DNA from: Fervidobacterium sp.
Lineage (GTDB): Bacteria > Thermotogota > Thermotogae > Thermotogales > Fervidobacteriaceae
Length of the DNA stretch: 64,000 nucleotides
Direction of reading: 5' to 3'
NCBI GenBank assembly: GCA_026419195.1
Contig: JANZZV010000006.1
Location: 62,001 to 126,000 of the forward strand
In this document: positions 1-64,000 of the stretch, one piece after another
Numbering within the stretch: the stretch's first letter is position 1
Layout: the number at the start of each line of letters is the position of its first letter
Made by a program: the position numbers and the translations under genes
Notes under the pieces: generated by a model
Database searches by the model: none
The model's input: only the letters and a program-made list of their open reading frames with translations
What the model was told of the DNA's origin: nothing

Positions 1-1
1 T

Positions 2-286
2 CAGGCTGCATTTTTGAGTTTGTTTTGCAAGAAATACAAGCTTGATTTAGGAAAACTCATTGGTGGTAACGTTGTTCCAAGAGATGAAAAATGTGGAGAA
101 CGTATTTTTCCTGAATATTTAGGAGATGTGATATTGGCAAGGTGCATTAATAACATTAATGGCTCGAATTTAGACAAAACCTTTGTCATGACAAAGTATC
201 CAAAAAACGAGATGGATGATGTTTTAAGTGCCCTTTCTACCAATTACAAGTACTTGGAGGTGTTATCTTGGAGAGAACTTTTATAA
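2..286 (+). CDS. C-terminal fragment of an unrecognised protein
   Basis: The reading frame is open from the first bases of the window to a TAA at 284-286, so this is the 3' end of a gene that starts upstream. About 94 residues are visible, with no signal peptide, membrane segment or motif I can assign. A cysteine-containing stretch (DEKCGERIFPEYLGD) is followed by a charged tail ending SWRELL. The stop lies 19 bases inside ndk, so the two genes overlap and are probably co-transcribed and translationally coupled. I do not recognise the family. Confidence 0.6.
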   Translation, partial: QAAFLSLFCKKYKLDLGKLIGGNVVPRDEKCGERIFPEYLGDVILARCINNINGSNLDKTFVMTKYPKNEMDDVLSALSTNYKYLEVLSWRELL

Positions 287-711
287 TACTCAAACCCAAT
301 GCCGTTAGAAGAGGACTTGTTGGAGAGATACTTAAAAGATTCGAGCAAAGGGGAATAAAAATAGTTGGTCTAAAATTTTTGAAAATGAGTCGTGAACAGG
401 CAGAAAAACTTTATGAGCCTCATAAAGGAAAAACATTTTATGAGGAGTTGCTTAATTTCATGCTCAGTGGACCTGTTGTTGCGATTATTTTAGAGGCTCC
501 AAGAGTTCTTGAACTTGTGAGACATATTGTTGGTGCGACTGATCCATTGAAAGCGGAGGCTGGTTCTATCAGAGGAGAATTTGCTTTGACTGTTACTAAG
601 AATCTTATCCATGCAAGTGACAGCTTAGAAAGTTTCGAAAGAGAGGCTTCGATTTTTTTCACAGAAGATGAGATAATAGATTATTACTTGGACGTTCAGG
701 ACGACATATAA
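268..711 (+). CDS. ndk: Nucleoside diphosphate kinase
   Basis: It transfers the gamma-phosphate from ATP to nucleoside diphosphates through a phosphohistidine intermediate in the cytoplasm, balancing NTP and dNTP pools. The 147-residue length is normal for the family. The N-terminus ERTFIILKPNAVRRGLVGEI is the family's first strand and helix, and the catalytic histidine lies in NLIHASDS near residue 117, preceded by the glycine-rich GSIRGEF. The start is TTG at 268 with GGAGG at 256-260. It overlaps the end of the preceding gene by 19 bases. A membrane protein follows after about 30 bases on the same strand. Confidence 0.97.
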   Translation: MERTFIILKPNAVRRGLVGEILKRFEQRGIKIVGLKFLKMSREQAEKLYEPHKGKTFYEELLNFMLSGPVVAIILEAPRVLELVRHIVGATDPLKAEAGSIRGEFALTVTKNLIHASDSLESFEREASIFFTEDEIIDYYLDVQDDI

Positions 712-742
712 CAGTATTTTAGCAATCGGGGGTGTGTAGCTG

Positions 743-1399
743 TTGAAAAGAAGTGATTTATTATCTGTAAGTTTTTTTGTCGCGATTGCATTAATACTTC
801 TCAACGATAATTCAAGAAATGTGTATGTTTTTCTGAATAACTCGCACCCATACATCATGGGGTTTTTGAAAGTTGGAGTTTTGGCAAGTTTTGGTGAAAT
901 ACTTGCGCTACGTATCTTGAAAGGTAAATACGTTTTTCCTGTTGGTTTTATTTACAGATTTTTTGTTTGGGGATTTTTGGGTGTTGTTTTTGTTTTGGTA
1001 TTTGAATTGTTTGCAAGTGGGACAGCAATTCTTTTAGAGAAAAATCTTTTGCCATACACACATACCAGTAAGAAATTTCTTCAGGCATTTTATACAAGTG
1101 TGTTAATGAATCTCATATTTGCCCCTACTTTTATGGCTTTTCATAGAATTACTGATGCTTATATAGACCTGTCCGGCGGAAAATTAAATAAGATGCTCAG
1201 GGTAAAAATAAATGAGGTAATGAATTACATAGATTGGAATAAATTTGTAAATTTTGTAATCCTCAAAACAATTCCGTTTTTTTGGATCCCTGCACATACT
1301 ATAACTTTTCTACTTCCAACAGCGTATCGTGTACTTGTCGCAGCTTTATTATCCATTGTACTCGGATTAATACTATCGATAAGAAAAAAGCAACAGTAA
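743..1399 (+). CDS. Membrane protein, possibly Mpv17/PMP22-like
   Basis: This 218-residue protein has four or five hydrophobic segments (about 7-22, 38-60, 72-95, 115-135 and 175-212) and a basic C-terminus, so it is integral to the inner membrane. The start is TTG at 743 with GGGGGTGTG-like sequence just upstream. The last third has a pattern FWIP-x6-FLLPTAYRV-x10-LGLILS, which resembles the C-terminal signature of the eukaryotic Mpv17/PMP22 channel family. That resemblance is from memory and is weak evidence. It lies about 30 bases after ndk and may share its transcript. Function is unknown. Confidence 0.75.
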   Translation: MKRSDLLSVSFFVAIALILLNDNSRNVYVFLNNSHPYIMGFLKVGVLASFGEILALRILKGKYVFPVGFIYRFFVWGFLGVVFVLVFELFASGTAILLEKNLLPYTHTSKKFLQAFYTSVLMNLIFAPTFMAFHRITDAYIDLSGGKLNKMLRVKINEVMNYIDWNKFVNFVILKTIPFFWIPAHTITFLLPTAYRVLVAALLSIVLGLILSIRKKQQ

Positions 1400-1444
1400 A
1401 TTGAACATATATTTACAGCAAGAAAATAATAAGTTGATACAAAC

Positions 1445-2386
1445 CTACGAATCTTTTTTGACTGAATTTTCTAAAAATTTTAATGAATTTCTTAGTATGA
1501 ATCTTCTAAACGCATAAGATGACTTATGACCAGATGGTACAACTATCTTCTTTGCATTTGGAATCAATCTGTACAAACTGTTGAAAGCTTGCCGCGGAAT
1601 GACCTTATCAAAAACTCCTTGAAACATTAAAGTTGGTTGCTTCACAAATTTTGCGTAAGATATTGGATCGTAGTGGAAACACGTAGGTTTTAGCTCTAAG
1701 ATTTGAAAAATTGATTTTAAGTTGTGTAATTTTTTTCTTCCTTCGTTTCTAAGTTGTATGCATTTTTCTTCATCGAAGCATCCCCATTCATTGCTGAACT
1801 TTTTGTATCCTTCCCTTACTGGTTCTACATAAGGGGAATACCAATTTATCCATCTCCAATCACCACCTGTAAATGCTAATATACCGACTTTAATTCTTTC
1901 GTCAATAGCCATACTCATTGTGGCTATCATTCCACCGAAGCTGAATCCCATAATAGCAATTGGCAGACTTTGTAGTTTGTCAAACGTTTGGATTAAATCT
2001 ATGGTTCGCCTAACATCTTTTATTGCCTGATGGAACCTAATTACACAATGAGCTGGAGAATGATGGAAAAACGGTTCTCCACCATTCCATTCTGGTTTCG
2101 CGCGTTGCAAATGATATGGATGAATCATGAAAAATGTTTCTATACCATGTTTAGCAAACTGTTCTGCAAACCACATCAGATAAGCAATGTGTCCATTACC
2201 AATTCCATGCAAAAAAATCATCGTAAGCCAGGGATCTTTTGTACGGTATTGGTATATGTAAATTCTTTTGGATTCAGGAATATCTGGTTCGTACACAGTA
2301 TCTACACTTAGTATTGAATATTTTTCGTGAATAGTTTCTTCAAGGTTAAAAGGTATGTTCTTATCATAATCAAATGCAAAGGGCAT
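1445..2386 (-). CDS. Alpha/beta hydrolase
   Basis: This is a 313-residue serine hydrolase of the alpha/beta fold. The nucleophile elbow GFSFGG lies near residue 150. The oxyanion-side strand TMIFLHGIGNGH is near residue 57, and a late GVFDKVIP (acid) and PSGHKSS (histidine) complete the likely Ser-Asp-His triad. There is no signal peptide, so it is probably cytoplasmic. The substrate cannot be read from the sequence; an esterase or peptidase-like role is possible. It starts six bases after the PAP2 gene and is the last gene of a three-gene minus-strand operon. The gene upstream of the window's first plus-strand block converges on it, with only 45 bases between stops and no clear terminator. 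Confidence 0.85.
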   Translation of the reverse strand: MPFAFDYDKNIPFNLEETIHEKYSILSVDTVYEPDIPESKRIYIYQYRTKDPWLTMIFLHGIGNGHIAYLMWFAEQFAKHGIETFFMIHPYHLQRAKPEWNGGEPFFHHSPAHCVIRFHQAIKDVRRTIDLIQTFDKLQSLPIAIMGFSFGGMIATMSMAIDERIKVGILAFTGGDWRWINWYSPYVEPVREGYKKFSNEWGCFDEEKCIQLRNEGRKKLHNLKSIFQILELKPTCFHYDPISYAKFVKQPTLMFQGVFDKVIPRQAFNSLYRLIPNAKKIVVPSGHKSSYAFRRFILRNSLKFLENSVKKDS

Positions 2387-2391
2387 AAACC

Positions 2392-3039
2392 TTATTCCTC
2401 CTTGTTTGAAAACATTATTTTTCCTATGTTGTAACCAATCGATGCCCCAAATAGTACATCTGATGTCCAGTGATTATTAGACCATAACCTTTGGGCAGAA
2501 ATTACCATAGGTACTGCAAACCAAAAATCACCAAATCTTAAAGAAAGAGGTGTGAAGATTGCCCAAGATAATGCCGAATGACCAGATGGAAATGATTGAT
2601 AATCTTTTGAAAAGTTCAAAGGCTTAAAAGCATAGGGATTATTCTCAACATACGGTCTCATGCGACCGGTTAAGAACTTTGTTAGACCTACCACTATCGT
2701 TGTAAAAGTAAAACTTTCCAAGATAGTAAAGCTTGTGTAAGAATCAATAGGAAATACTATTGCCGATGCCAAAATTGCTAAGCCAAGAAAATGTGGAAAA
2801 TCGAGCTTATCAAGAAAGCTCAAAAACGATGACTTCGGATAAACCCTGCTGAGTGTTTCATCAAATACAAATACAATTGCAGAGAAAGTTGTAAGGGGAT
2901 GTGAAAGAAATTCTTCGATATTTCCTGACAGACTTGCGATATCACCTTTCAGTTCTAAAAAACAATCACCTCGGGAAAATCCTACAAAAAAGAGAAGAAT
3001 TACAATGAAAAATGTTAAATACACTTTACTAAAATCCAC
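2392..3039 (-). CDS. PAP2-family membrane phosphatase
   Basis: This 215-residue membrane protein has the three phosphatase motifs of the type 2 phosphatidic acid phosphatase superfamily: KFLTGRMRP near 125, PSGHS near 151 and NNHWTSDVLFG near 190. These provide the lysine/arginine, histidine and histidine/aspartate active-site residues. The family dephosphorylates lipid phosphates such as phosphatidate or undecaprenyl diphosphate at the membrane; the substrate here is not determined. An N-terminal hydrophobic segment is followed by several more. The GTG start (3037-3039) directly abuts the TAA of the upstream aminotransferase fusion, indicating translational coupling. Confidence 0.88.
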   Translation of the reverse strand: MDFSKVYLTFFIVILLFFVGFSRGDCFLELKGDIASLSGNIEEFLSHPLTTFSAIVFVFDETLSRVYPKSSFLSFLDKLDFPHFLGLAILASAIVFPIDSYTSFTILESFTFTTIVVGLTKFLTGRMRPYVENNPYAFKPLNFSKDYQSFPSGHSALSWAIFTPLSLRFGDFWFAVPMVISAQRLWSNNHWTSDVLFGASIGYNIGKIMFSNKEE

Positions 3040-4608
3040 TTACGACACCTTCTCCATTCTGACGTGTGAAATTCCAGCTTCGAGAAATTCTTCCCCTACT
3101 TGTTTATAACCAAGTTTCTTGTAGAAATCTTTTACTTGAACTTGCGCGTTCAGGGAAAAAATTTTTTGCTCAATATTGGATAAGAATGCCTCTATATGTC
3201 GCATAATGATTTTACCGTATCCTAAGTTTCTGAAGTCTTTTCGAACAGCCACACGTTCAATTTTCCAATATTTACCCATATCTCTTGCACGCGCTACGGC
3301 TACAGGCTCAGAGAAATGCTTTAAAATGAAATGTACTGCCTCGTAATCTTTACCATCCATTTCCAAAGATATGTCTATACCTTGCTCAATAACGAAAACT
3401 TCCTCTCGAATCTCTTTACAGATCTCAAATCGCTCGTCTGGTAATTTGAAAGCTTGGAAATCCAAAGCGTTTTCGTATGCACCTTTGATTCTTTCAAGTG
3501 CTTCTTTTAACACGGAAAATTGGCAAGCAAAGTTAAGTCTCACAAAGTTCTTGTCTCCAAAATCCTTTCCATCGTTTAGAAAAACTCTTGCATTTTTTAG
3601 GAAAAATTCTTGTGGATTTTCAAGCTTTGTTTTTGAACAGTCGATCCACATGAGGTAAGTACCTTCAGGTAAGGTTGGTTTAAGTAATGGTGTATTTTTT
3701 AATAGAAAATTGTAAGCATAATCGCGATTTCTTTTAAGATACGAGACAAGTCTTTCAACCCAATCAGGATCATTGTAGGCAGCTTTTAACGCTTCAATAG
3801 AGAGTACGTTACCAATCACCAATTCCATGCTTTCAAGATAGTTTTTGTAAATGCTTCTTAACTTGCTATCTGGGATGATACCGTATGAGTTTGCTAGCCC
3901 GGCTATATTAAACGTTTTACCTGGGGAATTAAGTACAATAACGTTTTCTCTACTTATTTCAAGAAGACTTACAAATTTATTTGGTGAGTAGATTATATCA
4001 GCGTGTATTTCGTCTGATACGATAATTAAGTTTCTTTTTATTGCTATATCGTGGAGTCTTTCAAGTTCTTCGTATTGCCAAACTCGCCCGACCGGATTGT
4101 GTGGATTGGAGATTATTATCAATTTAGTTCTTTCATCAATCAGAGATTCCAAATTATCAAAGTCCATGAACCAAGAGTTATCCTTTTTCATAAGCCGATT
4201 TTCAACAACCCTTCTGCCGTTACTTTCGACCACTCTAAAAAAAGGTGGATAAACCGGTGGTTGAATGATTACCTTATCTCCGGGTAATGTGAGGACATTT
4301 ATCAAAAAAGCGATCATCGGTACAACACCTGGGCCATTGACTATCCATTCACTTTGAATATCTATATTGTACCTGCTTTTGTACCAATTAACTATTGTTT
4401 CATAATAACTATTTGAACGATACGTGTAGCCAAATATTCCATGTTGCACTCGTTGCGATAAAGCATCAATTATCCTCTGCGAAGTTTTAAAATCCATGTC
4501 AGCTACCCACAAAGGTAACACATCCTCGCCATGCAGATTTAATATCATATCCCATTTAAAACTATCTGTTTTTCTGCGATTCACAATAATGTCAAATTCT
4601 TCTAACAT
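3040..4608 (-). CDS. MalY/PatB-type PLP lyase fused to a GNAT acetyltransferase
   Basis: Residues 1 to about 385 form a fold-type I PLP enzyme of the MalY/PatB cystathionine beta-lyase group: RRKTDSFKWD at the N-terminus, VSDEIHADI (cofactor aspartate) and SPGKTFNIAGL with the Schiff-base lysine. Residues about 390-522 form a GNAT domain with IREEVFVIEQGI, then IERVAVRKDFRNLGYGK, the acetyl-CoA loop. The stand-alone lyase family is about 390 residues, so this is a fusion of two normally separate enzymes. I chose ATG at 4608 because GAGGTGG lies five bases before it; a GTG at 4617 lies within that site. It is the first gene of the operon with the PAP2 phosphatase and hydrolase. The lyase could act on cystathionine or cysteine; the acetyl acceptor is unknown. 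Confidence 0.88.
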   Translation of the reverse strand: MLEEFDIIVNRRKTDSFKWDMILNLHGEDVLPLWVADMDFKTSQRIIDALSQRVQHGIFGYTYRSNSYYETIVNWYKSRYNIDIQSEWIVNGPGVVPMIAFLINVLTLPGDKVIIQPPVYPPFFRVVESNGRRVVENRLMKKDNSWFMDFDNLESLIDERTKLIIISNPHNPVGRVWQYEELERLHDIAIKRNLIIVSDEIHADIIYSPNKFVSLLEISRENVIVLNSPGKTFNIAGLANSYGIIPDSKLRSIYKNYLESMELVIGNVLSIEALKAAYNDPDWVERLVSYLKRNRDYAYNFLLKNTPLLKPTLPEGTYLMWIDCSKTKLENPQEFFLKNARVFLNDGKDFGDKNFVRLNFACQFSVLKEALERIKGAYENALDFQAFKLPDERFEICKEIREEVFVIEQGIDISLEMDGKDYEAVHFILKHFSEPVAVARARDMGKYWKIERVAVRKDFRNLGYGKIIMRHIEAFLSNIEQKIFSLNAQVQVKDFYKKLGYKQVGEEFLEAGISHVRMEKVS

Positions 4609-4658
4609 ACAAGCCACCTCTCTAATATAATTGTCACAGATGGATTACTTCCAGAACA

Positions 4659-4667
4659 ATTATATCA
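4659..4667 (-). promoter_or_regulatory. Extended -10 promoter of the lyase-GNAT operon
   Basis: On the minus strand the sequence reads TGATATAAT, an extended -10 element, about 50 bases before the ATG at 4608. No good -35 hexamer is present. It sits back to back with the plus-strand promoter at 4679-4687, so the two polymerase sites would nearly touch. Confidence 0.4.
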
Positions 4668-4678
4668 TACACTCAAAG

Positions 4679-4687
4679 TGGTATAAT
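4679..4687 (+). promoter_or_regulatory. Extended -10 promoter of the S41-like gene
   Basis: TGGTATAAT is an extended -10 element. The predicted start site near 4694 leaves room for GGGGGTGG (4705-4712) and the GTG at 4717. This supports GTG 4717 over an earlier TTG at 4693, which would lie at or before the transcript start. Confidence 0.45.
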
Positions 4688-4716
4688 ATATATTGAACGT
4701 CGTTGGGGGTGGTTTG

Positions 4717-5988
4717 GTGAGGTTACCTAATTTTACTGTCTGGTTCATAATTGCTGTTTTCTTTGTTGGATGGCTAGCAATATTTATTTACGAACATTTC
4801 AGGTTTTCGCCTTTTGCTTTACAGGTTGATTTTGAAGTGGTAAAAGAATACCTGTTTGATCGTCATGTAGACCTATTTAACCCAATTCTGAGAAACCAAT
4901 TTAGAGTACAACAGATACAATTTGATCAAAGACTAACAGCTTACGGTTTTGCTCTTAAAATTTCTGACGTACTTGCCTTCCTCAACGATGGTACAACAAG
5001 AATAGAGGTACCACTAAGGAGAATTGATAAAGTTTTACCGCTCAGATTTAAGTATATATCAGGAGAGGTTGTTGTTGTTGAAAGTGTTTGTGATGTTCCT
5101 GAAGGCTCTGTGCTTCTTTCGATAAATGGTATACCGATCGAACAAGTGTTAAAAAAGTATAGCAAGTTTTATCCAAATCTTGATGAGTTTGAATCCAAAT
5201 ATTCTTTCGTTGATAAGCAGCTGCAATACTATCTTAAAATAATCGATGCAAGTTCCGTCCAGATAACTTACAGACTACCAGAAACAAATACCCAGAGAAT
5301 AGCATACTTAAAAGGTGTCGAATCGTTTCCAACCAAGAAAAGTGTGATTGACGTTTATAAATCACAGGATACTATTTTTGTGAAGATAAACACATTTAAG
5401 GTTTCTTCAAAAGAAGATATGGCACAGATTTCCCAACAGTTTGAGCGTATTGCTCAAGAAAGCACTGAGACGTCGAAGATAATATTTGACCTCAGGTATG
5501 CATCAGATGGTGATGATACAATTCCGTCAATCATTCTCTCGTATCTTGTAGATCAACCGGTTGATTTGTATCCAAGTTTATACGTAAGATACAAAAACAA
5601 GTTGATAAAAAAACAACAAATTCCGATTACTCCTTCACAGAATAAAATAAAAGGTTTGGTATACTTTCTCGTCGACAACTCATGTTTTTACAAACCTCAC
5701 AAAACAATATTGGCATTTGTTTCAGAATATTCTTTGGGTAAAATAATCTGTTCAAGTCATCAATATACGATTCCAAAGGAATTTTATGTTGACGAATTTT
5801 GGAAAGTGTTGCCGAACACGAAAAGCTATATTGTTTTTCCGACAGGGAAAGTAGTTTTGGAAAAAAAGCCCACGGTATTTTTGCACAACGAAATTGATCT
5901 AACGTACAGAGAATTAATCAACAAAAATACTTACACGAAATATTTGGAAAAAATAAAAATTCCTAGAAACTTTGACTTGTATAATTGA
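4717..5988 (+). CDS. S41 (tail-specific protease)-like protein lacking the catalytic serine
   Basis: This 423-residue protein has one N-terminal membrane segment (about residues 5-22), so the rest probably lies outside the membrane. The middle has a PDZ-like stretch (EGSVLLSINGIPIEQV). The C-terminal half follows the S41 core: DTIFVKINTF, then KIIFDLRYASDG, matching the family's IIDLRxNxGG, then VYFLVDNSCFYKPHKT. In active S41 enzymes this last segment holds the serine nucleophile (DxxTFSAAE); here the position appears to be tyrosine and the following glutamate is lost. It is probably a non-catalytic relative, perhaps a binding protein. The start is chosen from the strong ribosome site before GTG 4717. 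A PAS-phosphatase gene follows after 28 bases. Confidence 0.6.
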   Translation: MRLPNFTVWFIIAVFFVGWLAIFIYEHFRFSPFALQVDFEVVKEYLFDRHVDLFNPILRNQFRVQQIQFDQRLTAYGFALKISDVLAFLNDGTTRIEVPLRRIDKVLPLRFKYISGEVVVVESVCDVPEGSVLLSINGIPIEQVLKKYSKFYPNLDEFESKYSFVDKQLQYYLKIIDASSVQITYRLPETNTQRIAYLKGVESFPTKKSVIDVYKSQDTIFVKINTFKVSSKEDMAQISQQFERIAQESTETSKIIFDLRYASDGDDTIPSIILSYLVDQPVDLYPSLYVRYKNKLIKKQQIPITPSQNKIKGLVYFLVDNSCFYKPHKTILAFVSEYSLGKIICSSHQYTIPKEFYVDEFWKVLPNTKSYIVFPTGKVVLEKKPTVFLHNEIDLTYRELINKNTYTKYLEKIKIPRNFDLYN

Positions 5989-6016
5989 TTAATCTACCAA
6001 ATGCGAGGTGAAAATA

Positions 6017-7084
6017 ATGAGTAGCTTAAATAAATTGTTGGAATATTTAAAGAACTCAAAAATTTTGGATTTTCTTGAGAATCTTGAAATTCCGGCTTAC
6101 ATTGTCTCGAAAGACAGGGTCATTGTATTCTGGAATAAAGCAGCTCAGTCCTTAACTGGTTACTGTCAAAGCGAGGTACTTGGCAGACCTTGTGCAAAGC
6201 AAGTATTGAATCACGTTGACAGAACAGGCATACCAGTTTGTTCGACCGAATTATGTCCTCTGTATCAGTCTATAAAAAGTGGACAACCAGTGCAAATTCC
6301 GTTTGCTGTGTACGGGCTTACAAAAAGTGGAATAAGAAGACCGTTCTCTGTTTCTGGTATTCCAATAAAAATTGACGGTGAAGTGCTTGGTGCTATTGAA
6401 ATTTTTAACGATGCTGAAAAGATGGATAGTGACATGGCGATTGCTATAAAAATTCAGCAAGCATTTGTTCCTGAAAACACTGATAGATTGGAATTTTTTT
6501 ACAAGCCTTCCGCAGGACTCGGTGGAGATATGATATATTATAATCCACCTTGGGTTGGAATTATAGATGTTAGTGGACATGGAATTGCAGCAGCGCTTGT
6601 AAGTATGCTTTTAAGAACAATTTTTGATATCGTTGCGTCGTTTGATCCTCCACTTAACCAGATACCTTTGCTTGTTGAGAATGAGATGAAAAAATATCAA
6701 CTTGAAGGTCTATATTTTACCTCAATATTTGGAAAGTTGGAAAAAGATACGTTTGAATTTCTTGACATAGCTCATCCATCTCCTGTAAATATTTCAAGAA
6801 AAGAAATTTTGGAAACTACTAACGTACCACCTATAGGTTTTGGATTATCCCAGGATTACGATTTTTCAGTAATAAACAAACATTATCTATTAGACGGGAG
6901 TTTATTACTTTACACAGATGGTATCACGGAGATGAAAACTAAAAAGGGAACATTAAATTCTGATGGGTTGTTGTCGGTAATCGACAGCCAAGATGATTTG
7001 AGTTTGATTTACCTAAAAATTTTAAAAGAAAGAACGTCCCCCTTACAGGAGGACGATATTACAATGGTACTTTTGAAAAACTAA
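6017..7084 (+). CDS. PAS-domain PP2C/SpoIIE-type protein phosphatase
   Basis: This 355-residue cytoplasmic signalling protein has an N-terminal PAS sensor (about 18-140: VIVFWNKAAQSLTGY, then a cysteine-rich GRPC...CSTELCPL segment and FSVSGIPI). A SpoIIE-class PP2C serine/threonine phosphatase follows (about 150-355: GLGGDMIYY, DVSGHGIAAAL, LLLYTDGITEM and EDDITMVLL). The metal-binding aspartates GGD, DVSGHG, YTDG and DD are kept. Such proteins usually dephosphorylate anti-sigma-factor antagonists, but none is encoded nearby. GAGGTG at 6005-6010 favours ATG 6017 over the in-frame GTG inside that site. The cysteines in the PAS domain could sense redox state or bind a ligand; that is inference. 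Confidence 0.9.
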   Translation: MSSLNKLLEYLKNSKILDFLENLEIPAYIVSKDRVIVFWNKAAQSLTGYCQSEVLGRPCAKQVLNHVDRTGIPVCSTELCPLYQSIKSGQPVQIPFAVYGLTKSGIRRPFSVSGIPIKIDGEVLGAIEIFNDAEKMDSDMAIAIKIQQAFVPENTDRLEFFYKPSAGLGGDMIYYNPPWVGIIDVSGHGIAAALVSMLLRTIFDIVASFDPPLNQIPLLVENEMKKYQLEGLYFTSIFGKLEKDTFEFLDIAHPSPVNISRKEILETTNVPPIGFGLSQDYDFSVINKHYLLDGSLLLYTDGITEMKTKKGTLNSDGLLSVIDSQDDLSLIYLKILKERTSPLQEDDITMVLLKN

Positions 7085-7088
7085 ATGC

Positions 7089-8657
7089 TTATTCCCATTC
7101 GATAGTTGCAGGTGGTTTAGATGTTATGTCGTATACCACCCTATTTATTCCTCGTACTTCGTTAACAATCCTCTTTGCCACATGGTTAAGAAATTCATGT
7201 GGCAATTTTGCCCAATCTGCAGTCATTCCATCTTCACTTACGACGGCTCTTAGTGCAACAACGTTTTCATATGTTCGATAATCTCCCATAACACCTACAG
7301 ATTTGACTGGTAAAAGTACAGCGAATGCTTGCCAAACCTTATTGTACAAATCCCATTTTTTTAGCTCTTGAATAAATATATAATCTGCATCTTGTAAAAG
7401 TTTAACAGATTCACTTGTGATAGGTCCTATAATTCTTACCGCTAATCCCGGACCAGGAAATGGATGACGCTGTAAAATGCTTTCAGGAAGGCCAAGTTCC
7501 TTGCCCAATACCCTGACTTCATCTTTAAAAAGGTACCTGAGAGGTTCTATAATCTGAAATGGTAGAGTTTCCGGTAATCCTCCAACATTATGGTGAGTTT
7601 TAATCTTTGCTCCTGCCTTTCTTTCTGAAACTTTGCTTTCGATAACATCTGGATAAAGTGTACCTTGCGCTAAATATTTTATATCCCCGCACATTTCTTT
7701 CAATTTCATTGCCTCCTGATAAAAAACATCTATAAAGGTGTGTCCTATAATTTTTCTTTTTTCTTCAGGATCTTCAACCCCTTCAAGTGCTTTTAAAAAC
7801 CTCCCGGAGGCATCTACATAATGAACTTTTATACCTATTTGTTCAAACTGGTTTACAACTTCCTTTCCTTCGTTTTTTCTTAACAGTCCTGTGTCCACAA
7901 ATATAGGAATAAACTTATCCGGTATGGCTTTGTGAAGTAACATTGCAACAACAGAAGAATCAACTCCTCCTGACAAACCAAGTATTACTCTGCCGTCAAT
8001 TTTACTTCTTAATTCATTAATCATATGAAAGGCGAAATTTGACATTGTCCAATTTGGTTGCAACTTTGCTACGTTTCTTAGAAAATTTTCTAAGATGTTT
8101 TTTCCATACTGTGTATGCGAAACTTCCGGATGGAATTGAACTCCGTAATATTTTCCATCCCTACTTCTTACAGCTGCGTACGGTGAATTCTCACTTACAG
8201 CTAAGACTTCAAAATCTTTTGGTAATTTCTCAACTCTGTCAGAGTGACTCATCCAAACTGTAAAGCTATCAGGTATATTTTCAAATATACCAACAGATTT
8301 CTTTACTTCGAGTTTTGCAGGTCCAAATTCACGATGCACAGATTTCTCAACCTTTCCACCAAGTTGATGAACCAATGCTTGTAAGCCATAACATATTCCA
8401 AGAACCGGTAGATTTTTCTCAAAGACGTATTCAGGAATTTTAGGAGCGCCCTCATCGTACACACTTGCAGGACCACCTGATAAGACAAAAGCCACAGGAG
8501 ATAGCTTTTCAACATTCTCCCATGGTTCATCAAATGGGAGAAGTTCACTGTAAAATCCTAATTCTCTGATTCTTCTTAAAATTAACTGTGTATACTGGGA
8601 ACCAAAATCGAGAACCACTACTGTTTGCCTTTCTTCTTCTCTTAATATGTCTTCCAT
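7089..8657 (-). CDS. guaA: GMP synthase (glutamine-hydrolysing)
   Basis: It converts XMP, ATP and glutamine to GMP. The 522-residue length is standard. The class I glutaminase domain (about 10-200) has the nucleophile cysteine in GICYGLQAL and the histidine/glutamate in [10 protein letters not shown]. The ATP pyrophosphatase domain has the P-loop GLSGGVDSS near 227. The C-terminal dimerisation domain ends KPPATIEWE, the family's conserved tail. The ATG at 8657 is preceded by GGGGTG. It converges with the phosphatase gene, with only four bases between stops. No purine riboswitch is visible in the upstream 230 bases. Confidence 0.98.
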
Positions 8658-8820
8658 TCCTTTTCACCCCCACGGCAATTGTTAGTTATAAATTCTGATT
8701 GTGAGTATAAAAATTTGATTTTCAGCCAAAAGTATCTATTCTTCATTTAATAAAGTATCATATACATAAACATTTTCAACGAATAAATTATTAATTTTAC
8801 TTTGCAAAGAGAAAATAAGC

Positions 8821-8849
8821 TTTACCTAGCAATGTTGGTTGAGATATAA
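8821..8849 (+). promoter_or_regulatory. Promoter of the 36-residue peptide gene
   Basis: A TATAAT (8844-8849) lies 17 bases after a weak TTTACC (8821-8826), and the predicted start falls about 30 bases before the peptide's ATG. The stretch 8658-8820 between this and guaA holds the guaA leader and is otherwise AT-rich with nothing I can assign. Confidence 0.35.
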
Positions 8850-8887
8850 TACAAATTAGAGTGAGTTTGGTATGGGAAGGTGAACAC

Positions 8888-8998
8888 ATGCGTAAGGGTA
8901 GTGTATTAGTTACTGTATTAATAATATTAATTTTCATTGTATACATACTTTCCAAGTTGCATTTGTTGCTTTCTATTAGACTCAAGGGTTATCCGTAG
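8888..8998 (+). CDS. Small single-span membrane peptide (36 residues)
   Basis: The reading frame MRKGSVLVTVLIILIFIVYI continues to a polar tail ending RLKGYP. It has a basic start, one hydrophobic helix (about 6-22) and a basic end. GGAAGGTG sits six to seven bases before the ATG, and a TATAAT lies upstream at the right distance. No homologue is recognised. It stands alone between guaA and the amylase, both on the other strand, so it needs its own promoter. The good initiation signals are the main reason to believe it. Confidence 0.5.
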   Translation: MRKGSVLVTVLIILIFIVYILSKLHLLLSIRLKGYP

Positions 8999-9003
8999 AA
9001 ATT

Positions 9004-9030
9004 AAAAAGGCAGCCTTTTGGCTACCTTTT
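9004..9030 (-). terminator. Intrinsic terminator of the GH13 gene
   Basis: On the minus strand the stem GGTAGCC/GGCTGCC (one G-U pair, flanked by A-T pairs) with an AAAA loop is followed by a run of five T. It lies 8 bases after the amylase stop. On the plus strand the same stem has one mismatch but also ends in TTTT, so it may serve the small peptide gene too. Confidence 0.8.
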
Positions 9031-9038
9031 AAAAGTAA

Positions 9039-10463
9039 TTAATATATTCTCTTGTACTGATTGTAACTTCCTCTAATTTTATTTACTGCTTTTAGTATTC
9101 TAAATCCTTTTTCGGGGACATTAGTTCTCAAAACGCCACCTACTATGTAAAATTCCTCATTTGTGAACAAATCGACAAAGCACGTACCAGCGAGTAATCG
9201 GCCATCTGGAACTGAAAGGGTGCATTCTGTTTTTTTTCCCTTGTTAACTATAACAATTATATCATCAAGTACGTAAGGAGTTTTTCTTAAAAACGCAAGA
9301 GGTTCCTCGCTTAGGACTTTAAACTGTCCTACCTTTAGTGCAATTTCCTTCTTTCTTATTGAGATGATTTTCTTGTAAAAATCACGTAATTCATTATCCC
9401 ACTTACTCTCGTCCCAGATCATTGGTGCTCTATTTTCCGGATCCCAACCACCTTCAATACCAATTTCACTTCCGTAATATACAAATGGCACCCCAGGATA
9501 CGTGAACTGAATTACAATTGCCAATTTACGCAGGCTTTTGTCTGGTAATACAGTTGCTATCCTTTGTGTATCATGACTATCGAGCATGTTCCAACAACCA
9601 TATATATTTGGTGTAGAATTGTATGCATCTTGTAAAACACTACCTAGATTTTTTAGATCTCCTTTTAACCAACCAATAACACTTTCTCGAAAATGATAAT
9701 TCATGATACCATCTACTACTTCCCAATTTGAAGGGAAGTTCCACGTTTCTGTAACAACATATTTCTCAATTGATACAGATTTGGCCCTTGAAGTAATAAT
9801 TGCGTTGTTGACATATCCAACATCGAAACCAACATCAAGTCTCCAACCATCTGTTCCAAGTCTCAAGTAATACTCGACAACATTCAATAGATATTCTCTC
9901 ACAGAAGTCTCTTCCCAGTTCCACTCTGGCATATCTGGGACATTGTGCCATGCTCTGTATCCATCTTCATAAATTGAGAACTTTGCGAGATGTTTTCTTT
10001 TTCCTTTTAGCGCATTTTGAAACCACTTGTTTTCTTTGCTCAAGTGGTTAAAAACACCATCAAGCATTACTTTAAAACCATGCTCTTTCGCTCGTTTTAA
10101 GTAATGTATAAAAGCTCTTTGGCCACCAAATTGCGGATCAATTTTCATGTAATCAGCCGTATCGTATTTATGATTTGATGGAGATAAAAAGATGGGTGTT
10201 GTGTATATTAAATTAGCACCAAGGTCGTTGATATAGTCAAGTTTTTCGGCAATCCCCCACAAATCTCCTCCCCAAAACTCAAAGCAATGCTCGATGTTTG
10301 GTTTATGCTTTGGTAAGGTGTTCCAGTCAACAACTTTTCCTCCACGCTTTGTGTATAGATGCGCCTTATCGTATACATTTTTGCCATTACCAATTGCAAA
10401 TCTGTCCGGAAAAATCTGATATACAACACTTTCATAGACCCAGCTCGGGAGTGGATAATGCAT
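9039..10463 (-). CDS. GH13 alpha-amylase family enzyme (cyclomaltodextrinase/neopullulanase-like)
   Basis: This 474-residue glycoside hydrolase cleaves alpha-1,4-glucosidic bonds. The (beta/alpha)8 barrel has all four GH13 regions: DGVFNH, DGWRLDVGFDV with the nucleophile aspartate, VTETWNFP with the acid/base glutamate, and LDSHDTQR with the transition-state aspartate. The opening SWVYESVVYQIFPDRFA and the family-typical WGGDLWGI suggest a GH13_20-like enzyme without the usual N-terminal domain. It has no signal peptide, so it would act on imported maltodextrins in the cytoplasm. AAGGAG precedes the ATG. An inverted repeat overlaps the predicted transcript start and the ribosome site. Confidence 0.9.
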   Translation of the reverse strand: MHYPLPSWVYESVVYQIFPDRFAIGNGKNVYDKAHLYTKRGGKVVDWNTLPKHKPNIEHCFEFWGGDLWGIAEKLDYINDLGANLIYTTPIFLSPSNHKYDTADYMKIDPQFGGQRAFIHYLKRAKEHGFKVMLDGVFNHLSKENKWFQNALKGKRKHLAKFSIYEDGYRAWHNVPDMPEWNWEETSVREYLLNVVEYYLRLGTDGWRLDVGFDVGYVNNAIITSRAKSVSIEKYVVTETWNFPSNWEVVDGIMNYHFRESVIGWLKGDLKNLGSVLQDAYNSTPNIYGCWNMLDSHDTQRIATVLPDKSLRKLAIVIQFTYPGVPFVYYGSEIGIEGGWDPENRAPMIWDESKWDNELRDFYKKIISIRKKEIALKVGQFKVLSEEPLAFLRKTPYVLDDIIVIVNKGKKTECTLSVPDGRLLAGTCFVDLFTNEEFYIVGGVLRTNVPEKGFRILKAVNKIRGSYNQYKRIY

Positions 10464-10474
10464 ATAAGATCTCC

Positions 10475-10502
10475 TTTCATTGATATCTCTAGATCAATGA
10501 AA
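10475..10502 (-). promoter_or_regulatory. Perfect inverted repeat at the amylase start site (operator or RNA hairpin)
   Basis: Two perfect 10-base arms (TTTCATTGAT and ATCAATGAAA) are separated by eight bases. On the minus strand the repeat begins two bases after the predicted -10 element and ends in the ribosome binding site AAAGGAGAT. It could bind a repressor at the start of transcription or fold in the mRNA and mask the ribosome site. Confidence 0.6.
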
Positions 10503-10503
10503 A

Positions 10504-10531
10504 ATTATACCATAAGTTTTCAATGTTACAA
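10504..10531 (-). promoter_or_regulatory. Promoter of the GH13 gene
   Basis: On the minus strand, TTGTAA (10526-10531) and TATAAT (10504-10509) are 16 bases apart, and the -10 is extended (TGGTATAAT). The predicted start falls inside the inverted repeat at 10475-10502. Confidence 0.6.
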
Positions 10532-10564
10532 GATTTTCGAAAATGCATTATTCGCTGGTGTATG

Positions 10565-10573
10565 TGGTATAAT
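10565..10573 (+). promoter_or_regulatory. Extended -10 promoter of the NhaC gene
   Basis: TGGTATAAT lies about 48 bases before the ATG at 10622, with no strong -35. It is divergent from the amylase promoter, about 55 bases away. Confidence 0.45.
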
Positions 10574-10621
10574 GTCATAAGATTTTGAGCAAAGGTACAT
10601 TCTTTTGGGGAGGTGTAGTTA

Positions 10622-12169
10622 ATGGAAGGAACTGCATGGGCTATTTTACCACCACTTGTAGCGATCATGTTAAGCTTTATCACAAAAAACGTACTATTTT
10701 CGTTGTTTCTTGGCATATTCACGGGCGGATTACTTTTGAATTCATTTAATCCCGTATCAGCTGTAGGATACTCTCTTGAAAAAATTATTGGTTCAATGGC
10801 AGATGAATGGAATGCTAAACTATTACTTTTTAACCTATTGATGGGAGCCGGTATAGCATTCATTTGGAAACTCGGCGGTAGTACGGCGCTTTCCAACTGG
10901 GCGAAAAGGAAGATCAAATCGCGTAAAACAGCGAATGTAATGGCTTGGCTGCTCGGAATTATTGTTTTTTTCAACGATTATATTAATGCAGCCATCGTTG
11001 GAAATGTTACAAGAGATATATTTGAAGAACATAAAATTTCAAGAGAAAAACTATCCTACATTCTTGATTCGACCTCAGCACCCGTGGCAACTTTCTTCAT
11101 ATCAGACTGGATAGCCTATCAATTATCTATGATTCAAAAAGGGATGGAAGCAGCCAATATCACAGAAATAGCTCCAATAAAAGCATTTTTCGGAAGCATA
11201 CCATTTAATTTTTACTGCATATTTACTGTGCTATTCGTTGGTTTGATTGCAATTACCGAATGGGATTTTGGACCAATGTTGAAAGCAGAGCTTAGAGCAA
11301 GAAAAGAGGGAAAAACCTATAGAGACGGAGCGGTTCCAATGCTGAATGTAGATTTTGAACTTGGTGAACCCCTTAAAACTAAACCTATGATCCTAACATT
11401 TATTCTTCCTATTCTTGCCCTTATTGGTGTCACACTTTGGGGATTTTATCACACTGGTGCCAAAGGAGGGGGGACAACTTTAATTGACAAACTTGGTAAT
11501 GCAGATGCTGCAACGGCACTGTTGTGGGGAGCTTTTGCTATGGTTTTGACTGGTATGGGAATAGCTGCTATGTTTAAATTGATGAGCCTCTCCGAAATGA
11601 TGAAAACGTTTTTAGATGGTTTGAAATTGATGCTACTTGCGTGTGCTATTCTTGTTCTTGCCTGGTCCATTGGTACGGTAACAAAAGATATGAAACTTGC
11701 AGATTATGTTGTTTCCCTTATTAAGGAAGATGCTAAGTTTACATTTGTACCATCAATCATCTTTCTCATATCAATGGTTATATCATTTGCTACAGGTACG
11801 TCATGGGGTACAATGGCCATCATGACGCCACTTGCGGTACCTATAGCTTACAAAATTACAGGCGAACCTTTTTTCTCTGTAACAGTGATGGCGGGTACAG
11901 TATTCGCTGGGGCGATATTTGGTGACCATTGCTCGCCTATATCGGATACTACTGTACTCTCTTCGATATTTTCTGGGGCAGACCACATGGATCACGTAAA
12001 TACACAAATTCCATACGCTCTTACAACAGCTATGGTTTCACTAACCATTTTTCTTTTATACGGTTTATTCAAAATACCTCCGATTATATTGATTTTAGCT
12101 GGAATTGTGATTTTGATAATCATCTCAAGATTCTTATATTTGATTGGCATGAAAAAATACAATGTGTAG
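10622..12169 (+). CDS. NhaC-family Na+/H+ antiporter
   Basis: This 515-residue polytopic membrane transporter has about 11-12 hydrophobic segments. Family-typical motifs are FFNDYINAAIVGNVTRDI near 118, STSAPVATFFISDWIAYQL near 150, GTSWGTMAIMTPLAVPIA near 393 and GDHCSPISDTTVLSSIFSGA near 434, where charged residues lie inside membrane segments. The family exchanges Na+ for H+ (or a related exchange such as malate/lactate); the precise substrate is not readable. The start ATG follows GGGGAGGTG. It has its own promoter, divergent from the amylase. Confidence 0.9.
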   Translation: MEGTAWAILPPLVAIMLSFITKNVLFSLFLGIFTGGLLLNSFNPVSAVGYSLEKIIGSMADEWNAKLLLFNLLMGAGIAFIWKLGGSTALSNWAKRKIKSRKTANVMAWLLGIIVFFNDYINAAIVGNVTRDIFEEHKISREKLSYILDSTSAPVATFFISDWIAYQLSMIQKGMEAANITEIAPIKAFFGSIPFNFYCIFTVLFVGLIAITEWDFGPMLKAELRARKEGKTYRDGAVPMLNVDFELGEPLKTKPMILTFILPILALIGVTLWGFYHTGAKGGGTTLIDKLGNADAATALLWGAFAMVLTGMGIAAMFKLMSLSEMMKTFLDGLKLMLLACAILVLAWSIGTVTKDMKLADYVVSLIKEDAKFTFVPSIIFLISMVISFATGTSWGTMAIMTPLAVPIAYKITGEPFFSVTVMAGTVFAGAIFGDHCSPISDTTVLSSIFSGADHMDHVNTQIPYALTTAMVSLTIFLLYGLFKIPPIILILAGIVILIIISRFLYLIGMKKYNV

Positions 12170-12214
12170 TCCAGCAAAAGTAACGTTGCAGCTGTTATAA
12201 TTACTTCTTTATTT

Positions 12215-12242
12215 TTGATAATTTCTTTAATTGTGGTATAAT
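12215..12242 (+). promoter_or_regulatory. Promoter of pyrBI
   Basis: TTGATA (12215-12220) and TATAAT (12237-12242) are spaced 16 bases apart, and the -10 is extended (TGGTATAAT). The leader before the ATG at 12296 would be about 47 bases, too short for a classical PyrR attenuator, and I see no hairpin in it. Confidence 0.65.
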
Positions 12243-12295
12243 ACTCAAAGGTTTAATATAAAGAAATTGTACTTAAAAACGTGGGGGGAGGAAGC

Positions 12296-13867
12296 ATGAA
12301 ACACGATTTTCTTGGTAGAACACTTGCGGTTATCAATGACTTTTCAGTTGAAGAGCAGCTTTTTTTGTATCAGAACACTAAGAAGTTGAAAGAAATGATT
12401 AAAAGAAAAGAAGATGTCTCTGATTTTCAAATCAAGCGTGACACAGGAATCTATATTGTTTTTGTTGAACCATCAACAAGAACCAAAGAATCTTTTATAA
12501 ACGCGGCAAGATTTCATAAAAACGCGAAGGTAAATATCTTTGATTCTGAACATTCTTCGTTTAATAAGCAAGAAAGTTATGTGGATACCTTCAATATGTT
12601 AACAGGCTACAGCGAATATTCAATATTCATTTTAAGAACACGACTTGAAGGTGTTTGTAGGTTACTTGAGCAAAAAGTTGGAGAATTTGCCGAAAGACAT
12701 GGCATACCAAAGCCAGCATTCATAAATGGTGGAGATGGTAAACACGAACATCCGACCCAAGAGTTGCTCGATGAGTTCACTTTTCTTGAACAGATGAATT
12801 TTGACAATTCCTATATTCACATAGCTTTAGTGGGGGATTTATTACATGGACGGACCGTGCATTCAAAAGCAGACGGGTTAAAAGTATTTAAGAACGTCAA
12901 AGTTGATTTGGTTGCTCCCCAAGAGCTACAAATGCCAAAGAGTTATGTAGAAAAAATGAAAAGAAATGGATTTGAAGTTAACACATTTTCTTCATTGGAC
13001 GAGTATCTATCTTCCACAAGACCTGCTTTGATCTGGTATTTTACCAGATTACAACTTGAGAGGATGGGCGAAGATATCCTTGAGAAAGCACAAATGCTTA
13101 AAAAAGCCGTTACATTTAGAAAAGACATGCTCGAAAAGATTTTGGAAGGTACGAAATTTTACCATCCTCTACCACGGCCAAAAGTGGATCCTGAGATCCC
13201 CACTTTTCTTGATACACTACCGTTAAACGGATGGGAACACCAAGCTATTAACGGTTACTGGGTTAGGGTAATCCTTTTATCAATGCTAGGTGGAGCACTT
13301 GAAGCGCCTTTTGATACCACAGTTAAAAATGAGGAAAAGCCAGACGATTTTATAGTTCCGGCTCCAATTACAGATGGTACTAAGGGTGTACAAAAAGAGG
13401 GTAAAAGAGGAATAAAACCTGTAGATAATGGCACAGTCATCGATCATATTGCCAAGGGTAAATCTCCAGAAGAAATCTACAGTACGATAGTTAAAATAAG
13501 AAAAATACTGAAATTGTACGATATTGATAGCGCAGATGGAATCTTCAAATCAGCAGATGGAAACTTCAAAGGATACATAAGCTTACCAAATAGGTACTTA
13601 TCATTTAAAGAAATAAAAAAACTTGCAGCTATATCACCGCACACAACTGTGAATATAATCAAAGATGCAAGAGTCACAGAAAAATACAGATTAGAACTTC
13701 CTCCAAGAATATACAATTTTGAAGAGATAAGGTGTAAGAACGAAAATTGTATTACAAATCCATTACATGGGGAAAACGTTTATTCATCGTTCGTTCAGGT
13801 AGATGGTAAATTTGTATGCGAATACTGCGATACAGCTCATGAATATCATGAAATATGGAGAATATAG
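12296..13867 (+). CDS. pyrBI: Fused aspartate carbamoyltransferase (PyrB-PyrI)
   Basis: It catalyses carbamoyl phosphate plus aspartate to carbamoylaspartate, the first committed step of pyrimidine synthesis. Residues 1 to about 345 are the catalytic chain: VFVEPSTRTKESF (carbamoyl phosphate loop), GGDGKHEHPTQELLDEF and FYHPLPRP. Residues about 360-523 are the regulatory chain, ending in a four-cysteine zinc site RCKNENC...CEYC. In enteric bacteria these are two polypeptides; a fusion is known from Thermotoga maritima. GGGGGGAGG before ATG 12296 decides the start. Nucleotide feedback through the PyrI part is expected from the family. Confidence 0.96.
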   Translation: MKHDFLGRTLAVINDFSVEEQLFLYQNTKKLKEMIKRKEDVSDFQIKRDTGIYIVFVEPSTRTKESFINAARFHKNAKVNIFDSEHSSFNKQESYVDTFNMLTGYSEYSIFILRTRLEGVCRLLEQKVGEFAERHGIPKPAFINGGDGKHEHPTQELLDEFTFLEQMNFDNSYIHIALVGDLLHGRTVHSKADGLKVFKNVKVDLVAPQELQMPKSYVEKMKRNGFEVNTFSSLDEYLSSTRPALIWYFTRLQLERMGEDILEKAQMLKKAVTFRKDMLEKILEGTKFYHPLPRPKVDPEIPTFLDTLPLNGWEHQAINGYWVRVILLSMLGGALEAPFDTTVKNEEKPDDFIVPAPITDGTKGVQKEGKRGIKPVDNGTVIDHIAKGKSPEEIYSTIVKIRKILKLYDIDSADGIFKSADGNFKGYISLPNRYLSFKEIKKLAAISPHTTVNIIKDARVTEKYRLELPPRIYNFEEIRCKNENCITNPLHGENVYSSFVQVDGKFVCEYCDTAHEYHEIWRI

Positions 13868-13880
13868 AAGTTGATCGAAA

Positions 13881-13907
13881 AAAGTACCGCGATTGCGGTA
13901 CTTTTTT
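13881..13907. terminator. Bidirectional terminator between pyrBI and the ABC permease gene
   Basis: A perfect stem AAAGTACCGC/GCGGTACTTT with a GATT loop is flanked by A and T runs on both sides. It lies 13 bases after the pyrBI stop and 6 bases after the permease stop on the other strand, so it can end transcription from both directions. Confidence 0.9.
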
Positions 13908-13912
13908 GAATT

Positions 13913-15463
13913 TCAAATTTCGTTTGACCCCAGTATTTTTCTGAGTTTACGATAATACACATACAAAAGTACAAAACTTAACAATAGAGATGAAATGAAT
14001 ACAATCCAGGAAACGTAAATTCTTAATCCTCTAACAACATTTTTGGAAAACAAGATACTCGTTGGATAAATCATTCCAAATGCAAGTCCTATAGTGATAC
14101 CTTCTATCATAAATGTAGCAGACATTGAAAACGGCTGATTTTTGGCTTTCCCCGGCTTTGTGATACTGTAATATGATCCAATTAGTGCACTAAGAGCAAA
14201 AAGTAATGTTGAAATTGGTATAAAATAAAGCGTTGTTTTGTTAAACCTACCGAATATTAAAGCAAAGACATTAATTAAGAAAAACAAAAGCATATTCAAC
14301 AAAACTGGCACGATCAACTTTGGCATTATAATAGTTCGTCTTTTTGTAGGTAAAGTCATTAGTAATTCCTTGTATTTAAATTCATTCATAGTAATCAAAC
14401 CCGATTCCATCGCACAGTAGAATACTGCTATAGCTATAAATGGCATTGTTGAACTTATAGAATATCCTGAAATCAAGATCATGAAAATTCCAAATGCTAA
14501 TGGGTACAATATTAAGAAAATAAACTGCTCGTTTCTTAACAATAACTTAAGATCCTTCCACAAGATTGCACCAATTCTCGAAGCATAGTTGCCTTTTTTG
14601 ACGTAATCCTTAACTTTTAGATTATTCTTAAGTTTTATTCTATCACTTTCGTAAACTACTTTTTCCGAATAAAACCAAAAAAGTAGCGTAGAAACAAGAG
14701 AAATAACTATCGACATACTCAATAAAATTTTGTTTTCTGAATAAGACCAAGTAATTACATTCCACTTTGATGCTGTAAACGATAGCCACCTTGCAATATT
14801 TGCATTTTTTCCAAGTTTTTCTACATCAATATCTTGAAGATACATGAAACCCAGATAAATAAATATCAAAAATAAAGTTATAATCACATTCAGTTTTCTC
14901 ACGAAACTCTTTGAACTAACACCGCCTCCAAGCACTGAAAATAGTGCAGACATCGAGGTCAGGAAATAAAAGTGCAAAATAGTTCTCAAAATGAAATCAA
15001 CTGAATAATTCTTAAAACCGCTCATGTATCCAAGAGTAGCTCCTAAAAGGAAAACAACAGTTACAAGTTGACTTGATAGTGAAACTATCAGATTATAAAT
15101 AGTAAGTACTCTCCTGTTTATAGGCAGTGTAAGAAGAAACTCCATTTCCTCGCTTTTTGAGAAGGCATACATTCCAGTTCCAACAAATCCAACGATATAA
15201 AAAAGAGAGAACATTGTCACACTCATTAAATACATCATTGTGCCAACTTGTTGAACCTGAGGGAATATTTTTAGCTGGTTGTAAAGCTTGCTATACAACT
15301 CGTAATTTGAAATATAGATAAACACACCTATCGGTAAACTGCCGAGTAAAAGTGAAACCAGATATCTCCGAGCATAATTTATTTTTTTAACACTCTTTCT
15401 TTTGTGCGGAACACCACTTATTGATAGCCCAATGTATTTCATCAACAACCCAAGCTCTCTCAT
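13913..15463 (-). CDS. ABC-2 type exporter permease
   Basis: This 516-residue membrane protein has about 12 hydrophobic segments and short, basic connecting loops. Its neighbour is an ABC ATPase 20 bases upstream in the same operon, so the pair forms an exporter. Features of large ABC-2 permeases are the EEMEFLLTLPINRRV and YKELLMTLPTKRR boxes, each just before a membrane helix; these match the cytoplasmic coupling segments of two repeated halves. Substrate unknown; antimicrobial peptide or lipid export is possible. GGGAGTGAT lies before the ATG. Confidence 0.82.
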   Translation of the reverse strand: MRELGLLMKYIGLSISGVPHKRKSVKKINYARRYLVSLLLGSLPIGVFIYISNYELYSKLYNQLKIFPQVQQVGTMMYLMSVTMFSLFYIVGFVGTGMYAFSKSEEMEFLLTLPINRRVLTIYNLIVSLSSQLVTVVFLLGATLGYMSGFKNYSVDFILRTILHFYFLTSMSALFSVLGGGVSSKSFVRKLNVIITLFLIFIYLGFMYLQDIDVEKLGKNANIARWLSFTASKWNVITWSYSENKILLSMSIVISLVSTLLFWFYSEKVVYESDRIKLKNNLKVKDYVKKGNYASRIGAILWKDLKLLLRNEQFIFLILYPLAFGIFMILISGYSISSTMPFIAIAVFYCAMESGLITMNEFKYKELLMTLPTKRRTIIMPKLIVPVLLNMLLFFLINVFALIFGRFNKTTLYFIPISTLLFALSALIGSYYSITKPGKAKNQPFSMSATFMIEGITIGLAFGMIYPTSILFSKNVVRGLRIYVSWIVFISSLLLSFVLLYVYYRKLRKILGSNEI

Positions 15464-15483
15464 AGAATATCACTCCCAAAATT

Positions 15484-16224
15484 TCACAATTCGTCAACAA
15501 GACTTTTTATATCTTCGGAAGCGGTCAGGGTAAGGAATATATCTTCCAAGGAACTACCATATTTAGTTTTCAAATCATTTATACTCGATTCTGCAATAAT
15601 TTGTCCTTTGTTAATTATTGCAACTCTGTCACACATTTTTTCCGCTATCTCGAGTATATGAGTAGTCATAAATACAGTTGTTCCCTCTTCTGCGTATTTT
15701 CTTAAAAGTTCTTTTAAAATCCTCGCGCTTCTTGCATCAAGACCGACCGTTGGCTCGTCCAAGAAAAGCACTTCCGGTTTTCTCATCAACACAGAAACCA
15801 GCATAAGCTTTTGTTTCATCCCATGCGACATTTCTCCAACAAATTTATCAAGATAATCTATACCAAAAACTTTACATAGTTCTCCTATTCTGGAATGTAG
15901 ACTGCTTTTATCTAATCTGTACACTGAGATTATAAAATCCAGAAACTCGCTCCCTTTAAGATGTTCGTATATCCTTGGTTCATCAGGAACAACACCTATC
16001 CTTCTTTTAATCTCTATTTCGTGGGTCTTCATGTCCATCCCCAGTATCTCAACAATTCCGGAAGTAGGTCTCAATACACCAGTAAGCATTCTAATAGTTG
16101 TGGTTTTACCCGCACCATTTGGACCAAGGAAACCAAAGATCTCTCCCTTTTTAACCTCCAGATTTATTGAGTTTACTGCTGTAAAATCTCCGAATTTTTT
16201 TGTGAGATTGATAGCTCTTATCAC
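15484..16224 (-). CDS. ABC exporter ATP-binding protein
   Basis: This 246-residue ATPase has Walker A GPNGAGKTT near 35, signature MSHGMKQKL (a variant of LSGGQ), Walker B VLFLDEP and the H-loop MTTHIL. The N-terminus and length place it with the single-domain ATPases of ABC-2 exporters (CcmA/NatA group). The start is GTG at 16224 with GGGGAGGA upstream. It is the first gene of an operon with the permease. Confidence 0.95.
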   Translation of the reverse strand: MIRAINLTKKFGDFTAVNSINLEVKKGEIFGFLGPNGAGKTTTIRMLTGVLRPTSGIVEILGMDMKTHEIEIKRRIGVVPDEPRIYEHLKGSEFLDFIISVYRLDKSSLHSRIGELCKVFGIDYLDKFVGEMSHGMKQKLMLVSVLMRKPEVLFLDEPTVGLDARSARILKELLRKYAEEGTTVFMTTHILEIAEKMCDRVAIINKGQIIAESSINDLKTKYGSSLEDIFLTLTASEDIKSLVDEL

Positions 16225-16265
16225 TATATATTCCTCCCCAATTTGATTTATGGATCTAAAATTAA

Positions 16266-16294
16266 ATTATATCATCAAAAACAAACGTAGTTAA
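16266..16294 (-). promoter_or_regulatory. Promoter of the ABC exporter operon
   Basis: On the minus strand TTAACT (16289-16294) and TATAAT (16266-16271) are 17 bases apart, with an extended TGA before the -10. It starts right after the terminator of the upstream lipoprotein gene. Confidence 0.6.
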
Positions 16295-16299
16295 GAGAT

Positions 16300-16330
16300 A
16301 ATAAAACAAGCCCTCGTAAAGAGGGCTTGT
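16300..16330 (-). terminator. Intrinsic terminator of the lipoprotein gene
   Basis: A perfect 10-base stem (ACAAGCCCTC/GAGGGCTTGT) with a five-base loop is followed on the minus strand by TTTTAT. It lies six bases after the lipoprotein stop. Confidence 0.9.
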
Positions 16331-16336
16331 CTTAGC

Positions 16337-19300
16337 TTATTTGCTTATTATTTTAAACATTGGTAAGTTCAGTGTTGAGATAGGTTTAACAACTGGGAAC
16401 TCAGATATATCGTACAGTAACAAACCTTTATCACTTCCCACGACCATGATTCTTGCATCTGCCTCAGTATGGAATGCATAAGTCAGTCCGTTAAAAGGAA
16501 TACTAATAATGTCACGCGTAGCATCAAATGCTCCTAAATTTCTAATACTTACTATTTTAACACCACTTCCACCACCTGAAACAAAGAGCAAATCGCCAAA
16601 CCATGAAATATTTCTTGCTGGCGCACCCGCAAACAACGGGGTTTTACTTAAATCATCGCTTTCTTTTTCAATTAAGTTTGTACCGTTTCTATCAAGTATC
16701 CAAATTCCGTTATAGTCACCATCTGCGATGAATATTCTGTCAAAATACTTGTCTACTGCTACAGCGGAATCTATACCTGGGTTATACCTTTGAAGTCTAT
16801 ACGTTCCCCCTCCTTGTTCTTCAACCACAACGTAGTACGTAGTTGGAATTTCCAAGTCTTGTGACAAGCTTGTTATATTACCACTGGAATCTACACCCAA
16901 TTTGTATCTAATTGTTCCCGCTCTCCCACATGTAACAAGTAAATAGGAAGGATTCTGAGATTGTGACAAATAATCAACAACGACTTGTATACTTCTCGGT
17001 TCAACCGCCTCTTGCATCGGAACGCTTATTTTTGGTATTCGTTGATCAACATTAACTGGTAAGACCGATGACCTTATTGTATTACCATTTTGATCGAAGA
17101 TCTCAATAATATTGTTGCCTGCTTTACGACCAAGTACATAAGCTCTTCCTTGTGCATCTATTGCGACATCGTATAAAGCTTGGTAACCTGTGAGATTCAA
17201 CGATTTTACTTGTGATAAAGTTAAATTTGCGTAATCGAAATCGTACAATTTGGCAGATATTGTCTCAGTGTTTGCAACGACTATTTTAGCTACTTTTTCG
17301 GAACTAGTTTTTGGTACAGCTTTCAACTTCACATCGATTTTGTTAAAGTATTCGCCAGTATCGTAACGACGAACAGTAGGTTCAAGCACGTTTCTTAAAT
17401 CTATAACGTAAAGTCCGTTACAATAAAAACCATCGCCGACACCAAACAAGAAGTTGTTGATATAGTTTAAATCAAGTAATTTGTACATCTTATCTGGTTC
17501 GTATTTTGAATCATTTCTATATGTAATTAAACCTCTACCACCATCTAAGACAACTGAATTATCACCCACAAAGAGCAAGTCATTGAATTGAGAGCCTGGT
17601 TCGTATTCGATGTTATTCCCTGATGTGTTATTTGTCCATTTTCTAATTCTGTCGATTGTAAATGCGTACAAACTATTGTTGTATATTCTTACGCCTTTCA
17701 CTTCTGTATCAAATGTACCACCTGACAAAGACGTGATGGAGGCTGGAGGTAATTCTCCATCAGATCTTTCCGCATCTGCAAGTTTCACATACTTCACATC
17801 TTTGCCTACGGCGAGCGCTATGACTTGTTCGTTATTGAACTGACCTATTTCCAGATCGTTGATTTGGTTGTCGTAAATTAATCTTATATCATTTATTGTA
17901 ATATTTGGAACGTTTGATAGATTTAGTCTAAGTAGTCCACCAATGTTGTTAGCAATGTAAGCGCTGTCAGCAGCCAGCTTTATAGTCATTATTTTACCCT
18001 GTGTAATATTTATCTTAGAGTTTGTTGTCTTACTTGTCTTGCTAAACACAGAATTTACAGGTAAAGTAAATGTTTTTAATGTCTTTCCAAAGTTTTTACT
18101 TGTCAATATTGGTTCTGATGGATTTGTAAGATCAACAAGGCGAATTCCGTTGCTTCCTTCACCAATGATCGCGTAGTTCTTGTAGATTTTAATGGCACTA
18201 AGAGTTGTCCCAAGGTCTACCTTTTTCACGATTTTTGGATTAGACTTGTCGGAAGCGTTTATAACATAAAGATTCGTACCTCCGACAGCATAGATATAAT
18301 CTTCGGCCACATCAAAATCAGTGAATGATACATTATCAATCAAAGCGACAAAACCTTCTATTTTTACAGTTGGAAGACTATAGGTATTTGCTATATTTAT
18401 TACTGATTTACCGTCAAAACTTTTTGAAAGGATATACGAATATCTTGGTGAAGAAACTGTTTTGAAGGTAACTTGTGCTGTTGAAGAAGCATTTTGTAAA
18501 TCGTACACTGTTACTTGAATAGAATATGTTGTGTCATAATTAAGATTCGGTAATATTGCTTCTGTTGAAGTAGTTTCGATTGTTAAAACATCGGTTCCAT
18601 TTGTTTTTAACACAAGCTTGTATCTTAAAACATCTCCATTATCAGGGTCTTGTCCCCTCCAGCGTGCAGTGAGAGAAACCGGTGTTTTCTCATTATTGTA
18701 AGGTTGCAAAATAGAAACAGATGGTGGATTATTTTGGTAAGTTAAAGACGTTATCTCCTGCCTTCTTTCTTGTTCGGCACCAAATTCATCTCTTGCCATA
18801 ACAACAACTGTGTAATTCCCTCTTGGAAGAGAAGCAACGTTTATTTCTTTAGAAAGGTCTGTCCAAGTAGATATTACCTTTCCAGAAGAATCGATTAGTT
18901 GACCTTGTTTATACACGATATTATCGCCTTCTGGTTCAGAAATCGTTACGGTTAAAATCTTAGAAACATTGTCGTAGTTAAATTCGATCTTTGGTGGTAA
19001 ATTTGCAATTTTGATTGTTTTTGTGAACGAATCTTGTAAAACAGTTGAGCCATTTTGTTGGCTGTAAAGTTCTATTGTGAGTGTATGATTCATATTGAAG
19101 AAGTCACTACTTAACTCAAGCTTACTATTGTGATCCTTTAGCTTGAAAGTATCTGCTGTAGATTGATTGAGTAATGTTATCTTATCGATTTTGACAGTGT
19201 ATTTTGCATTTGTTGTGTCTTTTGCATCAATATCAAATTCTCCTACTCTGTTTACCTTCACAGGTTCTTGCATGTATTCCATGCTTTGTCCTTCGTATTT

Positions 19301-20623
19301 GACTCTTAGTATTTCATTCACAGGTGATGAATTTATACCCTCTGAAACGTTATTCGATTTGCCAAATTTGTCCTTGGCTTCTACATGTATTTCATACAAA
19401 CCTTTGTCTAAGGTGTCTACTCTTTTTGACCAGCTAAGTACGTTAATTTTTTCTTCGATAACCGTATCTGGATTACCTTTTCTTATCAATTTTATTGTGG
19501 ATTGGACATCGTCATTGTCAAGCTCAACGATCGTTACAGTAGCGTATCTTGTGGTCTTTGACATTGGATCTACATCAACTTTGATCAAAGGCGCTTCGTT
19601 TATTATCTTGATCTTCTTGACAAACGAGTCTTGGAGAATGCCCTTATCGTTATATAAATCAATCTTTAAGTTAACTACCTTGTCTTTGCTGAAGTATTCA
19701 TCCCAAGGTACATCCTTGTTGTTATTGTATTTTTTCAGTTCGAAGGACACTTCTGTTGAATTAGTTGTTATGGAATCCAAATTTATATAACTAAGTTCTC
19801 CAATTTCTATCTTGTAAGTTGCTTTGGTATCTATATCAGTTGTAACTTTAAACTTGCCATAACGATTTACAACAAATGGCTCGTCATAGTACCTAAGGTT
19901 TTTTTCTTCATATCTGACAGCTATTATTGAATATGTTTGCTTTAGTCTTATATATTTTTCCAATTTTGCCTCTGCGCCGTATTGATCTTTTGCATAAACT
20001 CTCAATATATAAACATTTGGCACGAGATTAAGTGATGTGAGGTTTATATTTAGTTCTGTTTCCTTAGCTGACCAATAAACTTTTCCATTTGTGTCTACTA
20101 TTTCAGTATTAGAAATCGCTATAATGTCATTTTCCGGATCGATTATTTTAACGTTTACAACCGAGGTTTCAGGTCCTATCTTGTCCGGATTTATTGTTAT
20201 TTCTGGTGCTTCGTTTATTATCTTGATTTGTTTCGTGATACTTGCTGTTTTGTTATTACTACTTACAGATATTGTCAACTGGTGTGGTGTCTTAAAAAAT
20301 TCTTCACTCAGTCTGTTTTTCAGCTCCGAAGAACTTTCATAATCTTTGAATTTTATTTTGTTTTTTCCTTGTTCATTAACGAAAACAATGTTGTCTATTT
20401 TCCATAAATAAATTCCTCCGTTGACACCTGTTACTTTTACTTCAATTTCTTTGGTTCTTTTTATTTCTAAAAAGTTTTCGTTCTTATAATCTTTACCTTC
20501 GTATAAGAGAGAAGTTATTTGTGGAGTTTGTTGTACTACACAAGAATTCACAAGTAAAGACACTAAGAAAATCATTACCACAAGCAATCCATAAGCACAA
20601 AGATGAAGATACCTCTTTTTCAT
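16337..20623 (-). CDS. Large surface lipoprotein with Ig-like repeats and a beta-propeller
   Basis: This 1428-residue protein starts with a signal peptide ending in the lipobox LLVNSC, so the cysteine near residue 29 should be lipidated. Residues about 40-650 contain four or more similar 100-150-residue beta-sandwich units: a bridging IKIINEAP or IKIANLPP segment, then Y-x-V-x-A-K-D/E-x-F/Y-G-A closing strands. A fibronectin type III-like unit (NPPSVSILQP) follows. The C-terminal half has repeated blades like LYVINASDKSNPKIV and GIRLVDLTNPSEPI, typical of LVIVD-type beta-propellers. It is probably a structural or binding protein at the cell surface. AAGGAGGGA before ATG 20623 decides the start, 12 codons after an upstream in-frame start. 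Confidence 0.85.
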   Translation of the reverse strand: MKKRYLHLCAYGLLVVMIFLVSLLVNSCVVQQTPQITSLLYEGKDYKNENFLEIKRTKEIEVKVTGVNGGIYLWKIDNIVFVNEQGKNKIKFKDYESSSELKNRLSEEFFKTPHQLTISVSSNNKTASITKQIKIINEAPEITINPDKIGPETSVVNVKIIDPENDIIAISNTEIVDTNGKVYWSAKETELNINLTSLNLVPNVYILRVYAKDQYGAEAKLEKYIRLKQTYSIIAVRYEEKNLRYYDEPFVVNRYGKFKVTTDIDTKATYKIEIGELSYINLDSITTNSTEVSFELKKYNNNKDVPWDEYFSKDKVVNLKIDLYNDKGILQDSFVKKIKIINEAPLIKVDVDPMSKTTRYATVTIVELDNDDVQSTIKLIRKGNPDTVIEEKINVLSWSKRVDTLDKGLYEIHVEAKDKFGKSNNVSEGINSSPVNEILRVKYEGQSMEYMQEPVKVNRVGEFDIDAKDTTNAKYTVKIDKITLLNQSTADTFKLKDHNSKLELSSDFFNMNHTLTIELYSQQNGSTVLQDSFTKTIKIANLPPKIEFNYDNVSKILTVTISEPEGDNIVYKQGQLIDSSGKVISTWTDLSKEINVASLPRGNYTVVVMARDEFGAEQERRQEITSLTYQNNPPSVSILQPYNNEKTPVSLTARWRGQDPDNGDVLRYKLVLKTNGTDVLTIETTSTEAILPNLNYDTTYSIQVTVYDLQNASSTAQVTFKTVSSPRYSYILSKSFDGKSVINIANTYSLPTVKIEGFVALIDNVSFTDFDVAEDYIYAVGGTNLYVINASDKSNPKIVKKVDLGTTLSAIKIYKNYAIIGEGSNGIRLVDLTNPSEPILTSKNFGKTLKTFTLPVNSVFSKTSKTTNSKINITQGKIMTIKLAADSAYIANNIGGLLRLNLSNVPNITINDIRLIYDNQINDLEIGQFNNEQVIALAVGKDVKYVKLADAERSDGELPPASITSLSGGTFDTEVKGVRIYNNSLYAFTIDRIRKWTNNTSGNNIEYEPGSQFNDLLFVGDNSVVLDGGRGLITYRNDSKYEPDKMYKLLDLNYINNFLFGVGDGFYCNGLYVIDLRNVLEPTVRRYDTGEYFNKIDVKLKAVPKTSSEKVAKIVVANTETISAKLYDFDYANLTLSQVKSLNLTGYQALYDVAIDAQGRAYVLGRKAGNNIIEIFDQNGNTIRSSVLPVNVDQRIPKISVPMQEAVEPRSIQVVVDYLSQSQNPSYLLVTCGRAGTIRYKLGVDSSGNITSLSQDLEIPTTYYVVVEEQGGGTYRLQRYNPGIDSAVAVDKYFDRIFIADGDYNGIWILDRNGTNLIEKESDDLSKTPLFAGAPARNISWFGDLLFVSGGGSGVKIVSIRNLGAFDATRDIISIPFNGLTYAFHTEADARIMVVGSDKGLLLYDISEFPVVKPISTLNLPMFKIISK

Positions 20624-20642
20624 ATAAAAAGTCCCTCCTTCT

Positions 20643-20670
20643 AACACGTGTTTTTTCAATAGATTGAAAA
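20643..20670. repeat. Two adjacent palindromes in the lipoprotein leader
   Basis: AACACGTGTT (20643-20652) is a perfect 10-base palindrome. TTTTCAAT-AG-ATTGAAAA (20653-20670) is a perfect inverted repeat with 8-base arms. Both lie just upstream of the ribosome site of the lipoprotein gene and are candidate operators or mRNA hairpins. Confidence 0.55.
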
Positions 20671-20758
20671 CAACTTTAAAAACAGAGAGCAGGTATTTTT
20701 TGCAAAAACTTTAATTTATCGGATTTCTCAAAGAACCTTGGTTCAAGATACAAATTGT

Positions 20759-20776
20759 TCTACTCAAAAGAGTAGA
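20759..20776. repeat. Hairpin between btuC and the lipoprotein gene
   Basis: The arms TCTACTC and GAGTAGA flank an AAAA loop. It lies 90 bases after the btuC stop but is not followed by a T-run in either direction, so it is not a clear terminator. A further short palindrome, GAACC-TT-GGTTC, lies nearby at about 20733-20744. Confidence 0.5.
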
Positions 20777-20866
20777 TATAATACTATTGGCTGTGTAAAT
20801 TATTATTTATGTGTTAGCTATGACAGTATTATACCACAATTGTATTACAAGAAGGGCTAAGGCACA

Positions 20867-21865
20867 TCATTTTCCTTTTACTTTCATTAGCCAAAACATG
20901 AATGGAGCACCTATGAGGGAGGTTATTATACCAACTGGAATTTCTACAGGGTTCAGGATGGTTCTTGCCAAGGTGTCACAAACAGACATGAACATTCCAC
21001 CTATGAACATAGTGGTGATGATGTTGTTTTTATGCTTTGGCCCAGCGATTATTCTCGCCATATGAGGAACTATCAATCCGACAAAACCTATCACACCTGT
21101 TTTTGAAACGAATACAGCGGTAACAAATGAGCCAAGTAAGTAGAACAACCACTTGATAAATTCTACATTTACGCCTAAGCTTTTTGCTTCCTTTTCACCC
21201 AATGTCATTGCATCGAGCTGCTTGCTGTAAGCGAGTGCAAAAAAGACAAAGATCAGCAGAGATATGGAAGGTAGAATAGTATCCTTAATCGTCAGACCGG
21301 AAAAGGAACCAAAAAGCCATACATGACCTGTTACAAGTGTTTTGTTTGCTATATTAAGCAGTAGCATACTACCTGCCGAGAACATTGTGCTGACAAGTAC
21401 ACCGCTCAAAACAAGATGTACGACAGGTATTACACCTTCTTTCTTGGCTAGTGTTATCGTGAGAAACGAGGCTAAAACTGCAAAAATAAAGCTCATAGTT
21501 GGTATGCTAACGTGAAGAGTTGTATTTACAAGAAAATAAACCGCAAGCAATGCTCCAAAACTTGCTCCAGCTGATGTACCAACAAGATAAGGATCAACTA
21601 ATGGATTTTTCATAATTGCCTGGAATACATTTCCTACAACGGCCAAAGCTATTCCTGTTAACGTTGCCATAAGTACTCTTGGAAACCTTAAATTCCAAAT
21701 CATATATTTTTCAGCACTGTCTTCAAATATTAATCTAAACAGCTTTAAAATATGGACATTTACTGTTCCAAAAGATAGGTTGATAAAAAATACAACCACA
21801 AAAATAACAGGGAGAGAAAATCTCCCTGTTTTTACAATAAATTTTCTTATATTATTCAAACTCAC
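20867..21865 (-). CDS. btuC: Cobalamin/iron-siderophore ABC permease (BtuC/FecCD family)
   Basis: This 332-residue permease has about 9-10 membrane helices and family-typical stretches: NLRFPRVLMATLTGIALAVVG, NPLVDPYLVGTSAGASFGA and IGFVGLIVPHMARII. It takes up the ligand delivered by the binding protein encoded just upstream. The GTG start overlaps the TGA of btuF by two bases. A cobalamin riboswitch precedes the operon, so the substrate is probably a corrinoid rather than an iron chelate. No ATPase gene (btuD) follows in this locus. Confidence 0.9.
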   Translation of the reverse strand: MSLNNIRKFIVKTGRFSLPVIFVVVFFINLSFGTVNVHILKLFRLIFEDSAEKYMIWNLRFPRVLMATLTGIALAVVGNVFQAIMKNPLVDPYLVGTSAGASFGALLAVYFLVNTTLHVSIPTMSFIFAVLASFLTITLAKKEGVIPVVHLVLSGVLVSTMFSAGSMLLLNIANKTLVTGHVWLFGSFSGLTIKDTILPSISLLIFVFFALAYSKQLDAMTLGEKEAKSLGVNVEFIKWLFYLLGSFVTAVFVSKTGVIGFVGLIVPHMARIIAGPKHKNNIITTMFIGGMFMSVCDTLARTILNPVEIPVGIITSLIGAPFMFWLMKVKGK

Positions 21866-22746
21866 TTTCCTCCATAAAAGAAGTTATAAAATACATCCAT
21901 GTATTTGAAAATATGTGGAGCAGCTTGGCTAACTTCATCACCATCAACAACTAGCAATCTATTGTTTTTAACAGCTTTGAGGTTTTTCATGATAGAGTGA
22001 CTTTTAACCGATTGTTCAACAGCTTTGACATCACCATAAGCTCCTATAATAATAACATCAGGGTCTTGTTGAACAAGCCATTCCCAACTTACAGAAAGCC
22101 AGCCGTTGTTTCCAGAATACGGTGCAGCTATGTTTTTGCCACCAGATATTACTATTAGTTCGTTCATGTACGAACCCGTGCCAGCAGTCCACAGCTCTTT
22201 GACTTTTTCGTCAGGAACTGTTATTGTGAAAAATACGCTGGGTCTTTTCTCTAAGGGTATTTTTGAAGTTTTCTGCCCAATTTCCACCATCTTTGCTCTA
22301 AGTTCTTCTATGAGCTTGTCTGATTTATTCTTAACGTTAAAAATCGCTCCAAGTTGTCCCACTGCTTTTATTATGTCTGTCAATGTGTTGGCATTTAGAA
22401 CGTAAGCTGTCAATTTCGCCTTTTCAAGCTTGTCTACTTCGGGGAATTGAAAGCCTCCGAATGTAATTACTAAATCAGGTTTGAGCGAATAAATCTTTTC
22501 AATATTGAGTGGTACCATGTTACCTATGTTTTCAGCTTTCTTGTAACTATCCCAAGCAGTGACACCCACTATTCTGTTTTCTAAACCGAGTGCTTGTAAA
22601 TATCTTGTTGCACTTGGAGCTGCTGAAACTACCCTTCTTGGTGGCATAGGTATGTTTACAATTCTACCAGCGTCATCCACAACCGCTATTGCCAGGGATA
22701 AAACGGTTAGTAGTAGAACCATCAAAAAGCTAACCTTTCTCAACAT
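21862..22746 (-). CDS. btuF: Cobalamin ABC transporter substrate-binding protein
   Basis: This 294-residue protein has a signal peptide (MLRKVSFLMVLLLTVLSLAIA) and the class III binding fold: PPRRVVSAAPSATRYLQALG, VVGVT-like start of domain 1, YSLKPDLVI and WLVQQDPDVIIIG at the hinge. It would capture corrinoids outside the cell membrane. AAAAGGAGG precedes ATG 22746. The reading frame stays open for another 71 codons upstream, but that part is the riboswitch RNA, not protein. The gene is followed by btuC with two to four bases of overlap. Confidence 0.92.
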   Translation of the reverse strand: MLRKVSFLMVLLLTVLSLAIAVVDDAGRIVNIPMPPRRVVSAAPSATRYLQALGLENRIVGVTAWDSYKKAENIGNMVPLNIEKIYSLKPDLVITFGGFQFPEVDKLEKAKLTAYVLNANTLTDIIKAVGQLGAIFNVKNKSDKLIEELRAKMVEIGQKTSKIPLEKRPSVFFTITVPDEKVKELWTAGTGSYMNELIVISGGKNIAAPYSGNNGWLSVSWEWLVQQDPDVIIIGAYGDVKAVEQSVKSHSIMKNLKAVKNNRLLVVDGDEVSQAAPHIFKYMDVFYNFFYGGK

Positions 22747-22779
22747 CTTCGCACATCCTCCTTTTACAAAAATTTTTTT

Positions 22780-22807
22780 GCCATCCCCAGGCTTCGTGGT
22801 GGATGGC
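22780..22807 (-). promoter_or_regulatory. Hairpin between riboswitch and btuF (expression platform?)
   Basis: GCCATCC/GGATGGC arms are 14 bases apart, downstream of the riboswitch core on the minus strand. They are followed by seven A and then five T, so this is not a canonical terminator. It lies about 15 bases before the btuF ribosome site and may be part of the control switch. Confidence 0.4.
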
Positions 22808-22814
22808 TTCCCTC

Positions 22815-22961
22815 TTATGTATGTCAGGTCTCCCGGCTCGTGGATCTTCCTACTCTCCACACCTTCCCAGCTAACGCCAGTGGTATTTTGTGGATTTCGT
22901 CCCCACTCACGGTGGCGGCCCCGCTCCGGATTTTCACCGGACTTCCCTTGGACATACATAA
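22815..22961 (-). ncRNA. Cobalamin (B12) riboswitch
   Basis: On the minus strand an 11-base closing stem P1 (TTATGTATGTC with GACATACATAA) encloses the conserved core. It contains AAGGGAAGTCCGGTGAAAAT, the GCCACC-GTGAGTGGGGACG region, CCACTGG, GGGAAGG and the B12-box-like AGCCGGGAGACCTGA. This is the cobalamin riboswitch, which binds adenosyl- or other cobalamins and usually represses the downstream uptake genes. It lies between a promoter and btuF-btuC, which supports corrinoid as the substrate. Confidence 0.95.
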
Positions 22962-22991
22962 GGAGGATTATTTACTTTAACTTCCGTTTTC

Positions 22992-23020
22992 ATTATACCG
23001 CATCAATTTTTAAAACGCAA
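22992..23020 (-). promoter_or_regulatory. Promoter of the riboswitch-btuFC transcript
   Basis: On the minus strand TTGCGT (23015-23020) and TATAAT (22992-22997) are 17 bases apart. The predicted transcript start is about 25 bases before the riboswitch P1 stem. Confidence 0.6.
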
Positions 23021-23041
23021 CTTTCAATTTCTTCAAAAACT

Positions 23042-23428
23042 TTATCTTCTTCCAAATTTACCCGGTTTTAGGGCAAATTTTCTTAACCTGTAAATGTTGA
23101 ACAGACTGTAAAGTCCAAGCCCCCATAATAAAACATCAGCGTAGGTAGGATTATCAACAGGTTCTCCGAAAAGAACATTTATAAATGAGAAAATAAAATC
23201 TAATAACGTGTAACCAGCAGCTATGGTAAATAAAATACTTCCGACGTAAAGATGTGCAATTTTATAAGATACAGAGGATTTCCCAAATTCTCTAAATCCA
23301 GATAGAAATACAAAAGAAAATGTGAGCAAAACAACTGAAAATACATAATCTTTCTGCATAAAATACAATATAACTACTAAAAAGGAAATTAAAATTGAAA
23401 ACCATAGAGTTATGTTGACTGTTTTCAT
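23042..23428 (-). CDS. Small membrane protein of the feo operon
   Basis: This 128-residue protein has four hydrophobic segments (about 7-22, 27-43, 57-85 and 97-115) and a basic end. It overlaps feoB by four bases (ATGA), so it is translated with it. It is too long and too hydrophobic for FeoC, and I do not recognise the family. Position suggests an accessory role in ferrous iron uptake. Confidence 0.75.
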   Translation of the reverse strand: MKTVNITLWFSILISFLVVILYFMQKDYVFSVVLLTFSFVFLSGFREFGKSSVSYKIAHLYVGSILFTIAAGYTLLDFIFSFINVLFGEPVDNPTYADVLLWGLGLYSLFNIYRLRKFALKPGKFGRR

Positions 23429-25320
23429 ATTAATAACCTCCCGATGAAATTAACCAACAATGCAAGAACATATGAAATACTGAAACTATAAACCACGGAA
23501 AATATAACATATTTACTACTACCAGTCTCTGATTTAATTGCTGCAAGTGTGGCAAAACATGGTATATAACCCAATGTAAATACCATTAGTGTTACAGCTG
23601 TAATTGGATGCAAGACTACTTTCTCTATACTACCGTAAAACTGAGCAAAGGATGATACAATAATCTCCTTTGCAACACCACCAAAGACCAATGCGGCCAC
23701 TGTTTGCCAGGTAAAGCCAAGAGGTTTGAACATGAATTCAAGATTTTTGCCAATCGTAGCAACTAAACTATTCTCTATGTTATCAGGGTTCGGAAAATAA
23801 GTAAGTGCCCATACCACAATACTCACAAAGAAAATGATTGTACCAGCTTTTTGCAGAAAATGCTTTCCCCTGTTCCACACGTATGTGAGTATATTTGAAA
23901 GTTTTGGAAATCTGTAACGCGGGATTTCCATAATGAATGGTACATTTTCTCCCTTTAATACCACACGGTTGACAACCCTTGATGATATAGCCGTTAGTAT
24001 TATGCTAAGAATGTAAATAAAGAAAAAAGTCTCTGCTTTACGCTGGGAAAAGGCCACATTGATTATCATCAAGTAAACTGGTATTCTGGCATTACAACTT
24101 ATGAAAGGGGATACTAATATTGTCGTAATTCTTTCTCTTTCATCCGAGAGTCCACGCGCAGCCATAACGGAACTAACGTTACAACCAAAGCCAAGCAATA
24201 ACGTCATAAAAGATCTTCCAGTCAATCTAAGGGAGTACATCAATTTGTCCATTAAAAACGCTATCCTTGGTAAATATCCACTTTCTTCCATTATTCCAAG
24301 GGCTAAGAACAATGCGAATATGCTTGGGACGAACGAAATAACACTTCCTACACCATTTATTACACCATCTGAAATTAGCGAGGTTATGAGTGTCGAATTG
24401 CCAAATGTTTCAGCTAACTTGCCGAACAAAAATTCGAGTAAGTTAACAAGGGGTTCTGAAACTTTAAATGTAAAGTTGAAAGCTAAGTACAAGAGCGATA
24501 AAAAAATTGGAATTCCAAGGTATTTGTGAGTCAAAACGTGATCTATAGCTTCTATATCAGTAATAGTAGCTGATGACTTTTGCATACAAACCGACAAAAC
24601 TGAGTTTATATATTCGTATCTACATTTGGCTATATCGACTCCTATCTCTTCTGCACTTTCGTCAAGCCTAAACTCACAATAAGAGACTTTACTCTTGGCA
24701 AGCTCATCACCTTCGAGCAATTTTAAAGCAAAGAATCTCTTGTTATATTCTTGTCCAAAGCAACCTTCTAGTGACTTTACCAATGACTCTATCTTGTAAC
24801 CATAATCGAGAAATTTTGGTCGATAGTTATTTTTGAATGCACTTATTATTGTATCTTTTAATTCGTTAATTCCTTCACCAGAGTGTGCCGATGTTAGGAT
24901 AACAGGTATTCCTAAGGAATCCTGAAGAAGATTTTTATCAAAATGCACGCCTTTCTTCTTAGCTTCATCTACTGCGTTGAATGCTGCGATAACGTTCAAA
25001 CCAAGTTCCAAAACCTCCAAGAGCAAATACATACCTTGCTCAGGACTTACACTGTCTATAACAACAACTGTAACATTTGGTGGAGTAAGTAAAAGGAAAT
25101 CCCGGGTGATTTTTTCATCTATGGAGGTAGCAGAAAGAGTATATACGCCAGGTAAATCTATAAAATGCAATGTATGATCTTTATAAGAAGTTGCACCTTC
25201 TATTCTGCTTACTGTCACACCGGGCCAGTTAGCCACATACTGTCTTGCTCCAACAAGTCTATTAAATAAGCTTGTTTTTCCTACATTCGGATTTCCTACT
25301 AATCCAACAGTTATTACCAT
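23425..25320 (-). CDS. feoB: Ferrous iron transporter B
   Basis: This 631-residue protein has an N-terminal GTPase domain: G1 GNPNVGKTSL, G3 DLPG near 56 and G4-like NAVDEA near 117. It continues into two gate-like membrane halves with the conserved GCNVSSVMAARGL and CNARIPVYLMI segments. It imports Fe2+ across the inner membrane. It is shorter than the E. coli protein (about 770) but within the bacterial range. The cysteine in GFGCN lies in the membrane, as in the family. GGAGGGA precedes the ATG. It is the second gene of the feoA-feoB operon. Confidence 0.96.
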   Translation of the reverse strand: MVITVGLVGNPNVGKTSLFNRLVGARQYVANWPGVTVSRIEGATSYKDHTLHFIDLPGVYTLSATSIDEKITRDFLLLTPPNVTVVVIDSVSPEQGMYLLLEVLELGLNVIAAFNAVDEAKKKGVHFDKNLLQDSLGIPVILTSAHSGEGINELKDTIISAFKNNYRPKFLDYGYKIESLVKSLEGCFGQEYNKRFFALKLLEGDELAKSKVSYCEFRLDESAEEIGVDIAKCRYEYINSVLSVCMQKSSATITDIEAIDHVLTHKYLGIPIFLSLLYLAFNFTFKVSEPLVNLLEFLFGKLAETFGNSTLITSLISDGVINGVGSVISFVPSIFALFLALGIMEESGYLPRIAFLMDKLMYSLRLTGRSFMTLLLGFGCNVSSVMAARGLSDERERITTILVSPFISCNARIPVYLMIINVAFSQRKAETFFFIYILSIILTAISSRVVNRVVLKGENVPFIMEIPRYRFPKLSNILTYVWNRGKHFLQKAGTIIFFVSIVVWALTYFPNPDNIENSLVATIGKNLEFMFKPLGFTWQTVAALVFGGVAKEIIVSSFAQFYGSIEKVVLHPITAVTLMVFTLGYIPCFATLAAIKSETGSSKYVIFSVVYSFSISYVLALLVNFIGRLLI

Positions 25321-25348
25321 AGTTGTCCCTCCATTTTAAACGGTATAT

Positions 25349-25825
25349 TCAAAAAAATTGTATACAGTTGTTTATAATTACTTGTTCATTTTTAGCTGGA
25401 GAGACAAACACCTTTGAAAGTCTACCAAACCCTATGTCAAAAGTACCAACGCTGGTAACTATTTTCTTATCTTCTTTGATTTCTATCAGTGCACCCTCAA
25501 CTATTCCACATTTGCTAAGCAAGTATCTGCTCATTTTTCCAGCTTGTATGTTCACCACCACATACTTGCCAGGTTCGACGAAGGTGGCTGGTAAAGGTTG
25601 GTCTTGAATTATATCTACCTCAACGACTTCTGCTTCGCTATTCCGTAAAGAGATTAATTTGTTGAAAACTTTGTAGATTTTTGGATCGCCCATCGGGGCT
25701 GCCTTTACTATCTGTATTTTAACTCCAGGCAAAATACCAACAGCTCGCAACTTTGGTAAAATATCAGACTTGTATAACTTTCTGACTTCTACGACGGTTC
25801 CAACTGGTACCTCCGATAAACGCAC
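25349..25825 (-). CDS. feoA: Tandem FeoA-domain protein
   Basis: This 158-residue protein contains two FeoA (SH3-like) units: about 1-75 (LSEVPVGTVVEVRKL...LRAVGILPGVKIQIV) and about 82-150 (FVEPGKYVVVNIQAG...LSKCGIVEGALIEI). Typical FeoA is about 75-85 residues, so this is a duplication in one chain. It is a cytoplasmic partner of FeoB. GTG at 25825, five bases after GGGTGG, is preferred to the upstream TTG at 25840. A Fur-like inverted repeat lies just upstream. Confidence 0.9.
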   Translation of the reverse strand: MRLSEVPVGTVVEVRKLYKSDILPKLRAVGILPGVKIQIVKAAPMGDPKIYKVFNKLISLRNSEAEVVEVDIIQDQPLPATFVEPGKYVVVNIQAGKMSRYLLSKCGIVEGALIEIKEDKKIVTSVGTFDIGFGRLSKVFVSPAKNEQVIINNCIQFF

Positions 25826-25858
25826 AACAACCACCCGCAATCTTTTACACTTTTTCTA

Positions 25859-25880
25859 TTGTAATTGAGAATCAATTGCA
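25859..25880. promoter_or_regulatory. Fur-like operator
   Basis: The inverted repeat TTGTAATTGA-GA-TCAATTGCAA has 9 of 10 matching arm positions and resembles Fur boxes (AATTGAGAATCAATT core). It lies just downstream of the predicted feoA -10. Repression of ferrous iron uptake by an iron-loaded Fur or DtxR-type regulator is expected. Confidence 0.6.
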
Positions 25881-25885
25881 ATAAT

Positions 25886-25914
25886 ATTTTACAATAGCTT
25901 TTTTTGAAAGTCAA
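25886..25914 (-). promoter_or_regulatory. Promoter of the feo operon
   Basis: On the minus strand TTGACT (25909-25914) and TAAAAT (25886-25891) are 17 bases apart. The inverted repeat at 25859-25880 starts five bases after the -10, so a bound repressor would block polymerase. Confidence 0.55.
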
Positions 25915-25958
25915 GCTTATTTGTGAAAATGTTAACAACATGAAAAGACCAAAAAATA

Positions 25959-25986
25959 TTGACAAAATTGGAAAAAATATTATAAT
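25959..25986 (+). promoter_or_regulatory. Promoter of glnA
   Basis: A consensus TTGACA (25959-25964) and TATAAT (25981-25986) are 16 bases apart. The leader before the ATG at 26082 is about 90 bases. I see no riboswitch or clear GlnR-type repeat in it. Confidence 0.8.
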
Positions 25987-26081
25987 TACAGCATAAAGAC
26001 ATTTTTCTTGTGCATACTTATAAAATGTGCTTATTACAAAGTATTTCACTTTTATCCATATTGCTTCAAGGGGGTGAAGGT

Positions 26082-27401
26082 ATGGAAAAAGAAAAAGTTT
26101 ACAAGTTTATTGAAGAAAACGAGGTAAGATTCATAAGGCTTCAGTTCACAGATATTAACGGTACGATGAAAAATGTCGAGATTCCATCGGACGAAATTAC
26201 ACCAGCCTTGGAAACGGGAATAATGTTCGATGGTTCATCTGTGGAAGGATTTGCAAGGCTCCACGAATCCGACATGTACTTAAAACCAGATTTGAGAACA
26301 ATTGCAATTTTGCCTTGGACGTTCGATGGTTACAAAAGTGCAAGAGTCATATGTGATGTCTACAATGATCCGGAAACCCCTTTTACTGGTGATCCACGCT
26401 ATAGATTAAAATTGGTGGAAGAAAAAGCGCGCTCAATGGGGTTTATCGCATATGCAGGTCCTGAAGTTGAGTTTTTTATGCTTCCAAGAGACAAGGGAAA
26501 GCCTGTGTTCGACTTTCTAGACGATGGAAGTTATTTTGATTTATTACCAGTAGACATCGCTGAGCATATTAGGACACAAGTTTCAGTCCATTTGGAAGAA
26601 ATGGGTTTAGATGTTGAGACCACACATCATGAAGTTGCACCTTCTCAACATGAGGTAGATTTTAGATATGCTGAACCTGTTATTTCTGCCGATAATGTTC
26701 AAACAGTTAAGCTGGTTATTAAAACATTAGCTATAAAAAACAACCTTTACGCAACGTTTATGCCAAAGCCATTTTTTGGAGTAAACGGTAGTGGTATGCA
26801 CGTACATATGAGTCTTTTTACCTTAGACGGTAAAAACGCATTTTATGATCCAGAAGCTCCTGATGGTATTTCACAGACTATGAAATACTTCATTGGAGGT
26901 TTAATAACACACGCAAGAGAAATCACGGCGATAACAAATCCAACTGTAAATAGCTACAAAAGGCTTGTTCCAGGTTATGAGGCACCGGTAAACATCGCTT
27001 GGAGTAAAGGAAACAGAACGGCATTGATAAGAATTCCGAAAGCTCGAGGAAAAGCTACCAGACTTGAGTACAGAGCTCCAGATCCTTCCTGTAACCCTTA
27101 CCTTGCCCTTGCAGTCATCTTTGCAGCCGGGTTGGATGGAATTGAAAATAAAATAGAACCACCCGCAGCAGTTGAGGAAAACATTTACCGTATGTCTGAA
27201 AGTGAAAAGGTACAGAGAGGAATAAATAAATTGCCCGGTAATCTTAAGGAAGCTTTAATAGAGGCAGAAAAAAGCAAACTTGTTCGTGAGGTATTGGGAG
27301 AACATATTTTGGAGAAGTTCTTAGTTATTAAAGAACGTGAATGGTGGGAATATTCAATCCATGTTACTGAATGGGAAAGAACTAAGTATGAAAATATATA
27401 A
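26082..27401 (+). CDS. glnA: Glutamine synthetase type I
   Basis: It makes glutamine from glutamate, ammonia and ATP, and forms a dodecamer in the family. The 439-residue length and GSGMHVHMSLF, NPTVNSYKRLVPGYEAPVNI and NRTALIRIP motifs identify GSI. The length and C-terminus match the alpha type (no adenylylation-site insert that I can find), which is regulated by feedback rather than by adenylylation. GGGGGTGAAGG before ATG 26082 decides the start, 24 codons after another in-frame start. Confidence 0.97.
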   Translation: MEKEKVYKFIEENEVRFIRLQFTDINGTMKNVEIPSDEITPALETGIMFDGSSVEGFARLHESDMYLKPDLRTIAILPWTFDGYKSARVICDVYNDPETPFTGDPRYRLKLVEEKARSMGFIAYAGPEVEFFMLPRDKGKPVFDFLDDGSYFDLLPVDIAEHIRTQVSVHLEEMGLDVETTHHEVAPSQHEVDFRYAEPVISADNVQTVKLVIKTLAIKNNLYATFMPKPFFGVNGSGMHVHMSLFTLDGKNAFYDPEAPDGISQTMKYFIGGLITHAREITAITNPTVNSYKRLVPGYEAPVNIAWSKGNRTALIRIPKARGKATRLEYRAPDPSCNPYLALAVIFAAGLDGIENKIEPPAAVEENIYRMSESEKVQRGINKLPGNLKEALIEAEKSKLVREVLGEHILEKFLVIKEREWWEYSIHVTEWERTKYENI

Positions 27402-27421
27402 TCGAGAGGATTGGTAATTAA

Positions 27422-29149
27422 TTGTTTTTACCAACAACAGTTGAGGAGATTGTAAAAAGAAAATGGGAAAATCTTGATGTTATATTCGTGACGGGTGATG
27501 CTTACATTGATCACCCGTCTTTTGGTGTTGCATTGCTTGGAAGGCTCTTGGAATCTAAGGGATATAAAGTTGGAATTATAGCACAACCTACTTGTATTGA
27601 TGACATAAAAAGACTTGGGAAACCTAATTTGTTTTTTGGTGTTACTTCCGGAAATGTGGACTCGATGGTAGCAAATTACACGCCATCTAAGAAAAAGAGA
27701 AAGACAGATGATTACACACCCGGTGGTCTTAACAACAAAAGACCAGATCGTGCAATAATCCAATATGTCAACATGATAAAACAAGTTTACAAAAATTCTG
27801 TCATAGTCATAGGTGGAATTGAGGCAAGTTTGAGAAGATTCGCACATTATGATTGGTGGAGTAATAAAGTCAGAAAATCTATATTGGTGGATTCAAAAGC
27901 AGATATTCTTGTGTATGGAATGGGAGAAAGAGCAATATTAGAAATTGCAAGAAGATTGGAAAGTGGTTTAGGTTTAGATGGGATACGTGGGACAGTTATC
28001 TGGAAAAATAGCTTGAATGAATTAGGAAAAGATTTCGATGCTTTTGACAAAATCGAACTTTGTTCATTTGAAGAAGTGTCGGAAAACAAGGATTTGTACG
28101 CAAAGACATATTTAGACATTTCAACCTTAACCGATCCGTTCAAAAATGTTATTTTATTTCAAAAACAAGACACGAGATATGTTGTGCAATATCCTCCGGC
28201 ATTTCCACTTACGACGGAAGAATTAGACAATTTGTATCTTTTGCCCTATGAGAGACGAGTCCATCCGCATTATGAAAAACAAGGAAAAGTCAAAGCAATC
28301 GAAACAGTCAGATTTTCTGTCACAGCTGTTAGAGGGTGTTTTGGTAATTGTTCTTTCTGTTCAATAGCGCATCATCAAAGTACTTATGTGGTTTCCAGAA
28401 GTGAGTCATCCATTTTGGAAGAGGTAAGAATTATAACAAAAATGCCTGATTTTCGTGGAACAATAGTTGATGTGGGCGGTCCAACCGCGAATATGTTTGG
28501 ATACAATTGTGATCTTAGGCGAACAAGAGGGCAATGTCAGAAACATTGTCTGTATCCCAGTGTTTGTAGGACGATTAAGAACAGTAATAATGCAGCAAGA
28601 TTTATTGAATTACTTGAGAAAATCAAACTCATACCAGGTGTAAAACATGTATTTATTGGTTCGGGAATAAGACACGATCTCATCATGGATTCAGACGATT
28701 GTGATTATATTATTAAAAAACTTGTTGATTTTACATCAGGACAACTCAAGCTCGCTCCGGAGCACGCGCACCCTGAAGTATTAAAGCTTATGAGAAAGCC
28801 ACCTATCGAGGTTTTCATTGAATTCAAAAAAATATTTGAAGAAGAAGCAAAGAAAAAGGGACAAAAAAAGTACGTCATTGGTTATTTCATAGTAGGGCAT
28901 CCAGGTGAAGGTGAGCAAGAAAACGAATTTTTGAAGAAGTTCATAATCAAACATTTGGGGTATATACCACAGCAAGTACAGATTTTTACTCCGACCCCCG
29001 GTACGTTAAGTACAACAATGTATTATACACAGAAAGATCCGATTACCAATAGAGAAGTTTATGTAGAGAAACGTGATAAACTTAGGGAAAAGTTCAAAGA
29101 AAATATAGTGGGAATTAGACAAAGACTTTCTCCACATACGGACTTGTAA
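27422..29149 (+). CDS. YgiQ-family radical SAM protein
   Basis: This 575-residue protein has the YgiQ-type N-terminal domain (VTGDAYIDHPSFGVALLGRLL, then GGIEASLRRFAHYDWW near 130). A radical SAM core follows, with the [4Fe-4S]-binding cysteines in RGCFGNCSFC near 303 and a second cysteine-rich stretch CDLRRTRGQCQKHCLYPSVC. The reaction of this family is unknown. It starts with TTG 20 bases after glnA and is probably in the same transcript. Its end overlaps the convergent racemase gene by 35 bases. Confidence 0.9.
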   Translation: MFLPTTVEEIVKRKWENLDVIFVTGDAYIDHPSFGVALLGRLLESKGYKVGIIAQPTCIDDIKRLGKPNLFFGVTSGNVDSMVANYTPSKKKRKTDDYTPGGLNNKRPDRAIIQYVNMIKQVYKNSVIVIGGIEASLRRFAHYDWWSNKVRKSILVDSKADILVYGMGERAILEIARRLESGLGLDGIRGTVIWKNSLNELGKDFDAFDKIELCSFEEVSENKDLYAKTYLDISTLTDPFKNVILFQKQDTRYVVQYPPAFPLTTEELDNLYLLPYERRVHPHYEKQGKVKAIETVRFSVTAVRGCFGNCSFCSIAHHQSTYVVSRSESSILEEVRIITKMPDFRGTIVDVGGPTANMFGYNCDLRRTRGQCQKHCLYPSVCRTIKNSNNAARFIELLEKIKLIPGVKHVFIGSGIRHDLIMDSDDCDYIIKKLVDFTSGQLKLAPEHAHPEVLKLMRKPPIEVFIEFKKIFEEEAKKKGQKKYVIGYFIVGHPGEGEQENEFLKKFIIKHLGYIPQQVQIFTPTPGTLSTTMYYTQKDPITNREVYVEKRDKLREKFKENIVGIRQRLSPHTDL

Positions 29150-30191
29150 ATGCTCTGAGTGCGCATCCATAACTCATGCGGAACTTTACAATATCGCCAA
29201 CTCTAAAATCTTTGTAGCATTCCGTGACATCGACTATCAAATGATCACTTGATGCATGTAAAATTTTCAGGCATTCGTCCAAAGGCTTTAATCCATCTGG
29301 TTTAACGTCTTGTTCACCAACTGCGATGATTATACGTCTTCTGTAACCTTTATCTTCAAACGTAGGTGTCCGGCCAAATGCATCTTTTCCGGTCTCCCCG
29401 TATGGCACCGATGGCTTATAGTCTACTTCAATTACCTCTGCCTCTAATATCACAGTATCTTGATGTAAATATGGTATATCTCTATCACCTGTTGCATCTG
29501 TTCCCAGTATTAACCCTTCTCCAACTCTAAACTGGTTGATTCCAGACGGAAGCGTACCGTTTTCAAGCATTTTTAACGTTACGGTACTTCCTCCACTTAT
29601 TTTTAGTTCAAAACCAAGAAGATTTTCAAGTTTTCTTTTTATTTCAATGAGTATTCTCATATTCTCCAGCGTGGGTAAAACTCCTCCATAACAGCCTACG
29701 TTTGTACCTACTCCTATTATCTTTGCGTATTTTAATTTCTTTGCAACTTCATATATCTCGTCAACCGCGTTTTCAAACCAAACGCCTTCCCTTAGATCTC
29801 CTACATCGACCATGTAGATTAACTGTACGTTTTTTTGCAGTTCAAGTGCTATCTTATCTATTTCATATGCTGTAGCTGGCATTGAAACTAAAATTTCATC
29901 GACATACTTTACTGCAGTTGGTAACTCTGAGAGCATGGGGATTCTAAGTAATTGGAAAGGACCTGGAACATTGTTTTCAACTAAACTAATTATGTTTCTC
30001 AACCTCGAATCACCAAGCTTGTCAACACCGTTTTCTCTAATTGCCTTCGCTATTTTTGGATTTGCAAGAACAAGTTTTGTTACACCTACTAACTCTATTC
30101 CAGCATTATGACACATTTCCGCTATCTTTCTTGAATTGAATATGATTTTATCTAAACTGATGTTCAATCTTGGGTAATTTGTCTCAAACAT
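29115..30191 (-). CDS. PLP-dependent alanine/ornithine racemase family enzyme
   Basis: This 358-residue protein has the fold-type III (alanine racemase-like) barrel. The PLP lysine is in GVTKLVLANP near 35, with YMVDVGDLREG, GVGTNVGCYGG and ISGGSTVTL (phosphate-binding) further on. It belongs to the alanine/ornithine/lysine racemase group rather than to classical Alr; the amino acid is not determined. D-amino acids such as D-lysine are known in Thermotoga peptidoglycan, which makes a cell-wall role plausible. GAGGGGTG before ATG 30191 is chosen over an upstream in-frame start. Its 3' end overlaps the YgiQ gene by 35 bases. Confidence 0.85.
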   Translation of the reverse strand: MFETNYPRLNISLDKIIFNSRKIAEMCHNAGIELVGVTKLVLANPKIAKAIRENGVDKLGDSRLRNIISLVENNVPGPFQLLRIPMLSELPTAVKYVDEILVSMPATAYEIDKIALELQKNVQLIYMVDVGDLREGVWFENAVDEIYEVAKKLKYAKIIGVGTNVGCYGGVLPTLENMRILIEIKRKLENLLGFELKISGGSTVTLKMLENGTLPSGINQFRVGEGLILGTDATGDRDIPYLHQDTVILEAEVIEVDYKPSVPYGETGKDAFGRTPTFEDKGYRRRIIIAVGEQDVKPDGLKPLDECLKILHASSDHLIVDVTECYKDFRVGDIVKFRMSYGCALRAFTSPYVEKVFV

Positions 30192-30237
30192 AAACTGTTC
30201 ACCCCTCTTTGAAAAAATATTCAAAGTACAAAACATG

Positions 30238-30246
30238 TGATATAAT
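30238..30246 (+). promoter_or_regulatory. Extended -10 promoter at the head of the long plus-strand gene run
   Basis: TGATATAAT lies about 75 bases before the phosphorylase start, with no strong -35. It is the only clear promoter I found before a run of closely spaced genes that extends to 57.2 kb. Confidence 0.45.
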
Positions 30247-30319
30247 ATACTTAAAATACACCAGATATTTTAAACTATACTATTATGCTTGTAAACTGCA
30301 ATTGTAGGAGGGATTTTTG

Positions 30320-31120
30320 GTGGATAGAGAAGTAAAAGAAGCTTTTGATTTTATAAAAACCATGGTTAAGAATAATCCAAAAATAGCCCTTATTCTTGGT
30401 TCTGGACTAGGTTTTCTATCAGATTTTGTTGAGAACAAAGTAGAAATTTTGTACCAAGATATACCAAATTTTCCTTATTCAACTGCACCTGGACATGAGG
30501 GAAAACTTGTATTTGGAACGTTGTTTGGTAAAGAGGTTGTTGTTTTAAGCGGAAGGTTTCACATATACGAAGGTTGGAAACCTTCCGACATAAAGATAGT
30601 TGTACATACTTTGAAATTAATAGGGATAGAAAGAATGCTCGTTACCAACGCAGCTGGTGCTATTAACGTATCTTACAACCCTGGCGACATTATAATTGTT
30701 AAGGATATTATAAATTTCATGTTTAGAAATCCTTTGAGAGGTCCAAATGATGATGATATTGGTCCTCGTTTTCCAGATATGCTCGGTGCCTTCGATAAAA
30801 TATGGATGGGTAGGTTAAAGGAAATTTATCCAAACATAAAAGAGGGAGTCTACGTAGGTGTCACAGGTCCTACATATGAAACACCAGCGGAAATAAGAGC
30901 CTTTAGAAAGATAGGAGCAGATCTTGTTGGAATGTCCACAGTCCCTGAGTTAATCGCCTGTGCACATGTTGGTATCAAGGCTTTAGTACTTTCTTGTGCA
31001 ACAAATATGGCAGCTGGTGTACTTGAGAAGCCTCTTTCTCATGAAGAAGTTATGGAAGTAGCAAGCGAAGTAAAGGAAAAGTTCATAGAAATAGTCAAAA
31101 AGGCTTTGGAGGTAGTTTGA
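30320..31120 (+). CDS. Purine nucleoside phosphorylase
   Basis: It cleaves purine nucleosides with phosphate to the free base and (deoxy)ribose-1-phosphate. The 266-residue length and motifs LILGSGLGFL (phosphate loop), YSTAPGHEGKL, GRFHIYEGW and NAAGAIN fit the trimeric class II (PunA-type) family. TGPTYETPAEIRAFRKIGAD and GMSTVPE complete the active site. GGAGGGA lies six bases before GTG 30320; TTG 30317 is an alternative one codon earlier. The stop overlaps the ribosome site of the DHH gene. Confidence 0.95.
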   Translation: MDREVKEAFDFIKTMVKNNPKIALILGSGLGFLSDFVENKVEILYQDIPNFPYSTAPGHEGKLVFGTLFGKEVVVLSGRFHIYEGWKPSDIKIVVHTLKLIGIERMLVTNAAGAINVSYNPGDIIIVKDIINFMFRNPLRGPNDDDIGPRFPDMLGAFDKIWMGRLKEIYPNIKEGVYVGVTGPTYETPAEIRAFRKIGADLVGMSTVPELIACAHVGIKALVLSCATNMAAGVLEKPLSHEEVMEVASEVKEKFIEIVKKALEVV

Positions 31121-31122
31121 AA

Positions 31123-32112
31123 ATGAATAGGGATTTCTTAAATATAGTTGCAGAATTAAATACGGCTTTTAAGGTTCTTGTTGTTGGTCATATAATGCCA
31201 GACGGAGACGATGTAAGTTCTGTGCTAAGTGCTATGTATGGTTTGAAAAGGCTTGGGAAAGAAGTAATCGCCGGAATTGACTGGAAAATACCTTGGTACT
31301 TTTATGAATTTGAAGAGGTTTCTCAAATACAATCGTATGATACAGTAAGTGAAATGAAATTTGATCCAGATGTTGTGTTGGTTGTTGATGTATCCAGTCC
31401 AGATAGAGTTGGTAGGTTTCAGGAATTTTTCAACAATAAGAAAGTGTTCGTAGTTGATCATCACGGAACAAATACATTTTTTGGTACTTACAATTGGATT
31501 GATACAAAATTTGGTTCAACTGCTCAGATGATTTTGAGGATAAATACAGAGCTGGGTGTTCAATACGATGAGCGTTTAGCAACGTTAAACCTCATGGGGA
31601 TAGCCACCGATACTGGATTTTTCAGATACACCAACGCAGACGAAATTGTCTTTTCAGATGCTACAAAGCTTGTATCACTTGGTGGAAAGATGCATTTGAT
31701 TTCAAGAATTTTTGAAAACAAACGCATCGAGCAATTCAAATTGCTTTCAACTATGATCGAACACATGAGAATGGAGCTTGATGGGATGATAGTGTATTCA
31801 TACCTTTCTAAACAAGATTACGAGAATAACAATTGCACAGAAGATGATAGTGGAGGTTTTGTAAGTGAACTAAGGTCAATTCGTGGCGTTGAACTTGCGA
31901 TTTTCCTATCTGAATATGAATTTGGGGAAGTACACGTAAGTCTTAGATCAAGAGACTGGTTTGATTGTAGCAGACTTGCTGTTTTACTTGGTGGTGGAGG
32001 TCATCCGAGAGCCGCAGGTTGTACACTTAAAGGAAATCTTGAGTCTATCGTGGAAGAAGTTATTAGAGAAGCTAAGAATATGTTTGTTTCCCAAAAAGCT
32101 TTGCAGTTTTGA
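31123..32112 (+). CDS. DHH-DHHA1 family phosphoesterase (NrnA-like)
   Basis: This 329-residue protein has the four DHH motifs: GHIMPDGDDVSS, VVDVSSPDR, VVDHHGTN and GIATDTGFFRYT, plus the C-terminal DHHA1 GGGGHPRAAGC. NrnA-type enzymes cut short oligoribonucleotides and dinucleotides, including pGpG and pApA, and dephosphorylate pAp; Mn2+ is the usual metal. The two neighbouring GGDEF proteins make a pGpG role attractive, but that is inference. GGAGG before ATG 31123 favours this start over the TTG two codons earlier. Confidence 0.93.
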   Translation: MNRDFLNIVAELNTAFKVLVVGHIMPDGDDVSSVLSAMYGLKRLGKEVIAGIDWKIPWYFYEFEEVSQIQSYDTVSEMKFDPDVVLVVDVSSPDRVGRFQEFFNNKKVFVVDHHGTNTFFGTYNWIDTKFGSTAQMILRINTELGVQYDERLATLNLMGIATDTGFFRYTNADEIVFSDATKLVSLGGKMHLISRIFENKRIEQFKLLSTMIEHMRMELDGMIVYSYLSKQDYENNNCTEDDSGGFVSELRSIRGVELAIFLSEYEFGEVHVSLRSRDWFDCSRLAVLLGGGGHPRAAGCTLKGNLESIVEEVIREAKNMFVSQKALQF

Positions 32113-32121
32113 AATTATTTA

Positions 32122-35100
32122 ATGTCAGAATCCTTAATATTATTCAGGGGGGAATTTAGTATTATCTTGAACTCAAATAGTATGGTGTTTTTTAGGGAAG
32201 TATACTCCGGAAGTGAGTATATAGAAAGTTCTTTGTACGATATTAACAATAAATATTTAGTAAGGGTAATCCCAAAAAAATTCATCGATTCGTTCTTGGA
32301 TTTTGTTGTCCATGTAAATCAGTTTACGCACATTCCAAATACGTTCTTACCAACAACTGTTGAATCCAAAGGTGAAAACATTATTGTTAAGTTCAAGTAT
32401 TTTAATGAAAAACCTTTAACAGAAATAATTGATAAACTTTCAGAAGAAGATTTAAATGAGATAGTAAAAGAACTTTTGAACTATCTGTATGGTGTTATCA
32501 ATGGAATATATCCCCCCGTTCCATGCATTTCTTTAGATGATATATTTGTTTACGCAGGGCAATTTTTCTTTTTACCACCATTGATACAATCGAAAAATGT
32601 ACTAAGCAAAATTTTGAAAAAGAGCAACGTAAACAGCTTATTCGTCGCCCCTGAGTTCCTCAAAGAAGGAGTTTGCAATGATAAATCCACCTTTTATGCC
32701 ATCGGAAAATTTATCCAAACTCTTGACAAGGACAAAAAATATGAAAGCTTAACAGAAAACTTGACATTAGATGATCCTGAGAAACGAAACATAACCCCAG
32801 AATTAATTGATAAGCTCGTAACTTACAATAGGAATTTGGTACGAGAAATTGAACCAATAATCAGAGACAAAATATCTGAGACAAGACAGCATTATCATAC
32901 GATCGAAATTCATGGAGCAAGCTATAATGAATTTAAAAGCATCTTGGGAGCTATTTATAAGGAATTTGCTCGGCTTGAAAGTTCGTTGTTCATTTGCGTT
33001 GAAGATGATTTTACAAATATTCCAAGGCAGTTACTTGCTAAATACAAGCATCTGTTGAATCCTGACGAATTAGAAATTCTTTATCCAACACTTTATGCAA
33101 ACACAAAGTTTAATAGCATATTGCCAGTGCTAATTGGTGTCTTGAATAGAGCAAAGTTTGTATTTTTGTGCGTAGAAGACGTTGACAACGGTGACTACCT
33201 TATCAGGACGTTTTTGAGTCATCTTCGCACAATTAGAATGGAGTCCAAGATAATTGTCATAACAAGAAACTCAAGTCGACCAGATGTGAAGTTAACTGTC
33301 AAAAACATATCGCAAAAATACAAATGTAATAAAATAACAAATGGTAAAGAGAAAATATTAGCCGTACTTGGGCAAAGATTTAAGCAATTGGAAATGATTT
33401 TACTTGAAAAAATCACAAATGAAGATCTCGAAAAATACTTGAAAAGATACTTAAAAAGAGGAATAATCTCGAAAGAAGGCAATGAGTACGTGTTTGACGA
33501 AAATGTATGGAACTCTATTTACAATCAAATTCCGCTGGAAGAACGGGTAAGTTTACACTTGAGTTTAGCAAAAAAATTGGTTAGTTTATCAGACCCGTTT
33601 AACCTTTCTTTACTTAAGAGCTCATTCCATTACATTATGGCTGGAAAGGAAATTTCAGCGGTTATTGTGTGCTTAAAATTCGTTAAGAAGAACCTTGAAA
33701 CTTACACTTTTTCAACCGAAAGAATGAAAGATGCACTTTTTTCTGCATATGAAATATTAAAAAAACACAACAGGATTGATTCTTACGCATTTAATTCGAT
33801 ATTGCTCAGGTTTAGATATCAATCTTTGGAGGAACTTGACAATATCGTATTGAGCTTACCTGAGGGCAAAATTAATAATTTCCTTATTTTGCTTGAGAAT
33901 TTCGTGAATGAAAACCATAAACAAGTCATCGTAGAATTCGAAAGGTCATTTGAAAAACCTTACATTTGGAGTGCTAAAAGAAGAAATTTCAAACAACTTA
34001 AGGCATATCTGCTATATCAATATTCGTATTACAATCTGAATGATACAATAGAGGACAAAGATTTTTTAAAAGATCTGTTTGAAAATATCCCGGAGATCAA
34101 TAACGAGTGGACAAAATTGAAAAGTGAATATATCTTACTGTATATACTCTTCCTAATTTACAAAAATAGGAGCGAAGCAATTAAGTACGCTGAAAAAGCA
34201 AAACAGTTGATAGAAAAAAGTGGAGCAAAATATTTAATGATTAGACTGGAAAACGCAGTAGGTACACTGAACGATATGGCAGCGATTTCCATAGAAAATT
34301 TTAAACGTGCAATACAAATATCCTTAGAGATCGGTTATTCAAAACGTTCATTAGTTCCTTATGTAAACCTTTTACGTTCATTACTTTATTTTGGTTTTAT
34401 TGAGGAACTAAAAGAAGAAATAAAGAAGACTCAAGGCTATGTTTCGCTTTGGAGGAATGCGTCAGACTTAGCATTTTATTACAGAATATTAGCCTTTTTA
34501 CCAATGTATGAACAAAAACATGATGAGGCAGACGAATCCTTGAAAAGAGCCTTGGATTTTGAAAGATCCAACAATTTACAGCAAGCGTCGTTGAGAGGGA
34601 TCATACTTAATGAACTTTTGTGTGGTAATTTTGAAGCTGCCAAAAAGGTTGCGCTTGAAAACATAGATAACCCTGCTGTCAAAACACGTGCCTTTGAATA
34701 TCTCATCGAAATGCTTCTTGCGAAAGATGACGAAGAATTCAAAAATGTATGGATTGAATACAGAAACTCTCCATACCACCTTTTGAGAGAAGAGATACTC
34801 TACATCTTTTCAGATAGGATATCAGAGTTAGACGAAGAAGGATTTTTAAAGGAGATAAGAGCTTGGGAAGACACCTATACTTCTGGTGGTGTAAATCTTT
34901 CCTTATTTTACATCTTGCTTGCAAAGTATAGATATCTTGAAAGAAAAGGAAACAAAGTACGAAGTGAGTTTATCAGATCTGAAATATGCAACTTGGCAGA
35001 GATAATGAAGAGTTTTCAGCACCCTTTTTTGTACAAGTGTTCAAGCGCAGATGTGGGTGGCGTAAATTCTATACTACACACTCTTAAACGTCTTGATTTA

Positions 35101-35898
35101 AATGTATCATTAAGTAATTTTGTCAAGCTTTTTGCAAGTGAAATATATCGTCTTTTTAAGGCACAAAGATTTAGTATAGGAATTTTTGATAGTTTTAGTA
35201 ACATTAGCTATGAAATGTCTAACACTAATAAGATACCTGAGAATGAGGTTTTTAATTTGCATCCTTTTGAATTACTAATTAAAGACAGAATAGATGAATA
35301 CTCTTATTACCACATTTACATTTATAGCGAAGAGCTTGCATTTCCAAAAGAAGAAAGTCTTGAAGATATAATCACGCTTGTGGAAGAGCTTTTCACAGGT
35401 CAGCTTAAGGGAATCATATTCAGAGAACGTGCAAGCATAGATAGTTTAACTGGTTTGTACAACAGATGGAAGTTAAATCAATTGATAGACGAAAAACTCG
35501 ATAAAAAGACCGATGTTTTTTCCATCTTTATTATGGACATAGATGATTTTAAGAAGATCAACGATAGTTATGGTCATATTGTTGGTGACAAAGTTTTAAT
35601 TGAAATTGCCAACTTACTTAAAAATTTGAATGTAAACGATAATGTTGTTGCACGATATGGTGGGGAAGAATTTGTTGGTCTGATTTGTTCCAAAAAAGCA
35701 GTTGCGCTGAAGATTTGTAAAGAAATCAAAAGTTTGATAGCTAAGACAATGAACGATAAGTTTGGATTTGAGGTTACTGTAAGCATTGGAATTGCAGATT
35801 CAACGGAGAAAAATACAAGATCAGAGCTCTTAGGACTTGCAGATCAAAGGTTGTACGAAGCTAAAAACAGTGGTAAAAATACAATCGTAACTGATTGA
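32122..35898 (+). CDS. Pseudokinase-degenerate ATPase-helical repeat-GGDEF protein A
   Basis: This 1258-residue cytoplasmic protein ends in a diguanylate cyclase domain (about 1100-1258): DSLTGLYNRWKL, FIMDIDDFKKINDSYGH and ARYGGEEF at 1180-1184. The N-terminus (about 1-230) resembles a protein kinase C-lobe: SLFVAPEFL near 173 (APE motif), STFYAIGKF, then DDPEKRN; there is no HRD catalytic loop, so it is a pseudokinase. Residues 260-450 match the ATPase region of the following paralogue but lack a P-loop. The middle is helical, TPR-like. The RxxD inhibitory site before GGEEF is absent. It lies 9 bases after the DHH gene; ATG 32122 has a poor ribosome site, so translation may be coupled. It overlaps protein B's ORF start. 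Confidence 0.82.
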   Translation: MSESLILFRGEFSIILNSNSMVFFREVYSGSEYIESSLYDINNKYLVRVIPKKFIDSFLDFVVHVNQFTHIPNTFLPTTVESKGENIIVKFKYFNEKPLTEIIDKLSEEDLNEIVKELLNYLYGVINGIYPPVPCISLDDIFVYAGQFFFLPPLIQSKNVLSKILKKSNVNSLFVAPEFLKEGVCNDKSTFYAIGKFIQTLDKDKKYESLTENLTLDDPEKRNITPELIDKLVTYNRNLVREIEPIIRDKISETRQHYHTIEIHGASYNEFKSILGAIYKEFARLESSLFICVEDDFTNIPRQLLAKYKHLLNPDELEILYPTLYANTKFNSILPVLIGVLNRAKFVFLCVEDVDNGDYLIRTFLSHLRTIRMESKIIVITRNSSRPDVKLTVKNISQKYKCNKITNGKEKILAVLGQRFKQLEMILLEKITNEDLEKYLKRYLKRGIISKEGNEYVFDENVWNSIYNQIPLEERVSLHLSLAKKLVSLSDPFNLSLLKSSFHYIMAGKEISAVIVCLKFVKKNLETYTFSTERMKDALFSAYEILKKHNRIDSYAFNSILLRFRYQSLEELDNIVLSLPEGKINNFLILLENFVNENHKQVIVEFERSFEKPYIWSAKRRNFKQLKAYLLYQYSYYNLNDTIEDKDFLKDLFENIPEINNEWTKLKSEYILLYILFLIYKNRSEAIKYAEKAKQLIEKSGAKYLMIRLENAVGTLNDMAAISIENFKRAIQISLEIGYSKRSLVPYVNLLRSLLYFGFIEELKEEIKKTQGYVSLWRNASDLAFYYRILAFLPMYEQKHDEADESLKRALDFERSNNLQQASLRGIILNELLCGNFEAAKKVALENIDNPAVKTRAFEYLIEMLLAKDDEEFKNVWIEYRNSPYHLLREEILYIFSDRISELDEEGFLKEIRAWEDTYTSGGVNLSLFYILLAKYRYLERKGNKVRSEFIRSEICNLAEIMKSFQHPFLYKCSSADVGGVNSILHTLKRLDLNVSLSNFVKLFASEIYRLFKAQRFSIGIFDSFSNISYEMSNTNKIPENEVFNLHPFELLIKDRIDEYSYYHIYIYSEELAFPKEESLEDIITLVEELFTGQLKGIIFRERASIDSLTGLYNRWKLNQLIDEKLDKKTDVFSIFIMDIDDFKKINDSYGHIVGDKVLIEIANLLKNLNVNDNVVARYGGEEFVGLICSKKAVALKICKEIKSLIAKTMNDKFGFEVTVSIGIADSTEKNTRSELLGLADQRLYEAKNSGKNTIVTD

Positions 35899-35921
35899 AA
35901 AAAATTGGGTGGTGGCAAGGT

Positions 35922-38900
35922 GTGGAAAGAGTTGGAGAAAAATTAGAAATCATAGAGTTTGTTAATGAAACCTATTGGAGTAAAGACTACATTGCTGAGT
36001 TGGACGGAAGAAGAAAGATTGTAAAGTTTGTCAAAGAAAACTTGATTTTAAGGCCTGATGAGGTTGTGATGAAATCGGAACTGGCGAGAAACGTGTATGG
36101 TTTGTTATTACCAGAAAGGTTTATTTTTGAAAACGTTCCTATTTTAATTTACGATGTAAACAACGTTGAATTTTATGATAAGTTTGCTGCTCGGCAAAAA
36201 GAAGTAATAGTTTCATTTCTACTAAGCTTACTTAAAAACATTCTGCATGTTCCAAAACTTTTCTTGCCAGTTCTCGGATTTGATGACATAGTTCAGGTGG
36301 ACGACGAGATATTACTTTTTCTACCATTTGTACAAAATTATGTTAAGCTTTCAGCCCTCCAAGATAAAGACGAGGGAAGTCTTTTCATAGCACCTGAAAT
36401 CCTTCACGAGCAAAATCTTACAGATTCGTCAACACTTTATGTGTTTGGTAAACTATTAGACATTATTTCAGAAGATGAAGTTGTTAAAGCAATAGCAAAA
36501 CAGTTAAGTGCACAAGACCCCAAGGAAAGAAAGTTTAAAGAAGATATACCTTTCTCAAGTATATTGAAAAACAAAAGGACCTTAGCGCTCAAGAGAATAG
36601 TCAGAGAAGAAGAGAAGGCGATCATCAAATTTATTACCTCTAAGGATACAGATAAGAAATTTCTTGGTGTTATTGGAACTCAAAGGATAGGTAAAACGAC
36701 TATCGTTGAAAACATTGAAAACGCGCTTAGAGAAATTGGTACACCGTTCCTTCACGCTGTGTCTGGATCAGACGTGATTATTCAAACATTACAACTTGTA
36801 TCAGATAAGATAAGCGAAGAATTATTTGAAGAACTTACAGAGTGTATTGAAAAAACATGTAAAATCGATACAGTTTCAATGGCTTTAGTCCAAGCCCTTT
36901 CTGTTTTGAGCAACGTGGTGATTATTGTTGATGACTACCATGAAGTATCTGAAACTTTGAGAGCGTTACTACGGAAAATGGCTACCATGATAAAGGGTTC
37001 TAATATAAAAATAATCGCTTTTAGCGTTGAAAATTTTGAAGAATTTGAAGATAAGATCAATTTAACACCATTTTCCGTGGAACAAACAAAAGAATTATTG
37101 AAAGCTTCGTTTTCAAAAGTATGGGAAGCAGACATACTTAGTCAATGGCTAACAAATGTTTCAGCCGGTTTACCTGGACTTATAGTTGAATATATAAAAT
37201 ATCTTTATGAAAACGATGTTATTTATTTTTCTAAAGGGGAACTAAGATATGATATCGACAAGTTAGAACAGCTGCAATTTAACAACATCTTTAGTGAAAA
37301 ACTAAGCAAATTTATCAACAAAGTAGAACAGTATGTTGCCGTTTTAGGCCAGAAGTTCAATAATTCAGAATTAAAACAACTTGAAGTTGAGTTGAAGAAG
37401 AAAATAGATGTCAACCAACTCATTTCAGATGGAGTTGTATACAAAGAATATGACAAGTATAGATTTACGCTGAGGCAATATTGGGAATTCTTGTACAACA
37501 GCATACCATCTGAAACAAGAAACGAAATACATAAAGAGCTTTCGAAAAAAGTTAATGATACATTTAAGAGGGCATGGCACTTAGAAATGATAGGTGAGAA
37601 AATAAATGCTGCAACTGTTTATTTAAAATATATAAAAGAGTTGTTAGAATACTATGCTTCTCCTTCACTTGTTAAATCGGTGATACGTAAAGTTAAGGAA
37701 ATCATCGGTAACAGAACTTCTTACGCTCTTGTAAAATTTGAAGTTGAACTACTTACACGAACAGAAGAGATAACAGAGTTAATAACATTAGAAATTCCTG
37801 AGAATAGGTTGTTTTCTTATTACATAGCTAAGAAATACTTTTCTTCATATAAAGAGCAAGAAGCTATGGAGATATTGAGCAAATATCCAAAGGCCTATGG
37901 TTCAATAGGTGAAATAAAAAGGAATTTGCTTTATTTAATGGCTGAATTTGAAGTTGGGAAAAAAAGAAAAGAATATGTTAACAGAACTTTTGCCCTGATT
38001 GCAAATCTTAGAGAAGATAACCCTATTCATGCCGGCATACTTGTGGATGCGTATATTTTCATATCGAGAGTGCTTTCAGATAACCCGCACCGTGCTTTTT
38101 ACTATTTAAAAAAGGCGGAGAAAATAGCACTCGAGTTCAACCTGGCTCATAAACTTCCGATTATCTACAACAACATGTCAACAGAAAGTTCAAATACAAA
38201 CATATCCATGACATTTCTTCAGAGAGCAGTCGATGTAGCAAACGATATAGGACTTCCAGCTCGAGGATACATGGCAAAATTAAATATGCTTTACCATGCA
38301 CTTTACGCTGGAAAGATAAAAGACTTTGTGACAGGGATTGCCAATGTTAGACCAAAAATTGAGCTTTTAGGCCTTTCCGACGAGTTGGCATATAGCCATA
38401 TCTTAGAGGCATATTATCATGCTTACAATTTTGAATACGAAGAGGCTTTAGTACACATTGGGGAGTCTGAGAAAATTTCTGGGAAAGCTAACGAGCTTGA
38501 ACGTATGTTCATCAGTGCTATAGTTAGGAAATTTGACAGTTTCAATACATATCTTTCAAAGATTGATATTTCAAATTTATCAGATGACTCGAGAGCTGTT
38601 ATAGAAATTTTGGGAAATTTAAATAATGAGGAACTTGGGTTAAAATGGGAGAAATACATCAACAGCGGTGGAAGAATTTTTAGAGAGGAAATTTGTGCAA
38701 TTGCAGGTGATAAATTGTCACGCTTGAAGCCCGAGCTCTTTAGAAAGGAGCTAGGATATTTAGAGAACAGATTCGTACTTGATGGTAGTTTACTGTCTCT
38801 TGCAATGGTCTACGAAGGTTATGGACATTATTATAAAGAAATTGGAAAATTATATAAAGCAAATGTATACTATCAAAAAGCAATTACACTTTACAAAGAC

Positions 38901-39896
38901 ATAGGTATGTTAAATGCATCAAAAATTTTGTCACAGACTTATAACGTTAGCACAGTTGATTTGGAACCTGGTGAGCTTGAAGATACGAAAAATTTATCAA
39001 TAGATATTCTAACAAGTCTCAAGGTTATTGATCCAAAAACGGATCCGCAGATTCTACTTGATTACTTTGTCTCAAAAGTTTTGACCGTTTTTCCGGTGAA
39101 GAATGTGTATTTTAAGATTCATGACAATGTACTGGACAGAGATTTTGAAAGTGGATGGGGTGAGTTTAGAAGTTTTGAAAAAGACTACTTAGTGTTGTCT
39201 CCGTTAGAGATTTATCTTACAGACAATTTTGATCAAAAATCTAAATATGAAATATATGCTTCGAATCCAACTCTATCTCTTCCAGAATACTTTAAGAATA
39301 ATATTATAGCAAAGTTGGAAATAATAGAATACGGTTTTGTTGCAGTTTTCAAAGGCGTTTTAACAAGAATGAGGAGCTATATAGATCCGCTTACAAAGCT
39401 ATTTACAAGATATTATTTTTCCGAGCTTTTGGCTCAACATTTTGAAAATGCTGTTAACCAAAAAGATAGTTTATCTATAGTGATGTGTGATATAGACAAT
39501 TTCAAAAAAATAAACGATACATATGGACACTTGACAGGGGATAGGGTACTTAAAATTATTGCTAAACTACTTAGAGAAAACATTCGATCGACCGACATCG
39601 TCGGACGATTTGGAGGAGAGGAATTTATAATATCCTTTCCATCAACAGATGTTGAGGAAACAAAATCAATTCTTGAAAGATTAAGGCGCCACATACGTGA
39701 CTTGACAGAATTTCCTTTCAAAATAACGCTGAGTTTTGGTGTTGTAAACCATCCTGAAAACACAGGCGGAATTATAATACAGTCCCCGGAAGATCTTATC
39801 AGGTTAGCAGATACTGCTTTGTATCATGCTAAAAATACCGGAAAAGACAAGATAGTAGTCTATTCGGAGGGAATGACGGGTGGATTGCATGCATAA
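35922..39896 (+). CDS. Pseudokinase-P-loop ATPase-helical repeat-GGDEF protein B
   Basis: This 1324-residue paralogue of protein A has the same order: a kinase-like C-lobe (SLFIAPEILHEQ, STLYVFGKLL, DPKERK) without a catalytic loop, then a P-loop ATPase with GTQRIGKTT near 252 and Walker B VVIIVDDYHE. TPR-like helices, a GAF-like region (near 1040-1150) and a GGDEF domain follow: DPLTKLFTRYYF, MCDIDNFKKINDTYGH and GRFGGEEF near 1231. The RxxD inhibitory site (RSTD) is present. The layout resembles PknK/MalT-type STAND proteins. GGTGGTGG favours GTG 35922; an upstream TTG at 35895 overlaps protein A by four bases. Its end overlaps murB. Confidence 0.84.
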   Translation: MERVGEKLEIIEFVNETYWSKDYIAELDGRRKIVKFVKENLILRPDEVVMKSELARNVYGLLLPERFIFENVPILIYDVNNVEFYDKFAARQKEVIVSFLLSLLKNILHVPKLFLPVLGFDDIVQVDDEILLFLPFVQNYVKLSALQDKDEGSLFIAPEILHEQNLTDSSTLYVFGKLLDIISEDEVVKAIAKQLSAQDPKERKFKEDIPFSSILKNKRTLALKRIVREEEKAIIKFITSKDTDKKFLGVIGTQRIGKTTIVENIENALREIGTPFLHAVSGSDVIIQTLQLVSDKISEELFEELTECIEKTCKIDTVSMALVQALSVLSNVVIIVDDYHEVSETLRALLRKMATMIKGSNIKIIAFSVENFEEFEDKINLTPFSVEQTKELLKASFSKVWEADILSQWLTNVSAGLPGLIVEYIKYLYENDVIYFSKGELRYDIDKLEQLQFNNIFSEKLSKFINKVEQYVAVLGQKFNNSELKQLEVELKKKIDVNQLISDGVVYKEYDKYRFTLRQYWEFLYNSIPSETRNEIHKELSKKVNDTFKRAWHLEMIGEKINAATVYLKYIKELLEYYASPSLVKSVIRKVKEIIGNRTSYALVKFEVELLTRTEEITELITLEIPENRLFSYYIAKKYFSSYKEQEAMEILSKYPKAYGSIGEIKRNLLYLMAEFEVGKKRKEYVNRTFALIANLREDNPIHAGILVDAYIFISRVLSDNPHRAFYYLKKAEKIALEFNLAHKLPIIYNNMSTESSNTNISMTFLQRAVDVANDIGLPARGYMAKLNMLYHALYAGKIKDFVTGIANVRPKIELLGLSDELAYSHILEAYYHAYNFEYEEALVHIGESEKISGKANELERMFISAIVRKFDSFNTYLSKIDISNLSDDSRAVIEILGNLNNEELGLKWEKYINSGGRIFREEICAIAGDKLSRLKPELFRKELGYLENRFVLDGSLLSLAMVYEGYGHYYKEIGKLYKANVYYQKAITLYKDIGMLNASKILSQTYNVSTVDLEPGELEDTKNLSIDILTSLKVIDPKTDPQILLDYFVSKVLTVFPVKNVYFKIHDNVLDRDFESGWGEFRSFEKDYLVLSPLEIYLTDNFDQKSKYEIYASNPTLSLPEYFKNNIIAKLEIIEYGFVAVFKGVLTRMRSYIDPLTKLFTRYYFSELLAQHFENAVNQKDSLSIVMCDIDNFKKINDTYGHLTGDRVLKIIAKLLRENIRSTDIVGRFGGEEFIISFPSTDVEETKSILERLRRHIRDLTEFPFKITLSFGVVNHPENTGGIIIQSPEDLIRLADTALYHAKNTGKDKIVVYSEGMTGGLHA

Positions 39897-40797
39897 TTTA
39901 AGAAGAACAGTACTTGAAAAACTCTGGGAATATGGTTGTGACACTTTACTTAAAGAAGAGCTTTCTGCACATGTAAGTTTTAAAATTGGTGGTACAGTTC
40001 CCATTTTTGTAATTCCCAATAACGTAGATGGACTATTAAATGCAATTAATTTGATAAGAGAAGAAGGAATGGAATTTCGTATTTTGGGTAAAGGAACAAA
40101 CATTCTTCCCTTAGATGGTTCTTTACCATTTTTGGTACTTTCTACTGAAAGAATAGATGAATTAATTGTTGAACACGATAAAATTCATGTTGGAGCAGGA
40201 GCTTCTTTTAAGAAATTGTGTCTCGTAGCGCTTGAAAATGAATTATCCGGTTTGGAGCACGCCTATGGTCTTCCAGGAAGTGTTGGAGGAGCTGTTTATA
40301 TGAATGCAGGATGTTATGGATGGGAAACGGCTGATAATATCTTGGAAGTCACTGCCTTTGATGGTAGAAAAGTAATAAAACTAACGAAAAATGAAATTAA
40401 TTTTTCGTACAGAAACAGTATATTCAAAATCGAAAAAAATATGGTAATACTTGGAGCTACATTCAAGTTTTCCAAGGGGCAAAAGGAAAAAATCAAAAAT
40501 CTTATGTTAGATACGATTAAGAAACGATACGAGAAACAGCCTTTGGAGTACCCAAGTGCGGGTAGTGTTTTTAAAAGACCAAAACCTGATTTTTATGTTG
40601 GCACAGCGATTGAATCGCTTGGACTGAAAGGTTTTTCCATAGGAGGGGCGCAGATTTCCGAAAAGCATGCTGGCTTTATAATAAACAAAGGTAATGCAAA
40701 GGCTGAAGATGTAATTAGTTTAATAAAATACATTAGATTAAAAATTAAAGAGCGTTATAATATAGATTTAGAGACTGAGATTGAAATTTGGGAATAG
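39880..40797 (+). CDS. murB: UDP-N-acetylenolpyruvoylglucosamine reductase
   Basis: It reduces UDP-GlcNAc-enolpyruvate to UDP-MurNAc with NADPH and FAD in peptidoglycan synthesis. The 305-residue length fits the short (type IIb) form. FAD-binding segments ILGKGTNIL, GLPGSVGGAVYMNAGCYG and SYRNSIF, and the late PSAGSVFKRP (active serine in GSVF) are present. GTG 39880 follows GGAGGG; ATG 39889, three codons later, follows GGGTGG and is equally possible. The gene overlaps the end of protein B by up to 17 bases. Confidence 0.96.
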   Translation: MDCMHNLRRTVLEKLWEYGCDTLLKEELSAHVSFKIGGTVPIFVIPNNVDGLLNAINLIREEGMEFRILGKGTNILPLDGSLPFLVLSTERIDELIVEHDKIHVGAGASFKKLCLVALENELSGLEHAYGLPGSVGGAVYMNAGCYGWETADNILEVTAFDGRKVIKLTKNEINFSYRNSIFKIEKNMVILGATFKFSKGQKEKIKNLMLDTIKKRYEKQPLEYPSAGSVFKRPKPDFYVGTAIESLGLKGFSIGGAQISEKHAGFIINKGNAKAEDVISLIKYIRLKIKERYNIDLETEIEIWE

Positions 40798-40825
40798 GAC
40801 AAAACGATTTTTGGAGGTGAAGAGC

Positions 40826-42184
40826 GTGTCTGTTGAAAAAGGGTTGGTTTGGAAAAAAAGAACAAAAGAGGAGATCGAAAGGTTTTCTGAAAATTACAAA
40901 ATATTCATAGATTTTGCAAAGACAGAAAGGTTAGCGATAGAATACTTTGAAAAGCTTTTGAAAAGAGAAGGGTTTATAAGTATAAACGATTATGTGTCAA
41001 AAAGTACCACAAGTAAAATCTTTTCTGTGAACCGTTTTAAATCACTTGTTGCAGTAAAAGGAGACATAACAAATGGCATAAATTTTATAGTTGCACATGT
41101 TGATTCGCCAAGATTAGATTTAAAACCTTATCCACTCTATGAAGATAGTGGTATAGTATTAGCAAAAACGCATTATTATGGAGGGATAAAAAAATACCAA
41201 TGGCTGAGTCTTCCTTTAGCACTTGTTGGAATAGTTGTAAAGGAAAATGGTGACAAAATAAATATTTGCATAGGATGTAACGAAAAAGAGCCTGTGTTTG
41301 TATTACCTGATTTATTACCGCACCTTGATAAGGAAGATAAAAAAGTAAGCGAGCAGTTTAAAGCCGACAAAATGAACCTTTTAGTTGGATCTATTCCACT
41401 TGAAACGAATGACAAAGAACCAGTCAAGCAATATGTACTTAAGTTATTGAAAGAAAAATATGATATAGAAGAAGAGGATTTCATAAGTGCCGAACTTGAA
41501 CTTGTCCCTGCCATAAAACCAAGAGATGTTGGACTTGATGGAAGTTTTATAGGTGCATATGGGCATGATGATAGAATATGTGCCTACGAAGCAATTATGG
41601 CTCTTTTAAACGCGGAAATTTCGGAAAATCAAAAAGCTGCTGGTGTAATACTATTTGATAGAGAAGAAATCGGTAGCGAAGGAGATGCAGGTGCACAAGG
41701 AAGGTTTTACAAAAGCTTTCTAAGAAAATTGATCAAAGCCAAAGGTCTTGAAGACAGTGAAAACGTTTTAGATGACATAATATCCAAGTCAACAGTAATA
41801 TCAGCGGACGTTACCGCTTTGTATGATCCATCTTACCCTGAAGTACATGACAAACTCAACGTAGCAAAACCAGGTTACGGAGTAGCAATAGTTAAGTACA
41901 CAGGTAGGGGTGGAAAATCGGGTGCAAGTGAAGCTCATGCTGAATTGTTAGCAAAAGTTCGAAACATCTTAAACAAGAATGGAATCTGTTGGCAAGTAAG
42001 CTTACTTGGAAAAGTTGATGTTGGTGGTGGAGGTACAGTTGCCAAATTTTTAGCTAAGGAAGGCTTTGATACAGTCGATATGGGACCAGGGTTAATGAGT
42101 ATGCACGCTCCGTTTGAACTTGTATCAAAAGCCGATCTTTACGAAACTTACCTTGCCTTTAAAGTATTGATGGAACAGTTGTAG
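40826..42184 (+). CDS. M18-family aminopeptidase
   Basis: This 452-residue dinuclear zinc exopeptidase carries the family's motifs: AHVDSPRLDLKP (first metal histidine and aspartate), GAYGHDDRICAYEA, FDREEIGSEGDAG (catalytic glutamate) and a late MGPGLMSMHAPFE (metal histidine). It removes N-terminal residues from peptides in the cytoplasm and probably forms a dodecamer, as in the family. GGAGGTGA before GTG 40826 decides the start; an earlier in-frame start lies inside murB. Confidence 0.95.
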   Translation: MSVEKGLVWKKRTKEEIERFSENYKIFIDFAKTERLAIEYFEKLLKREGFISINDYVSKSTTSKIFSVNRFKSLVAVKGDITNGINFIVAHVDSPRLDLKPYPLYEDSGIVLAKTHYYGGIKKYQWLSLPLALVGIVVKENGDKINICIGCNEKEPVFVLPDLLPHLDKEDKKVSEQFKADKMNLLVGSIPLETNDKEPVKQYVLKLLKEKYDIEEEDFISAELELVPAIKPRDVGLDGSFIGAYGHDDRICAYEAIMALLNAEISENQKAAGVILFDREEIGSEGDAGAQGRFYKSFLRKLIKAKGLEDSENVLDDIISKSTVISADVTALYDPSYPEVHDKLNVAKPGYGVAIVKYTGRGGKSGASEAHAELLAKVRNILNKNGICWQVSLLGKVDVGGGGTVAKFLAKEGFDTVDMGPGLMSMHAPFELVSKADLYETYLAFKVLMEQL

Positions 42185-42198
42185 AAGAGGTGGAAAAA

Positions 42199-42657
42199 AT
42201 GAGTAAACACGTCAAAGAAAGAGCCGAAGAGCTGTACACTGTTCTTGAAAAGTTGTTAAGAGATATCTGTTTCAGTATCAGAATACACGGCCGTGAAGCT
42301 CTTAAAAATTATTCCATTACTCATGCGCAATTTGAGCTGCTTCAGAGAATTTATTTTAATGGACCACAAACCATGACAAAACTGAGCCAGATGCTTGGTA
42401 TCGCAAAAAGTACGACGACAGGTCTTGTTATGAGACTTGAAAGAGATGGTTTTCTGAAACGGAAACAAAGTAGAGAAGATAAAAGAGTTGCCGTTGTGGA
42501 GATAACTTTGCTAGGTGAAGAAGTAATAAAAGCAGTCATAAATTCCAGGATAGACTATGTAAAGAAACTTTGTGAAAAATTTTCAGACGAGGATTTAAAT
42601 CAGCTCTATTCAAGCCTTGAAAATTTGTCAAATTTAATAAAGGAAACGAACAAATAA
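42199..42657 (+). CDS. MarR-family transcriptional regulator
   Basis: This 152-residue protein has the MarR winged helix-turn-helix: ITHAQFELLQRI, MTKLSQMLGIAKSTTTGLVM (recognition helix) and the wing REDKRVAVVEIT. Flanking helices form the dimer. Ligand and operator are unknown; it may control the downstream envelope genes or M18. ATG 42199 follows GAGGTGG. Confidence 0.9.
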   Translation: MSKHVKERAEELYTVLEKLLRDICFSIRIHGREALKNYSITHAQFELLQRIYFNGPQTMTKLSQMLGIAKSTTTGLVMRLERDGFLKRKQSREDKRVAVVEITLLGEEVIKAVINSRIDYVKKLCEKFSDEDLNQLYSSLENLSNLIKETNK

Positions 42658-42678
42658 TCTCTGAATTTGGTGATTTCT

Positions 42679-44070
42679 ATGTTTTTTAAGACAGTGAGAT
42701 ACCTTATTATTATTATTTTTACTTTCTTACTCTCATCATCTTTCTTAGCACTCACAGTAATATCCGAAAACGGCGCAATGGTATATTACAATGGTTTCCT
42801 AATAGGTGTGGTGAAAAACAATTCATTGTCTTTTCCTGCAAGTTTTCCTGGTTGGCTTCGCGTAGCTAAACCTGGATACTTAACTTTTGAAAAAGAAATA
42901 ACAGAAGATGGTACTGTTGTTGCTAATTTAGCATTTCCAAGTTATCTTAAGGTTAATGTTGCCTTAGAAAATGCAGAGCTTTACATAAACGACATCAAAT
43001 ATTCTCCTGGGGAACTACACGCATTGAGACCTGGGTATTATAAAATAAAAATATCTGCTCCAGGCTACACGACCAAAACCATCGAGCTTTTTCTTGATAA
43101 AAACGAAGAAAAAATCTTGGACGTGAATTTGAAAAAGACAGTAACACTAACAATCAACTCAGTGCAAAAAATTTCGAATGTTCTTATAGATGGAAAAGTC
43201 ATCGACGTTCCACACACACTTGAAGTTTTACCAGGCAAGTACCGCTTGATACTTTCGGGTGATTATGTTAAAAACATTCAAGAGTTTGATGTACCACCAG
43301 TTGATAGTTACTCAATAACATTAGATCTTCAAAAAAAGTATGAGCTACAAATATCGGGTGAACCAGAGTATGCTTATGTAAGGATAAACAATGAGATTTA
43401 TAGATTACCATACAGAAACAAACTTTCTGAAGGGTTTTATAACATTGTTATCTTCGCTGACGGATATAAAGAAGAGACAAGAAGACTGGAGTTAAAAGAA
43501 AATACAGTGATAAACTACATGTTGGAACCACAAAAATTGTATAAATCAAACTTTTTGGATAAAGATTACATTGTCAAATTTGATGGTTTTGTAAGAGAAA
43601 GACTTATTCCAAAAGCTTATTTTACGACGGTATCTGACAAAAACAACAACATAATATGGGTTGGTTTTTCTGACGGGACTTTTAACAAAATCCCGACAAC
43701 AATACCAATACTTATAAACTCAGACTACCAAGTGACAATTAACAACAAAGCGTACATTGGACCTGCTGTATTGCAAATAGAAAACGGTCAAAAGATAAGC
43801 TTATACAACAAATTCACAGGTACAGAAACAGTGATTGTAGACAAACTTACAATCTTTGATAGCGTGGAGAAATGTTTAGTAAATATCTATTCAAAGACAG
43901 GTTTAGATGTATTTTGGGATGGGAAATACATTGGAAAAACTCCCATTTACCTTTTTATGACGAGCAGTGGCATGCATGAACTATTGTTGAAAAAAGGTGA
44001 ACGAGAGATTTTTAAAAGTTTGGTCTCCGTTTCTCAAGGTAAACTTAATGAGTTTTCAATTGATGAGTAA
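42679..44070 (+). CDS. Exported PEGA-repeat protein
   Basis: This 463-residue protein has a signal peptide or N-terminal anchor (LIIIIFTFLLSSSFLAL). At least five beta-rich units follow with PEGA-like signatures: FPGWLRVAKPGYL, LRPGYYKIKISAPGY, LPGKYRLILSG, SEGFYNIVIFADGY and YIGKTPIYLFMTSSGMHEL. PEGA units are found in surface and cell-envelope proteins. It directly precedes the Omp-alpha-like gene (16 bases), so a structural role in the periplasm or toga is likely. ATG 42679 follows a weak GGTGAT. Confidence 0.85.
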   Translation: MFFKTVRYLIIIIFTFLLSSSFLALTVISENGAMVYYNGFLIGVVKNNSLSFPASFPGWLRVAKPGYLTFEKEITEDGTVVANLAFPSYLKVNVALENAELYINDIKYSPGELHALRPGYYKIKISAPGYTTKTIELFLDKNEEKILDVNLKKTVTLTINSVQKISNVLIDGKVIDVPHTLEVLPGKYRLILSGDYVKNIQEFDVPPVDSYSITLDLQKKYELQISGEPEYAYVRINNEIYRLPYRNKLSEGFYNIVIFADGYKEETRRLELKENTVINYMLEPQKLYKSNFLDKDYIVKFDGFVRERLIPKAYFTTVSDKNNNIIWVGFSDGTFNKIPTTIPILINSDYQVTINNKAYIGPAVLQIENGQKISLYNKFTGTETVIVDKLTIFDSVEKCLVNIYSKTGLDVFWDGKYIGKTPIYLFMTSSGMHELLLKKGEREIFKSLVSVSQGKLNEFSIDE

Positions 44071-44086
44071 AAAAGGAGTGTGGAAA

Positions 44087-45778
44087 ATGAAAAACAGTCG
44101 TCTCAGGTTTTTATCGATTGTTTTTTTAATATTTTCAGCATTTTTATTAGGTGCTGTAAATATCAAAGATCTTTCTCCATCGGCAAGTACTTACAAAGCG
44201 GTAAGCGATTTAATTGAAAAGAAGATAATGGACATTGACTCTAACGGAAACTTTAAACCTTCTTTGCTAATAACAAAACTAGACTTGGCAAGGTATTTGT
44301 ATAACCTTATAGATTACTACAATCTTGATACTTCTTTGAAAACTTCTTCGCAACAAACAGGCTTAGGCGCTGAGGATCTACGTAAGCTCGACGGTAGAAT
44401 TACTGGTATTGAAAAGAACGTACAAAGCATTCAAAGTACATTAAATGATTTGAAGAAAGTTGATAGTAAGGTTTTAGAAATGGAGAAGAATATTCAAAGT
44501 ATTCAAAGCGACTTGAGTAAAATAAACAGTAGAATCTCCGTAATAGAGCGAGGTTTACTAAATCCTCAAGATGTAAGTAAATTAGGAAGCAGGATTGATG
44601 GAATTGAAAAAGATTTAAAGGAAATTCAGAACAATCTTGTTAAGCTTGAGAACAAGCTATCTACGATTGAAAAAAACTTATCAGTTGTCCAAGACTCAAG
44701 CAAAATCTCTGGAAGAGTTTCAGATATTGAAAAGCAAATACAAAGTTTTCAAAGTGATTTAAACAAAATTGAGGGCAAAATCTCAGGACTTGAGAAAAAC
44801 ATTCAGAGTGTTCAAGATGCGGGAAAGCTTGGCAGTAAAATTTCTGACATTGAGAAAGCTGTTCAAAATATCGAAAGTAATTCAACGAAGCTTAACAACA
44901 AAATCTCCGGTTTAGATGTAGACCTCCAAAATCTTCAAACTTTGGTGAGCAGATTAGAAAAAAGGTTGGCTAATTTGGAAGGAAATTACAAACCTAAAAC
45001 CGAAGAACTTGAAGGGCAACTTTCGACTTTGCAAAAAACTGTTCAGAGTGTTTCTCAAGGAATTCTAAAACTGCAAGGTGATATTGAAGGATTGAAAAAC
45101 AATATCCAAAGTAATTTAAAGTCTGTTTTAGAGTCTCATGCATCAGATGTAAATTCTTTAAATAGCGAGATACAAAAATTGTCTAAGAAAATGAGTGATA
45201 TAGAAAAGAGTTTAGATAACTACTCTAAAAGCCTTGAAGAAGTGACAAAAAAATTAAAGGAGCTTGAGAACACTCAAAATAAACTTGAATCAAATCTTCA
45301 AAACAACATGGCGAAAACAAGTAACTTAGAAATCGAGCTGAAAAATTCAGATCTTCAGCTGGATAAAAGATTGTCAAAAATAGAAGAATTGATAAACAAA
45401 ACAGATGATTTTATAAAGAGGATAGAATCGGCTGATGTCATAACAATAGCAAACACTTTCAGCAATCTTCAGTTGATTACCAATCGTTTTGATCAGCTCG
45501 ATTCAAGATTATCCGAGCTAGAAAAAAAAGATAGCATCTCAACAGAAACGCTGCTCAAAGAATTGAACCAACTTAGGACTGAAAATAATAACAACATGAA
45601 CAAATTACAGAACGATATTTCCCAACAAAGGGCTAATCAACAAAGTACATTAGAACAATTAACATCCCAAAAAAAAGAAATTGAGGACTTAAAAAACGAA
45701 CTGAATATAACAAGATTGGTAGCCTTGATCAGTCTTGCTTTGTCACTGATTTTTGGAATACTTTTTGTCATTCAATAA
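44087..45778 (+). CDS. Omp-alpha-like toga protein (SLH-coiled coil-membrane anchor)
   Basis: This 563-residue protein has a signal peptide (about 1-23), an SLH-like domain (IKDLSPSASTYKAVSDLIEKKIM...TKLDLARYLYNLI) and a coiled coil (about 95-535). The coiled coil is made of repeated 20-45-residue units such as ISDIEKAVQNI and ISGLEKNIQSV. It ends in one hydrophobic helix (VALISLALSLIFGILFVIQ). This is the layout of Thermotoga Omp-alpha, a rod that bridges the cell wall and the outer toga. AAGGAGTG precedes ATG 44087; an upstream in-frame start lies inside the PEGA gene. Confidence 0.93.
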   Translation: MKNSRLRFLSIVFLIFSAFLLGAVNIKDLSPSASTYKAVSDLIEKKIMDIDSNGNFKPSLLITKLDLARYLYNLIDYYNLDTSLKTSSQQTGLGAEDLRKLDGRITGIEKNVQSIQSTLNDLKKVDSKVLEMEKNIQSIQSDLSKINSRISVIERGLLNPQDVSKLGSRIDGIEKDLKEIQNNLVKLENKLSTIEKNLSVVQDSSKISGRVSDIEKQIQSFQSDLNKIEGKISGLEKNIQSVQDAGKLGSKISDIEKAVQNIESNSTKLNNKISGLDVDLQNLQTLVSRLEKRLANLEGNYKPKTEELEGQLSTLQKTVQSVSQGILKLQGDIEGLKNNIQSNLKSVLESHASDVNSLNSEIQKLSKKMSDIEKSLDNYSKSLEEVTKKLKELENTQNKLESNLQNNMAKTSNLEIELKNSDLQLDKRLSKIEELINKTDDFIKRIESADVITIANTFSNLQLITNRFDQLDSRLSELEKKDSISTETLLKELNQLRTENNNNMNKLQNDISQQRANQQSTLEQLTSQKKEIEDLKNELNITRLVALISLALSLIFGILFVIQ

Positions 45779-45794
45779 ACATAAGGAGTAAGAT

Positions 45795-46577
45795 ATGATA
45801 GGTGTCGCATTACAAGCTGGTGGTGTCAAGGGTTTTGTTCACATTGCAACTTTAAAATTGTTTGATATATGTAATCAAAAACCAGATGTTCTTGCAGGTT
45901 CATCTTTTGGAGCAATTGTTGGAACATTGTACTCTATTTACGAAGACTCAGATAAAGTGTATAGTGTTCTTTCAGAAAACATAGAATATTTTTTGAAATC
46001 CAATAACGTAGCAAGGTCAAAATTTATTAGTCTTGAACTTGTACTTAAAGAATCATTATTTACACTTGATGAATACTATAAATTTTTCAAACGCCTTTAC
46101 GAACGGAAAAAATTCTCTGAACTCAAAATCCCTGCAATTGTTGTAGTTTTTGACTTTGAAAACATGAGTTCAATGGTAATCAACGAAGGCTATTTAGTGG
46201 ACGCTGTGCTTGCAAGCTGTACCGTACCAGGTGTATTTCAACCAACTTACATAGCAGGTAGTAAAATGCTCGATGGTGGAATACTTTCACCTCTGCCTAC
46301 TACTGAACTGAGAAATTATGGAGCAACAAAAATAGTAGCAAGTGTTCTTGAAGAAACCAAGAAAACTTACAATACTCAAATGGAACTAATGCTTTACATT
46401 GATTCGTTAAAAGAAAGCATAATTCTTCAAAAAGAAATTTCAAACTCAGAATTTGTTATTAAATATCCCGTTAAGAACAGCTGGGATGAGTTTCAGAAAT
46501 ACAAAGAAGTGTTCGACATCGGTATGAACACTGCACTCAAAAGGAGAGATGAGTTTGAAAATTTCCTTAGGTGGTGA
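45795..46577 (+). CDS. Patatin-like phospholipase
   Basis: This 260-residue serine lipid hydrolase has the patatin dyad: the oxyanion GGVKG near 9, the nucleophile AGSSFGA near 35 and the aspartate in LDGGILSPLP near 157. It hydrolyses acyl esters of lipids in the family; no signal peptide is seen. AAGGAGTAAG precedes the ATG. It overlaps the next gene by 29 bases. Confidence 0.93.
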   Translation: MIGVALQAGGVKGFVHIATLKLFDICNQKPDVLAGSSFGAIVGTLYSIYEDSDKVYSVLSENIEYFLKSNNVARSKFISLELVLKESLFTLDEYYKFFKRLYERKKFSELKIPAIVVVFDFENMSSMVINEGYLVDAVLASCTVPGVFQPTYIAGSKMLDGGILSPLPTTELRNYGATKIVASVLEETKKTYNTQMELMLYIDSLKESIILQKEISNSEFVIKYPVKNSWDEFQKYKEVFDIGMNTALKRRDEFENFLRW

Positions 46578-47295
46578 TGTTGTACAATACCTTGGAGTTG
46601 TAGGATTTCTCAAGGCACTTGATGAAGCAGGATTTAACGATTACCAAATAAATTGTTCAGGTTTCTCATGTATCCCAGCGCTGTTATGGCTTTACAATAA
46701 AAAAAACGCGTACAATATAATTGCAAGAATGTGGGAAGAGTGTTTTAAAACGTTTCCAAGCGCATCAACCTTATCTCTTAATGAGCTTTCAAAAAGTTTC
46801 AGCATGTTGTTAAAAATGCAGAAGCGAATTGATTTCGCAACAAGTAAAGAAAAAATCATGGAGTTTACCGATAAATGGATACCAGAAATTAACACTACAA
46901 GTCTTGAAAACTTGGACATATATGCCTATAATCTGGCTGAGAATAAAGAAGAAAAAATTTTCGGAAACTCAAAAGAAGTGATTGCAAAAGCGATAGCTTA
47001 TCCGTTGGATTTTTCCCCTGTAGATTCTTACATATCTCTTAGTTGGGTAGTTGGAATTCCGAATGGAGATGTTATAATATATCTTAGTTGGGAAAAATCT
47101 CTCTACCCTCAAAGGGCTACAGACTACCTTCTCCTTTCCACATTTGCAAGGACCTTTGAATTGGTAAAGCAAAAAAGTATGGAAGCAAGAGTTTATCTGG
47201 AAGTCAACTTGAAAAATTTTAGGGATATTTCTACTGTCAGTAAGCGTTTTTATGATTGTGGACTAAAACTATTAGATTTAATAACCACCAAATAA
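46549..47295 (+). CDS. Degenerate patatin-like protein
   Basis: This 248-residue protein aligns by eye with the previous patatin: LGGDVVQYLGVVGFLKALDEAG matches the opening, CSGFSCIPALLWLY matches the nucleophile segment. The GxSxG is broken (GFSCI) and the DGG aspartate appears lost (VVGIPNGDV). It is probably inactive, possibly a partner of the active patatin. AAAGGAGAG precedes the ATG, and it overlaps the preceding gene by 29 bases. Confidence 0.7.
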   Translation: MSLKISLGGDVVQYLGVVGFLKALDEAGFNDYQINCSGFSCIPALLWLYNKKNAYNIIARMWEECFKTFPSASTLSLNELSKSFSMLLKMQKRIDFATSKEKIMEFTDKWIPEINTTSLENLDIYAYNLAENKEEKIFGNSKEVIAKAIAYPLDFSPVDSYISLSWVVGIPNGDVIIYLSWEKSLYPQRATDYLLLSTFARTFELVKQKSMEARVYLEVNLKNFRDISTVSKRFYDCGLKLLDLITTK

Positions 47296-47332
47296 CCAAA
47301 AAAATATTAAATTATTTTTAGGAGGGAAGTTC

Positions 47333-48007
47333 ATGAAAAGAGCTATCAGATTGTTGACTATTATCTCGGTATTATTGGTACTATTTGTTGTACTTACTTC
47401 TCAAACAACTACTACACAAAAAACTACCGCAACAAAATCCAAAACCGTACGTGTTTCTGCTGATTACGTGGAACCCAAGAGTGACGTCATATACTATAAA
47501 GGGCGTATATTTGTTAACATAGAAGAAGATAAGGTTAGTGTTAAGGCATCAGAAATGTACGTAAGAAAAGTTAGCGACAAATGGAAAATTGTTGATATAC
47601 CGGCAAGAGCTGAATTTAGCTTTGATGGTGGTAGTGCAACCGCTGACAGAATGAATTACGACTTAGATAATCGAACTGGAACCATGACGAATGCAAATGT
47701 TACTGTAATCGACACGAAAAGTAATGAAAGAATAGTCATAGTTGCGGATACTCTCAATTTTGATCTTGAAAATGACAGATACAGCGGTACAAAAAAAGGT
47801 GGCGTAAGTATAACAAAGGGTAAAGTAACAGCCGTAGCTGATAGATTCGAATACGATAAGAAAAAAGGAGAACTCATACTTGTTGGTTCAGTTGTGATAA
47901 ATGATCCAGATAAGAACCTTAAAATGACTGCCTCCGATGCCACCATATACACTGAAAAGAACGATATGAAAGCCAATAATGTTAACATTGAGCTGAAAGT
48001 AGAATAG
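47333..48007 (+). CDS. OstA/LptA-like periplasmic protein
   Basis: This 224-residue protein has a signal peptide (about 1-24) and a beta-strand repeat typical of the OstA/LptA fold: VRVSADYVEPKSDVIYYKG, SATADRMNYDLDNRTGTMTN, VIVADTLNFDLENDRYSGT and VTAVADRFEYDKKKGELILV. In Gram-negative bacteria LptA bridges lipopolysaccharide to the outer membrane. Thermotogota are not known for typical LPS, so a role in toga lipid or other transport is possible. AGGAGGG precedes ATG 47333. Confidence 0.85.
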   Translation: MKRAIRLLTIISVLLVLFVVLTSQTTTTQKTTATKSKTVRVSADYVEPKSDVIYYKGRIFVNIEEDKVSVKASEMYVRKVSDKWKIVDIPARAEFSFDGGSATADRMNYDLDNRTGTMTNANVTVIDTKSNERIVIVADTLNFDLENDRYSGTKKGGVSITKGKVTAVADRFEYDKKKGELILVGSVVINDPDKNLKMTASDATIYTEKNDMKANNVNIELKVE

Positions 48008-48039
48008 TGACTTAGTATATCTAAATTGATTTAGAGAGA

Positions 48040-48951
48040 GTGGAAAAATTGAAAAGAATCATTATTTCAGGGCCCACAGGGGTCGGAAAGACAAATTTAG
48101 TTGTGGAGTTGTCAAATTATTTGCCTATAGAAGTCATATCTATGGATTCAAGACAGATTTATAAATATATGGATATTGGTACGGCAAAGCCTGATCCATA
48201 CCAACTGATGGTTGTAAAACACCATATGATAGATATCATCGAACCATCAGATTATTTTAATGCGTTCTTATATCAAAAACAAGCAAAAGAAGTAGAAAAA
48301 AGAGTCATCTCAAACGGCAAAATCCCAATATTTGTAGGTGGAACAGGTTTGTACATCGATGCTATAGTAAAAGGTTTTTTCGAAGGTGTTCCAAGGGATG
48401 AGAACATACGTAGAGAGCTAAACAAACTTAACGAACAAGAACCTGGTATATTAAGAAAGATGTTAGAAGAGTTTGATCCACAAGCAGCTATTAGGATTCA
48501 TCCACAAGATACAAAAAGAACGATAAGGGCCCTTGAGGTTTACTTGAAGACGGGAAAGAGGATCTCTGAGTTACAAAATCAAAATACAGGTGAGGATTTT
48601 GTGTTGATAATTCTAAATTTGGAAAGGGAGAAACTATACGAGAAAATAAACTCAAGAGCGGAAAAGATGATAGAACACGGACTAATAGAAGAGGTAAAAC
48701 AATTAGTTCAGAAGTACGATAAAAACATCGAAGCGTTTAAAACAATAGGATACAGGGAAATAATAGGTTATCTTGAAGGGCTATACAGTCTAGAATCTGC
48801 TATTCATCTTATTAAACGAAACACCCGTCATTATGCTCGAAGGCAACTTATCTATTTAAGACGATTTAAAAATGCCCTATGGTTTGATCCTCTTGAAAAG
48901 GGAACAGTGCAAAAGATTCTTGAGATAATCAAAAAGGAAACACTTTTTTGA
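48040..48951 (+). CDS. miaA: tRNA dimethylallyltransferase
   Basis: It adds a dimethylallyl group to A37 of tRNAs reading UNN codons. The 303-residue length and motifs are family-typical: P-loop GPTGVGKT, SMDSRQIYKYMDIGTAKP, GGTGLYIDA and the C-terminal DTKRTIRALEVY, FKTIGYREI and NTRHYARRQLIYLRR. GTG 48040 is chosen; TTG 48049, three codons later, is an alternative. Its stop overlaps the open frame of dnaX but not the chosen dnaX start. Confidence 0.97.
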   Translation: MEKLKRIIISGPTGVGKTNLVVELSNYLPIEVISMDSRQIYKYMDIGTAKPDPYQLMVVKHHMIDIIEPSDYFNAFLYQKQAKEVEKRVISNGKIPIFVGGTGLYIDAIVKGFFEGVPRDENIRRELNKLNEQEPGILRKMLEEFDPQAAIRIHPQDTKRTIRALEVYLKTGKRISELQNQNTGEDFVLIILNLEREKLYEKINSRAEKMIEHGLIEEVKQLVQKYDKNIEAFKTIGYREIIGYLEGLYSLESAIHLIKRNTRHYARRQLIYLRRFKNALWFDPLEKGTVQKILEIIKKETLF

Positions 48952-49034
48952 TTAGTCTACATAATTTCTCTCATACTAATTCTTCATTGCTTTCAATTCT
49001 CCAAACAATACCTGAAGTACACGAGGTGAAACGA

Positions 49035-50549
49035 ATGGAAGCATTGTATAGAAAATACAGACCCAAAAATTTTTCTGATATAGTGGGACAGGAGCACATA
49101 AAAAAATTACTGAAAAATGCCTTGAAAAAACAAAGCGTAAGCCATGCCTACATATTTGCTGGTCCAAGAGGAACTGGTAAGACTACAACAGCTCGAGTTC
49201 TTGCCAAATCTTTAAATTGTGAGAAAAATCAGTATGGTGAACCATGTAATGAATGCGCTTCATGTAAGGCTATTGACAACGGCTCACATCTTGATGTCAT
49301 AGAACTTGATGCAGCATCGAATAGAGGAATAGATGAGATTAGAAAAATTAAAGATGGAGTTAACTTCTCACCGGTCATGGGAAAATACAAGGTATATATA
49401 ATCGACGAAGTTCACATGCTTACAAAAGAAGCATTTAATGCACTTCTGAAAACCCTTGAAGAACCACCGCAACACGTTGTTTTTGTATTGGCAACAACAA
49501 ATCCTGAAAAAATTCCACCAACTATAACCTCAAGATGCCACGTACTTGAATTCAGAAATATTTACCAACAAGACATAGTTTACCAGTTGAGGAAGATTTC
49601 AGATGCAGAAGGTTATGATATAGACGAAAAAGCGCTGTACAAAATAGCAAAAAGAGCTGCTGGCGGACTTAGAGACGCCCTTTCAATTCTTGAACAGGTT
49701 GTAAGATATGCTGCCGGTGAGGTTACAGAAAAGGTAGTTGAAGAGGCCTTGGGCTTGGTTGATGAAGAAACTATCGGATACTTTATAGATTCAATCTTAA
49801 AAAATGACGTGCACAATATTGAAAAAATTTTAAACGAAATATACATTGAGCGAGGGGATTTTGAGACTTTCGTCACTCAACTAATTGAAAAAACAATTGA
49901 AGACCCAGAAACTCAAAATGTAAAGCTTGCTTTAGAACTTTACAAAGCCTTTAAAGAAATAAAATTTGCAGAAGAAAAATTATTGATTGCCAAATTAATG
50001 TTTCTGAGTATAGCAGATAAGTTCGGTAGCGCATCTAACAAAAAGGATAAAGAACTCAAAGAGTCCGAGAACAAAACGGATGCTCTAAGTCTTAGTCAAA
50101 CATTCGATGTAAAATCTACTGACAAATCAACCTTAGAGAATAAACTTAAATTTCAGCAAGATGAAAAGAAAAAAGAAGCGGATGATTTGCATAATTTGGG
50201 AGAAGAATCAAATACGGAGGAAATTATAACTTCTGGAACGTTAAACATTGTAAAACCAGTAACTAAGGAAATACTTGATGAGCTGAAAATGAAAGGTGAC
50301 TTATCTATATTTGTTGGATTGTCTCTTGCAAATGTATTGGAGCAAGAAGACAAAATAAAAATTATTTTTGACAAATCAAAACAATTTAGCTATGAGGTTA
50401 TCCGTGAAAAAAGTGAAGAGATTGCTTTAATTTACAAAAACAAAACGGGGTTAAACAGGAAGGTAGAAGTTATACTTTCAGACGAAGTAACAGACCCGAT
50501 ACTCGAACGCTTGAAGCTACTTTTTGATGAAGCTAGTTTTGAAAAATAA
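49035..50549 (+). CDS. dnaX: DNA polymerase III subunit gamma/tau
   Basis: This 504-residue clamp-loader ATPase has Walker A GPRGTGKTT, a zinc finger CNECASCKAI with the preceding cysteine, Walker B IIDEVHML, sensor 1 ATTNPEKIPPTITSRC and sensor 2 AAGGLRDALS. The AAA+ and collar end near 365. A charged linker follows, then a short tail. An A6 tract at codons 379-380 (50169-50174) is followed in the -1 frame by three codons and a TGA, which would give a gamma-like product of about 383 residues if slippage occurs. GAGGTGA before ATG 49035 decides the start. Confidence 0.96.
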   Translation: MEALYRKYRPKNFSDIVGQEHIKKLLKNALKKQSVSHAYIFAGPRGTGKTTTARVLAKSLNCEKNQYGEPCNECASCKAIDNGSHLDVIELDAASNRGIDEIRKIKDGVNFSPVMGKYKVYIIDEVHMLTKEAFNALLKTLEEPPQHVVFVLATTNPEKIPPTITSRCHVLEFRNIYQQDIVYQLRKISDAEGYDIDEKALYKIAKRAAGGLRDALSILEQVVRYAAGEVTEKVVEEALGLVDEETIGYFIDSILKNDVHNIEKILNEIYIERGDFETFVTQLIEKTIEDPETQNVKLALELYKAFKEIKFAEEKLLIAKLMFLSIADKFGSASNKKDKELKESENKTDALSLSQTFDVKSTDKSTLENKLKFQQDEKKKEADDLHNLGEESNTEEIITSGTLNIVKPVTKEILDELKMKGDLSIFVGLSLANVLEQEDKIKIIFDKSKQFSYEVIREKSEEIALIYKNKTGLNRKVEVILSDEVTDPILERLKLLFDEASFEK

Positions 50550-50573
50550 TAATTTAGGGGGGAAAAAATTAAC

Positions 50574-51631
50574 ATGATTAGCATATACGAGATAATAAGC
50601 AAAGCAAAAAATCTTAGGGCAACTGATATTCATCTTTCGGTGGATAATCCACCTGTCATACGCGTAGACGGTTTCTTGTCCAAAATCCAAGGATATCAAC
50701 CAGTAACAAAGGTAGAATTAAGACAAGCAATTGAACAATTACTTACTGAAAACGGAATAACAACAGACTCCATGGAAATAGACTTCTCGTTTGGTTTTCA
50801 AGATGTTAGAATAAGGGCCAATTTATACTACGAAAGAGGAAACCCAGCTATCGCACTTAGAATTATAACTAAAAAAATTCGCACATTTGATGAACTTGGC
50901 TTACCACCTATTCTCAAGGATTTTTGCGATAGGGACACAGGCTTGATTATAGTTACTGGACCAACAGGTAGTGGAAAATCAACAACTCTTGCGGCAATGA
51001 TAGACTATATTAATTCTAAATATGCGTACCACATAATAACAATAGAAGATCCAATTGAATATGTGTTTGAAAATAAAAATTCACTAATTCATCAGCGTGA
51101 AGTAGGAAGGGATACCGAGGAATTTGCAGATGCGTTAAAATATGCCTTAAGGCAAGATCCAGACATCATACTTGTGGGAGAAATGAGGGACTTAGAGACA
51201 ATTTCTATGGCGTTAACAGCTGCAGAAACAGGACATTTGGTTCTTGCAACTCTTCATACAAATTCTGCAGCTACTGCTCCAGAACGCATTGTTGACGTTT
51301 TTCCTGCACATCAACAAAAGCAAATATCTCTTCAACTTGCCAATACACTCGTTGGGGTAGTTTATCAAAGACTAGTTCCAAAAAAGAACATGGGTATGGT
51401 TCCTATTGTTGAAGTGCTTGTCGCAAACACAGCTGTGAAAAACCTTATAAGAGAAGGTAAAATCCACCAGATAGAAAGTATAATGCAAACAGCTCAAAAA
51501 CAAGGAAATGTACTTTTCGACGACGCACTCTTGAAAGCTTACTTTTCTGGTGAAATTTCCAAGGAGACTGTCATGTCGTTTGCTCGAAATCCTGAGGAGG
51601 TGGCTAAGAAGATCGGATGGACAGGAATCTA

Positions 51632-51632
<1 letters not shown>
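50574..51632 (+). CDS. pilT: PilT twitching motility ATPase
   Basis: This 352-residue hexameric ATPase retracts type IV pili. The PAS-like N-domain (about 1-100) is followed by Walker [10 protein letters not shown], the aspartate box, Walker B-type [14 protein letters not shown] and the histidine box [13 protein letters not shown]. The end carries [20 protein letters not shown], the AIRNLIRE motif typical of PilT. GGGGGG precedes ATG 50574. Its stop shares one base with the prfA ATG. Confidence 0.96.
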
Positions 51633-53307
<1,675 letters not shown>

Positions 53308-53344
53308 AACGTAGCTTTATAGGGCTACCGGAGGTGTATTTGAT

Positions 53345-54613
53345 TTGACTGAAGGAATAAACATGAAACAGTTAGAAGAAATGACCATGAGAGAATTGTA
53401 CGAATTGGCAAGGAAATATGACATTCCACGATACACGAGCATGAGAAAACAAGATCTCATATTCGAAATCTTGGAGGCAAAGGCAAAGGCCGAAGGATAT
53501 TTTTTTGGAGAAGGAGTTCTTGAAATTGCTCCAGATGGTTATGGATTTTTGAGAAGTCTCGAAACAATGCTATCTGGTCCAAAAGATATATACGTATCTC
53601 AGTCGCAAATAAGAAAGTTCAACCTCAACACTGGAGACATCGTTTCTGGAGTGATACGTCCACCCAAAGAAGGCGAACGATTTAATGCAATGATAAAAAT
53701 TGAAGCGATAAATTATAAACCTCCAGAGTTTGCTGACGAAAGGGTAAACTTCGAAAACCTCACGCCAGATTATCCAAAAGAGCGCTACATACTCGAAACG
53801 GAAAAGGACATTTATTCAACAAGACTAATAGATTTATTTGCACCCATTGGAAGAGGCCAACGAGGGATGATAGTCGCTCCACCAAAGACAGGAAAAACAA
53901 CTATACTTAAAGAGATAGCAAATGGAATAGCAGCTAACCATCCTGATACAATTAGAATAGTTCTCCTCATTGATGAACGTCCCGAAGAGGTAACTGATAT
54001 AAAAGAATCTGTAGATGCAAAAGTCATAGCTGCCCCGTTTGATATGCCCTCTGATAAGCAAATAAAAATAGCAGAACTTACGCTTGAGATGTGTAAAAGA
54101 CTTGTTGAGTACGGAAACCATGTCGTAGTGCTTCTTGATAGTCTTACAAGACTTGGAAGGGTATATAACATAACCGTACCGCCAAGCGGCAAACTATTAA
54201 CTGGCGGAGTTGATCCTGCAGCTTTGTACAGACCAAAACACTTTTTTGGAGCAGCAAGAAATACACGTGAAGGTGGAAGTCTGACAATCATTGCGACAGC
54301 ACTAATAGAAACTGGTTCTAAAATGGACGAAGTAATATTTGAAGAATTCAAAGGGACAGGTAACATGGAACTTGTGCTTTCAAGACAGCTTGCAAATAAA
54401 AGAGTCTTCCCTGCTATCAATCTTTCACTTTCAGGTACAAGGAAAGAAGAGCTTTTGCTAGAACCTAATAGCTTAAAGAAAATTTGGATACTCAGACGCA
54501 TGTTAAGTTCTATGGCAGAAGAAGAAGGTTTGAAATTAATAATTTCAAAGCTAAAAGAGACTAGATCCAACGACGAATTCTTGGCACTTATAGATGCACA
54601 AAAAACTGTTTGA
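53345..54613 (+). CDS. rho: Transcription termination factor Rho
   Basis: This 422-residue hexameric RNA helicase has the N-terminal Rho domain (LYELARKYDIPRYTSMRKQD), the RNA-binding cold-shock-like domain (DGYGFLRS), Walker A APPKTGKTT, Walker B VVVLLDSLTRL and the R-loop FGAARNTREGGSLTI. GGAGGTG lies eight bases before TTG 53345; ATG 53363, six codons later, is an alternative. Confidence 0.97.
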   Translation: MTEGINMKQLEEMTMRELYELARKYDIPRYTSMRKQDLIFEILEAKAKAEGYFFGEGVLEIAPDGYGFLRSLETMLSGPKDIYVSQSQIRKFNLNTGDIVSGVIRPPKEGERFNAMIKIEAINYKPPEFADERVNFENLTPDYPKERYILETEKDIYSTRLIDLFAPIGRGQRGMIVAPPKTGKTTILKEIANGIAANHPDTIRIVLLIDERPEEVTDIKESVDAKVIAAPFDMPSDKQIKIAELTLEMCKRLVEYGNHVVVLLDSLTRLGRVYNITVPPSGKLLTGGVDPAALYRPKHFFGAARNTREGGSLTIIATALIETGSKMDEVIFEEFKGTGNMELVLSRQLANKRVFPAINLSLSGTRKEELLLEPNSLKKIWILRRMLSSMAEEEGLKLIISKLKETRSNDEFLALIDAQKTV

Positions 54614-54666
54614 TTCAAAACATTGAATCTTAGTTTAATTTTTCCCTTCTTTAGGAGGAATAAATA

Positions 54667-55530
54667 ATGACCGTTGAGAAAATTAGCAATATAATCAAAA
54701 GTAAGCGTAAATTGTCGTACGGTATCCACGAATTTTGGATAGAAAATAGCCTTATTAGTAAACAAGCCAAACCCGGTCAATTTGTTATAGTAAGAACAAG
54801 TGAAAAAGGTGAAAGAATACCATTAACAATAGTGGACGTGAATGGAGAAGATCTTAGACTTGTTGTCAAGGCAGTAGGTAAATCAACGTATGAACTGTGT
54901 GCTTTGAAAGAGAAAGATACACTTTACGATGTTGTGGGACCTCTTGGGAAACCTAGTGAAGTTAAGCGTTATGGTAACGTTCTAGTAATTGGTGGTGGAG
55001 TGGGCATAGCTGCTGTATTACCAATTGCAAAGGCTTTAAAAAATACGGAAAACAGAATAACTGTTATTATAGGGTCAAAAACTGCTCAAGATCTAATACT
55101 AAAAGATGAATTTACCTTTGCGGACAAACTTGTGTTAACAACCGATGATGGTTCTATAGGCTACAAAGGAACTGTGATAGACGCTATGAAAACAGAGCTT
55201 GATAGTGAGAATTACAACATTATTTGGTCAATTGGTCCAGCTTTAATGATGAAATATTCAAGTGAGGTTGCCAAAACTTATAACATTCCAATATGGGTTT
55301 CACTGAATTCGATAATGATAGATGGTACTGGTATGTGCGGCGGTTGTCGAACTGTAATAAAAACAGAGAACTCAGAGGAAATAAAATACGTGTGTGTCGA
55401 TGGACCTGAATTTGATGGTCGATACGTGGATTGGGATAGCTTTATAAAAAGACTTAACCAATACAAAGAACAAGAAAAACTATCACTTGAAAAATACTTA
55501 AGAGAAGTTGGTGAACCTACATGGCTGTGA
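54667..55530 (+). CDS. nfnA: NfnA-type NADH/ferredoxin:NADP+ oxidoreductase small subunit
   Basis: This 287-residue FAD/NAD-binding protein has the ferredoxin reductase fold: RIPLTIVDVNG (FAD), LVIGGGVGIAAVLPIA (NAD) and a [2Fe-2S] site in DGTGMCGGC with a later cysteine (YVCVDG). In Thermotoga NfnA this cluster is held by three cysteines and one aspartate; the DGTG aspartate fits. With NfnB it forms the electron-bifurcating complex that couples NADH, ferredoxin and NADP+. AGGAGGAA precedes ATG 54667. It overlaps nfnB by 10 bases. Confidence 0.9.
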   Translation: MTVEKISNIIKSKRKLSYGIHEFWIENSLISKQAKPGQFVIVRTSEKGERIPLTIVDVNGEDLRLVVKAVGKSTYELCALKEKDTLYDVVGPLGKPSEVKRYGNVLVIGGGVGIAAVLPIAKALKNTENRITVIIGSKTAQDLILKDEFTFADKLVLTTDDGSIGYKGTVIDAMKTELDSENYNIIWSIGPALMMKYSSEVAKTYNIPIWVSLNSIMIDGTGMCGGCRTVIKTENSEEIKYVCVDGPEFDGRYVDWDSFIKRLNQYKEQEKLSLEKYLREVGEPTWL

Positions 55531-56921
55531 AGGAAAGAATTCATGTTCCAGAACAACCTGCAGATATCAGAAAATCCAACTTTTCTGAAGTATCACTTGG
55601 GTACACTCCTGAGTTGGCCCAACAAGAAGCGTCAAGATGCTTGCAATGCAAAGTTCCTACTTGCATCTTTGGTTGTCCTGTTGGCATTAACATCCCTGGC
55701 TTCATTAAAGAAATTGCTAAGGGAAACTTTGAGAAATCTTACAGAATACTAAAGTCTTACAACTATTTACCTGCCATATGTGGACGTGTTTGTCCTCAAG
55801 AAACTCAATGTGAAGGGGCATGTGTACTAAATAAAATCAGTAAACCAATCAATATTGGTGCACTCGAAAGATTTGCCGCAGATTGGGCATATGAGAATGA
55901 AGTTAAACACGAAAATTTAGTGCCAAGTACTTCACCGCAGCAAAAAATCACAAAAAATAAGAAAATAGCAATAATTGGTTCTGGACCAGCAGGTTTAACA
56001 GTTGCGTCTGAACTCGGTAAGTACGGCTACAATGTTGATATATATGAAGCATTACACGAATTTGGTGGTGTTTTAACTTATGGTATACCAGAATTCAGGT
56101 TGCCAAAATCCATAGTCAAAAAAGAAACTGAGGACCTTGAAGCACTTGGTGTGAGATTTTTTAAAAATATTCCAGTCGGATATGCTATATCTGTTAGAGA
56201 AATAATCGAATATTATGATGCAATCTTTGTTGGTGTAGGTGCTGGGACACCTAAATTCATGGGAATTCCAGGTAGTGAATTAAACGGTGTTTACTCAGCC
56301 AATGAATTTCTAACAAGAATAAATCTTATGAAAGCTTACAAATTTCCAGAATACGATACCCCAGTGCGTGTAGGAAAAAAAGTAGTTGTAGTAGGTGGTG
56401 GTAACACGGCAATGGATGCAGCAAGAAGTGCTTTAAGACTTGGTGCTGACGTGACAATAGTGTACAGAAGAACTGAAGCGGAGATGCCGGCAAGAAGAGA
56501 TGAAATCCAGCATGCAAAAGAGGAAGGTGTCAAATTTTACACATTGGCAGTCCCAATAAGATACCTTGGAGACGACTTAGGTAACTTGATAGCTATTGAA
56601 TGTATCAGAATGGAGCTTGGCTTACCGGATGAAAGTGGAAGAAGAAGACCTGTGGAGATTCCAAATAGTAATTTTATAATACAAGCAGACACTGTCATTG
56701 AAGCCATAGGGACACAGGCAAATAGATTCTTGCTTAGTCAATTCCCAGATTTGAAGACCAACAAGTATGGGTATATTGTGACAAACGAGCTTGGACAAAC
56801 GAGTAATCCGAAAATCTTCGCTGGTGGTGACATAGTCACTGGTTCTGCGACAGTAATTTCAGCAATGGGCGCAGGTAAAAAAGCCGTTGAAGGAATTATG
56901 AAATTCCTCGAAGAATGGTGA
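55521..56921 (+). CDS. nfnB: NfnB-type NADPH-dependent oxidoreductase (GltD-like)
   Basis: This 466-residue protein has two [4Fe-4S] motifs at the N-terminus (CLQCKVPTCIFGCPVGI and CGRVCPQETQCEGAC), a FAD dinucleotide fold (IIGSGPAGLTVASELGKYG) and an NADPH fold (VVVVGGGNTAMDAARSA). It is homologous to the small subunit of glutamate synthase, but the pairing with nfnA identifies it as the large Nfn subunit. It overlaps nfnA by 10 bases. Confidence 0.92.
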   Translation: MAVKERIHVPEQPADIRKSNFSEVSLGYTPELAQQEASRCLQCKVPTCIFGCPVGINIPGFIKEIAKGNFEKSYRILKSYNYLPAICGRVCPQETQCEGACVLNKISKPINIGALERFAADWAYENEVKHENLVPSTSPQQKITKNKKIAIIGSGPAGLTVASELGKYGYNVDIYEALHEFGGVLTYGIPEFRLPKSIVKKETEDLEALGVRFFKNIPVGYAISVREIIEYYDAIFVGVGAGTPKFMGIPGSELNGVYSANEFLTRINLMKAYKFPEYDTPVRVGKKVVVVGGGNTAMDAARSALRLGADVTIVYRRTEAEMPARRDEIQHAKEEGVKFYTLAVPIRYLGDDLGNLIAIECIRMELGLPDESGRRRPVEIPNSNFIIQADTVIEAIGTQANRFLLSQFPDLKTNKYGYIVTNELGQTSNPKIFAGGDIVTGSATVISAMGAGKKAVEGIMKFLEEW

Positions 56922-56928
56922 AAAAACC

Positions 56929-57201
56929 ATGTTTTACACGGAAATAATGTCAGCCATCGTTATTTTACTAATAATTATTATTATCGTTACATCGACAGTA
57001 CCGTTACAAAAAATCATCCTTGAGGAAGCACTTAGACAGGAGAAAGCGCAATTAACGGCTGAAAATATATTTTGGCAAACCATTGACGAAACTAGTTTAA
57101 AAAATTTACCGAATACATTCTCCTTAGATTACAAAGTAAAAATTGACAATCAAACATATATCGTAACAATTACTGCAGAAAAACTTCGAAGAAGAAAATA
57201 A
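56929..57201 (+). CDS. Small protein with N-terminal membrane helix
   Basis: This 90-residue protein opens MFYTEIMSAIVILLIIIIIV, a long hydrophobic helix with an acidic residue near the start, then a helix and a short beta region (FSLDYKVKIDNQTYIVTITA). The topology resembles minor pseudopilins, but no glycine-phenylalanine cleavage site is present. It lies seven bases after nfnB; GGTGA precedes the ATG. Function unknown. Confidence 0.7.
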   Translation: MFYTEIMSAIVILLIIIIIVTSTVPLQKIILEEALRQEKAQLTAENIFWQTIDETSLKNLPNTFSLDYKVKIDNQTYIVTITAEKLRRRK

Positions 57202-57247
57202 ATCCCCGAACAAAAGATTTGAGTCCGAATCTGAGTTCTAGGTATTT

Positions 57248-58261
57248 TTAACGTATTTTTCTAACCGATTCGCGCTCAATTATTTTTGTCGGTAAAATAA
57301 CGTTCCTGGGAAGTCTAACATGTCTTTCGAGTATTCGTTCTATCAACAACTGCGCAGCAGTGGTTCCCATTTCCCAACGAGGTTGCATAATCGTTGTTAA
57401 TCTCGGATTTGTGTACTGGGCAAAAGGTGCATCATCGAAACCAATTACAGAAACCTCATCTGGAACTTTTATTCCATAATCTTTTAATGCATCAATCGCA
57501 CCGAGTGCTGCCCAATCGTTAACAGCAAAAATCGCAGTGAAATTCAACCCGTGTTTATTTAAATGCCGTGCTACACTAACTCGTCCATGTTCTGAATTGT
57601 ATCCGCGATGCTCTCCAAAATATATTTTAACCTCTTCTTTTCTCAATACTTTGTCAAGAAATTTTCGAATCCCCTTTTCCCTATCCATTGCCGCCGGTGA
57701 TAATTCCGGACCTGGTATGAACAAAATATTCCTATGTCCGTTCTCATAGAGATATTTTATAGCTAAATAACCGCCTGTCACATTATCTACATTCACCACG
57801 TCAAAGTCTATCTCATCCACGCGAAAGTCGATTACAACAATTGGTACACCACTTCTTTTAAACCTCTCAACAATTTTCTGACCAGAGAACAATTCACCAA
57901 GAATTATACCATCAACCTTTCTGCGAAAATATTGGTCAAGTACATGCTGTTCTATATTTGCTTCCCATTTAGGAAGTGCAAGCATAATATCAAAATTCTT
58001 AGAATAGGCGTATTCCTCGATGGCCATTACTATATCACTGTAATGGTATCCTCGAATATCCGGCATTAGCACGCCTATCGTGTGTAATAGCTTTGTAGCT
58101 GTATCCTTAAATGAAAAGGATGGTTTGTAATTTAACTTTTTCATCGCACTTAACACTCTTTTCCTGGTTTCCGGGGATACCTTGTCACTTCCATTAAGCA
58201 CGCGTGATACCGTAGCTATCGAAACATTAGCAAGCTTGGCAACCTCGCGGATATTTGACAA
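57248..58261 (-). CDS. LacI-family transcriptional repressor
   Basis: This 337-residue repressor has the LacI helix-turn-helix (IREVAKLANVSIATVSRVLNG) and a sugar-binding domain with AGPELSPAAMDREKG-like and VIGFDDAPFAQYTNPRLTTI motifs. It is the last gene of the glucan operon, so it probably controls it in response to a glucan sugar. AAGGAG lies eight bases before TTG 58261; GTG 58270 falls inside that site and is less likely. Confidence 0.93.
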   Translation of the reverse strand: MSNIREVAKLANVSIATVSRVLNGSDKVSPETRKRVLSAMKKLNYKPSFSFKDTATKLLHTIGVLMPDIRGYHYSDIVMAIEEYAYSKNFDIMLALPKWEANIEQHVLDQYFRRKVDGIILGELFSGQKIVERFKRSGVPIVVIDFRVDEIDFDVVNVDNVTGGYLAIKYLYENGHRNILFIPGPELSPAAMDREKGIRKFLDKVLRKEEVKIYFGEHRGYNSEHGRVSVARHLNKHGLNFTAIFAVNDWAALGAIDALKDYGIKVPDEVSVIGFDDAPFAQYTNPRLTTIMQPRWEMGTTAAQLLIERILERHVRLPRNVILPTKIIERESVRKIR

Positions 58262-58283
58262 ATTAATCACTCCTTAGTACAAT

Positions 58284-59147
58284 CTATTCGCTCTTAAACT
58301 GATAAACACGCACATAATCAACGTACATTCTTGCTGGGAAAGGTGTTTCAAATGTTGGATATCCTGGCCAATTCCCACCAACAGCAAGGTTTAGTATGAT
58401 AAAAAAAGGTTGGTCAAATACCCAGATTTTTCCTTGATTTTCCAGACTATCCTTTTGGACACGATGGTAAATTGTGTTGTTGACGTACCACACTACTTCC
58501 TTTTCATTCCACATGATTCCATATGTATAGAATTCGTCCACAAATGATTTGTCTTTCACCGCATCAAGTCTTAAACTTTTCGATATAGCCCTACTTCCAT
58601 TGTATCCAGGACCGTGAATTGTACCATAAACAGTCCACTTATCGTGTCCCAAGAATTCAACAATATCTATTTCACCACACATAGGCCATCCTACATACCT
58701 GATATTTGAACCAAGCATCCAAAAAGCGGGCCATAATCCCTTGCCATATGGAAACTTAATTCTCGCTTCTATCTTGCCATACTGTACCGAAAAAAGACTT
58801 TCAGTCTTTATTCTTGAAGATGTGTAATTGTAAACGCGATTCCCTTCTTTTATATCTTCTCTTCTTGCCTCAATTATCAGCATACCGTTTTCTATCTTAA
58901 TGTTCTTTCCTTCAGTATAATATTGAAGTTCATTATTACCCCATCCATTATTATTCCCTATATCGTATTTCCATTTGTTTCTATCAAGCTCTTTCCCATC
59001 AAATTCATCAGCCCATACTAACTTCCACCTTGAATCATTAATATCAATATTCACACTTTGCGCCTCCAACGTGTTGTATTGCAAAATCAAAAACAACACA
59101 ATAACAAATAAGAACACTATATTCTTTACGAAAAACACATGTCCCAT
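58284..59147 (-). CDS. Secreted GH16 endo-beta-glucanase (laminarinase/lichenase-like)
   Basis: This 287-residue enzyme has a signal peptide (about 1-29) and the GH16 beta-sandwich. The active-site motif EIDIVEF (near 165) carries the two catalytic glutamates and the aspartate between them. WKLVWADEFDG and GLWPAFWMLG are typical of laminarinases. It would cut beta-1,3 or mixed beta-1,3/1,4-glucan outside the cell. GGAGGTG precedes ATG 59147. It lies 18 bases after GH3. Confidence 0.94.
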   Translation of the reverse strand: MGHVFFVKNIVFLFVIVLFLILQYNTLEAQSVNIDINDSRWKLVWADEFDGKELDRNKWKYDIGNNNGWGNNELQYYTEGKNIKIENGMLIIEARREDIKEGNRVYNYTSSRIKTESLFSVQYGKIEARIKFPYGKGLWPAFWMLGSNIRYVGWPMCGEIDIVEFLGHDKWTVYGTIHGPGYNGSRAISKSLRLDAVKDKSFVDEFYTYGIMWNEKEVVWYVNNTIYHRVQKDSLENQGKIWVFDQPFFIILNLAVGGNWPGYPTFETPFPARMYVDYVRVYQFKSE

Positions 59148-59165
59148 AGTTACACCTCCAAGATG

Positions 59166-61310
59166 TTACAGCTTCAAACAACCTTTCAACCTAACATCTC
59201 TCGACGAAGCTCCAATTATGAATTCATATTCTCCTTCGTCAACAGTCCATTTGTTTCCATCAAAAGAAGCCAGCTCACTTATAGGTAATATTATTTCCAC
59301 TGTCTCTACCTCTTCAGGATTCAATAATCTTGTTTTGTGAAATCCCTTTAACTCTTGATAAGGCTTATCTATCAAGCTTTTTGGGGCCCTGACGTAAAGT
59401 TGTGCTACTTCTTTTCCTGGTGTATTTCCAACATTTTTGACGTCAAAACGAACAACTACAGAAGAACCATCCTTGTATAACCTTAGCTTACTGTATTCGA
59501 AATTTGTATATGAAAGTCCAAAACCAAATTCAAAACTTGGGTTAATTCTGAAGGTATCATAGTATCTATATCCAACATATATACCCTCATCGTAAATTAC
59601 GGTCACAGGATTATCAAGAGGTTCACCGGGGAATGATCGGGATGGGACGTCGGTATAATCCTTGGGAAATGTAGTTGGCAGTTTGCCAGATGGATTAACC
59701 TTTCCCGTTATGATATCTGCAAGGATTCTACCTGCTTCTTGTCCAGGCTGCCATACAAGTACTATTGCATCGCACATTTCTTTCCAACTCTCTATTTCAA
59801 TGGGGGAACCTATATTCAACACGACAACAACCTTTTTGCCGGATCCGTGAAATGTTCCAGACACAGTTTTAATTAGTTCAAATTCATCGTCTGATAAATA
59901 ATAATCTCCCTTTTCAGCTTTTCTATCATAACCCTCACCAGATATCCTTGTTATGAAAATTATTGCAACATCATTTTTCCTAGATATGTACTCCAATTGG
60001 CTTGGTGTAAACAAATTTTCCGGTAGCTTAGGTTTAATTTCCTCATTCCACTGTCCTCGTGTTATCTTATATTCTTTGTTTCTCATCTCTTCAACTTTCT
60101 TTCTGTAAAAATCTTCAAGTTCTCTATCAATATTTAATGATGCTTCAACAAACCCATCAAGGAAAGATATAGTATAAGGTGGATGAGTTTCACCACTTCC
60201 TGTTCCGCCCCTTATAGTTTCAATTTGTCCTGTTCCAAAAAGCGCAACTGGAGTGTCTTCGGAAATAGGTAAAACATTATCATTCTTGAGCAATACAACA
60301 CCCTCACAGCCTGCTTCATATGAAATTTGTGCATGTCTCTCAAGATTGGGATTATTGGAGTAAGTATATCTCCTGAATGATGGTGTTCTTACTAATACCT
60401 TGAGTATGTTTCTAACTCTTTCATTTAGCACCTCCTCTGTCAACTCACCATTTTCCAGAGCTTTTCTTATATCATCGATTTCATTTCTCCTATGTTTAAA
60501 TACTTGATGACTCTTCCCTGGCATAATAAGATCATTACCAGCTACCATTTGCTTAGCACCATCATCACCAGCAAACCAGTCAGTCATAACAAAACCATCA
60601 AACTGCCATTCGTATCTCAAAACGTTTGTTAACAGCCATTTGTGTTGAGAAGTATAACTACCGTTCAGCTTGTTATAAGAGCTCATAATAGTCCAAGGTT
60701 TTGATTTCTTGATTGCAATTTCGAATGGTCTCAGGTAGATTTCTCTTAATGCCCTTTCAGAAACAACAGTATCCACAGTCATTCTGTTTGTTTCCTGTTC
60801 GTTAGCTACAAAATGTTTCAAACAGGCGCCAACGCCTTGTGACTGAACTCCTTCAACAAAACTTGCGGCAAGCTCTCCAGCTAAGAATGGATCTTCGGAG
60901 TAGTACTCGAAATTCCTTCCACAGAGTGGATTTCTGTGTATGTTTATAGCTGGTGCTAACAAAATATCAACGCCATACTCTCTAACTTCCTCTCCCATAG
61001 CCTCTCCTACTTTTTTTAATATTTCCCTATTCCACGTTGAAGCAAGCATTGTTTCTACAGGAAATGCTGTTGCATAGTATTTCTTTTCATCATTTTCTCT
61101 CTCCGGGTCAATTCTTAGACCAGCAGGTCCATCTGCCAATACTGTTCTTGGAATTCCCAATCTTGGAATTTCAAACGTCTCACCTGCTGCCCCATTAACC
61201 TTTGGTTTCGGATTATCTTCTATTCCAAGCAAACCAACACCAACAACGAAATGTATCTTTTCTTCTAAACTCATCTGACTGAGAATCTTTTCAATATCAA
61301 ACTTTTCCAT
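59166..61310 (-). CDS. GH3 beta-glucosidase
   Basis: This 714-residue enzyme releases glucose from beta-glucosides. The N-terminal barrel has KHFVANEQETNR (substrate binding) and FVMTDWFAGDDGA with the nucleophile aspartate. The second domain (about 330-580) and a C-terminal fibronectin III-like domain (EVAQLYVRAP) follow, as in Thermotoga Bgl3B-type enzymes. No signal peptide is present, so it acts on imported oligosaccharides. GGGAGAGG before ATG 61310 decides the start over an upstream in-frame start at 61382, which lies inside the permease gene. Confidence 0.95.
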   Translation of the reverse strand: MEKFDIEKILSQMSLEEKIHFVVGVGLLGIEDNPKPKVNGAAGETFEIPRLGIPRTVLADGPAGLRIDPERENDEKKYYATAFPVETMLASTWNREILKKVGEAMGEEVREYGVDILLAPAINIHRNPLCGRNFEYYSEDPFLAGELAASFVEGVQSQGVGACLKHFVANEQETNRMTVDTVVSERALREIYLRPFEIAIKKSKPWTIMSSYNKLNGSYTSQHKWLLTNVLRYEWQFDGFVMTDWFAGDDGAKQMVAGNDLIMPGKSHQVFKHRRNEIDDIRKALENGELTEEVLNERVRNILKVLVRTPSFRRYTYSNNPNLERHAQISYEAGCEGVVLLKNDNVLPISEDTPVALFGTGQIETIRGGTGSGETHPPYTISFLDGFVEASLNIDRELEDFYRKKVEEMRNKEYKITRGQWNEEIKPKLPENLFTPSQLEYISRKNDVAIIFITRISGEGYDRKAEKGDYYLSDDEFELIKTVSGTFHGSGKKVVVVLNIGSPIEIESWKEMCDAIVLVWQPGQEAGRILADIITGKVNPSGKLPTTFPKDYTDVPSRSFPGEPLDNPVTVIYDEGIYVGYRYYDTFRINPSFEFGFGLSYTNFEYSKLRLYKDGSSVVVRFDVKNVGNTPGKEVAQLYVRAPKSLIDKPYQELKGFHKTRLLNPEEVETVEIILPISELASFDGNKWTVDEGEYEFIIGASSRDVRLKGCLKL

Positions 61311-61341
61311 ATGGTTTCCTCTCCCTTCTAAACTGAGTAGC

Positions 61342-62268
61342 TTATTCACCTGTAATTCCTGTTCTTTCAAGACTTTCAACAAATTGCCTTTGTAATATCA
61401 AATAAGTTATTAGTAAAGGTATAATAGTTATCAATGTTGCAGACATTCTTATTCCTTCATTAATCCTGTTAGCTGCACTCCCGTCTGCAGTAGGAAACAT
61501 CACAGCGTATCTGGAAACAAAATCTCTTAAAGCAATTGGAATAGTTTTAATATTGTTACCTAACAAAAGTCCTGTTAGCAGAGTTTCGTTCCAGTACCAA
61601 ACTAATGAAAATATAAATGTTGTTACCATAGCTGGAATAGAGAGTGGAAAAACAATCTTGAAAAATATCTGGAATGAATTTGCCCCATCAAGTTCCGCAG
61701 CTTCATCGAAGGTCTTTGGTAACATATTAAAGAAATTATAATACAGTAAAATAAAAATTGCGCTTCTAATTCCTTGACCAGTCAAAGAAGGTAGAAAACT
61801 AACAAATGGTGTTCCAGTAAGATTTAGTCTACTGAATAACATATATTTAGTAACCAAAGTAACTTGTGATGGTATCAAAAAGGTTGCGAGCATAAGTACA
61901 ATCCAAAGCTTTTTCAACGGAAATTCAAAACGTGATAATCCATAAGCTATTATTGCGGTGATGAAAGTTTGGAAAAGGGCAGGAATGGTTGACATATAGA
62001 CACTATTCAATAGCGATTTTGCGGCATCAAGCACTTTCCAAGCTCTTACAAAATTCTCAAACGTAAGTCTTGTTGGTATCCAGTTTACTGTAGGGTTCAC
62101 AAGATCTTCAACACTCATGAAAGAAGTAGTTATCATGTAAAGCAAAGGATATAAATATGCATATCCAATTCCCAGTAGTAGAAAATAAATTATAAATTTC
62201 ATGGACGGGCTTTTTAAATATTTGTAATAAATACTTGCCTTGGAAACGGCAAAATTAAATTTCCTCAT
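61342..62268 (-). CDS. Carbohydrate ABC permease (MalG family)
   Basis: This 308-residue permease has six hydrophobic segments and the family's EAA loop: AAELDGANSFQIFFKIVFPL. It works with the MalF-type permease and an ATPase and binding protein that are not in the window. The ATG at 62268 shares four bases (ATGA) with the MalF stop, and AGGAGGCAGG lies upstream. Confidence 0.94.
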   Translation of the reverse strand: MRKFNFAVSKASIYYKYLKSPSMKFIIYFLLLGIGYAYLYPLLYMITTSFMSVEDLVNPTVNWIPTRLTFENFVRAWKVLDAAKSLLNSVYMSTIPALFQTFITAIIAYGLSRFEFPLKKLWIVLMLATFLIPSQVTLVTKYMLFSRLNLTGTPFVSFLPSLTGQGIRSAIFILLYYNFFNMLPKTFDEAAELDGANSFQIFFKIVFPLSIPAMVTTFIFSLVWYWNETLLTGLLLGNNIKTIPIALRDFVSRYAVMFPTADGSAANRINEGIRMSATLITIIPLLITYLILQRQFVESLERTGITGE

Positions 62269-63119
62269 GTACTTTTCCTGCCTCCTTTCAAGAGCAAGAA
62301 AGAAATACCTATTATAACCATTACGGAGATGAAATAAATCCAAGACAAAGCAGACGAATAGGAATATGGTTTATCAATATCGAACATTCTCTGGGTTATA
62401 CTTGTATTCACTGGATTATTAGCAAAAGAAGCCAAATCCACTATAGTATATATGGTATTTATCAAAACGAAAGGTTTTATAAGTGGCAAAGTTATCTTCC
62501 AAAAAATTACCCAGCTGTTTGCTCCATCAATTTTTGCCGCTTCGTATATACTTCCGCTGATTTTTTGTAATCCAGCTAGGAAAAAAAGTATTTGAACACC
62601 TGAGAACCATAATATAAGTACAAGATTGTTGAACATGTATATAAATGGATAGCTTATCGTATTTGGAAGAAGCGTAAAAAAGCTATAAATAAAGTATTTT
62701 CTTGGATCGACTATTTGTGCAGCATTATTTGCAATAAGTTCGGCTATAACAGGACCGCTTATTATGACTACTGGTAAGAAATATAATAGCCTGAAAAAAG
62801 CTCTTGCTCTTAACTTATTGTTGAGTAATATGGCAACTACAAGTGAGAAAATTACAATCAGCGGTGTTGACAATACAATACTCAAGACGGTGTTCCAGAA
62901 ATTTATTGGAAAATTTGGATCCGTTCTAAAGGCATAGATGTAGTGCTTTAGTCCAACAAAAGTCGCTCTTATACCTTCAACCGTAAAATTCACGTTGAAG
63001 AAACTTAGGTAGAGCGAATAAAAGAACGGATATGCTGTGAAGACTAAAAAACCTATTATCCAAGGTAAAATGTACAAATATCCAGTTAAAGCTTTTCGTC
63101 GGCGTCGTCTCACGCTCAT
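62265..63119 (-). CDS. Carbohydrate ABC permease (MalF family)
   Basis: This 284-residue permease starts with a very basic SVRRRRRKAL and has six hydrophobic segments and the EAA loop AAKIDGANSWVIFWKITLPL. It forms a heterodimer with the MalG-type permease. Its ATG shares four bases with the stop of the upstream DUF5696-like gene. Confidence 0.94.
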   Translation of the reverse strand: MSVRRRRRKALTGYLYILPWIIGFLVFTAYPFFYSLYLSFFNVNFTVEGIRATFVGLKHYIYAFRTDPNFPINFWNTVLSIVLSTPLIVIFSLVVAILLNNKLRARAFFRLLYFLPVVIISGPVIAELIANNAAQIVDPRKYFIYSFFTLLPNTISYPFIYMFNNLVLILWFSGVQILFFLAGLQKISGSIYEAAKIDGANSWVIFWKITLPLIKPFVLINTIYTIVDLASFANNPVNTSITQRMFDIDKPYSYSSALSWIYFISVMVIIGISFLLLKGGRKST

Positions 63120-64000
63120 TTTTCACCAACTCCAATAATTCCACTGATATCTCTTAGACTTGCAACTGACCACGACTGTGGTTTTATTTTATAATGCCCG
63201 AGCTTATAAGTTCTTGATGTGTAGTTTACCAGTATAGAGTAACCATTATTGTATACTACAACCACAAAGCCTGGCTCCAGTACAATTCTGTCTACTATCC
63301 TCATGCCACGCACATCTTTTAAAGCGCTTCTTACTTCATTATAAACAGCCACCATTTTCGTTTTCCAGTCATCGAATTTAGTAGACGCATAATCCCATAA
63401 TGGAGTATCTTTGATCACGTAATTATCAACAGCTGTTAATATAAAAGATGGTAATGCACCGTATTCTATCATCTTAAGTACATCATTTCGAGAAAAAAAG
63501 CTGTTGTTAATAAAAGGTGCAAAATAATCCATACTTCCACTTAGAACGATCTGTAAGAATGGAACCGTATCTGTTTCGAAAAGATACTGACTGCAATTCA
63601 TCGGCATCTCCAGCATTCCATTTATATACTTCCATGTATAGTCATTTGAATTTGTAAGGTATATACTATTTGACATTACCGAAATCTTAGCAAGTGTGTC
63701 CTTGACAAGCCTTAGCGCCTCACTTCTTGTAAACTCTTGCCCGTATTTCAAATCTCCGTACAATTTCGAGCCAAAATCATATAGAGCAAAATTACTAAAT
63801 CCCATTTTTGTGAGCTTTGTAATCTTTTCAGTAACATACTGGTTTGCAAGTTTGATATTTGTATAATAACTTCTGTACAACCAGAGTTCCTTATTATCTC
63901 TCTCCTCGAATATAATCGACTGAGATAGATTTATTCCGACTTCATTCTTCAGGTTGATTTGCTTTTCAGAAACCTTGGTGACATTATCCATCAAATAAAC
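63116..64000 (-). CDS. DUF5696-like protein, 5'-truncated by the window
   Basis: The reading frame is open to the window edge, so this is the C-terminal part (about 294 residues) of a longer protein. ETDTVPFLQIVLSG, FAPFINNS, LKMIEYGALPSFIL, FDDWKTKM and YNNGYSILVNYT match the C-terminal region I associate with DUF5696 proteins of sugar-uptake operons. The function is unknown. It sits first (in this window) of the glucan operon, coupled to the permease by a four-base overlap. Confidence 0.75.
   Translation of the reverse strand, partial: VYLMDNVTKVSEKQINLKNEVGINLSQSIIFEERDNKELWLYRSYYTNIKLANQYVTEKITKLTKMGFSNFALYDFGSKLYGDLKYGQEFTRSEALRLVKDTLAKISVMSNSIYLTNSNDYTWKYINGMLEMPMNCSQYLFETDTVPFLQIVLSGSMDYFAPFINNSFFSRNDVLKMIEYGALPSFILTAVDNYVIKDTPLWDYASTKFDDWKTKMVAVYNEVRSALKDVRGMRIVDRIVLEPGFVVVVYNNGYSILVNYTSRTYKLGHYKIKPQSWSVASLRDISGIIGVGEK

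Follow-up and report, generated by a model that had tools for sequence, protein, structure and literature searches.

In the window, i.e. the whole 64,000-nucleotide stretch of Fervidobacterium sp. DNA analyzed here, two neighboring genes encode large proteins (designated A and B) that both end in a putative diguanylate cyclase domain. B is predicted to be a STAND-type ATPase preceded by a pseudokinase, while A, judged from its sequence, is a cyclase with neither a nucleotide switch nor a product-feedback site. Of the readings weighed below, A most likely acts together with B, a view that we hold with about even confidence; a heteromer of the two proteins is plausible.

Two adjacent paralogues

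The two open reading frames lie exactly where the original prediction placed them, and share a 4-nt stop/start overlap in this genome. B starts with TTG when read as 1333 residues, and an inner start gives about 1324. BLASTP aligns A and B over 928 columns (26% identity, E 5e-63), and a further block (E 4e-12) takes in their N-terminal and ATPase parts. By this measure A and B are paralogues, as had been proposed for two neighbors of 1258 and about 1324 residues. Gene coordinates in other genomes leave a gap of ~25–80 nt between A and B, indicating that fixed co-translation is not general. In A, Pfam recognizes nothing beyond GGDEF; in B, it recognizes GGDEF and, weakly, an AAA domain. The GGDEF scores exceed the curated cut-off in both proteins (123 and 149 bits). 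The layout proposed earlier is indeed common to A and B, but it omitted two elements at the junction of TPRs and GGDEF, namely a domain resembling GAF and a long helix.

Table 1. Features of the A/B locus, with positions in the window
Feature	Position	Strand	Residues, basis or remark
Purine nucleoside phosphorylase (PNP)	30317..31120	+	first gene of the run PNP-DHH-A-B-MurB-M18, all on one strand
DHH/DHHA1 phosphoesterase, NrnA-like	31117..32112	+	Pfam DHH, DHHA1
Protein A	32122..35898	+	1258 aa, ATG start; STAND-GGDEF paralogue, by sequence nucleotide-dead and without feedback site
A, pseudokinase-like N-terminal domain	32164..32850	+	aa 15-243; alignment with B domain
A, putative remnant of STAND NTPase	32845..33327	+	about aa 242-402; P-loop gone
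A, GAF-like domain (tentative) and connecting helix	35059..35421	+	about aa 980-1100; alignment with B
A, GGDEF diguanylate cyclase domain	35431..35880	+	aa 1104-1253; Pfam GGDEF E 1.1e-35
A, GGEEF	35659-35673	+	no RxxD site in A
Protein B	35895..39896	+	1333 aa; predicted pseudokinase-STAND-TPR-GAF-like-GGDEF
B, predicted pseudokinase domain	35934..36599	+	aa 14-235; AlphaFold2 and Foldseek
B, predicted STAND NTPase (NBD)	36600..37019	+	Pfam AAA_22 3e-5; relatives up to ATPase_2 3.7e-12
B, P-loop GTQRIGKTT	36675-36701	+	aa 261-269
B, Walker B VVIIVDDYHE	36915-36944	+	
B, helical subdomain and winged-helix/arm region	37020..37574	+	boundary approximate
B, GxP motif GLPG	37167-37178	+	in helical subdomain
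B, TPR-like helical repeat sensor (predicted)	37575..38909	+	AlphaFold2 model; Foldseek to PH0952, MalT
B, GAF-like domain (tentative) and long connecting helix	38967..39359	+	AlphaFold2 strand/helix order
B, GGDEF domain	39378..39848	+	Pfam GGDEF E 1.7e-43
B, RxxD inhibitory site RSTD	39585-39596	+	aa 1231-1234
B, GGEEF	39612-39626	+	

A predicted pseudokinase at the N-terminus

An AlphaFold2 model of B residues 14–240, computed from ten sequences of the window and related loci (pLDDT 84.7, pTM 0.83), begins with three strands, helix C and two further strands, the order typical of a kinase N-lobe, and continues into a shortened C-lobe. In a Foldseek search against the PDB, the best match has an E value of 4.5e-7, and the best 50 matches (probability 1.00; TM-scores on the query 0.44–0.65) are all chains with a protein-kinase or lipid-kinase (PI3-kinase) fold; the pseudokinases ILK and MLKL and the mycobacterial PknI are among the matches listed. 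According to the model, the N-terminus of B is a two-lobed, shortened kinase fold devoid of catalytic motifs. Of the features that define eukaryotic-like Ser/Thr protein kinases, the two-lobed fold is present in B and the catalytic aspartates of HRD and DFG are absent. The original prediction, a kinase-like C-lobe lacking the catalytic loop, was correct about the missing motifs and the fold on which it depended, but both lobes are present and not the C-lobe alone.

Scans with Pfam and NCBIfam return a kinase match for neither A nor B, and a single one of the 39 scanned members matches a kinase family (PK_Tyr_Ser-Thr, E 0.04). Searching PDB profiles with the N-terminal alignment yields weak matches (best E 0.14), five of nine falling on kinases at the APE region. 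As the sequence libraries provide no kinase match, the kinase call rests on the structure together with the APE, S..YVFGK (helix F) and DPxxR patterns that the alignment retains. The corresponding domain of A keeps VAPEFL and KSTFYAIGK, and the alignments reveal no HRD or DFG in A, in B or in the aligned relatives from other families. The C-lobe is most kinase-like in family f7 (VAPEIL..SASDTYVLGKIL..DPKVRPS), still without these motifs, and the APE region itself is gone in families f3 and f10. The absence of the catalytic motifs even from distant families implies that the domain had probably become a pseudokinase before the A/B-type proteins diverged from their common ancestor.

A STAND-type ATPase with a TPR sensor in B

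The AlphaFold2 model of B residues 232–1168 (pLDDT 86.9, pTM 0.79) starts with an NTPase and a winged helix, followed by an extended solenoid of TPR-like repeats; a small GAF-type alpha/beta domain comes next, and a helix of 33 residues leads from it towards GGDEF. Its best PDB match by Foldseek is the crystal structure of the STAND-TPR protein PH0952 (6mfv; E 1e-9, 734 columns), and MalT, which had been suggested for comparison, is matched as well (8bob; E 3e-4). Relatives of B match STAND/NACHT families, namely ATPase_2 (E 3.7e-12), nSTAND_NTPase5, AAA_16 and NACHT. In a residue table that sets 11 A proteins beside 47 sequences of B and its relatives, the P-loop G, G and K, Walker B D346 and the GxP glycines are invariant among the B relatives, and the GxP proline is present in all but three. 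The sequence and structural marks of STAND proteins (P-loop, Walker B, GxP, winged helix and TPR sensor) are all found in B. From sequence and model together, B is a STAND-type signal ATPase, consistent with the P-loop-bearing, STAND-like ATPase region predicted for it. HTH, the DNA-binding effector of MalT/LuxR regulators, is matched in neither A nor B by Pfam or NCBIfam. The domain between the TPRs and GGDEF is tentatively assigned as GAF-like: its modeled strand and helix order fits GAF, and GAF_3 is matched in 2 of 39 members (E 0.05); a profile of the region gives no useful match in the PDB.

Both cyclases look competent, and A lacks the feedback site

D327, N335, H340, D344, GGEEF and K442 (PleD numbering) are kept in all ten A proteins whose sequence extends to GGDEF, and D327, N335, D344, GG(D/E)EF and K442 are conserved in every A and B protein reaching the site. 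The GGEEF of A had been noted from the outset, and all other checked cyclase residues of A are intact too. RxxD precedes GG(D/E)EF by five residues in every B relative long enough to include the site (one extra residue lies between in two genomes) and is absent from all ten A proteins that extend this far, confirming the predicted retention of the inhibitory site in B and its loss from A. Judged from these residues, neither the A nor the B cyclase can be called inactive and both look competent; the notion of an active/inactive pair is thus not upheld, all checked cyclase residues being intact in both proteins.

Loss of the nucleotide switch in A

The expected loss of the P-loop from A, as opposed to B, extends to all of its orthologues: the pattern [AG]xxxxGK[ST] occurs nowhere along any of the 11 A proteins, and no second P-loop was found. 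At the position of the P-loop lysine, every B relative has K and every A protein has F, Y or L; the GRE-like arginine, R in all B, aligns with a gap in each A protein. The GxP-bearing helical subdomain, which spans 81 residues in B, is reduced to a remnant of 15–29 residues in 11 of 11 A proteins (15 here). By these sequence features, A derives from a STAND protein and is not a working one.

Distribution and origin of the pair

B is present in all searched genomes of its own family (20, two of the copies being cut by contig ends) and of family f2 (11), and shorter or more divergent versions occur in families f3, f7, f10 and f11. A was found in nine of nine Fervidobacterium genomes and in both genomes of one sister genus; in the nine remaining genomes of this family, a profile of A detected none. 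A lies directly upstream of B in the A-bearing genomes wherever contigs allow, and never occurs in a genome without B (11/11). In the fragmented assembly G074, A and B fall on two contigs, with the end of A still upstream of B. The anticipated occurrence of the pair across Thermotogota applies to B, which is widespread, but not to A, which is confined to two genera (11 genomes); within these relatives the pair is conserved.

In the tree, the A sequences group into one clade that branches outside every B protein of the family (SH-aLRT 98), which suggests an older duplication before the family radiated, followed by loss of A in three genera, a pattern that A's long branch could mimic. A tree that forces A next to the B proteins of its own genera is rejected by the AU test (p 0.005), which disfavors a late duplication within the two genera, although the same long branch could distort this result. 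For the view that A and B act together, an older duplication implies that three genera manage with B alone. A narrow scan of the genome collection returned six loci, and no plasmid homologue was found.

Gene neighborhood and c-di-GMP context

The order PNP, DHH, (A), B, MurB and M18 aminopeptidase is constant in the family of this genome where flanks are readable, and in families f1, f2 and f3 the gene immediately preceding B (or A-B) is DHH in every case with an available flank. The DHH protein matches the NCBIfam NrnA model over its full length (E 3.5e-25, 88.6 bits), below the equivalog cut-off of 350 bits; on this basis it is NrnA-like and is not assigned as NrnA. In Bacillus, NrnA enzymes break down pGpG, which is the linear product of c-di-GMP (PMC6256023), so the link between the DHH and B genes may be functional, and by this analogy c-di-GMP synthesis and pGpG removal may be encoded together. 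The genome has a complete c-di-GMP kit, with 20 GGDEF, 16 HD_5, 2 EAL and 2 PilZ matches. An early rise in c-di-GMP has been described for F. islandicum growing on keratin (PMC13157175), a report whose accessible text does not name the A/B genes. Promoter and terminator scans of the locus performed no better than shuffled sequences.

How A and B may act together

STAND-TPR proteins are closed with ADP at rest and form ATP multimers upon inducer binding, under double autoinhibition (PMC6468293). By analogy, an inducer would be sensed by the TPR solenoid of B, perhaps jointly with its GAF-like domain and its pseudokinase. The ATPase of B, closed and ADP-bound at rest, would open, bind ATP and multimerize, and the GAF helix would then unite GGDEF domains for c-di-GMP synthesis limited by RxxD. 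We infer the ADP/ATP switching of B from STAND biology and c-di-GMP synthesis by the A and B GGDEF domains from sequence. A, apparently a duplicate without ATP binding and switch subdomain in which the helical, GAF-like and cyclase parts are retained, would dock on B via the shared GAF-helix-GGDEF module (or the TPRs) and serve as a cyclase half switched through B and not itself stopped by product.

The simplest account of a protein that lacks ATP switching, and yet is kept and always stands beside B, is that A joins the assembly of B. Joint action is also in keeping with the uneven divergence of A between species, its second TPR half and GGDEF domain being more constrained than its NTPase region (identities below). 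In nine genomes, A and B distances co-vary beyond two neighbor genes (partial r 0.91; MurB controls, A-MurB 0.10 and B-MurB 0.15), a signal that nine genomes and two slow control genes make weak and that fits joint assembly weakly. The surface protein P0003 (not universal), FeoB and a radical-SAM gene (six A-bearing genomes sampled) were left out of these controls. In its most specific form, joint action would mean an obligate mixed STAND assembly in which B supplies the ATP switch and feedback, A provides a feedback-immune cyclase half and the upstream DHH enzyme clears the breakdown product; we regard this full version as doubtful.

The main rival, unlikely as a whole and still a serious possibility, makes A an independent cyclase, either constitutive or controlled by its TPR and GAF-like parts, that delivers high c-di-GMP output beside a regulated B. 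The complete catalytic residues and the lost RxxD would suit such an enzyme, which could homodimerize, as GGDEF cyclases usually do, and the two genes do not overlap in other genomes. However, no genome has A without B, most of A is conserved though its nucleotide switch is gone, and its pseudokinase part is still recognizable.

A could be a regulatory pseudo-paralogue that dampens B in a dominant-negative-like manner, drawing it into dead-end mixed assemblies that form no complete ATP-driven STAND ring. Loss of the P-loop, the GRE-like arginine and the helical subdomain from all A proteins should block STAND multimerization at the level of the ATPase; a purely blocking subunit, however, would have no need of a fully conserved cyclase site, and we find this role improbable. 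Decay of A as a functionless duplicate on its way to a pseudogene is largely refuted and, in our estimate, very improbable. On average, A does evolve faster than B in every domain, identity between nine species being 29% in A versus 57% in B for the NTPase region, 47% versus 54% for the second TPR half and 56% versus 69% for GGDEF. Against decay, the reading frames of A are intact in all genomes (one is cut by a contig end), and its cyclase residues and the GGDEF identity just given are maintained despite strong divergence elsewhere.

Relation to known systems

Like B, PH0952 of Pyrococcus horikoshii and MalT combine an NBD bearing P-loop and GxP with a winged helix, an arm and a TPR sensor. 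Their effector is a DNA-binding domain, whereas B has a predicted pseudokinase at its N-terminus and GAF-like and GGDEF domains at its C-terminus; A differs from both in that its nucleotide switch is gone. The STAND family has also been taken to include a kinase, PknK of Mycobacterium tuberculosis (PMC9045387). PknK is an active Ser/Thr kinase, in contrast to the B family, which has no HRD/DFG and ends in a GGDEF output. The Rec- or GAF-regulated diguanylate cyclases PleD, WspR and Thermotoga maritima tDGC (PMC4215984) share the catalytic residues and the sensor-helix-GGDEF order with A and B, and the RxxD feedback with B. Here, the input appears to be a pseudokinase-STAND-TPR machine, and A has no RxxD. 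Among the components of NTPase-centered conflict systems are kinase domains with disrupted catalysis and, in rare cases, GGDEF domains (PMC7159879), but these systems employ another NTPase (vWA-MoxR) and another gene make-up, and no such pair occurs in the accessible text of that source.

As originally supposed, no description of the pseudokinase-STAND-TPR-GGDEF combination or of such a pair was found in the open-access literature. Each of the ingredients (STAND ATPases, pseudokinases, GGDEF cyclases, degenerate twins) is known by itself, and their combination is new to the open literature searched. STAND switches are best known from immunity and transcription control; in the B family, such a switch would feed into a second-messenger cyclase, and the predicted pseudokinase fold persists in several Thermotogota families. 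To our knowledge, little is known of the roles of bacterial pseudokinases or of the logic of degenerate STAND subunits, and A and B, coming from thermophiles, would make both questions directly testable with two proteins. The tandem pair amounts to a natural experiment repeated in eleven genomes, in which one twin appears to have lost ATP switching and feedback with its catalytic residues retained. Should the obligate A+B assembly prove true, it would be a bacterial counterpart, with c-di-GMP as output, of the sensor/helper splits in STAND immune receptors.

Apparent decay of the pseudokinase domain among B homologues

In the alignments, homologues of the pseudokinase-STAND-TPR-GAF-like-GGDEF protein (B) at loci L075-L081 of Thermotogota family f10, and at loci L055-L059 and L086 of family f3, have lost the kinase APE/helix-F region while retaining both the P-loop and GGDEF, and from these sequences the pseudokinase appears to have decayed in separate lineages. 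The homologue of one f3 genome (G092, locus L087, 748-3690) seemingly occupies two open frames, of 981 and 295 aa, and a frameshift is possibly behind this split.

Other long proteins in the window

Among Fervidobacterium genomes, only some have long relatives of the 1440-aa surface-type protein. The 593-aa coiled-coil protein presumably resembles a toga spacer of the Omp-alpha type.

Surface-type and coiled-coil features of the window
Feature	Position	Strand	Description
1440-aa surface-type protein	16337-20659	-	LVIVD-like and fibronectin-like repeats, judged by eye
Upstream region	42667-44070		Upstream of the 593-aa protein and noted together with it
593-aa coiled-coil protein	43997-45778		SLH-like N-terminus, then very long heptad coiled coil; hydrophobic helix at C-terminus

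Genes possibly related to c-di-GMP

Outside the window, two HD-GYP (HD_5) genes adjoin one GGDEF gene, all within 3 kb (G000:C6:143280-146101). Synteny places an NrnA-like DHH phosphoesterase gene (window 31117-32112) directly before the STAND-GGDEF gene in families f1, f2 and f3, and the phosphoesterase may be linked to c-di-GMP turnover via pGpG or nanoRNA.
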